From a virus: DNA of 32,571 nucleotides. A program made the position numbers and the translations under genes. Location of the stretch: IMG/VR virus record IMGVR_UViG_3300035670_005521, positions 1 to 32,571 of that record; one strand, 5' to 3'. A model generated the notes under the pieces. That model was not told the origin of the DNA. It did not search any database and saw nothing but the letters and a program-made list of their open reading frames with translations. Positions 1-32,571 of this stretch are shown piece after piece; position 1 is the stretch's first letter; the number at the start of each line of letters is the position of its first letter.

Positions 1-614
1 CGTCTTCAACGGGGTCGGGTACGGTTTCGTTAACTTCTAAAGAGCAGATTGACGCATTTATCCAGCAGGCCGAGCAGCGGATCTACAACTCGGTTCAGTT
101 CCCTGACTTCCGAAAAAATCAAACGGGTACGACGACTGGAAGCAATAAGTACTTGGCCACGCCTGTAGATTTCCTTGCGCCCTACTCTTTGGCGGTTGTG
201 GACCCCACGACGGGTGATTACGAGTACTTGCTAAACAAAGACGTCAACTACATCCGGGCGGCTTATCCGAACCCAACGACGACTGGGGTTCCCAAGTACT
301 ACGCTCTGTTTGATAAGAACACATTCATCCTTGCTCCGACGCCAGCTGCCAACTACACGATGGAGTTGCACTATTTCTACTATCCTGAGTCGATTGTTAC
401 TGCCGGTACGACTTGGCTTGGCGATAACTTTGATTCTGCTCTTCTGTATGGCGCGCTCATTGAGGCGTACACGTTTATGAAGGGTGAGGCTGACGTCATT
501 GCTGGATACAACAAGCGCTACGAAGAGGCAATGATCCTGGCTAAACGTCTGGGTGATGGCATGGATCGTCGTGACGCATACCGATCTGGCCAGGTCAGAT
601 TGTCGGTGAACTAA
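1..614 (+). CDS. Head-to-tail adaptor protein, SU10-type (5' partial)
   Basis: The reading frame is open from position 3, so the gene begins upstream of the window. An ATG or TTG near 153 would only be an internal codon. The visible 203 residues have a helix with EQIDAFIQQAEQRIY, then YLATPVDFLAPYSLAVV, a YYALF strand and a C-terminal helix (LLYGALIEAYTFMKGE) with a basic end. This pattern matches the phage adaptor family typified by phage SU10, which forms the ring between portal and tail nozzle in podoviruses. The family call is from recognition of the sequence pattern. The downstream structural genes agree with it. The stop is followed by the next ATG after one base, so the two are translated together. 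Confidence 0.7.
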   Translation, partial: SSTGSGTVSLTSKEQIDAFIQQAEQRIYNSVQFPDFRKNQTGTTTGSNKYLATPVDFLAPYSLAVVDPTTGDYEYLLNKDVNYIRAAYPNPTTTGVPKYYALFDKNTFILAPTPAANYTMELHYFYYPESIVTAGTTWLGDNFDSALLYGALIEAYTFMKGEADVIAGYNKRYEEAMILAKRLGDGMDRRDAYRSGQVRLSVN

Positions 615-615
615 C

Positions 616-1032
616 ATGGCCTTTACTGGCAACTTTACTTGTGACTCCTTTAAGACGGAGCTTTTGAATGGCGACGTGGATTTTAGTGCGGATACTTTCA
701 AGATCGCCCTATACACCAACGACGCTTCACTCACTGCCTCCACGACTGCGTACACAACTACTGGTGAGGTTTCTGCTTCGGGCTATACGGCGGGTGGCAA
801 TACGCTTACTGCTACGGTAGGAGCTACAGCTGGTACGTCATTCGTTAACTTCGATAACACGTCTTGGTCTGGGGCGTTCACTGCTCGTGGCGCTCTGATC
901 TACAAATTCAACGGGACCACAAACCCCGCTGTTTGCGTTCTGGACTTCGGTGCAGACCGTACCTCAACTACTACGTTCACGGTTCAATTCCCGGCAACGA
1001 GTAGTACAACCGCTCTTATTCGCCTAGCCTAA
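616..1032 (+). CDS. Ser/Thr-rich phage structural protein, paralogue A
   Basis: This 138-residue protein begins MAFTGNFTCDSFKTELL and is rich in Thr, Ser and Ala with beta-type alternation. It carries TFKIALYTNDASL and TGEVSASGYTAGGNTL, both of which have counterparts in the protein encoded at 2468-2926, so the two are paralogues. It lies between the adaptor gene and tail genes and is probably a virion surface or tail component. The exact role (decoration, collar or fibre base) cannot be told from sequence. It has a weak Shine-Dalgarno and starts one base after the adaptor stop. Its many Ser/Thr residues could accept sugars, which matters because a DUF115 glycosyltransferase-like gene follows directly. 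Confidence 0.6.
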   Translation: MAFTGNFTCDSFKTELLNGDVDFSADTFKIALYTNDASLTASTTAYTTTGEVSASGYTAGGNTLTATVGATAGTSFVNFDNTSWSGAFTARGALIYKFNGTTNPAVCVLDFGADRTSTTTFTVQFPATSSTTALIRLA

Positions 1033-1041
1033 GGAGAAACA

Positions 1042-2466
1042 ATGACATTTGCAGCTGGTGTTTTTTCGGAACCGCCTGTTGTTGTGGTGACCAATCGTCG
1101 CCCAGCAGAAAAAGACATCTACAAAGAGATGTGGTCCAAACCTGAGTACCGAAAGATCGCCCCAGGCGAACATGTCGTGTTTGACTTTTTAGAGCAGGCC
1201 AAGCCCAAGAGCGGTGAGTCAATTTTAGATCTTGGCTGCGGAACTGGCCGTGGATCATTGGCCCTGGCAGCGTTTGGCAATCTAGACGTGACGATGGTTG
1301 ACTTTGCGGACAACTGCCTGGATGACGACATCCGGCCTATGCTTGAAACCCAAAGCCATGTCATGCGCTTCGTTGAAGCAGATCTCACAAAAGAGTTACC
1401 GGTTCAGGCCACTTATGGCTACTGCACCGACGTGCTTGAGCATGTTCATCCAGATTACGTAGATACGGTTCTGGATAATTGCCTCAAGGCATGCAAGCAT
1501 GTTTTCTTCCAGATCTCGACCGTGGATGATGTTATGGGGGCTATGATCGGCCATCCGCTTCATCTGACGGTACAGCCTTACAGCTGGTGGCTTAAGAAGT
1601 TCATTGACCGCAACTGTGCGATCCATTGGTCCCGCGAGGACTCCAATGCGTGCCTATTCTATGTTTCCTCCTGGACTCCGGTTGAGGACATGGAGATACA
1701 CGGAGAGCTAAACTGCGGCCTTGAGAAGATCAAGGAAAATGTTCGTCACAACATCAAGCTAGGCTTTCAGCAGGTCCAGCCCCATCCGACAAACGGCGTC
1801 GAGGTGATGATTGTTGGTGGCGGACCTTCGCTGGCCAAGAACATCGACACGATCCGCAAAATGCGTGAGCAGGGAACCAAATTAATTTGCCTGAACAATG
1901 CGTATCAGTTTTGCCTGGATAATGGGATCAAGCCATCTGCCTACGTGATGGTGGACGCCAGGGAGTTTAATGCTCGGTTTGTGGAAAACATCATCCCCGA
2001 GTGCAAGTATTTCGTCGCTTCTCAATGTGATCCAGAGGTGTTTGCCAAGCTTCCCAAAGAGCAGACATACATCTGGCACACAAGCACTGAGGAGATTAAT
2101 GAGATCCTGGCTGAGCAATATGAGACCTGGTATCCAGTGCCAGGTGGCTCAACAGTCTTGTTGAGAACGATCCCGTTGTTTAGAATGTTGGGATTCAAAC
2201 GTTTCCATGTTTTTGGCTGTGATTCATGCCTAGAAGATGGGGCGCACCATGCCTATGCACAGGCAGAAAACGATGGGCAGTTGGTCATTCCTGTTCGGAT
2301 TGGTGATAAAGTCTTTTCGTGTCACCCCTGGATGGTTTCCCAGGCCAAAGAGTTCATCGACTTAGTCAAGTGCATGGGCGACGTCATGGAGTTAGAAATT
2401 TATGGTGGAATGCTTCACCAAATTTTAGTCGACGGTGCGTCTCGCGCCGATTTAGAGGAGCAATAA
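1042..2466 (+). CDS. SAM-dependent methyltransferase fused to DUF115 (Maf-like) domain
   Basis: A 474-residue two-domain protein. The N-terminal half is a class I methyltransferase: motif I ILDLGCGTGRG starts at residue 61, the acidic strand is DVTMVDFAD, and motif IV is YCTDVLEHVHPD. The C-terminal half, from about residue 250 (VEVMIVGGGPSL), matches DUF115/MptE-like proteins, which include the Maf flagellin glycosyltransferases: LICLNNAYQFCLDNGIKPS, VMVDARE, and PVPGGSTVLLRTIPLFRMLG followed by VFGCDSCL. Such proteins transfer nonulosonic acids or act on pyrophosphate donors. Here a role in glycosylating and methylating a surface target is inferred. It has a strong AAGGAG ribosome site and stops one base before the next ATG. 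It sits between two structural paralogues, which looks like an insertion of an accessory gene. Confidence 0.8.
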   Translation: MTFAAGVFSEPPVVVVTNRRPAEKDIYKEMWSKPEYRKIAPGEHVVFDFLEQAKPKSGESILDLGCGTGRGSLALAAFGNLDVTMVDFADNCLDDDIRPMLETQSHVMRFVEADLTKELPVQATYGYCTDVLEHVHPDYVDTVLDNCLKACKHVFFQISTVDDVMGAMIGHPLHLTVQPYSWWLKKFIDRNCAIHWSREDSNACLFYVSSWTPVEDMEIHGELNCGLEKIKENVRHNIKLGFQQVQPHPTNGVEVMIVGGGPSLAKNIDTIRKMREQGTKLICLNNAYQFCLDNGIKPSAYVMVDAREFNARFVENIIPECKYFVASQCDPEVFAKLPKEQTYIWHTSTEEINEILAEQYETWYPVPGGSTVLLRTIPLFRMLGFKRFHVFGCDSCLEDGAHHAYAQAENDGQLVIPVRIGDKVFSCHPWMVSQAKEFIDLVKCMGDVMELEIYGGMLHQILVDGASRADLEEQ

Positions 2467-2467
2467 A

Positions 2468-2926
2468 ATGGCTGCAACCGCGTGGCAACTTTACAATTCG
2501 GCCAAAAAGTATATTGGCAACGGAACCATTACCCTTGGTAGTGGGGTTTTTAAAATGCTGCTGGCCAACTCGGCTAGTAACACATCTACCTTCACCCTGA
2601 GCACGTACGCCTCGATCACGGGCGAGATCTCTGCTACTGGCGGTTACACCACCGGTGGTAAGAATCTTGTTCCTGCGACCGGACAGTGGACCGTAGGTGC
2701 TTCAGCGAAGCAGATGAAATTCACCTACTCCACGGTGGGCCTGACCTTCACGGCCTCTGGGTCTTCGCTGAGCAACATCAAGTACGCGATCATCCGTAAC
2801 TCGACCGGCGCTGGCGCTGGAAAGCTTTTGTGCTTCTGCCAGCTCTCGTCCGCTCAGTTCAGTGTGTCGTCGCCTAATACTTTGACTGTTCTTCCTGCTG
2901 CGACGGGTGTGTTCACTCTGACCTAA
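2468..2926 (+). CDS. Ser/Thr-rich phage structural protein, paralogue B
   Basis: This 152-residue protein shares TGEISATGGYTTGG, a following leucine strand, and a TFTL/TVLP beta-rich end with the product of 616-1032. The opening helix (WQLYNSAKKYIGNG) resembles small phage proteins of unknown fold found next to tail fibre genes. It is probably a virion component. A GAGGAG ribosome site precedes the ATG. The first part is basic and helical, the rest is beta-rich with many Ser/Thr residues. No enzyme motif is visible. Function beyond 'structural' is not supported by the sequence. Confidence 0.6.
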   Translation: MAATAWQLYNSAKKYIGNGTITLGSGVFKMLLANSASNTSTFTLSTYASITGEISATGGYTTGGKNLVPATGQWTVGASAKQMKFTYSTVGLTFTASGSSLSNIKYAIIRNSTGAGAGKLLCFCQLSSAQFSVSSPNTLTVLPAATGVFTLT

Positions 2927-2938
2927 TAGGAGGTCTCA

Positions 2939-4234
2939 GTGTCGGCAGGCTGGGGCATATCCCCGTACGGGGAAGGCGATTTTGGTGGGTTAAACACCGT
3001 CGTTCCTGACGCCGGAACTGCCTCAATTGTCGGCGCTGCTCCTAACCTATTTTCAGAGTTTTTCATAACGCCCCCATCGGGGGCTGTAGTTGCTGCAGGT
3101 GTTGGACCAGTAGTTTCTTCTGGTGTTGTTCCTGGCTCTGCGGACTTAACATTGCTTGGAGCTGCTCCAAGTACACTGTCTGAGTTCTTTGCAACCCCAG
3201 GAGCTGCAGCGGTAGCAATCGCAGGGGTGGCCCCGCAGTTGGCCACTCAAATTACAGCCCCATCCGGTGCTGTGTCCGTTGTGGGACAGCAAGGCAGCAC
3301 TGGTTCTGTTATTGAGCCAGCTACCGGTTCAATTGTTGCGGCTGGAAGTGCGCCAGCACTTTTCTCAGAATTCTTTATCACCCCTGCGGCCAATGATGCG
3401 GTTATAGCTGGCGTTGCCCCAGAAATTATTCGTGCAGACTCTACCTTAATCACACCAGCAACCGGGGCTGTTTCTACCGGAAATGGCTGGGGCTTTGGTG
3501 GTTGGGGTGATTTGTCGTGGGGTGAAGGTGGTTCTGCTCCGCTTATCGTATTAAGCACCGGGATCATTGCCCAAACTGGAAGTGTAAATATTGTTGGCGC
3601 TGCGCCGTCACTCATTTCAGGGCTTGCGGTTATTCCTGGGTCTGGTGCGGTAGGAATTGTTGGCAATGTGCCTGAGCTGTTCCGTGAGTTCTTTATACAG
3701 CCAGCAACTAACGATCTTGTGATTGCTGGGGGCGCCCCCGAAATTGAGCGAACCTCGGTTTTTGTGCCACCAACTGGCACAGTAACTCTGGCTGGGGCTG
3801 CTCCATCCGTTATCCCTGGCGCTGCAATTACTCCAAATACCGGGGCCATAGCAATAGTCGGTTCTGTTCCCGAAAAAGATGCGGGCATTGTTCCTGGTAG
3901 CGGAGCGCTTGCTGTTGTTGGGCACGCCCCGACAGTTCCGATTGAAAGAGTTATAACGCCGACTGGTGGCGCTGCAATTGTAGGATCTGCCCCAGTTGTA
4001 ATTGTGCGGGGGTCGATAATTACACCGACTACGGGTACACTATCTGTAGTTGGCTACGCTCCTGGTACAGCCAGGGCCGTGGTAATAACGCCAAGCACCG
4101 GCGCACTTGTAGTTGCTGGGTCTAGACCCACAGTAAACAACCCGAATTGGTCTAACATTGATGATGCTCAGGCTCCAAATTGGTCAAATATCAGCGATGC
4201 GCAGACCCCGAATTGGTTGCCGGTAGCGGCATAG
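2939..4234 (+). CDS. Repeat-rich tail protein with AAP repeats
   Basis: A 431-residue protein starting at GTG, chosen because AGGAGG lies at 2928-2933 with good spacing. Nearly the whole chain is a degenerate repeat of roughly 22-30 residues with the core TPxTGAxxIVGxAP, alternating with a longer form containing LFSEFFITPA and NDAVIAGVAPEI. Two Gly-Trp patches occur (SAGWGISPYGEG at the N-terminus and GWGFGGWGDLSWGEGG near residue 185). The C-terminus has three NWSNI/NWLPV copies. The composition is low in charge and rich in Ala, Gly, Val, Pro and Thr, as in beta-solenoid or bead-like fibre proteins. A tail spike or fibre shaft role is inferred from composition and the neighbouring S74 fibre. 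Confidence 0.6.
   Translation: MSAGWGISPYGEGDFGGLNTVVPDAGTASIVGAAPNLFSEFFITPPSGAVVAAGVGPVVSSGVVPGSADLTLLGAAPSTLSEFFATPGAAAVAIAGVAPQLATQITAPSGAVSVVGQQGSTGSVIEPATGSIVAAGSAPALFSEFFITPAANDAVIAGVAPEIIRADSTLITPATGAVSTGNGWGFGGWGDLSWGEGGSAPLIVLSTGIIAQTGSVNIVGAAPSLISGLAVIPGSGAVGIVGNVPELFREFFIQPATNDLVIAGGAPEIERTSVFVPPTGTVTLAGAAPSVIPGAAITPNTGAIAIVGSVPEKDAGIVPGSGALAVVGHAPTVPIERVITPTGGAAIVGSAPVVIVRGSIITPTTGTLSVVGYAPGTARAVVITPSTGALVVAGSRPTVNNPNWSNIDDAQAPNWSNISDAQTPNWLPVAA
2996..4126 (+). repeat. Tandem degenerate AAP-type coding repeats
   Basis: This is the repeat array inside the tail protein at 2939-4234. Each unit encodes a Thr-Pro-x-(Ser/Thr)-Gly-Ala turn, a short Val/Ile-rich strand, and a Gly-x-Ala-Pro turn. 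Units differ at the DNA level, so the repeat is old or selected at protein level rather than a recent expansion. Four units carry the longer LFxEFF(I/A)xP variant. Confidence 0.7.
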
Positions 4235-4243
4235 GAGCAATAA

Positions 4244-5965
4244 ATGGCAAGCACATGGTCTTCCCTAAAATTTGAACTGATCGGCACAGGTGAGCAAGCT
4301 GGCACCTGGGGCACAACAACTAACGCAAACCTTGGTGATGCTATTGAGCAGGCCATTGGTGGCAAAGCGGACATCACGATGTCCAGCACGTCTGAGACGC
4401 TTACGCTCACAGATACCACGGCTCTTCAAGATGCCCGAGCACTTTATCTAAATTTGTCCGGCACGCCTGGTGGAGCTGCGACCTTAAACGTCCCAGCCGT
4501 TGAGAAGGCATACATCGTAAGAAACGGCACGAACCAACAGGTCACGGTCAAGGTGACTGGCCAGACTGGTGTTGTTGTACCCACCGGCAAGGTTATGGCG
4601 CTCTATGACAACGGAACAGACGTTGTTGACACCATTACTCACCTGACGTCACTGACTCTTGGATCTGCGCTGCCGGTTGCTTCGGGTGGTACAGGCGTAA
4701 CAACATCTACTGGCTCTGGTTCGGTGGTGTTGTCCACTTCGCCAACGCTTACAACGCCCAATCTTGGAACACCGTCTGCCGCCACGCTGACAAATGCAAC
4801 AGGGCTTCCACTTTCGACTGGTGTAACAGGTCAACTTCCACTAGCAAATGGTGGTACAGGCGCGAACCTGGTTGACCCTAACGCTGACAGAATTCTGTTT
4901 TGGGATGATTCCGCTGGCGCGGTAACGTTCTTGTCTACCGGCACTGGCGTTTCAATCTCTGGCACTACTTTATCCGCCACAGGAACAGGTGGAACGGTAA
5001 CTTCTGTCAGCGGAACCGGAACGGTCCAGGGCCTCACTCTTTCTGGCACTGTCACGTCCTCAGGCAGCTTGACCCTTGGTGGATCTCTTTCAGCGGTTAA
5101 CCTCGCTTCGCAAGTGACGGGTACGCTCCCAATTGGAAATGGGGGAACGGGTGCTGCGCTTGTTGATCCAAACGCTGACCGAATTTTGTTCTGGGATGAC
5201 TCCGCCGGGGCCACCGCTTTTCTCGCCACGGGCACTGGACTTTCCATTAGTGGGACGACTATTTCTGCCACGAACAACGGTACTGTGACATCAATCACCG
5301 CAGGGACGTATTTAACGGGCGGCACTATTACAACGTCCGGGACCATTGCGGTAGATGCAACTACAACAAACACAGCATCCAAAGTTGTAGCGCGAGACGC
5401 TTCTGGTAACTTTTCTGCTGGGACGATTACCGCATCTCTTTCAGGAAATGCTTCTACAGCAACATCAGCCGCAACATGGACAACCTCCCGCACTCTAACA
5501 ATTGGCGCTACTGGTAAGTCTGTAAATGGCTCAGGAAACGTAACCTGGACCTTGGCAGAAGTTACCGGAACCACTGGAACGCCTCAGTTTGGCTCACTAG
5601 GCGTCGGTACCGCGGCTTCAGGAACGACTGGTGAAATCCGGGCAACAAACAACGTTACGGCCTACTACTCTGACGAGCGGCTCAAGACCAAGCTTGGCAA
5701 CATTGAAAACGCTCTTGACAAGATCTGCAACCTGTCTGGCTTCTATTACGAAGCAAACGAAGTTGCCCAGGAGCTGGGATACAAGGTCGAGCGCGAGGTC
5801 GGTGTATCCGCTCAAGAAGTCCAGCGTGTGTTGCCAGAGGTGGTGGTACCGGCCCCAATCAGCGATAAATACCTAACGGTCCGCTATGAAAAGCTGGTCC
5901 CGCTGCTCATCGAAGCAATTAAGGAATTGAAAGCTGAGTTGGAGGCTCTGAAAAATGGCGCTTAA
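4244..5965 (+). CDS. Tail fibre with C-terminal peptidase S74 chaperone domain
   Basis: A 573-residue fibre. The N-terminal part begins MASTWSSLKFELIGTGEQAGTWG, a common phage fibre opening (GTGEQAGTWGxTTN). The middle is a Gly/Thr/Ser-rich beta shaft containing GNGGTG motifs and a duplicated block of about 50 residues. The C-terminus is an intramolecular chaperone of the peptidase S74 family: SDERLK with Ser476, then ALDKICNLSGFYYE, GVSAQEVQRVLPE and YEKLVPLLIEAIKELK. In known S74 proteins this domain trimerises the fibre and then cuts itself off at a site just before the SDxRLK region, so the mature fibre would end near residue 475. AGGAG precedes the ATG. It overlaps the next gene by 11 bases. 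Confidence 0.88.
   Translation: MASTWSSLKFELIGTGEQAGTWGTTTNANLGDAIEQAIGGKADITMSSTSETLTLTDTTALQDARALYLNLSGTPGGAATLNVPAVEKAYIVRNGTNQQVTVKVTGQTGVVVPTGKVMALYDNGTDVVDTITHLTSLTLGSALPVASGGTGVTTSTGSGSVVLSTSPTLTTPNLGTPSAATLTNATGLPLSTGVTGQLPLANGGTGANLVDPNADRILFWDDSAGAVTFLSTGTGVSISGTTLSATGTGGTVTSVSGTGTVQGLTLSGTVTSSGSLTLGGSLSAVNLASQVTGTLPIGNGGTGAALVDPNADRILFWDDSAGATAFLATGTGLSISGTTISATNNGTVTSITAGTYLTGGTITTSGTIAVDATTTNTASKVVARDASGNFSAGTITASLSGNASTATSAATWTTSRTLTIGATGKSVNGSGNVTWTLAEVTGTTGTPQFGSLGVGTAASGTTGEIRATNNVTAYYSDERLKTKLGNIENALDKICNLSGFYYEANEVAQELGYKVEREVGVSAQEVQRVLPEVVVPAPISDKYLTVRYEKLVPLLIEAIKELKAELEALKNGA
4835..5275 (+). repeat. Duplicated 50-residue shaft block in the tail fibre
   Basis: Residues 198-247 (4835-4984) and 295-344 (5126-5275) of the fibre are near copies: both run LPxxNGGTGAxLVDPNADR, ILFWDDSAGA, a TGTGxSISGTT strand and an SAT end. 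They are 97 residues apart. The DNA has diverged at third positions, so the duplication is not very recent. Confidence 0.8.
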
Positions 5966-7232
5966 TGCATCCGGTCCAATTAGCCTGGCAGGTTCCACTA
6001 CAGGTCAGTCAATCGCAATTGAGTTGGGGCTTTCTGCTACAGGAACAATCTCTCTAAACGACGCAGCCGTAAGGGGGCTTGCAGGGGTCGCGTCTGGCGC
6101 GATTGTGATGCCAACAGACTTCTGGGGTAAGTCGAACCTTCCGGTTGGTCAGCTTTATGTAAGTGGATTAAATTATTATGGTTGCTTGGGAACTGGAGTA
6201 AATACTGGGGCAAGTGGCCCACTGCAGGTTGGAGCCCTTAGTGATTGGTATGTATTTAATGTTTCCTCTAACGGTAACTTTTCTTTTGGGGTAAGGGGAA
6301 ATGGTACGCTATGGGCTACTGGATCAAGTGGATCTTACACCGGCCAGCTTGGATTAAATGATATTAATATTAGCAGGTCGTCTCCAACTCAAATTGGCGC
6401 GCTTACAAATTGGTTAAATGTTGCCCCTACTAATACTGGCGGGCTTGCCGTAAAAAATAACGGGACATTGTGGGCTTGGGGCCGAAACCAGTTTGGAGAG
6501 CTGGGTCAAAGTGATACAGTTGCAAGATCTTCTCCTGTACAAATTGGAGCTTTAACAAACTGGGAAAAAGTGGCCGGCTTAAGTATTTCATGTTTAGCTA
6601 AAAAAACAGATGGCACACTGTGGGCATGGGGATGGGGAAGTGCGGGACTTATTGGAGATAATACTACTATAAACAGATCATCTCCTGTCCAGGTTGGAGC
6701 TTTAACAACCTGGAAAAACATAGGAAGAGCCCCAGAGACAGCGTTTGCCACCAATACATCTAATCAAATTTTTGTATTTGGGTCGGGCAATACTGGGGTC
6801 ACTGGACTAAATTCTACAATCAATAAATCGTCTCCAACTCAAATTGGCGCTCTAACAAATTGGTTAAGGCCGGGCAATTCTGGGCAAACGAATAGACAAT
6901 CATTCATTAAAACAGACGGCACTTTGTGGTGTGTTGGTTATCAAAGATACGGTCAATTTGGAATTAACCTTAAAGTATATCCATCGTATCTTGACAAAAG
7001 ATCCTCTCCGGTTCAAGCTTTGGGAACAGATTGGGTGTATTCTTGTCTAGGTGATCAAGCACAACACGCCCTTAAGTCTACTGGAACATGGTGGGCTGTT
7101 GGAAGCAATAGTGCTTTTGGAGCTGCTAACGCGTTTTCTGGATACAGAAGTTCTTGGATTCAGGTTGGGTCTGCTACAAACTGGAGGCATTTAAGCTTTG
7201 GAGAAAGAAGCGTAGCCTGTATAAATGATTAA
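5955..7232 (+). CDS. RCC1-repeat beta-propeller tail protein (probable receptor-binding protein)
   Basis: A 425-residue protein. Residues 1-60 (MALNASGPISLAGSTTGQSI ... VMPTDFWGKS) are an N-terminus seen on many phage tail and fibre proteins and probably dock it on the tail. Residues 65-425 are RCC1-like repeats of about 50 residues with G(T/Q)LWAxGxNxxGQLG and SSPxQ(I/V)GALTNW cores, about six to seven blades, giving a predicted seven-bladed beta-propeller. GGAGG precedes the ATG, which lies inside the end of the S74 fibre gene. Hand counts show 63% GC at 6061-6120 but 37% at 6241-6300, so the propeller part seems to have a different origin from the anchor. A binding role is inferred; no catalytic motif is visible. 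Confidence 0.75.
   Translation: MALNASGPISLAGSTTGQSIAIELGLSATGTISLNDAAVRGLAGVASGAIVMPTDFWGKSNLPVGQLYVSGLNYYGCLGTGVNTGASGPLQVGALSDWYVFNVSSNGNFSFGVRGNGTLWATGSSGSYTGQLGLNDINISRSSPTQIGALTNWLNVAPTNTGGLAVKNNGTLWAWGRNQFGELGQSDTVARSSPVQIGALTNWEKVAGLSISCLAKKTDGTLWAWGWGSAGLIGDNTTINRSSPVQVGALTTWKNIGRAPETAFATNTSNQIFVFGSGNTGVTGLNSTINKSSPTQIGALTNWLRPGNSGQTNRQSFIKTDGTLWCVGYQRYGQFGINLKVYPSYLDKRSSPVQALGTDWVYSCLGDQAQHALKSTGTWWAVGSNSAFGAANAFSGYRSSWIQVGSATNWRHLSFGERSVACIND
6378..6867 (+). repeat. Near-identical 40-bp direct repeats in the RCC1 gene
   Basis: 6378-6417 and 6828-6867 both encode SSPTQIGALTNWL and differ at only a few bases. Diverged copies lie near 6528 and 6678 (SSPVQIGALTNW and SSPVQVGALTTW). 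The close DNA match between distant blades suggests recent duplication or gene conversion within the propeller. Confidence 0.75.
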
Positions 7233-7268
7233 AATTTTAATTCTACTGTTCTGAGTATTTAAAATTTA

Positions 7269-9122
7269 ATGAAAAAACTTTATTTTTTATCTGGTCTTCC
7301 AAGGTCTGGTTCAACTGTTTTGGCCGCCTTGTTAAATCAACACCCAGAAATTTATGCTACATCTACTTCTGGGCTCACCGATCTTTTGAGTGGCGTGTTG
7401 AACGCGTGGTCCTCCTCTGAATCAATTAAATCATCGATAAAAAATGAAGAAGAAAAACATTCTGAAATAAAAGAGATAGTGAAAAATTTGTGTTTTTCTA
7501 AATACAAGTTTGTAGAAAAAAACATAATTATTGACAAATCTAGAACATGGGTAATTCCGATATTTATTGATGCTATGAAAGATGTCTTAGATCATGAGGT
7601 AAAAATTATAGCAACAGTAAGAAATGTCGAGGATTGCGTTTCGTCCATGGTAAGGATTGCAAAGCCAGAAAATGTAGATGAATTTTTAAAAAAATCTGAA
7701 TTAATTAAGCACGTAAAAGCATCTTATCAATTCTTAGCTGCAGGTCATGAGCACGCAAAAGATCTTATTCATTACGTTGACTATGATGATCTTTTAAGCA
7801 ATCCCAAATTAGAATTACAAAAAATACAAAATTTTTTGGGTATCTCATATTTTGAATATGATATAAATAATATTGACGGCTCACTTGTTAAAGAAAATGA
7901 CGAAGAAGTATGGGGGATTAAAAACCTTCATACAATTGGTAGTTGTTTGAAAAAGCAACATTTCCAGTCCAGCAAGGAAGTTTTGGGTTCGCGTTATGAA
8001 CAGTTTGTGCAACCTAGATTTTGGCTTGGAGAAGATAAAAGCCGAATTAAAGACCATCCATTAGATATTATGATCAAAGAAGGTCTAAATGGTAATTTTT
8101 TGCAATCTGAAGAAATTGGAAAAGATTTTTTAAAAAAAGATCCTTCAAACTGCAGGGCAGCATTTAATGTTGGTTGGTACATATTAAGAAATGGAAATTT
8201 ATTAGATGGGCACAAACATCTTTTTCGTGGGCGAGAAGAGGGGGTGTTTGGTAACGATTTTCCGCGGGCAAGGGCCCCAATGTGGGATGGCGTATCAAGA
8301 GGAACAGTGTTGCTTAAGTTGGAGGGCGGCCTTGGCGACGAAATACACGGCGCTGGAATGGTTCGTTATATAGCAAAAAAAGGGTGTGAAGTTATTTTAG
8401 GCTGCTCCGAAGAGTTGTTTTTAATTTTTAAAAATATTTTAAATGTAAAATCAATTGTTCGGCATGATGCAGCCTTTGGGATAATGCATGACTTTTGGGT
8501 CCCGGCAATGTCAGCGGTGATACCACTCGGGCTTCAATATGAAAATGTAGATGGATCACCGTATATTTCAAGGCCAAAGGTTATTCGTGGTAAGCGCACT
8601 CGGATTGGGTTGCGCTGGCAGGGTAATCCTAAGTTTGAGCACGAGCAACATAGGCTTTTTCCATCCGACCTTTTTTTTGAGGCTGTAAGAGGTTTTGATG
8701 CAGACTTTGTGTCTCTCCAGAGAGACGAGGGTGCGCAGCACAGACCAGACTGGGTATCTGAAACGTCTTTGGACACATGGACTGAAACACAGTACGCTAT
8801 TGCATCGTGCGACTTGGTGATAACATCGTGCACATCAGTTGCCCATCTGTCTGCGGCTATGGGCGTTGAGACGTGGATCGTAATACCGGTGCTGCCATAC
8901 TACTTGTGGGCCAAGCCAGGCTCCAAGACCGAGTGGTACGACAGCGTTACGTTGTTTAGGCAAGAGAAGTACGGGGACTGGTCCGCCCCTTTTGCGGCCA
9001 TCAATGATCAACTTAAAGCAAGACTAGGAGCAAAAAATGGCGATAGTAAAAACAGGATTCTGGGTTCAGGTGGTGAATGGCCAGGTTCTTCAGTGCTGGG
9101 ACTACAGGCCTCCACAGGCTAA
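7269..9122 (+). CDS. Sulfotransferase-TPR-GT9 glycosyltransferase fusion
   Basis: A 617-residue fusion. Residues 1-260 are a PAPS-dependent sulfotransferase: the 5' phosphosulfate loop is GLPRSGSTVLAALL (residues 9-22) and the 3' phosphate motif is TVRNVEDCVSSMVR (from about residue 116). Residues 275-335 look like TPR helices (NFLQSEEIGKDFLKKDPSNC, AAFNVGWYILRNGN). Residues 346-590 resemble GT9 heptosyltransferase-like enzymes: LKLEGGLGDEIHGAGMVRY, GLRWQGNPKFEHEQHR, FVSLQRDEGAQ and DLVITSCTSVAHLSAAMG. The protein could add a sulfate and a sugar to the same glycan. There is no clear ribosome site, and the upstream 36 bases are AT-rich. Hand counts give 22% GC at 7441-7500 and 57% at 8881-8940, so the two halves probably have different sources. 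The last 32 codons overlap the next gene. Confidence 0.82.
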   Translation: MKKLYFLSGLPRSGSTVLAALLNQHPEIYATSTSGLTDLLSGVLNAWSSSESIKSSIKNEEEKHSEIKEIVKNLCFSKYKFVEKNIIIDKSRTWVIPIFIDAMKDVLDHEVKIIATVRNVEDCVSSMVRIAKPENVDEFLKKSELIKHVKASYQFLAAGHEHAKDLIHYVDYDDLLSNPKLELQKIQNFLGISYFEYDINNIDGSLVKENDEEVWGIKNLHTIGSCLKKQHFQSSKEVLGSRYEQFVQPRFWLGEDKSRIKDHPLDIMIKEGLNGNFLQSEEIGKDFLKKDPSNCRAAFNVGWYILRNGNLLDGHKHLFRGREEGVFGNDFPRARAPMWDGVSRGTVLLKLEGGLGDEIHGAGMVRYIAKKGCEVILGCSEELFLIFKNILNVKSIVRHDAAFGIMHDFWVPAMSAVIPLGLQYENVDGSPYISRPKVIRGKRTRIGLRWQGNPKFEHEQHRLFPSDLFFEAVRGFDADFVSLQRDEGAQHRPDWVSETSLDTWTETQYAIASCDLVITSCTSVAHLSAAMGVETWIVIPVLPYYLWAKPGSKTEWYDSVTLFRQEKYGDWSAPFAAINDQLKARLGAKNGDSKNRILGSGGEWPGSSVLGLQASTG

Positions 9123-9477
9123 AATAGACGAAGAGGGCGGATGGCAAGAGGCAGTAGAGGTAACGCCGGACGTTCAACCTCATCGTGAAATGATTACTAA
9201 TCATTATTTTGATACAACAAAAACTCCAGTTGAAATAGTTTGGAACAAAAGAGAAATTCTTGTTGATGAAAGAAAAGAGGGAATAAGGGGTGAGTTAAAG
9301 AGAGCTTTTGAAAAAGTTGTTCAAAATGAGCTTTCAAAAGAGTTAGATGATTTTTTAGACACGCATTACGACGCAAATGTTGTGGAAGCTGCGCGTCAGT
9401 CTTATTTAAACAAATTGCAGCAAATAAATAATCTTTCTACTCACGATGAATTTGAGGCTTTTGTAAACAGCCTATGA
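9037..9477 (+). CDS. Unrecognised small phage protein, possibly tail-assembly chaperone-like
   Basis: A 146-residue protein with AGGAG upstream of its ATG. Residues 1-75 look beta-rich with several Trp residues (GFWVQVVNGQVLQCWDYRPP, ITNHYFD, PVEIVWNKREI). Residues 78-146 are charged helices (ERKEGIRGELKRAFEKVVQN, LSTHDEFEAFVNSL). The two-part architecture is like small phage tail-assembly or fibre-assembly proteins, but no family can be named with assurance. Its ATG lies inside the end of the sulfotransferase-GT9 gene and its stop overlaps the GT25 start by four bases (ATGA). Coding sequence here is AT-rich (35% GC at 9241-9300). Confidence 0.6.
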   Translation: MAIVKTGFWVQVVNGQVLQCWDYRPPQAKIDEEGGWQEAVEVTPDVQPHREMITNHYFDTTKTPVEIVWNKREILVDERKEGIRGELKRAFEKVVQNELSKELDDFLDTHYDANVVEAARQSYLNKLQQINNLSTHDEFEAFVNSL

Positions 9478-10166
9478 AATCTCTTTTTTATTCTTATAAT
9501 TTTGATGTAACCAAAGCCCACATCATAAGAATAAAAGGCGTGCAAAAGTCAGAAGAAAAAGCTTTTGTGTGTGCAAATTCTTGTGATGACGTAGGTATGC
9601 CTTGGGAGTATTGGGATGCTTACAACGGGATCGAGAAAGAGATAAAACCCCCAGATCATCACAATGATTTGATGAAAATCATAAAGGTAACCGATCATTA
9701 CCTAACAAGAGGTGAAGTCGCGTGTGCCCTTTCCCACATTTCATTGTGGGCAAAATGCGCTGCAGATGATAAGCCAATGGTTATATTGGAGCACGATTCA
9801 ATAATGACCAGGGCGTACAAAAAGCATTTAATTTTTAATTCTATTTGTTATCTTGGCGGGTTTGAGCAGGCGCAAAAGGGCTGGGAGGCGCTCCCAACTC
9901 CCCCTCACGCATCGGAGGGGCCAAACTATCATTTTATTTGTCGTGCACATGCTTATGCAATAGACCCAGCAGTTGCAAAAAACATGTTGGCGCATGTCAT
10001 CAAACACGGCATCTGTGCCCCGCTGGATATAATGTTGCGGGCAGATATTTTTCCAATTCATCAAAATGGTATTTTTGCTTACGACAGACAAAGCGAAGAC
10101 ACCACAATTTTAAACCGGCCTAAGCATGGCAGGACAACGCAGCGAAACGACAAACTGGAGATCTAA
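9474..10166 (+). CDS. Glycosyltransferase family 25 (LPS-type)
   Basis: A 230-residue protein with the GT25 core. Residues 79-112 carry RGEVACALSHISLW and then MVILEHDSIM, which align with the family's GE(I/V)xCxLSH and LILEDD motifs. The second residue of the usual EDD acidic motif is His here (EHD). The C-terminal half has AYAIDPAVAKNMLAH and APLDIMLRADIFPI, also typical. GT25 enzymes add galactose or glucose to LPS core sugars or to hydroxylysine. The acceptor here is unknown. The start overlaps the preceding stop as ATGA, and the stop overlaps the next ATG as TAATG, so translation is coupled on both sides. Part of the AT-rich stretch. Confidence 0.8.
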   Translation: MKSLFYSYNFDVTKAHIIRIKGVQKSEEKAFVCANSCDDVGMPWEYWDAYNGIEKEIKPPDHHNDLMKIIKVTDHYLTRGEVACALSHISLWAKCAADDKPMVILEHDSIMTRAYKKHLIFNSICYLGGFEQAQKGWEALPTPPHASEGPNYHFICRAHAYAIDPAVAKNMLAHVIKHGICAPLDIMLRADIFPIHQNGIFAYDRQSEDTTILNRPKHGRTTQRNDKLEI

Positions 10167-10906
10167 TGGGCCAAATACCCAAGACGGTTCACCTAAGTTG
10201 GAAAACAAAAGACCTTTTGCAAAGCCAATCGCCAATTGTTTTAAACGGCGTCCGAAGGCTTGCTGACCTAAACCCTGACTGGGAAATCCAGATCAGCACC
10301 GATGAAGAAGTAGATCAGTATCTCAAAGAGAAGCTTGAGCCTCAGGACTATAGGCTCATTGCTGACATCGGGGTAGTGCCACAGACTGACATCTGGCGCC
10401 TCATCAAGATGTACTTTGAGGGTGGTCTGTACGTAGATGTGGATCGGTTCTGGAATATTCGCTTGGACGAGATTCTGGAAGAGGACACCAAGCAGATCAT
10501 CCCGACCAATAGGGACCATGACTTCTCCCATGATTTTATGCTGTCTGCCCCCGGAAGCCCGGTGTTTGCAGCTGCCATAGATCTTTACTTCAAGCGCCGC
10601 AAGGCTGGCCACAACGCCGTCTTTTTCCTTGGCCCACAGACGTACATGCACGCAATCACTTATGCCGTGTTTGGCGAAATGATTGACTGCAATCCCGGCC
10701 AAAAGATGTTTGAAAAAATGCGGATGTATCTAGACAGCTATGAGTACATGCGCACCTTCCGAGAGGACGGCCCGTATGAGACGGTGTGTTACCACCATGA
10801 TCCGGATGAGTTTAAGTCAGACGACACCGGGACGCAGGACTGGGAAACTTTGAAGCGGAAGTTCTATGCCAATAACGGCATCAAACATTGGACGGGAGAA
10901 TGGTAA
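10166..10906 (+). CDS. Glycosyltransferase with DXD motif (GT32 / OCH1-like sugar transferase)
   Basis: A 246-residue protein. It opens with IPKTVHLSW (residues 4-12), the family N-terminal strand, and has DIWRLIKMYFEGGLYVDVD at residues 75-93, where Asp91-Val-Asp93 is the metal- and nucleotide-sugar-binding DXD. Further family-like features are FMLSAPGSPVFAAAI and GPQTYMHAITY. The group (Gly_transf_sug) includes OCH1-type mannosyltransferases and bacterial capsule and LPS enzymes. No signal peptide or membrane helix is seen, so it is a cytoplasmic enzyme. GGAG precedes the ATG, which overlaps the GT25 stop. Base composition is back to the level of the structural genes. Donor and acceptor cannot be read from the sequence. 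Confidence 0.83.
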   Translation: MGQIPKTVHLSWKTKDLLQSQSPIVLNGVRRLADLNPDWEIQISTDEEVDQYLKEKLEPQDYRLIADIGVVPQTDIWRLIKMYFEGGLYVDVDRFWNIRLDEILEEDTKQIIPTNRDHDFSHDFMLSAPGSPVFAAAIDLYFKRRKAGHNAVFFLGPQTYMHAITYAVFGEMIDCNPGQKMFEKMRMYLDSYEYMRTFREDGPYETVCYHHDPDEFKSDDTGTQDWETLKRKFYANNGIKHWTGEW

Positions 10907-11709
10907 TGACAAAGATTCTGGTGATGGGCCTTCCTGGCTCCGGTAAGACATTCTTTTCAAAAGCGCTGGTTGACTTCTTCAATGAGTGGCGCGTAGAAGG
11001 TCAGGGCGTTTCGGTCGAGTGGTTTAATGCTGACGATGTCCGCAAGCGCTTCGATGACTGGGACTTCAGCAAAGAGGGCCGGATTCGGCAGTCCAAGCGC
11101 ATGGCTGACTTGGCGGAGTCATCCAGCTGCGACTATGTGATCGCTGACTTTGTGGCCCCAATCCCTGAGATGCGGAACAACTTCAAGGCCGACTGGACGG
11201 TGTGGATTGACACTATCGACCAGGGCCGGTTTGAGGACACTAACAAGATGTTTGTGCCGCCCCAGGTCTACGACTTTAGGATCACTGAGCAGAACGCAGA
11301 GAAGTGGGCAGAGTTTGTTGGGATGCATATCCTTGAGAACCGCCGTCGCCCTGTGTTTGACTGGAAGAAGGAAACGGTTCAGATGCTTGGCCGCTGGCAG
11401 CCATGGCACAAGGGTCATCGTGCATTGTTTGAGAGGGCGATTGCCAAGACTGGGCAGGTTGTCATCCAGATCCGCGACTGCCAGGGGTGGAACGGGTCAA
11501 ATCCTTTTGCAGCAGAACAGGTCAAAAACTTCATCCGCCGGGATCTAGATCCTCTGTTCCAGGGGCAGTACGAGATCCAGCTGGTGCCCAATGTGACAAA
11601 TATCACCTATGGCCGTGACGTGGGATATAAGATCGAACAAGAGGTGTTTGACGAGCAAATTCACTCGATTTCGGCCACAAAGATCCGCAAGGAAATGGGG
11701 ATTGAGTGA
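10906..11709 (+). CDS. APS-kinase-like domain fused to HxGH nucleotidyltransferase
   Basis: Start is set at ATG 10906, which shares its A with the previous stop (TAATG) and has GGGAG upstream. A TTG at 10888 is open in frame but less likely. The 267-residue product has a P-loop kinase half: GLPGSGKT at residues 8-15, FNADDVRKRFDDWDFSKEGR, RQSKRMADLAE and VIADFVAPIPEMR. These follow the adenylylsulfate kinase pattern (DGDNVR, GFSxEDR, FISPxR). The second half has a nucleotidyltransferase site, GRWQPWHKGH with HKGH at 168-171, and a closing ISATKIR at 255, close to NadM-type adenylyltransferases. It is too short to be ATP sulfurylase. It may make PAPS for the sulfotransferase nearby and activate a phosphorylated substrate with its other half. 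Confidence 0.75.
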   Translation: MTKILVMGLPGSGKTFFSKALVDFFNEWRVEGQGVSVEWFNADDVRKRFDDWDFSKEGRIRQSKRMADLAESSSCDYVIADFVAPIPEMRNNFKADWTVWIDTIDQGRFEDTNKMFVPPQVYDFRITEQNAEKWAEFVGMHILENRRRPVFDWKKETVQMLGRWQPWHKGHRALFERAIAKTGQVVIQIRDCQGWNGSNPFAAEQVKNFIRRDLDPLFQGQYEIQLVPNVTNITYGRDVGYKIEQEVFDEQIHSISATKIRKEMGIE

Positions 11710-12518
11710 ACATCCTGCTCACAGGAAGCGCAGGGTTCATTGGGAAGAACTTCTTCCATAAGCTCAAAGACGAGCACAACATTGTTGCGTTTGAGTGGGG
11801 GGATTCCTGGCCCGGAGTAGAAGGGATGGACATGGTGATCCATCTCGGGGCCATCTCCTCGACGGCCTATAAAGACGTCAACCAGATCATGCTGCAGAAC
11901 TATGAGTTCACGGTGGATCTGATGGAGGAGTGCTCAGCCAAGAATGTCCCGCTGCAGATTGCTTCGTCGGCCTCGATCTATGGCCCAGAGAATACAACCT
12001 TCCGGGAGGATGATTCCCCGGACCCAAGGACTCCGTATGCGTGGAGCAAGTACCTAGCAGAGCGGTATTGGCAGACCCACAAGCTCAAGAACAGGGTGCA
12101 GTTTTTTCGGTACTTCAATATCTACGGCGAGTACGAAGAGCATAAGGGCGACCAGGCGTCTCCGTTTACCAAGTTTGCCAAGGCACTAAACAGCGGGGAG
12201 AAGGTCAAACTCTTTGAGGGAAGCGACCAGATCTACCGTGATTTCTTGGCTGTGGAGTTTGTTCTCATGCAGCACAAGCAATTCTGGAACATTGATGAGA
12301 GCGGGATCTGGAACTGTGGAAGTGGAAGCCCGAGATCGTTCCTTGAGGTGGCAAAATCTCTCGGGGCAGGCGATAATCAGATCGAGTGGATGCCTATTCC
12401 AAAAGAGCTGCTGGCTGGTTATCAGCGGTTCACAAAAGCTGACAACACAAAGTTCTTGAGGACGCTAGGTCATGATCGACCCGATAACCGCACTAGCGAC
12501 CGCGACGGCAGTCTTTAA
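11706..12518 (+). CDS. hldD: ADP-L-glycero-D-manno-heptose 6-epimerase-like SDR enzyme, C-terminus truncated
   Basis: Starts at GTG 11706, overlapping the previous stop as GTGA. The 270-residue product has the NAD loop TGSAGFIG (residues 6-13), VIHLGAISST, the YxxxK pair Tyr111/Lys115 (PYAWSKYLAE), and then RYFNIYG, EHKGDQAS with Lys147, KLFEGSDQIYRDF, IPKELLAGYQRFTKADNTK and LGHDRP. These match HldD closely, including the second catalytic Lys in the HKG motif. HldD converts ADP-D-glycero- to ADP-L-glycero-heptose for the LPS inner core. It is about 40 residues shorter than the E. coli enzyme (about 310): a loop after the NAD strand is missing, and the usual last helix is replaced by the DNRTSDRDGSL tail, which is read from the beginning of the next gene in another frame. 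Activity is therefore uncertain. Confidence 0.85.
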   Translation: MNILLTGSAGFIGKNFFHKLKDEHNIVAFEWGDSWPGVEGMDMVIHLGAISSTAYKDVNQIMLQNYEFTVDLMEECSAKNVPLQIASSASIYGPENTTFREDDSPDPRTPYAWSKYLAERYWQTHKLKNRVQFFRYFNIYGEYEEHKGDQASPFTKFAKALNSGEKVKLFEGSDQIYRDFLAVEFVLMQHKQFWNIDESGIWNCGSGSPRSFLEVAKSLGAGDNQIEWMPIPKELLAGYQRFTKADNTKFLRTLGHDRPDNRTSDRDGSL

Positions 12519-12972
12519 TGGGCTGAAGAAGGCGGTTGAGATTGGCAGAGAGGCCGAGGATATTTTCGGCCAACTGTCTAAATGGGCTACGGCGGTTGCA
12601 GATGTACACGAGGGGATTGCTCAAGCAGATAAGCCGCCTCCCCTCTTCAAGAAGCTGACCTTTGCGAATGACAATGCCGCTGCGTTCGATGCGTATGCTG
12701 CCAAGGTCAAGCTCCAGCAGCAAGAGAAAGAGCTATACGAGATGTTCCTGTATGGTGAGCTTCAGCATCTCGGGATGGATGGGTACAAAGAACTCATCAA
12801 CATGCGCCGCAAGATCAAAGAGGATCGTGAGCGGCAGATCTACGCACAGGCTCGACGACGAAAAGAGTTTGTGGATGCGGTAGCGACGTGGTCGCTAGTT
12901 CTTCTGGTGGTTCTGGTGATGGGTGTCGTTATCTGGTTCACCATCCACGTCATCACGAATAGGGGGCTGTAA
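12472..12972 (+). CDS. Small membrane protein in the lysis cassette
   Basis: A 166-residue protein whose ATG lies within the epimerase gene (47-base overlap). Residues 1-60 are helical and mildly hydrophobic, residues 75-135 are charged coiled-coil helices (KVKLQQQEKELYEMF, MRRKIKEDRERQIYAQ), and residues 138-162 form one hydrophobic span (TWSLVLLVVLVMGVVIWFTIHVI). It is followed at once by a holin and an endolysin, so a lysis role is likely, for example spanin-like or accessory holin. No family could be assigned. Its stop overlaps the holin start (TAATG). Confidence 0.6.
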   Translation: MIDPITALATATAVFNGLKKAVEIGREAEDIFGQLSKWATAVADVHEGIAQADKPPPLFKKLTFANDNAAAFDAYAAKVKLQQQEKELYEMFLYGELQHLGMDGYKELINMRRKIKEDRERQIYAQARRRKEFVDAVATWSLVLLVVLVMGVVIWFTIHVITNRGL

Positions 12973-13475
12973 TGCTGTCACTCATCTCTACCCTTGGTGG
13001 GCTCTTAGTCTCTGGCTTGCCAAAGCTGCTTGAATTCTTCCAAGACCGGGCCGACAAGGCACACGAAACTAACCTCATGCGTCTTCAGATGGAGCGGGAA
13101 CTTGCCTTAGCCGCTCAGGGATTCGCTGCTCAAGCCCATATGGAGGAGATCCGTACCGAGCAGGTCATGATGGAGACGACGGCTGAGATGACCAAGGCGG
13201 CTCTGAAGCATGACGAGAAGGTTTTGGATCGAGCCCACAAATGGGTGGCGTCTTATGTCGGCACGGTTAGGCCCACGGTCACCTACATTTTTGTGCTTGA
13301 GCTGGTCGGGATTAACATCTGGCTGTGCTTCTATTTGTGGAACAACCCACAGCTCATTAACTCAATCGACGACGTGATGCGGTATGCGGACGTCCTGTTT
13401 TCCTCTGATGAGATGGCCATGTTAGGGGGAATTATCGGCTACTGGTTCGGAAGTCGAGGCTGGAGTAAGCGGTGA
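12972..13475 (+). CDS. Holin, 3TM superfamily (GTA-holin-like)
   Basis: A 167-residue protein with a hydrophobic N-terminus (LISTLGGLLVSGLPKLLEFF), a long helical section rich in Met, Gln and Glu, then RPTVTYIFVLELVGINIWLCFYLW and a last hydrophobic part, SSDEMAMLGGIIGYWFGSRGWSK. The arginine-proline before the second hydrophobic segment and the closing GYWFGSRGW are features of the phage/gene-transfer-agent 3TM holin family. It would open the inner membrane at the end of infection to release or activate the downstream lysozyme. GGGGG precedes the ATG, and its TGA overlaps the GTG start of the endolysin. Confidence 0.75.
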   Translation: MLSLISTLGGLLVSGLPKLLEFFQDRADKAHETNLMRLQMERELALAAQGFAAQAHMEEIRTEQVMMETTAEMTKAALKHDEKVLDRAHKWVASYVGTVRPTVTYIFVLELVGINIWLCFYLWNNPQLINSIDDVMRYADVLFSSDEMAMLGGIIGYWFGSRGWSKR

Positions 13476-13996
13476 AAGTCTCCGAGGCAGCTCGGAAAAT
13501 GATCATGCACCACGAGGGGGTGCGGTTTAAGCCTTACCGTTGCCCTGCGGATTTATGGACTGTGGGTGTTGGATCGGTGCTTTACCCTGATCAAAACAAA
13601 CTGCCAATGGTGAGGAAGAATGGATACACTGGGGCACTCAGAAAAGATTATGGTCTACACCCGCCGGACAGTAGAGTCTGGTCGAAGGAGGAGGTTATGG
13701 CTCTCCTTGAGAAAGACTTGGGTCGTTTTGAGCGTGGTGTTATTCGATATTGCCCTAGCGTACTGGGCCACCAGGCAGCTTTTGACGCTTTTGTCAGTCT
13801 GAGTTTCAACATCGGATTGGGTGCTTTTCAGCGCTCTTCCGTCCGAATGCGGCATAACCGGGGGGACTACCAAGGGGCTGCAGATGCGTTTATGATGTGG
13901 ACTAAAGCAGGCCCACGAGTGCTTCCAGGGTTGGTCAAGCGCCGCAAAGATGAACGTGAACTTTATTTGAGCGACTATGGCCTTTCTGAAACTTAA
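13472..13996 (+). CDS. Endolysin, GH24 lysozyme family
   Basis: A 174-residue muramidase starting at GTG, which overlaps the holin stop. The GH24 catalytic triad region is clear: Glu15 in HHEGVRF, then Cys24 and Thr30 in CPADLWTVGVG. This fits the E-8aa-(D/C)-5aa-T rule in its cysteine form. The second half has FDAFVSLSFNIGLGAFQRSS, RMRHNRGDYQGAADAFMMW and GLVKRRKDERELY, all standard for the family. An insert of about 25 residues (YPDQNKLPMVRKNGYTGALR) lies between the active-site strand and the following helix. No signal or SAR anchor is visible, so export would depend on the holin. Its end overlaps the nozzle gene by 20 bases. Confidence 0.9.
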   Translation: MKVSEAARKMIMHHEGVRFKPYRCPADLWTVGVGSVLYPDQNKLPMVRKNGYTGALRKDYGLHPPDSRVWSKEEVMALLEKDLGRFERGVIRYCPSVLGHQAAFDAFVSLSFNIGLGAFQRSSVRMRHNRGDYQGAADAFMMWTKAGPRVLPGLVKRRKDERELYLSDYGLSET

Positions 13997-15857
13997 CTTT
14001 CGTCCTGGAGTCAACCGGGACCAGACCAGCTACTCAGGTGAGGGTGGTTGGTACGAGTGCGACAGGATCCGATTCTTTTCTGGGTTCCCACAGAAGCTTG
14101 GCGGCTGGCAGAAAGTCACCCCCAACACGTTCATCGGCGTGTGCCGACAGATGTGGAACTGGATCACAACCTTCAACGACAACCTGCTTGCACTAGGCAC
14201 GGACAGTCACGTCTATATTGAGGTTGGCGGAGTCTTCTATAACATCACCCCGCTGCGCACGACTCTGACCACACCGGCCACAGACAACTGCGTAGATACA
14301 ACTAGCGGCTCGACCACGGTCAATATCAACGTCACATCCCACGGCTGCACGACAGGCGACTATGTCATTATTTCCGGCGTAACCGGAGATCCGGGTGGCG
14401 TGCCGGATGCAGAAATCAACACCGAACATCTGGTCACGGTAGTTGACGCAGACAACTTCACCATCACAGTTACGACAGCAGCCACAAGCACCACAACCGC
14501 AGGCGGCACGGCAATTACGATTGAGTGCCAGATCAGTCCTGGATTTGCTCTGACTACGTTTGGTTATGGCTGGGGTACAGGTGGGTATGGATCTACGGGC
14601 TGGGGGCTTGGCTCTTCTACGCCGATTAACCTGCAGCAGCGCGACTGGTGGTTTGATAACTTCGATAACGACCTGGTGATGAACATCAGGAACGGAGCCA
14701 TTTACTACTGGGAGCGGGGATCTTTAACTGCTCCTTCTACTGCACTTGCTTCTCCAGCCGTTCTTCTATCTTCGCTGACCGGCGCCAACTCTGTGCCGAC
14801 TACGGCTATGCAAGTTCTTGTATCTCAGAACGACAAGCATGTCTTGGCCTTGGGATGTCAACCGTTCGGGGGATTAAGTACAGACTTTGACCCCTTGCTT
14901 ATTCGTTGGGCCAGCCAGGATGAGCCACAAGTATGGAATCCGACCAACGCTAACTCGGCTGGATTTATCAGGGTATCCCGCGGTTCGAAGATTGTCCGTG
15001 GCCTAGCAACTCGTCAAGAGATTCTGGTCTGGACCAACTCAAGCCTGTACTCACTGCAGTACACCGGCACGACAGACGTCTTTGCGCTCCAAGAGCTAGC
15101 TGACAACATCTCAATCATCGGGCCGCGTGCAGTCGCCACGGCTAATAACGTCACCTACTGGATGGGCCAGGATAAGTTTTACGTCTATAACGGTCAGGTG
15201 CAAACACTTCCAACCACGCTGAGGCAATACGTCTATGAGGATCTCAACTTTAACCAAGTGGATCAAATCGTTGCTGGGACTAACGAAGGTTTCACCGAAA
15301 TCTGGTGGTTCTATCCAAGTGCGTCCTCCAACTGGAACGACCGGTACATCATCTACAACCACTTAGAAAATGCTTGGTATTACGGCAACCTGGTGCGCAC
15401 AGCATGGCTTGATACAGCGCTTCGTGGGAATCCGATTGCAGCTTCTACGCTGGAAGACGCGACGACTGGGCACTTGTACGAGCATGAAGTGGGCGTTAAC
15501 GACGACACCTTGCCGATGGAGTCTTTCATCCAGTCTGCCGACTTTGACCTTGGGGATGGTGAGCAGTTTATGCTGACCCGCCGGATACTGCCTGACGTGA
15601 ACTTCACCAACTCTACAGCTGCTCAACCAGAGATCACGATGACCATCCGTCCAAAGCGCTTCTCAGGGACTGCGTATACCAACGACGCTACAGATTCTCA
15701 GCGGGTGATCGAGACGTCAGTAGATCAGTACACCGGTCAGGTGTTTGTCCGTGCCCGTGGAAGACAGATGGCGTTTAAGGTCTCGTCTGATGATCTGGGT
15801 GTGCAGTGGCAGTTGGGTTCGGTGCGACTTGACGTGCGTCAGGATGGTAAGCGCTAA
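13977..15857 (+). CDS. Tail nozzle / packaged-DNA stabilization protein (P22 gp10-like)
   Basis: A 626-residue beta-rich protein. The opening LKLNFRPGVNRDQTSYSGEG followed by WYECDRIRFFSGFPQKLGGW is characteristic of phage stabilization/nozzle proteins, which close the exit channel after DNA packaging. Residues 105-185 look like an inserted beta domain (VNVTSHGCTTGDYVIISG, HLVTVVDADNFTITV). A Gly-Trp/Tyr patch follows at 196-212 (FGYGWGTGGYGSTGWGLG). The rest has WD-like strands such as RWASQDEPQVWNP and EIWWFYPSASSNWNDRYI, consistent with a propeller. The ATG is inside the endolysin gene. The stop overlaps the next start as TAATG. Family placement is from motif recognition. Confidence 0.75.
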   Translation: MAFLKLNFRPGVNRDQTSYSGEGGWYECDRIRFFSGFPQKLGGWQKVTPNTFIGVCRQMWNWITTFNDNLLALGTDSHVYIEVGGVFYNITPLRTTLTTPATDNCVDTTSGSTTVNINVTSHGCTTGDYVIISGVTGDPGGVPDAEINTEHLVTVVDADNFTITVTTAATSTTTAGGTAITIECQISPGFALTTFGYGWGTGGYGSTGWGLGSSTPINLQQRDWWFDNFDNDLVMNIRNGAIYYWERGSLTAPSTALASPAVLLSSLTGANSVPTTAMQVLVSQNDKHVLALGCQPFGGLSTDFDPLLIRWASQDEPQVWNPTNANSAGFIRVSRGSKIVRGLATRQEILVWTNSSLYSLQYTGTTDVFALQELADNISIIGPRAVATANNVTYWMGQDKFYVYNGQVQTLPTTLRQYVYEDLNFNQVDQIVAGTNEGFTEIWWFYPSASSNWNDRYIIYNHLENAWYYGNLVRTAWLDTALRGNPIAASTLEDATTGHLYEHEVGVNDDTLPMESFIQSADFDLGDGEQFMLTRRILPDVNFTNSTAAQPEITMTIRPKRFSGTAYTNDATDSQRVIETSVDQYTGQVFVRARGRQMAFKVSSDDLGVQWQLGSVRLDVRQDGKR

Positions 15858-16627
15858 TGGCTTTTACTGGGTTCAGGGCACCGGCACTGCCCATCCCCGG
15901 TGGGATGTATGAGCAGCGTCAACAGGCTGAACTGATCCGTGCGCTTCGACTCTACTTCAACATCCTTGATTCACTGACCCCCCAGCAGGCGCAGTCTTAT
16001 ACGGCCAATGAGTTTATCGGCGGAAGTTTTGCTGGTAACCGGATAGACGGGGGGACGATCTCAGGCTTTGGTAATGGGCTAGAAGTGCCTTACGCCATGC
16101 TGATGTCGGATCAAGATCAGGGTAGTGCAGGCATTACGTCTGAAAATATTGTCACCCTGAACCGGATTATCTTCAGTGATGGTATTGAAGTTGAGAACAA
16201 CTCCCGGATCAGGTTTGCCTATTCGGGGCAATACTTAGTAACTGCCCGCTTTCAGTTTGCCAACCGTGGAAACTCACCGCAGGAGTTTGAGCTCTGGGCT
16301 AAGAACACGGGGGTCAACTACCCACTGAGCAACACACGTTTTGACATAGCGGCACGGAAGAGTCTGTCAGTTTATTCGCACGTCACGGCCAACATATCGG
16401 GGATCTTCACGGTAACCAACGGAGAGTACCTTGAGTTTGCTTGGTGGTCTGATGGTGCCGACATGTACATTGAGCACTACGCGGCGGGGACGAGCCCAAC
16501 CAGACCAGAGATTGCATCGGTAATTGTAACGATCAGTTTTCTGTCCGCGTTACCGGCTGCGTTCTTCCCAACAAACACCAGCCGATTGTCTATTTCCGGC
16601 GCTGCGCCTACAATCGTTATAGCTTAA
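15857..16627 (+). CDS. Tail-associated structural protein with probable jelly-roll C-terminal domain
   Basis: A 256-residue protein. Residues 1-45 are helical (YEQRQQAELIRALRLYFN) and may attach to the nozzle. From about residue 75 it is beta-rich (IRFAYSGQYLVTARFQFAN, ISGIFTVTNGEYLEFAWWS), like the C1q/TNF-type jelly rolls found in phage surface proteins. The C-terminus, RLSISGAAPTIVIA, matches the repeat unit in the tail protein at 2939-4234, which suggests the two share a structural element. Starts at the TAATG overlap with the nozzle gene. Confidence 0.6.
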   Translation: MAFTGFRAPALPIPGGMYEQRQQAELIRALRLYFNILDSLTPQQAQSYTANEFIGGSFAGNRIDGGTISGFGNGLEVPYAMLMSDQDQGSAGITSENIVTLNRIIFSDGIEVENNSRIRFAYSGQYLVTARFQFANRGNSPQEFELWAKNTGVNYPLSNTRFDIAARKSLSVYSHVTANISGIFTVTNGEYLEFAWWSDGADMYIEHYAAGTSPTRPEIASVIVTISFLSALPAAFFPTNTSRLSISGAAPTIVIA

Positions 16628-16639
16628 CAGGTCCAAATT

Positions 16640-19600
16640 ATGAACGGATTAATGGCACTTCAAAAATACGTATCTGGCGGAGAAGTCAATGCCATCTACC
16701 AAGACTTGTTTGGTCGGGATGCAGATCCTGGTGGCCTGCTTTACTACTCCAATCTACTTAAAGACGCCCCTCTAGACCAGGCTTACCGCACGATTGCTGG
16801 TGGCGCAAGTGGGTCGGATGCTACTCGGATTGGGGATGTAGAGGCTCGGATTGCCGCCGCTCAAGCAGCTACACAAGCTGCTACGTCCAGAGAGGCCGCT
16901 GTCGCTGCAGTCACAAATCTGTATAACCAACAGCTCGGTCGCGCCCCAGACGCTGAGGGTTTGAACTTTTATGTTGACAAGCTTTTAGCTGGTGAAAGCC
17001 TGGATCGTATTACTCAAGAGATTGATCGCTCCACCGAAGGCTACAACTACGATCTTGAGTCCCTAAACGCCAGATACCGGAATCAGTTTGGCCGTAATCT
17101 AGACCAAGAGGGCCTTCAGTACTACATGGGTATTGAGGACTTAGCCAATCAAGGTTTCCAGGCTGGATCGGCTTTGGACCAGGCGGTTGTAGCCGGGGCC
17201 CAAGGAACTGACGTTGCCGCACTAGAAGAGCGGCCTGAAGAGGGATATACCCAAATAACCTCACAGGCACTTCGTGCCGATCCTTATGGTGGTGCATTTG
17301 CAACGGTCAATCCTTATTTGTTTTCGGAAGAGGCCGCCGCAAATGTTCCGACAGATGTAATTTCCACAGCCCCAACTGGACAACGAATTGTTTATACAAG
17401 CCCAGTAACAAACCCAGCGGCTCAGTCTTATTTCAACCCGCAGGGGGAGTTTACATTTGCTCCGTTTGAGTCTCCCGTCGCTTCAATGGATCAGATTAAC
17501 AGCGCGATTGCTTTGGCTAGGTCTAGTGGGGCCTTGTCTGCTGCTGGGGAAACAAAACTCAGAACAGACTTAAGCAACGCACAAACAACTGATCAGTACT
17601 ATGCGGCTCTTTCTACACCACAGGCCGAGGTTGTCCTTAACACGCTAGGCGCTCAGATTGGTGAGGACACAGCACTTGACCGAGCACTTGCAGAATCAAC
17701 AGCCCGTAATGAATTAGCTCAGGCTGTATCTCAGACGACTGGTGGCCTATATCCAAGCACTCGTGAGGTAGCTCGTGTAGCAGAAGAGACCGGGGCTGAC
17801 TTTCCGTTTACTCCAGAGGCTTTGGGCGAAGGTGTATTTAGTACAATGCCGACTGAGGAGTCTGTGCGAAACAGCGCTGCCGCTATTCTCGGTGCCTATA
17901 CGCCGCCTACGGTCATACCTACTGGATTGCGCGGACTACCGGCGGTTCAAAGAGCGGACATCTTATCTGCAGCTGATGAGGCATTGGCCCAGCAACAGGC
18001 TGGTGGACTCCGTCGGCTGGCGTTTTCTCCCTTAATTTCGCAGCCTGTCAAACCAGTATTAACCCAAAGGCTCCAAACCATGGGTGCTCCGGGCCAGGCG
18101 TTTGCAGTTCCAGCTACCCCCGAAGAAGCACGTGCTGCCCAGATGGCGTATACCGGGTATGGCGCCCAGCCGACCGGACTTGCAAGAATTGCAGCTCCCG
18201 CACCAACCGCCGCTCAGGCTAGAGAGAGTTTTGTAATTGATACTGGCCGGTATGGTGATGTAGCTGGAGGAGCAGCTCGCGCCGGAGGTACCGATGGTGC
18301 TGGAACGTCCTCGTTAAGCGCATTTGAACTAACGCCAGAGGAAAAAATGACGGCGCTTGTAACGCCAAATGCTCCGGGAGAAGAGTATTTACTCCCCCCG
18401 ATTGATTATTCTGGGGCCAATCTTGCAAACCTTTCTACCCCAAACATTGGGGGCATGATGCCAATGGGAGGAAACATGGTTCCAGAAGGGCCGCACTCGT
18501 CTCCTGGCGAGGTGGGCGATGCAATTCTTGATCTTCTTGGAATTGGCGGAAAAAAAGATGAAGAAGCCCCGCCAGAAACACCTGAGACAGAAGGTAAATA
18601 CGCAGGTGGTCCAGTCACGGGTTCTCCTCAGTATTTTGAAGAGGGTGGCAAGGTTGAGCCCATGCAGAAGTTTGGGGCAGAAGATCTGAAGTCCACCTTT
18701 GACATCTCTGAGTATATTGATCCTGATACCGGTCGGTTCATGATTAATGAATACCGCCGCGACGTGGTATTTAACCCGGCTCTTCAAAGAGCTGAAGAGT
18801 CTGCTCGTGCTGCCATGACCCCCGAGATGGAGCGCCTGATGATGCGTGATCTGATGATCCGTCAAGGCCGCACGGGACGTGAGTATGGCCTACCTGGAAT
18901 CACGGTTGGTGGCCCAGCGACAAGTGGCATCCGTCCTCTTAATTACTACGCAGAAGGTGGTGAGGCTAAAGGCCTTGGTGGCATTGCAGCCAAAGGAATG
19001 GCTGAAGAGATGCGCCAACAGGGTCGTTATGGTGACACCGTGCTTGCTCACATAAATCCTGAAGAGGCTCAGATTCTTTCTCAGATCAGTGGGCCGCCGT
19101 CGATTAACCCGAAGACCGGTTTACCCGAGTTTTTCTGGAAGAAGCTTTTTAAAGCGGCAAGTTTTGTGCTTCCGTTTATTCCTGGGATTGGCCTAGGTGC
19201 CCGCGTCCTTGCATCAGGACTTTTAGCTGGCGCTTCCGCACCAAAAGGTTTTAGCTTCAAGCAGGGTCTGATCGGTGGTTTAACAGCGTTTGCTGGAGCG
19301 AAGTTGGCTGAAGGATTGCAAGCTGCTGGATCTGTTAGCCCAGCTGCTGCTACTGGACCAGCGCAGATTGATCCTTTCAGTGGCACCCAAAGTTTTGCTG
19401 ACATCGGCGTAAAAGCTCCCACCGGTCTTGAAACCTCTCTGCAGAGTACTCTTACACCGGTTGAGCTTCCTTCTGGGACGATGACTCGTGGAGTGACGTT
19501 GCCTGGCAGCGGGGACGTTTCGTTGATTCCAGATTATTCGGGACCGGCAATTGAAGCTGCCCCTGGGGCACCCATTGATGCGGATAAGTTTGCCAACTTC

Positions 19601-20251
19601 ATGGGTCCAGCACCGGTCACCACACAAACACCTCCGCCAACATCATTTCTTGACCGCACCACTCAGGGCTTTAAGGAGATGGGCCAGGGAGTTGAGAACA
19701 TATTTAGCAGCGATCCAAATGTTCGCAAGGCTGCGATGGAAGCGGTCCCGACTTATGCTGCTTATGGATATGCGCTAGGCGCTCCAGCTGTGGCTGAATC
19801 AATGTCAGCTGCGGACAAAGCGGCTATAGCCAAGGCGGAAGAGGACGAGAGGCTCAAAAAGATGAAGCAGCTCTATGCTTCTACTTTGGGCCAGGTGCCG
19901 GTTTATGGTCAGACTGGCGGGCTTATCGCCCTCGCTGGTGGTGGCGCAATTGATCCGGTGGCCTTTGAAGGTGGCGGCATGACTGCTCCGGTAAATCAAC
20001 CCCGCATGTTATCTGGCGGTGGGGATGGCATGAGCGACAGTATCCCGGCTACAATTGATGGAACGCAGCCTGCTCGTTTAGCGGATGGAGAATTTGTGAT
20101 CCCAGCTGACGTGGTAGCAGATATTGGAAATGGTTCTAGCAGCGCGGGTGCTAAGCGCCTGTACGGCATGATGGATCGTGTGAGAGAAGCACGCCATGGA
20201 ACCACCAAACAACCACCCGAAATTAAAATGAATCGGCTGATGCCAGCCTAA
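16640..20251 (+). CDS. Large internal virion protein with DUF4214 repeats
   Basis: A 1203-residue protein. Residues 12-170 contain three DUF4214-like repeats: IYQDLFGRDADPGGLLYYS, LYNQQLGRAPDAEGLNFYV and YRNQFGRNLDQEGLQYYM. A long Ala/Gln/Glu-rich middle follows, then a hydrophobic stretch around residues 840-900 (FVLPFIPGIGLGARVLASGL, LIGGLTAFAGAKLAEGLQ). The C-terminus has SGGGDGMSDSIPATIDG and ARLADGEFVIPADVVADIGN, a phage virion signature I have seen in environmental podoviruses. It is probably packaged in the head and ejected into the host. ATG 16640 is followed by another in-frame ATG at 16652; neither has a strong ribosome site, so the start is uncertain by four residues. Confidence 0.65.
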   Translation: MNGLMALQKYVSGGEVNAIYQDLFGRDADPGGLLYYSNLLKDAPLDQAYRTIAGGASGSDATRIGDVEARIAAAQAATQAATSREAAVAAVTNLYNQQLGRAPDAEGLNFYVDKLLAGESLDRITQEIDRSTEGYNYDLESLNARYRNQFGRNLDQEGLQYYMGIEDLANQGFQAGSALDQAVVAGAQGTDVAALEERPEEGYTQITSQALRADPYGGAFATVNPYLFSEEAAANVPTDVISTAPTGQRIVYTSPVTNPAAQSYFNPQGEFTFAPFESPVASMDQINSAIALARSSGALSAAGETKLRTDLSNAQTTDQYYAALSTPQAEVVLNTLGAQIGEDTALDRALAESTARNELAQAVSQTTGGLYPSTREVARVAEETGADFPFTPEALGEGVFSTMPTEESVRNSAAAILGAYTPPTVIPTGLRGLPAVQRADILSAADEALAQQQAGGLRRLAFSPLISQPVKPVLTQRLQTMGAPGQAFAVPATPEEARAAQMAYTGYGAQPTGLARIAAPAPTAAQARESFVIDTGRYGDVAGGAARAGGTDGAGTSSLSAFELTPEEKMTALVTPNAPGEEYLLPPIDYSGANLANLSTPNIGGMMPMGGNMVPEGPHSSPGEVGDAILDLLGIGGKKDEEAPPETPETEGKYAGGPVTGSPQYFEEGGKVEPMQKFGAEDLKSTFDISEYIDPDTGRFMINEYRRDVVFNPALQRAEESARAAMTPEMERLMMRDLMIRQGRTGREYGLPGITVGGPATSGIRPLNYYAEGGEAKGLGGIAAKGMAEEMRQQGRYGDTVLAHINPEEAQILSQISGPPSINPKTGLPEFFWKKLFKAASFVLPFIPGIGLGARVLASGLLAGASAPKGFSFKQGLIGGLTAFAGAKLAEGLQAAGSVSPAAATGPAQIDPFSGTQSFADIGVKAPTGLETSLQSTLTPVELPSGTMTRGVTLPGSGDVSLIPDYSGPAIEAAPGAPIDADKFANFMGPAPVTTQTPPPTSFLDRTTQGFKEMGQGVENIFSSDPNVRKAAMEAVPTYAAYGYALGAPAVAESMSAADKAAIAKAEEDERLKKMKQLYASTLGQVPVYGQTGGLIALAGGGAIDPVAFEGGGMTAPVNQPRMLSGGGDGMSDSIPATIDGTQPARLADGEFVIPADVVADIGNGSSSAGAKRLYGMMDRVREARHGTTKQPPEIKMNRLMPA

Positions 20252-20260
20252 GGAACAGAC

Positions 20261-21391
20261 ATGGCCAGTACGCAAACCATTACCACATCTGGTGACATCC
20301 CAAAGGCGCTAGAAGCGTTTTACACGACCCCAGAAACGGGACTGATTGCCCGGGGTATAGCGTCAATCTTCCCAACTGAGCAAGCTGCGCTTCAGGCTAG
20401 GCAGGCTTATCAGACTCAGTTCGCTCCTTTGTTTGAAGAGGGGCTCGTTGGCGCGGGGACAATTGCACCTTTATCTCAGTACCAGCAGATGGCTGGACAA
20501 CAGATTGCTGGCCTTGGCGTACCCAGTCAATTTGGACTTGGAACAGAGGCTGCACAACAAGCAGCTGCCGGACTTCAGGGGCTTCAAGATGTTCAGGCAA
20601 TGGGGATTGCTGCGCCTGACTTGACCACATATCAAGCTGCTGCACCGGAGTTGTTTACGTCCGATGTGGCTCAGCGGTACATGTCTCCCTATCAACAGGG
20701 AGTTATAGATATTCAACAACGGGCTGCGATTGATGCGGCAAAGCGGGCTCAGTTAGGACAGAACCTTGCAGCTGCTCGTCAAGGCACTTATGGCGGCGCT
20801 CGACAGACCCTTTTACAGGGTGAGCGTGAATCAGGATTGAGAACTCAGCTTGGTGACATCCAGGCTAGAGGTTTACAGGAGGCATACGCAAATGCTCAAG
20901 CACAATTTGAAAGAGATCGGGCGGCGCAGCTCGGAGTTTCTGGGCAAAATCTACAAGCAGCTCTTGGTGTTCAGCAACTGGGTGCGGGCCAAAGTCTTGA
21001 AGCTCAAAGAGCAAATCAAGCAGCGGCTCTCCAAGCTGCGCAACAAAGACAAGCAGCAGCCCAAGGACTCGGAAGTTTAGCGGCTACATTTGGTGGCCTT
21101 GGCACTCAGCAACTTGCTGGACAGATCGACGTTGCAAAAACCACCGGAGCGTTTGGAGATCTGCAGCGTGCTATTCAACAGCAACAACTGGATGCTCAGC
21201 GTGGCGCTCTCCAAGAACAGGCGCTCTACGGTCAGACTCAGGTTGGCCAGCTTTCCAACCTGTTGCGTGGTATTCCGCTATCAGACGCCACTCAAACGGT
21301 ATCTACACCGCCCCCGTCATTCGCATCTCAATTGACTGGACTTGGCCTGACGGGTCTGAGCCTGTACAACATGTTGGGTGGAGGCAAGTAA
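20261..21391 (+). CDS. Ala/Gln-rich internal virion protein
   Basis: A 376-residue protein dominated by Ala, Gln, Gly and Leu with long helices, including YMSPYQQGVIDIQQRAAID and AKRAQLGQNLAAARQGTYGG, then heptad-like runs (RANQAAALQAAQQRQAAAQG). The C-terminus is hydrophobic and Gly-rich (LTGLGLTGLSLYNMLGGG). It resembles proteins found next to ejection proteins in environmental podoviruses; no enzyme motif is present. AAGGA precedes the ATG. The stop overlaps the next start as TAATG, so the gene is translated with its neighbours. Confidence 0.6.
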   Translation: MASTQTITTSGDIPKALEAFYTTPETGLIARGIASIFPTEQAALQARQAYQTQFAPLFEEGLVGAGTIAPLSQYQQMAGQQIAGLGVPSQFGLGTEAAQQAAAGLQGLQDVQAMGIAAPDLTTYQAAAPELFTSDVAQRYMSPYQQGVIDIQQRAAIDAAKRAQLGQNLAAARQGTYGGARQTLLQGERESGLRTQLGDIQARGLQEAYANAQAQFERDRAAQLGVSGQNLQAALGVQQLGAGQSLEAQRANQAAALQAAQQRQAAAQGLGSLAATFGGLGTQQLAGQIDVAKTTGAFGDLQRAIQQQQLDAQRGALQEQALYGQTQVGQLSNLLRGIPLSDATQTVSTPPPSFASQLTGLGLTGLSLYNMLGGGK

Positions 21392-23277
21392 TGGCACTGC
21401 CGGAAATGGATGAAGTCAAAGACGCCGCCTTCAAGTACGATAAGAAGACGTTAGCGAGGATGGTCCAGATGGGCCAGCTCAGTTCTACGATTGCTACGAT
21501 GGCCGCGATGATGCGTGACCGGATCATATTGTCTGAAATGAAGGAGCCTAAAACAACGGTTACAGAAGATGTGCTTCCGCTCAATAATACCCAAATGGCT
21601 GGTCTAGCCGCCGTGCCCGTTCGGGAGGAAATGTTCCAGGAGACCATGACTGGAGCGACTGGTGGCCTGGTGGCCATGGCTAGTGGTGGAAATGTTCCTA
21701 GGTATCAGAACCGGGGAAGCGTTCTTTCTCTTCCGGCAAGCATCAGGAGCGTATTAGATGCAAAAATCGCCCAGCTTGGGCTAGACGCTGATTACGTTTA
21801 TCGCGCTATCTCCATGGCGCCTCCTGAGCAGCAAAGAAAATTGCTTTCTGAGCTGGGTGCTCTCTCTCAAACGACACCAACTTTTGAACCGGTAAGGGCA
21901 GAAGGCCCTGTGCCTCAGGCTGCTGCTCCCATGAGAGAGGCTACCGGAATCGAAAACATCATTGCCAAACAGGAAGTCGCTCGACCAAAGATGGCTCGGG
22001 CTTATGATGAGGCATTCAAGGGCCTGACCTCGACGTTCCCTGAAAACTACAGCCCAGAAGCTCTGGGGCAGCCTGCGGATACTCCCACGAGTGGCAATCC
22101 TTTATTCGATACGCTTGGCCGGTTTGGCAAAAGAATTTCGGATGCGGTTATGTATAGCAGCGATAGAGAGGCTGCTATGGATAGGGAGCTTGCTAAGTAC
22201 GATCCTGATCGCGGCATGACCGGGCCTCGCACTCCTCCCGCCACACGTCCCATGACAAGAGAAGAAGTTGAGGCGGCAGTTGCTTTGACCGGTACCCGCC
22301 GCCCCACCGCTCCTGCTGCTCAGGCTGCGAAACCGGCAGGTGGACTTGGTGCGACTCCCGAAGCCGCAGCAGCAGCTCCAGTCAAAACTCCGATGCAGCG
22401 TGCAGAAGAGATGGTCAATAAGGAATTGGGAACTTCTGAACAGGTTGTTACTGAAGCAGACATCATTAATCGCCAGAAGCGGTTTGATGCGGCATTTGGC
22501 GTTAACCGAGAGTTCTTTAAAGAGCAGGCAGATGCGCTTGCTGCACAAAGAGAAGAGCTAAAGGGTGACCGGAAAGAAGCTGCAAACATGCGCCTGCTTG
22601 AGGCTGGCCTTAGCATCCTTGGTGGCACGTCTCCATACGCATTTGAGAACATTGGCAAGGGCGCAAGTAAGGCGCTGGCTGGGTTTGCTGATGACGTCAA
22701 GGACATCAAGAAGCAGCAGAGAGAACTTGACCGGTCACTGTCTGATGTCCGCAAAGCAGAAGAGTTGACCAAACGCTCCGACTCAGAGCGTGCCCGCGCA
22801 TCGTATGAGAAGGCGGTCACTGATGCCAGAAATCGTCAGGACAAGATCGCAGAGGCCAAGCTCAATCTTGCTGCCAAGTTTGAAGGTCTTGATATTCAGC
22901 GAGAGGGCCTGGATATCGAGCGTCTCCGTGCTATGAAGCCTTCAGACACGCAGTTCTTGTTTGGTGTGGCCACAGAGGGCATGACACCGGAGCAGAGAAA
23001 AGCTGTTGCCGGATCAGCGCTTGGACGTGGCGCCCCCAGGAGCGACTTCACCAAGGGCGAGCTATTGACGTCATGGACGGCAATTGAAAAAGAGCCTGCA
23101 ACCATGGCCAAATACGAAGACATGGGCATCAAAACTTTCCCGGATTATGAGCGCTTCATGAAAAGCGGGATGACGCCAATGGATGTTGAAGCCTTTCGGT
23201 TTGTAAGAGAAAATCCAAACGATCCAAGAGTAAAAGCGGTTGCTGAAGAACTGAAAAGAAAATTCGGGAGTCAATAA
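21391..23277 (+). CDS. Internal virion protein with long coiled coil
   Basis: A 628-residue protein. The first 120 residues are helical with a Met-rich patch (MVQMGQLSSTIATMAAMMRD) and GATGGLVAMASGGNVPRYQN, which resembles the GGxxALAxGG patch in the neighbouring virion protein. A Pro/Ala-rich linker lies around residues 280-335. Residues 370-540 are a charged coiled coil (EELKGDRKEAANMRLLEAGL, DVKDIKKQQRELDRSLSDVR). The C-terminus has FVRENPNDPRVKAVAEELK. GGAGG precedes the ATG. Order and composition suggest an ejection-type protein, but no family is named with confidence. Confidence 0.6.
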   Translation: MALPEMDEVKDAAFKYDKKTLARMVQMGQLSSTIATMAAMMRDRIILSEMKEPKTTVTEDVLPLNNTQMAGLAAVPVREEMFQETMTGATGGLVAMASGGNVPRYQNRGSVLSLPASIRSVLDAKIAQLGLDADYVYRAISMAPPEQQRKLLSELGALSQTTPTFEPVRAEGPVPQAAAPMREATGIENIIAKQEVARPKMARAYDEAFKGLTSTFPENYSPEALGQPADTPTSGNPLFDTLGRFGKRISDAVMYSSDREAAMDRELAKYDPDRGMTGPRTPPATRPMTREEVEAAVALTGTRRPTAPAAQAAKPAGGLGATPEAAAAAPVKTPMQRAEEMVNKELGTSEQVVTEADIINRQKRFDAAFGVNREFFKEQADALAAQREELKGDRKEAANMRLLEAGLSILGGTSPYAFENIGKGASKALAGFADDVKDIKKQQRELDRSLSDVRKAEELTKRSDSERARASYEKAVTDARNRQDKIAEAKLNLAAKFEGLDIQREGLDIERLRAMKPSDTQFLFGVATEGMTPEQRKAVAGSALGRGAPRSDFTKGELLTSWTAIEKEPATMAKYEDMGIKTFPDYERFMKSGMTPMDVEAFRFVRENPNDPRVKAVAEELKRKFGSQ

Positions 23278-26200
23278 TGGCTTTTGATCCTGACGCTTAT
23301 TTGCGTCAAAGTCGTGTTGCTCCAGCTTCTGGCGGCTTTGATCCTGACGCGTATCTACGTGGTGCCACTCAACAGCCAGAAGAGAGGCAGGGGTTTCTAA
23401 GATCCGCTGCTGACGTCCCGGTCCAGCTAACCCGTGGTGTTCTGGGTGGTATCCGTGGAATGGCCGAGCTGTTTGGTGCTGACAACGAAACAGCCCAGGC
23501 GCTAAAGCGTGCTGATAAAGATCTTGCTCGACTGCTTTCTGCCCAGGCGCAGAATGACCAGGAAGAGATTGGTCGGATCCTGGAGGAGGCTAAGGGCAAA
23601 GGCACTCTTGAGGAAATCAAGTCTGGTATTCAGGCGTTTGCCACCGCTCCTGTTGACATCACTACGCAGGCGTTGGGATATGCAGCGCCTTCAGTCATTG
23701 GTGGTCTTGCTGCAAACCTTGCCAAGCTTGGAGTGTTTGGTGTTCGCGCTACCCAGGCTGCGGTTGGTGCTGGCATGGGCGCTGGTATGGCCAAGGGCGA
23801 CATCTATGAGACCGTCAAAGGCGAGCTGCTCAAGAACAATATCCCCGAGGAGCAGGCTGAAAAAGCTGCTATGGATGCTCAGGCTTATGGCGGCAAGAAC
23901 ATGGACCAGATCCTTCTTGCTGCTGGACTTGGCGGTGCTGCGGCTGTTGGTCCCCTTGAAAACATCCTAACCAGGCTTGCTACTCGGCAGGGTCTTGAGG
24001 AGAGTGCCAAGTCTCTTGGGCGTAGAGTTGCTGAAGGCGCAGCAAAAGAAGCCCTTCCTGAAGCGGCCCAGGCTGCGCAACAACAGTTTAGCCAAAACCT
24101 GGCACTACGCAGAGAAGGATTTGATGTTCCTCTTGAAGAGGGTCTTGCTCAGTCTGCAACCATGGAGTTCCTAGCTGCTGCTGGCTTGGGCGGAGCAGCT
24201 GGTGCGGCCACTAGGAGGGCAGAAGCTCCTCCGGTTAAGGAGCCTCCCGTTGAACCCGAAGAGCCAGAGGTTCCGCCTGAGGTCCCCCCTGAAACTCCAC
24301 CCGAGATTCCTCCAGAGGCTCCTCCCCCTGTATTGCCAGAGGGTCCAACAGAGGGTCCTCCTCCCGCTCCTGCTGAAGCGCCACCAGTCCTGGCCGCTCC
24401 AGAGCCTCCGGTAATTGAGATTCCCCCGCCTGCTGTTCCTCCTGTCGCAGAGCCGGTTCGGGCTGAGCCACCTCCTCCTATTCAGGCAGCTCCTGAACCA
24501 GTGCGCCCAGAGCCACCCAAGGTAGAAGCGCCACCGACAAAGCTCACTGACGATGAGATGGCTGCGCTGGCCAATTACGAAACTGGCCTTCCTGATGCGT
24601 CTGGAATTATTTTTCAAAACCGTGATCGGTCTGGAAAAGGTTCCGTCGATCAGATGCAAAAGATTGCATCTAGCCCAGACTACTCCAGGGTTGGGACATC
24701 CACCATGCTGGCCACCGGATCTCCTGTGGTCATCAGTGACTTCAAACTCCCCGCAGAGCAGATGGGCCGTGTCGATACGGCAACTGCCTCGGATGGAAAG
24801 CGCTTCCCAGTTCAGTACGCAGTAGTCAGTGCCGATACTCTGCAGCCGTCCAACTTTGCAGACGGATCAGTAAACCCTGTCTATCAAAACATGGCGGAAG
24901 CTGCTGTCCGTCCGGTTGCTGGTAATGGTCGAGTGGCAGGCATCAAGGCTGCATACACTCAGGACACGGCAAACAAGTATCGCCAAGAGCTTCTCAGCGA
25001 CACGCTCCACGGCATCAGCCCAGACGTCATTAGCCAGATCCCCAATCCTGTTCTGGTTCGGGTCATGCCCAAGTCCTTGGTGCCGCCCAATATTGGGGAC
25101 ATCTCCAACGTGTCTGGCATGGCCGGCCTTGAACCAGTAGATCGTGCCAAGAATGATCTGAATAGATTGGCTGGAAAGTTCGACTTGACCGGCCTTCAGT
25201 TCTCCGAAGACGGATCCCCCCAGTTGAGTACCCTGCGTCAGTTCGTCCAGGCCATGCCTGAGAGCGAGCGCACAGAGCTGATCAACAAAGAAACCGGAAT
25301 GCCTAACCCTGAAGCATCTAACCGGTTGATGAATGCCATCTTTTACGGAGCCTATCAAAGTGACGCTTTGATAGATCTTTATGCGGGCACTCTGGATCCA
25401 GATGCAAAGATGTATCTGGCCACCCTAGCGCGTGTTGCTCCAAAGATGATCCGCCTGGAAGGGGCTGGAGACTATGACATCCGGCGCAATGTCGTCGAGG
25501 GCGTAGAGAATCTGGTCAACGCTGTCCGCCGTGGCGTTCCCATCAAGGAGCTTAAAAAGTACGCGCAGCAGGGCTCCATTGACATGGACCCCAACACTCA
25601 GCGAGTGATGGAATTTATCGCTGACAAAGGTCGATCATCAAAAGCTATCGCAGAGGGATTGTCTGGTCTTGCTGATCGGGCATTTGAGATTAGTCAAATG
25701 TCTACTGAGCCGGATATGTTTGGTGAGCCTGCTCCTGCTCGGCCATCTGTGGAGTCTGTGTTTGATGTGCTGAAGGTTGGCCCAGAGCCTGACTTGTTTG
25801 GTGAGCCACCAGTCGATGTGGAGCCAGAGCCAACTCCTCCTGCTGAACCAGTTCCCGAGCCGACTCCATCGCCGGAGCCGGATACCATTATTCCTCCGGT
25901 AAAGCCCAACTTCCAGTCTGAAAAGCCAGACAGCGAGGTAGAGAAAGAAATATCAAAGTTTGGAAGCGACATTTCCAAGCTTGCCGATTGGGCAGTGACC
26001 TCCGCTCCCAATGAGTCTGCAAAGGCGATTGCAGAAAAGGTGCGCGACCGGATTAATGGGTTTAAAAAAGAAGGTGTTTCTATCACCTTCAAGCTGCGCA
26101 AAGGGGATAAGCGATCCAAAAGAAACGTTGGCGTTGCAAAGTTTAAGTGGGGGGCGTCTGGCTTTGTTGCCCAACTAGAGCTAAACGCACCAGACTTTTG

Positions 26201-29200
26201 GGACAGATTGAGTGGTTCTAACTATGAAACGATCCTGCATGAGCTGCTTCACATTGCAACAGTTCTGCAGATTGGAAAGGCCAACAAGGGTAGCGCTGGA
26301 ATAAAAGATCTTCAAAAGCTATATCTGGCAGTCAGAAAGAGAATCAACGAAGACGTAGCGGCTCAATCTGATCATCCTGCAATAAGGTCCATAAGAGGTG
26401 GCTCCAATATGGGGGCCAACATGGATGAGCTTATCTCCTGGGGTTTGACTAACTCAGACTTTCAGGACTATCTGACCACCATAAAGATAAAAAACAAAAA
26501 CGGGTTTAGCTATCTAGCAGAGATCATCAAAAAGATTCTTGGCATCGACAAGGTTTCTAATACCGCACTAGAAGAGCTGATGCGTGTATCTCAAAACCTT
26601 TTGGATACTCCGCTGGACGAGTTAAAAGCAGATCTACGAAGGGCTGGAATCACACAGATTGCTGGGCTCGTAGACCGCTATGGGACGCCGGTTCGATTTA
26701 GAAAAACACCGGCAATTGATGTAGAAGAAGTTGAGGTTGGGCAAGAGATTGGCGAAGTTCCCCCCCTCAAGTTTGGCCGGAAGAACATCTTTGGTGATCC
26801 TGCTCCCAATCCAACATGGGGCCGTCTGGATGGCTCTAAGATTGACGATGCAGTCTATGTCTTGCAGGACAAGTTCATTGACCTCAAGCGTGTTGTCGAG
26901 AACATCAAGAAGGCTGGCAAAGACCTCTCTGATCGTTGGGATGCATACCTCAAGGAAGAGCTGTATCACGGACGCACTGCGAAGCGGACCAAGGACTTTA
27001 TTGATAAAGAGCTTGCTCCGCTACTAGAGAATGTGCGCAAGTCTGGCCTGTCGATGGTTGACCTGGAGGAGTATCTCCATAACCGTCACGCAGAGGAGCG
27101 CAATAATCAGGTTGCCAAGGTCAATCCCAACATGCCTGATGGTGGATCTGGAATCATGACCGCTGATGCCAGGGCTTATCTGGCTGGTCTCGATCCTCAG
27201 AAGCGCCGCAAGCTGGAAGCGCTGGCCAATCAGGTGTATGACATCACCAAGCGTACCCGGCAGCTTATGGTTGATTCTGGTCTTGAGAATCAAGAGACCA
27301 TTGACAATTGGGAAGGCGCTTATCAGAACTACATCCCCCTGATGCGTGAGGAGGCTGACTATCAGCCCCAGACTATCCAGAAGGGTGTTGGCCGTGGCAT
27401 GAGCGTGCGTGGAAGTTCTAGCATGCGGGCCACTGGATCTGATCGAAGCGTCATTGACATCTTGGCAAACATTGCCATGCAGCGCGAGCGCACGATTGTC
27501 CGGTCCGAAAAGGCCAGGGTATCAAGGGCACTCTATGGTTTGGTTCTGGACAATCCAAATCCTGACTTCTTTATCGCCGTAGATCCCTTTGCGCTAAACA
27601 ATCCTGAGCGCACGGCTCAGCAGCTGGTGGACATGGGGCTTCCTGAGGATGCTATTCAAAGCCTCATGGAAGAGCCGTTGCAGACGGTGGTCGATCCCTC
27701 AACTGGCCAGGTTACTCAGCGGGTGAATCCGCTCTTTAGGACCTTTGACCATGTTGTCTCTACCAGGATTGATGGCCAAGATAAGTTCATCTTCTTCAAT
27801 CCTAAGGACCCCCGCGCATTGCGCATGGCTGCTGCGCTCAAGAACATTGATGCTCAGCAGGCTGGTCAAGCGCTCCAGATGGTTGGACAGATCACCAGAT
27901 ACTTTGCTGCGGTCAATACTCAGTACAACCCAATCTTTGGAATCATCAACTTCATGCGTGACATCGGCGGCGCTATGCTGCAGATCAGCACCACTGAAAT
28001 TGCTGATATGCGCAAGCAGGTTATCGAGGATACGATGCCCGCGCTTCGCGGGATCTATGCCGAGCTGCGTGCCCGTCGAGATAACAAAGCTGCCAAGGGT
28101 GAATGGGCAAGGCTTTGGGAAGAGTTCCAATCAGAGGGTGGCCAGACTGGATTCCGTGATCAGTTCAACCGAAGCGAGCAGCGTACGGAGGCTCTTGAGG
28201 CTGAACTAAAGAAGCTGTCTGAGGGCAAAATCAAGACCGGGGGGCGCGCTGTATTTGATTGGCTCTCTGACTACAACGAGTCGATGGAAAACGCCGTCCG
28301 TCTTGCTGCCTACAAAGCCGCTTTGGACAAGGGCCTCAGTAAGGAGCGAGCTGCTTCCCTGGCAAAGAATCTAACGGTGAACTTCAACCGCAAGGGACAG
28401 ATTGGTCAGCAGGCTGGTGCGCTATACGCGTTCTTCAATGCGTCCGTTCAAGGTACGGCCAGGATGTATCAGACCCTCAAGGGTCCGGTTGGCAAGCAGA
28501 TTATGTATGGCGGTCTAATCCTTGGTTCTGCTCAAGCGCTCATGCTTGCAGCAGCAGGCTTTGATGAGGATGAGCCACCAGACTTTATCAAGGACCGGAA
28601 CATCGTTATCCCAACATGGGATGGAAAATACTTTACGATTCCGATGCCGCTTGGATTCAACATCATTCCGACCACTGGTCGAGTGCTTACTGAGTGGGCG
28701 ATGTCTGGATTTAAAGATACACCGGAGCGCCTTGCTCACCTCACCGGTCAGTTCTTGGAGATGTTTAACCCGATTGGAAATGCTGGCTGGTCCTTCCAGA
28801 CATTTGCTCCGACGATCGCAGACCCTGCCGTAGCATTGTTTGAGAACAGGGACTGGACCGGCAAGCCAATCGCCAAGCGGGACATCTCTGGCTTGGATCC
28901 AACTCCCGGATACAGCAGGGCAAAAGATACCGCGAGCTGGTTCAGTACGCAGCTTGCGTATGCCCTGAACATGATGTCCGGCGGAACAGACTTTAAGCCT
29001 GGAGTTCTGAGCCCCACTCCTGATCAGATTGACTACCTGATTGGTCAGGCAACTGGTGGTGTTGGTCGAGAGCTTCTGAAGGCCGAGCAGACTGTACGCA
29101 GCACTGTGACTGGTGAAGAGCTTCCTGCATACAAGATCCCGCTGGTTGGCCGCTTTGTTGGTGAGACAACTGGTCGTGCCCCTGTCCAGGATCGGTTCTA

Positions 29201-29483
29201 TCGGAACGTCACCGAGATGAACATGCACGAGAACGAGATCAAAGGTCTCGCAGAATCACGTGGCAATGTCCGAGAGTATCTAAGGGATAACCCTGAGGCT
29301 GTGCTTTATAAGACTGCTGCAAATGTAGAGCGCAACCTCACCAAGCTGCGCAAGTACCGGTCTTTGTTGTTGGAGAAGAATGCTTCAAGGGAAGAGGTGA
29401 AGCGGGTCGAGGACATGATCACCAATACCATGAAGCAGTTTAATGACCTGGTAGAGCGCACTAAGGCCCAAGCTGAATCCTGA
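23277..29483 (+). CDS. Giant polyvalent virion protein (ParB-like, HELLH peptidase-like, LPD38-like)
   Basis: A 2068-residue multidomain protein, the last gene of the late operon. Residues 3-28 hold two FDPDAYLR copies. Two Pro-rich linkers (about 318-421 and 842-880) separate globular parts. Residues 475-597 look like the DdrB-type ParB domain: GSPVVISDFKLP, FADGSVNP, and VRPVAGNGRVAGIKAAY. HELLH at 988-992 fits the HExxH zinc-peptidase motif. Residues 1544-1790 resemble LPD38 of polyvalent proteins (AAVNTQYNPIFGIINFMRD, WLSDYNESMENAVRLAAYK, ALYAFFNASVQGTARMYQ). Polyvalent proteins are injected with DNA and carry several anti-host activities. Entry with the genome and protection of incoming DNA are inferred. 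GGGAG precedes the ATG. Confidence 0.75.
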   Translation: MAFDPDAYLRQSRVAPASGGFDPDAYLRGATQQPEERQGFLRSAADVPVQLTRGVLGGIRGMAELFGADNETAQALKRADKDLARLLSAQAQNDQEEIGRILEEAKGKGTLEEIKSGIQAFATAPVDITTQALGYAAPSVIGGLAANLAKLGVFGVRATQAAVGAGMGAGMAKGDIYETVKGELLKNNIPEEQAEKAAMDAQAYGGKNMDQILLAAGLGGAAAVGPLENILTRLATRQGLEESAKSLGRRVAEGAAKEALPEAAQAAQQQFSQNLALRREGFDVPLEEGLAQSATMEFLAAAGLGGAAGAATRRAEAPPVKEPPVEPEEPEVPPEVPPETPPEIPPEAPPPVLPEGPTEGPPPAPAEAPPVLAAPEPPVIEIPPPAVPPVAEPVRAEPPPPIQAAPEPVRPEPPKVEAPPTKLTDDEMAALANYETGLPDASGIIFQNRDRSGKGSVDQMQKIASSPDYSRVGTSTMLATGSPVVISDFKLPAEQMGRVDTATASDGKRFPVQYAVVSADTLQPSNFADGSVNPVYQNMAEAAVRPVAGNGRVAGIKAAYTQDTANKYRQELLSDTLHGISPDVISQIPNPVLVRVMPKSLVPPNIGDISNVSGMAGLEPVDRAKNDLNRLAGKFDLTGLQFSEDGSPQLSTLRQFVQAMPESERTELINKETGMPNPEASNRLMNAIFYGAYQSDALIDLYAGTLDPDAKMYLATLARVAPKMIRLEGAGDYDIRRNVVEGVENLVNAVRRGVPIKELKKYAQQGSIDMDPNTQRVMEFIADKGRSSKAIAEGLSGLADRAFEISQMSTEPDMFGEPAPARPSVESVFDVLKVGPEPDLFGEPPVDVEPEPTPPAEPVPEPTPSPEPDTIIPPVKPNFQSEKPDSEVEKEISKFGSDISKLADWAVTSAPNESAKAIAEKVRDRINGFKKEGVSITFKLRKGDKRSKRNVGVAKFKWGASGFVAQLELNAPDFWDRLSGSNYETILHELLHIATVLQIGKANKGSAGIKDLQKLYLAVRKRINEDVAAQSDHPAIRSIRGGSNMGANMDELISWGLTNSDFQDYLTTIKIKNKNGFSYLAEIIKKILGIDKVSNTALEELMRVSQNLLDTPLDELKADLRRAGITQIAGLVDRYGTPVRFRKTPAIDVEEVEVGQEIGEVPPLKFGRKNIFGDPAPNPTWGRLDGSKIDDAVYVLQDKFIDLKRVVENIKKAGKDLSDRWDAYLKEELYHGRTAKRTKDFIDKELAPLLENVRKSGLSMVDLEEYLHNRHAEERNNQVAKVNPNMPDGGSGIMTADARAYLAGLDPQKRRKLEALANQVYDITKRTRQLMVDSGLENQETIDNWEGAYQNYIPLMREEADYQPQTIQKGVGRGMSVRGSSSMRATGSDRSVIDILANIAMQRERTIVRSEKARVSRALYGLVLDNPNPDFFIAVDPFALNNPERTAQQLVDMGLPEDAIQSLMEEPLQTVVDPSTGQVTQRVNPLFRTFDHVVSTRIDGQDKFIFFNPKDPRALRMAAALKNIDAQQAGQALQMVGQITRYFAAVNTQYNPIFGIINFMRDIGGAMLQISTTEIADMRKQVIEDTMPALRGIYAELRARRDNKAAKGEWARLWEEFQSEGGQTGFRDQFNRSEQRTEALEAELKKLSEGKIKTGGRAVFDWLSDYNESMENAVRLAAYKAALDKGLSKERAASLAKNLTVNFNRKGQIGQQAGALYAFFNASVQGTARMYQTLKGPVGKQIMYGGLILGSAQALMLAAAGFDEDEPPDFIKDRNIVIPTWDGKYFTIPMPLGFNIIPTTGRVLTEWAMSGFKDTPERLAHLTGQFLEMFNPIGNAGWSFQTFAPTIADPAVALFENRDWTGKPIAKRDISGLDPTPGYSRAKDTASWFSTQLAYALNMMSGGTDFKPGVLSPTPDQIDYLIGQATGGVGRELLKAEQTVRSTVTGEELPAYKIPLVGRFVGETTGRAPVQDRFYRNVTEMNMHENEIKGLAESRGNVREYLRDNPEAVLYKTAANVERNLTKLRKYRSLLLEKNASREEVKRVEDMITNTMKQFNDLVERTKAQAES

Positions 29484-29799
29484 CCTCCCCAGCCACCTCA
29501 TCGGTGAACTGGAAGGTTGGGAGAAAGCGCCTGTCGTTTACTCCTAGCGCTTCTGCGAAGCCATCCAGAGCCGCCTTGATCATGGCGACTTGATTGTCTG
29601 CGTCACGATGCCTGCGATCTGGCGGGTAGAACGTAACGATCACCCGGATCTTCCCTTCTGAAAGCACCTGTAGACCTGAAGCCAGTGTCAATACACGGCA
29701 GGTCTCACGGTACTTCTTTGCCGCCTTTGCTTTGGTTGCCCAGTGCAGCCTAGCGTTTGGCGACAACTCTTTTGGTGGCCAGGGAAAGATGACTTCCAT
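29461..29799 (-). CDS. rusA: RusA-family Holliday junction resolvase
   Basis: A 112-residue minus-strand protein with the RusA pattern: PWPPKELSPNARLHW near the N-terminus, then VTFYPPDRRHRDADNQVAMI with the conserved acidic DADN and ALDGFAEALGVNDRRF. RusA dimers resolve Holliday junctions and related branched DNA using clustered Asp residues. Length is close to the usual 120. It is the only minus-strand gene in the window and overlaps the end of the giant virion gene by 23 bases. Its ATG is preceded by only a weak GAG ribosome site. It is read from the dyad-containing region at 29800-29913, divergently from the recombination operon. Confidence 0.85.
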   Translation of the reverse strand: MEVIFPWPPKELSPNARLHWATKAKAAKKYRETCRVLTLASGLQVLSEGKIRVIVTFYPPDRRHRDADNQVAMIKAALDGFAEALGVNDRRFLPTFQFTDEVAGEVRIQLGP

Positions 29800-29802
29800 A
29801 AG

Positions 29803-29831
29803 TTCTCACATCTGCAGTGCAGATGTTAGAA
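29803..29831. promoter_or_regulatory. Palindromic operator-like site
   Basis: The core 29808-29826 is a perfect dyad, ACATCTGCA-G-TGCAGATGT. It extends on both sides with one mismatch (C29807/T29827) to 29803-29831, giving 14-base arms around one base. It lies between the divergent rusA and recombination genes, a few bases before the rusA start, and overlaps where rusA transcription would begin. A dimeric repressor site is the simplest reading. A hairpin in the rusA leader RNA is an alternative. Confidence 0.6.
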
Positions 29832-29835
29832 GTAT

Positions 29836-29856
29836 ACAATAGAAAAAATGGGAACA
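29836..29856 (-). promoter_or_regulatory. Possible minus-strand promoter for rusA
   Basis: On the minus strand, TATACT (complement of AGTATA, 29831-29836) matches 5 of 6 positions of a -10 box. The best -35 at this distance is only TTGTTC (3 of 6) with a short 15-base spacer. If used, transcription would start within the dyad. Weak on its own; listed because rusA must be transcribed from here. Confidence 0.3.
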
Positions 29857-29861
29857 AGCTA

Positions 29862-29890
29862 TTGACATAGGTTTAAGAGTGTAGAACAAT
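29862..29890 (+). promoter_or_regulatory. Sigma70-like promoter for the recombination operon
   Basis: TTGACA at 29862-29867 is a perfect -35 box. AACAAT at 29885-29890 matches 4 of 6 positions of the -10 box with 17 bases between. Transcription would start near 29897, just before the GGAGG ribosome site at 29905-29909 and the ATG at 29914. It lies downstream of the dyad, so a dyad-binding protein would sit upstream of this promoter and block or activate from there. Confidence 0.55.
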
Positions 29891-29913
29891 GGCATCTCAT
29901 CAACGGAGGAAGC

Positions 29914-30789
29914 ATGAAACTCACAAACAAGTTCAACATCCCCCAGACGTTTGTCAATGTACTACACCGCCCCACCTACTCCAAGGGTCGGGCCAATCTG
30001 TCGGTCACGCAGCTGATCAACAGCCCCAAGGTTGTGGCGCTCACCACAAAGTTCCAGGATGAGCTTGAGCAAGACGTTTCGGAAATGGTTTGGTCCCTGT
30101 TTGGGTCTGCTATTCATGGAGTTTTGGAGCATGGCAAGGACGACAACCATATTGTCGAGGAGCGGATTTACGCAGAGATTGACGGCTACAGAATCTCGGG
30201 TGCGATAGACCTTCAGGTTGTGTCTGAGGCTGGCATCTCTATCCGTGACTACAAAACCACATCCGCATGGGCGGTCATGAATGAGAAGGTCGAGTGGGAG
30301 CAGCAGCTAAACATCTATGCGTGGCTGGTTGAGACGGCAAAGAAGATCCCGGTAACTGATGTTGGCATTGTTGCCATCATCCGTGACTGGAGTCGCCGTG
30401 ATGCAGGAAACAAAGAGGGCTATCCAGAAGCGCCGATCAAGGAATTGCCCATCACCTTGTGGTCCTATGAGGATCGGCAGAAGTTCATCTCTGATCGAAT
30501 CTCTGCGCACTCTGCGGCTGAGTTCGCAATGGAGACCGAGTCTGATCTGCCAGAGTGCAGCCCTCAGGAGATGTGGGAGAAGCCAACTGTCTGGGCGCTC
30601 AAGCGCACTGGGAAGCTGCGGGCTAGTTCTCTTCACTACACCGAAGAGGATGCCAATGAAGCGCTTGCAAAAGCCGGGAAAGGATTTGAGATTGAAGTAA
30701 GGCCGGGCGAGAGGACGAGGTGCGCCACCTTCTGTCCAGTGAATGCCTATTGTCAACAGTGGCGCGATTACCAGGAGAGTAAATCATGA
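29914..30789 (+). CDS. PD-(D/E)XK nuclease, RecB/Cas4-like exonuclease
   Basis: A 291-residue protein with RecB-family nuclease motifs in order: GSAIHGVLEHG with His68, GAID with Asp99, RDYKTTS with Asp112 and Lys114, and QLNIYAWL giving the QxxxY pair Gln131/Tyr135. The end holds Cys270, Cys274 and Cys280 (RCATFCPVNAYC), as in Cas4/AddB-type enzymes with a 4Fe-4S cluster. A fourth ligand is not obvious; the Cys in LPECSP is a candidate. It would resect DNA ends to make single strands for the ERF annealing protein two genes downstream. GGAGG precedes the ATG. It is the first gene of the rightward operon and overlaps the next by four bases. Confidence 0.85.
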   Translation: MKLTNKFNIPQTFVNVLHRPTYSKGRANLSVTQLINSPKVVALTTKFQDELEQDVSEMVWSLFGSAIHGVLEHGKDDNHIVEERIYAEIDGYRISGAIDLQVVSEAGISIRDYKTTSAWAVMNEKVEWEQQLNIYAWLVETAKKIPVTDVGIVAIIRDWSRRDAGNKEGYPEAPIKELPITLWSYEDRQKFISDRISAHSAAEFAMETESDLPECSPQEMWEKPTVWALKRTGKLRASSLHYTEEDANEALAKAGKGFEIEVRPGERTRCATFCPVNAYCQQWRDYQESKS

Positions 30790-30968
30790 AGTCCTTGGGA
30801 CAGCTTTACTACGACATCATCATTGCTGCTGCCTCCAATCCTCAGGTAACTGGCGGGGGTTCGGAAGCAACAGACTTTGATGACATAACCGCAGCTCACA
30901 ACGTGCTGGCTCTTGCCGAGCGTGTCGTTGAGATCTGTCAAGAAAAATTTGAAGGGATGCCTGAATGA
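30786..30968 (+). CDS. Small unrecognised protein
   Basis: A 60-residue acidic protein (LGQLYYDIIIAAASNPQVTG, then a helical ALAERVVEICQEKFEG end). It has AGGAGA upstream, its ATG overlaps the nuclease stop (ATGA), and its stop overlaps the ERF start (ATGA), which strongly supports a real coding gene. No family is recognised. Its place between the exonuclease and the annealing protein suggests a small partner in recombination. Confidence 0.6.
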   Translation: MKSLGQLYYDIIIAAASNPQVTGGGSEATDFDDITAAHNVLALAERVVEICQEKFEGMPE

Positions 30969-31660
30969 GTGTATTTGCGAAACTCCAAACTGCTCGCGTG
31001 AAGCTGCAGTCCACCAAACTTTCCAAGAGCGGTAAGAACAAGTTTGCTGGGTACGAGTATTTTGAGCTAGGAGATTTCCTGCCTGCGATCCAAACGATCT
31101 GCAATGAAGTCGGCCTCTGTGGCGTCGTGTCGTTCAATGACTCCATGGCTTATCTGACTATCCATGAGACCGAAGGAGACGGGCAGATTGTCTTCACGTC
31201 CCCAATGTCTACGGCACAACTGAAAGGATGCCATGACGTACAGAACTTGGGTGCTGTTCAGACCTATCTTCGTCGTTATCTTTGGACCAACTGTTTTGAG
31301 CTCGTGGAGTCTGACTCCCTCGATGCGACGACTGGGTCCGACCCCAAGCCGAAGGCAGCGGAGCCTGCGAAGCCGGTTGTTAAACAGGGTCCTCCTAAGC
31401 CAGAGCGGATCATCGGCAAGGATGCGCCATGGCAGATCAACGCTCCTGGCAAACCTGAGGGTTCGGTAGATGAGTGGCTTATCCAAGTCGAGCAAGTTAT
31501 TGATCTCGCCTTGGCGGGAGCTGGATCACCAGAGGATTTAATGCAGATCTTCAAACATAACAAAGCGTTGTTCGATGCAATCAAAGCAGCAGATGCCGTT
31601 GTCTTCAAGGAGATGATGGCCCGATTCACTGAGACCAAAACCAAACTGGAGGCCAAATGA
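30965..31660 (+). CDS. erf: ERF-family single-strand annealing protein
   Basis: A 231-residue protein. Residues 22-120 contain the ERF core: KNKFAGYEYFELGDFLPAI, ICNEVGLCGVVSF, IVFTSPMST and NLGAVQTYLRRYLW. This family (P22 Erf) binds single-stranded DNA and anneals complementary strands for phage recombination. A Pro/Lys-rich linker spans about 125-160, followed by a helical C-terminal part (VDEWLIQVEQVIDLAL). The start overlaps the small upstream gene (ATGA) and the stop overlaps the next gene as ATGA. It pairs naturally with the exonuclease upstream and the SSB-like protein downstream. Confidence 0.88.
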   Translation: MSVFAKLQTARVKLQSTKLSKSGKNKFAGYEYFELGDFLPAIQTICNEVGLCGVVSFNDSMAYLTIHETEGDGQIVFTSPMSTAQLKGCHDVQNLGAVQTYLRRYLWTNCFELVESDSLDATTGSDPKPKAAEPAKPVVKQGPPKPERIIGKDAPWQINAPGKPEGSVDEWLIQVEQVIDLALAGAGSPEDLMQIFKHNKALFDAIKAADAVVFKEMMARFTETKTKLEAK

Positions 31661-31986
31661 GCTATACGCCTAACCCAAACACCGGGACCTTGTTTCACAA
31701 CAACCGCAAGATGTCTGACAACCATCCTGACATGCGTGGAGACATCCACCTTGACCGGTCTTTCCTGCGCAAACTATTAGACAAGGTTGAGGGAGACATC
31801 ATCACTGTGTCTGTTTCGGCATGGAATAAGCAGAGCCAGAGGACCGGCACTGAGTTCTTGTCGATGTCTATTTCTGAGCCATTTGTTAAGAAATCTGAGC
31901 CGTCTCGCTACGAGCGCGAACCCCAGTATGCGCCTGGAGTGAAGCAGAGTCCTCCTGTTGAAGACGATGGGGATGTGCCGTTTTGA
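31657..31986 (+). CDS. Small SSB-like protein with acidic tip
   Basis: A 109-residue protein with a beta-type middle (GDIITVSVSAWNKQSQRTGT, FLSMSISEPFV) and a Pro/Glu-rich tail that ends EDDGDVPF. This end resembles the DDDIPF tip of bacterial SSB proteins, which recruits repair and replication enzymes. The body is too short and diverged to call a standard OB-fold SSB from sequence. It lies directly behind erf, as SSB genes often do. Starts at an ATGA overlap. An SSB-like or ssDNA-binding role is inferred. Confidence 0.5.
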   Translation: MSYTPNPNTGTLFHNNRKMSDNHPDMRGDIHLDRSFLRKLLDKVEGDIITVSVSAWNKQSQRTGTEFLSMSISEPFVKKSEPSRYEREPQYAPGVKQSPPVEDDGDVPF

Positions 31987-32408
31987 AAACGCTTAACTTT
32001 GAAGCCATCAAGGTTGCGCTCAAGCAGGACAAAACTGGGTATGTCCTGACCCTGAGCATGCACCCTGATGACATTCCTGAGGAGCTGCTGAGAGATTTTG
32101 TTGGGGCTCGCTATCAGGTTGTCATGGTTCGGGTCAATGAGCATGAACAGCCATTGGACCGACAGGCTGAGTATGAAGGTGACAGGGCAGTTCGGATTGC
32201 CGGGTTGTTGTGCAGGGATCCGGCGTTTGCCGAGTTCTTGGTTGACACCGGAAACATGTTCCAAGCAAGCATCAATGAGGCGGCGACATGGCTTCGTGAT
32301 GAGCTTGGCCTTGACTCCCGCGCTGAACTAAAGGCGAACCATGAAGCACGCCTTCGGCTCGACACAATCTACAAGGAATTTGTGGCATGGAAGCAGGAAA
32401 GAAGCTAG
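31983..32408 (+). CDS. Unrecognised conserved-looking phage protein of the recombination operon
   Basis: A 141-residue protein starting at TTG 31983, chosen because it overlaps the previous stop as TTGA and the frame has no earlier ATG; the next ATG (LSMHPDD) would lose about 25 residues. The N-terminal half has KTGYVLTLSMHPDDIPEELL and a basic VGARYQVVMVRVNEHE strand. The C-terminal half is helical (FAEFLVDTGNMFQASINEA, LRDELGLDSRAELK). No family recognised. It overlaps the next gene by about 22 bases. Position suggests a role in DNA recombination or replication. Confidence 0.55.
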   Translation: MKTLNFEAIKVALKQDKTGYVLTLSMHPDDIPEELLRDFVGARYQVVMVRVNEHEQPLDRQAEYEGDRAVRIAGLLCRDPAFAEFLVDTGNMFQASINEAATWLRDELGLDSRAELKANHEARLRLDTIYKEFVAWKQERS

Positions 32409-32571
32409 TACCTTATTCGGTCTACATCTCTCAGGATCATTACGAAAAGCTGAGAGAGCTGGCCAAAGAGAGGAAGGCATCAAGCCTGATCCGGGATGCG
32501 ATCTCAAGCATCCTGGACGGGGGAGATGTTTTTACCGCTGGATACAACCGAGGTCTGAAGGACGCTGCCGA
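32387..32571 (+). CDS. Ribbon-helix-helix-like DNA-binding protein (3' partial)
   Basis: The ATG at 32387 (AAGGA upstream) opens a frame that runs to the window end. The first residues read MEAGKKLVPYSVYISQDHYE and KLRELAKERKASSLIRDAIS. This is the usual ribbon-helix-helix order: a short strand (YSVYIS), helix A, and a helix B with S-x-LIR-x-AI. Proteins of this type act as dimers on palindromic DNA. Inference: it could be the repressor for the dyad at 29803-29831, closing a feedback loop. The end of the gene is not in the window. Confidence 0.6.
   Translation, partial: MEAGKKLVPYSVYISQDHYEKLRELAKERKASSLIRDAISSILDGGDVFTAGYNRGLKDAA

Follow-up and report, generated by a model that had tools for sequence, protein, structure and literature searches.

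Bacterial autotransporter heptosyltransferases such as TibC use ADP-heptose to glycosylate a repetitive surface adhesin (PMC4358343). According to PMC12619734, mycobacteriophages encode glycosyltransferases that modify virion proteins, with glycans on the capsid and tail tube (Freeman et al. 2023, as cited there); neither sulfation nor ADP-heptose genes are mentioned there. The T4-like cyanophages P-SSM2, S-SSM7, and S-SM2 possess LPS gene clusters (PMC3037559). In the literature that we searched on phage PAPS synthases and phage sulfotransferase cassettes, nothing closer than these three papers was found, nor was there a report of sulfated, glycosylated phage tail fibres.

The window, that is, the whole 32,571-nucleotide stretch of viral DNA analysed here (IMG/VR record IMGVR_UViG_3300035670_005521), comes from a water-borne phage. 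Positions 7269–12518 hold a tight run of same-strand genes with a tail fibre on one side and lysis genes on the other, and the run would probably be expressed late (all features given below lie on the plus strand). The initial annotation had described five overlapping genes here, and each is indeed an open reading frame at the place assigned to it, but its list lacked a sixth, a 146-aa ORF without a known family (9037–9477) that lies between the first two. This ORF is a real gene, since 79 other loci contain ORFs related to it, and its position is kept in sibling cassettes. The overlap between the first and the second gene measures 86 bp, as it does in siblings L263, L264, and L273, and from the second gene onward the junctions are overlaps of 1–4 bp.

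TibC can be taken as a precedent for how such a locus might work, with no claim of membership: where TibC has a beta-barrel and iron finger, the window protein has a sulfotransferase and a TPR-like stretch, and its putative acceptor is an RCC1-repeat fibre. The three cyanophages share nucleotide-sugar epimerases related to the window's HldD, but their clusters are much larger, and PMC3037559 mentions neither a sulfotransferase nor RCC1.

The order ST+GT9, GT25, KIN_NT (the name that we give to the APS-kinase-like and adenylyltransferase fusion at 10906–11709, 267 aa), and GT32, with 4-bp overlaps, is repeated in many contigs (e.g., L265, L268, L272, L282, and L288), and the combination therefore goes beyond chance. 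Gene content and order nevertheless differ among the compared loci, and the run is made up of three exchangeable sub-modules (RCC1 fibre/GT9, KIN_NT/sulfotransferase, and HldE2-HldE1-HldD) rather than being conserved as a single unit.

We see about an even chance that this is a modular, exchangeable modification cassette behind the RCC1 tail fibre, which would be both glycosylated and sulfated, with KIN_NT supplying activated sulfate. The TPR/GT9-like enzyme, aided by GT25 and GT32, would add sugar to the fibre, and the fused sulfotransferase would place sulfate on that sugar or on the protein. The product of the NT domain would be an adenylyl compound, of which APS, formed from ATP and sulfate, is the likeliest, and the KIN domain would then phosphorylate its 3'-OH to give PAPS. 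Of an ADP-heptose module only the final component, HldD, would remain here, with ADP-D,D-heptose provided by the host.

The first gene (7269–9122) encodes the sulfotransferase (residues ~1–260) fused to the TPR/GT9-like glycosyltransferase (~275–587). The sulfotransferase call is sound: the Pfam Sulfotransfer_3 profile matches at 1.2e-18 (68.7 bits against a cut-off of 27), all 13 of 13 relatives pass as well, and the PAPS contacts are kept, with the 5'-PSB loop PRSGST and R118-x7-S126 invariant among the 13. The GT9-like label for the C-terminal half is weak, with no Pfam match of its own. Glyco_transf_9 (PF01075) is matched behind TPR repeats by 3/17 relatives (best 1.3e-4), and a bacterial relative (L183) reaches 23.4 bits, above the cut-off of 22, again behind TPR repeats. 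The GT25 glycosyltransferase (9474–10166; Pfam Glyco_transf_25, 2e-14) has relatives in viral contigs at 60–73% identity, and the GT32-type glycosyltransferase (10166–10906; Pfam Gly_transf_sug, 9.5e-7, 29.9 bits, cut-off 23) has a DXD sugar-binding region.

In KIN_NT, as in human PAPSS1/2 and CysNC/CysC, an APS-kinase-like domain at the N-terminus precedes a HIGH-type nucleotidyltransferase. Its predicted model can be aligned with PAPSS1 over the two domains, although the hinge differs greatly. It is far smaller than a PAPS synthase (267 aa vs ~600 aa). By sequence and predicted structure, the kinase half (residues 1–145, 10906–11340) is clearly APS-kinase-like, which bears out the earlier family call. 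Pfam APS_kinase matches this P-loop kinase at 3.5e-6 (27.6 bits, cut-off 21.1), the top matches in a PDB profile search are all APS kinases (2.4e-15), and the predicted fold gives Z 18.6 to APS kinase (2.1 Å over 143 residues; next family 14.9). Against the NCBIfam equivalog TIGR00455 it scores 25.3 bits, below the cut-off of 138.7. The residues with which APS kinase contacts APS are Arg, Phe, Arg, and Asn. Across 225 sequences, R46, F54, R59, and P85, which align with APS contacts, vary little or not at all, and 215 of these sequences have Gln in place of the Asn.

The NT half (11341–11709) is a short HIGH-type adenylyltransferase of ~120 aa with the motifs GRxQPxHxGH, GRxVGY, and SAT..R; its best solved relative is NMNAT (1e-10), and Pfam also reports CTP_transf_like in this gene. 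No ATP sulfurylase (Sat, PF01747) appears for this domain among the Pfam matches or the PDB profile matches at E<=10, and GRxQPxHxGH stands in place of the sulfurylase motif QxRNPxHxxH. With NMN adenylyltransferase of the NadM type it shares GRxQPxHxGH, an (N/D)P loop, and the S-x-T-x-x-R segment, but it falls far under the curated NMNAT/NadM cut-offs (30.3 bits vs 127; 26.8 vs 181.2), has its own GRxVGY motif, and is fused to the APS-kinase-like domain. The predicted fold (pLDDT 89.5; Z 10–11 to PPAT and NMNAT) was set aside as a discriminator, Foldseek giving TM ~0.5 to PPAT, NMNAT, and ATP sulfurylase alike; the VIA structure-match list for this fold holds no sulfurylase. We also dropped YGRDVGY as "GRDHAG-like" evidence for a sulfurylase because its Asp is Gly in 21/172 sequences and the spacing differs. 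Since the NT domain is NMNAT-like and lacks the ATP-sulfurylase motif, we rate PAPS synthesis by KIN_NT as plausible and go no higher.

KIN_NT is an unstudied, widespread two-domain family, common in aquatic viruses (at least 597 matches in one viral scan) and present in most genomes sampled from SAR11, an abundant marine bacterium in which KIN and NT are two separate adjacent genes. In the window's clade, a sulfotransferase lies nearby in 33/52 clusters, and a sulfotransferase or DUF2061 in 38/52; DUF2061 is fused to CysNC beside CysD in one locus (L326), and its gene overlaps KIN_NT by 4 bp in another (L066). A neck-gene control gave 7/7 versus 1/71 for the KIN_NT/sulfotransferase pairing, or 2/2 versus 1/33 when non-redundant (p=0.005), with few independent loci.

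These data must be weighed against a reading to which we give a little less than an even chance, namely that the product of KIN_NT is a different adenylylated compound, one of NAD type (NAD salvage), or a phosphorylated donor nucleotide like the nucleotide-phosphoramidate used to modify Campylobacter capsules, and that the sulfotransferase draws on PAPS from the host or on some other donor. The NMNAT-like sequence of NT fits this, as do the Casjensviridae copies, which adjoin NADAR and MazG genes with no sulfotransferase, and the SAR11 copies, which sit in a betaine/one-carbon-type region. Two further results count against PAPS: Sulfotransfer_3 occurs in only 2/35 non-redundant distant KIN_NT loci and is wholly missing from distant KIN_NT phages, four cultured genomes among them (Suzuki, DLP_6, AhaSv, and Bhz60). 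Against the rival reading stand the APS-kinase sequence and fold of the other half, the sulfotransferase and DUF2061 genes that accompany KIN_NT in the window's clade, and a mutual exclusion in SAR11, where KIN_NT was found in 0/9 genomes with CysNC; ATP sulfurylase was missing from 18/18 SAR11 genomes tested. Co-occurrence with strong sulfotransferases in SAR11 should not be used as proof: p=0.0004 in the family sample weakened to p=0.03 in a larger one (73/142 vs 19/56), and the species are not independent. The clearest contrast, sulfotransferase in 4/20 one-domain versus 119/142 two-domain genomes, could be explained by lineage.

The initial annotation had paired a PAPS supply with a PAPS user; the sulfotransferase, the APS-kinase family, and their pairing in the window's clade stand, while the supply step would depend on an NMNAT-like partner domain accepting sulfate. 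We tentatively propose, at rather less than even odds, that KIN_NT is a new compact PAPS synthase whose NMNAT-like domain took over the ATP-sulfurylase step, serving SAR11 without CysDNC or Sat as well as a large class of aquatic phages, which would add sulfate and sugar to the RCC1 tail fibres of their own virions. If this were true, a very common family would gain a testable function and organisms without known sulfate-activation genes a route to PAPS, and sulfated, glycosylated phage tail fibres would be predicted.

As to the target, the initial annotation had left two readings, late remodelling of host LPS and decoration of the phage's own tail. The RCC1-repeat tail fibre, the probable acceptor, lies immediately upstream (5955–7232; Pfam RCC1, 3.2e-24). 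GC is 0.541 in its phage-like N-terminal part (5955–6135) and 0.431 in its RCC1 part (6136–7232), and the low-GC block that begins inside the gene at the RCC1 start continues through GT25. Among 51 non-redundant loci fetched by KIN_NT, 18 have RCC1 and GT9, one has RCC1 only, none GT9 only, and 32 neither (p=7e-13); RCC1 showed no association with sulfotransferase in such loci (p=0.35). The neck-gene control gave 3 with both, 0 and 0 with one, and 32 with neither (p=1.5e-4), from few independent loci. GT25 usually accompanies this sub-module. All 42 of 42 non-redundant GT25 loci have RCC1 and GT9, with the GT9 gene <=120 bp from an RCC1 gene in 34. An RCC1-anchored scan found GT9 in 18/31, within 120 bp in 13, and in the cultured Synechococcus phages BUCT-ZZ01 and S-SRM01, GT9 follows RCC1 after gaps of 39 and 37 bp.

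Because GT9 tracks RCC1 fibres and the low-GC block begins at the RCC1 part, the phage's own RCC1 fibre is most likely the main target. That the glycosyltransferases, HldD, and sulfotransferase instead change the glycans of host LPS or capsule late in infection, blocking superinfection or keeping progeny from adsorbing again to debris, is unlikely. The GT25 and GT9 families do include enzymes acting on LPS, and bacterial HldE2-HldE1-HldD sets supply the LPS core. Large LPS gene clusters have also been described in cyanophages (PMC3037559). Remodelling of LPS gives no reason, however, why GT9 should be tied almost perfectly to a single kind of fibre. Cassette genes are also interleaved with RCC1 fibre genes in the compared loci, and the cassette is absent from 54/55 stabilization-anchored loci >=9 kb with other fibres. 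The closest structural relatives (L410 and L411, whose best segments at the stabilization protein are 92% and 86% identical) have neither the RCC1 fibre nor the cassette; their slot behind the tail fibre holds other genes or almost none.

That variable slot, the varying gene content and order, and the unequal GC of the run's two halves might suggest unrelated accessory genes gathered without joint action, which we consider improbable in view of the 4-bp overlaps, the recurrent order, the sulfotransferase-GT9 protein fusion, and the specific RCC1/GT9 and KIN_NT/sulfotransferase pairings.

The last gene (11706–12518; Pfam Epimerase, 2.4e-24) encodes an HldD-like ADP-heptose 6-epimerase, apparently either left over from an HldE2-HldE1-HldD module or a reduced version of one. 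The heptose epimerase model TIGR02197 is the best of all models (8.3e-58; 196 bits, below the cut-off of 274.6), and both the Y-x3-K (YAWSK) and HKG (EEHKGDQAS) segments are present, as placed by the corresponding E. coli HldD residues. Peptide patterns revealed no close relatives of this HldD in viral contigs. The initial annotation had seen an ADP-heptose maker plus a heptosyltransferase-like user; a complete maker is not there, Pfam and NCBIfam profiles finding HldD and no HldE kinase/adenylyltransferase between 7269 and 12518, but the heptose theme is supported because siblings L034, L045, L046, and L073 carry HldE2, HldE1, and HldD in one run beside the same genes. KIN_NT as a replacement for HldE was rejected, since these four siblings hold KIN_NT and HldE1/HldE2 side by side.

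All genes considered here lie on the plus strand of the 32,571-base window, an IMG/VR virus record. The five genes named in the initial annotation are all there, with families as stated: a sulfotransferase fused to a TPR/GT9-like enzyme (7269-9122), GT25 (9474-10166), GT32 (10166-10906), KIN_NT (10906-11709; an APS-kinase-like KIN domain followed by an NMNAT-like adenylyltransferase domain, NT), and an HldD-like gene (11706-12518). A sixth, conserved ORF (9037-9477) was absent from that list. From the second cassette gene onward, each junction overlaps by 1-4 bp. Upstream of the run are two tail-fibre genes (4244-5965 and 5955-7232, the latter with RCC1 repeats), and downstream are ORFs of 166 and 167 aa and a lysozyme. 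In a GT25-anchored scan of other viral contigs, the cassette recurred in many, arranged as sulfotransferase-GT9, small ORF, GT25, KIN_NT, and GT32, with 4-bp overlaps. Phage virion or surface modification is already known as a kind of system; as far as the literature searched shows, the novelty lies in the gene combination, the KIN_NT family, and the association with RCC1.

Across four virus sets that overlap in part, 87 loci spanning 9 kb or more carry a GT9-like gene with an RCC1 fibre in the flank, and none carries GT9 alone. Among non-redundant KIN_NT-anchored loci, 18 have both, one has RCC1 only, none has GT9 only, and 32 have neither (p=7e-13); RCC1 and the sulfotransferase show no association in these loci. 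GT9 is present in 18 of 31 RCC1-anchored loci, and in the isolated Synechococcus phages BUCT-ZZ01 and S-SRM01 the RCC1 gene lies directly 5' of GT9. The link has an exception: the 15-kb stretch of ctDrO704 (L540), a metagenomic podovirus, contains a distant GT9-like gene but no RCC1. Neither RCC1 fibre nor GT9 was found in the window's closest structural relatives, L410 and L411. In L410, the closest of them (4311-7443, read by eye), the fibre has collagen-like G-x-y repeats, and the slot behind it holds an apparent 2OG-oxygenase-like gene.

GC content in the window stands at 0.53-0.54 for the backbone and the fibre N-terminus. It falls to 0.43 over the RCC1 part and to 0.33 over the sulfotransferase half, then comes to 0.46 for GT9, 0.40 and 0.42 for the two genes that follow, and 0.50 and 0.53 thereafter; by this measure the RCC1 tip, sulfotransferase-GT9, and GT25 look like a single imported block. 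The sulfotransferase half (7269-8048; 33% GC vs 53% for the backbone) is likely a recent domain exchange, and it differs more from siblings (phages with related cassettes) than the GT9 half does, for example, 50% against 68% identity to L263. The best solved relatives of its profile are protein-tyrosine sulfotransferases (7e-9), with a polyketide-synthase sulfotransferase a close second (7.5e-8).

The initial annotation had left the choice between host LPS and the phage's own tail open. Taken together, the GT9-RCC1 linkage, the GC block, and the protein-tyrosine-sulfotransferase-like profile favour the tail fibre as acceptor, short of proof. We give about an even chance to the best account, modular glycosylation and sulfation aimed at the fibre. 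The chances given to the rival explanations are not mutually exclusive, because the one for KIN_NT covers a single enzyme and the others cover the cassette.

For KIN_NT, a PAPS synthase in the window's clade is plausible, at an even chance or somewhat less; the main rival is an enzyme making an NAD-type or other adenylyl compound. Its full-length match is PHROG family 10255 (9e-49), annotated only as "kinase". One scan of viral contigs confirmed at least 597 relatives, the 80 kept having 71-76% identity; a second, queried with a cultured relative, gave 139, those kept reaching down to 37% identity to the query. The P-loop, D43, F54, F82, and P85 are invariant or nearly so in 225 sequences, as is GRxQPxHxGH ... 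GRxVGY in the 172 covering that region. In the predicted structure (pLDDT 89.5), residues 1-147 adopt an APS-kinase fold (Z 18.6, against 14.9 for the next family), and human PAPSS1 can be aligned across both domains, with a greatly different hinge. By itself, the C-terminal domain is modelled as a small HIGH-type adenylyltransferase. Its nearest solved relatives by sequence are NMN adenylyltransferases, with no ATP sulfurylase among them, so the substrate of adenylyl transfer is not readable from sequence. In five loci, KIN_NT is preceded by a gene for a KIN-like domain that is degenerate, its P-loop not intact, and is fused behind an N-terminal domain of about 180 aa of no known family; it is directly upstream in L005 (7037-7999), L027 (1512-2495), L029 (7016-7999), and L033 (2299-3249), and further upstream in L063 (2-1018). 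This protein is a possible pseudokinase partner of KIN_NT.

Grouping KIN_NT loci at 95% identity gave 85 clusters; the window's clade plus the GT25 set make up 52 clusters. There, a sulfotransferase flanks KIN_NT in 33 of 52, DUF2061 in 14, and either in 38; many loci show a 4-bp overlap between the sulfotransferase gene and KIN_NT. As a control, loci were collected with an unrelated neck gene as anchor, and a sulfotransferase occurred in 7/7 of those with KIN_NT vs 1/71 without (2/2 vs 1/33 after removal of redundant contigs, p=0.005). Distant KIN_NT phages mostly lack a sulfotransferase, also when whole cultured genomes are searched, and speak against the pairing as a general rule. Casjensviridae KIN_NT genes lie near NADAR and MazG genes without a sulfotransferase (L001 and L004, around 5556-8729), and in L060 a sulfotransferase-like domain fused to an aspartyl/asparaginyl hydroxylase domain (6114-7433) is close to KIN_NT. 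DUF2061, a family of small membrane proteins, is tied to sulfate activation because an alphaproteobacterial genome encodes a CysN-CysC-DUF2061 fusion (L326, 575-3127), with DUF2061 at the CysNC end and CysD adjoining; this suggests a role in sulfate activation or transport.

The proposed ADP-heptose supply holds for the lineage and not for the window, which has HldD only. Siblings L034, L045, L046, and L073 carry KIN_NT, an HldE2-type adenylyltransferase, a cupin, an HldE1-type kinase, and HldD in a single run (in L034, TIGR02199 4.8e-52 for HldE2 and TIGR02198 2.1e-30 for HldE1), and HldE1/HldE2/HldD variants occur in L246, L260, L264, L273, and L293. TibC, which moves heptose from ADP-heptose onto a repetitive adhesin (PMC4358343), may serve as a works-like precedent for heptose on a repetitive surface protein.

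Bacterial KIN_NT relatives were found in SAR11, SAR116, SAR86, and others. In most SAR11, KIN and NT are separate adjoining genes, and the genes around them look, by eye, Rieske-type, enoyl-CoA-hydratase-like, and dehydrogenase-like. In samples of 60 family and 198 order genomes, none of the nine distinct genomes with CysNC has KIN_NT; in the order sample, KIN_NT occurs in 0/7 genomes with CysNC vs 162/191 others (p=4e-6). A sulfotransferase (E<=1e-3) is present in 119/142 genomes with both domains, 4/20 with one, and 25/36 with none. These contrasts are indications only, since the species are related. SAR11 lineages including G022, G039, G045, G069, and G072 retain NT but not KIN, and most of them have no sulfotransferase; NT may have a different role there. 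In some SAR11 chromosomes (L202, L218, and L230), KIN and NT are 2-4 kb apart, and in L218 and L230 the gap contains one or two genes for repeat proteins of 700-760 aa.
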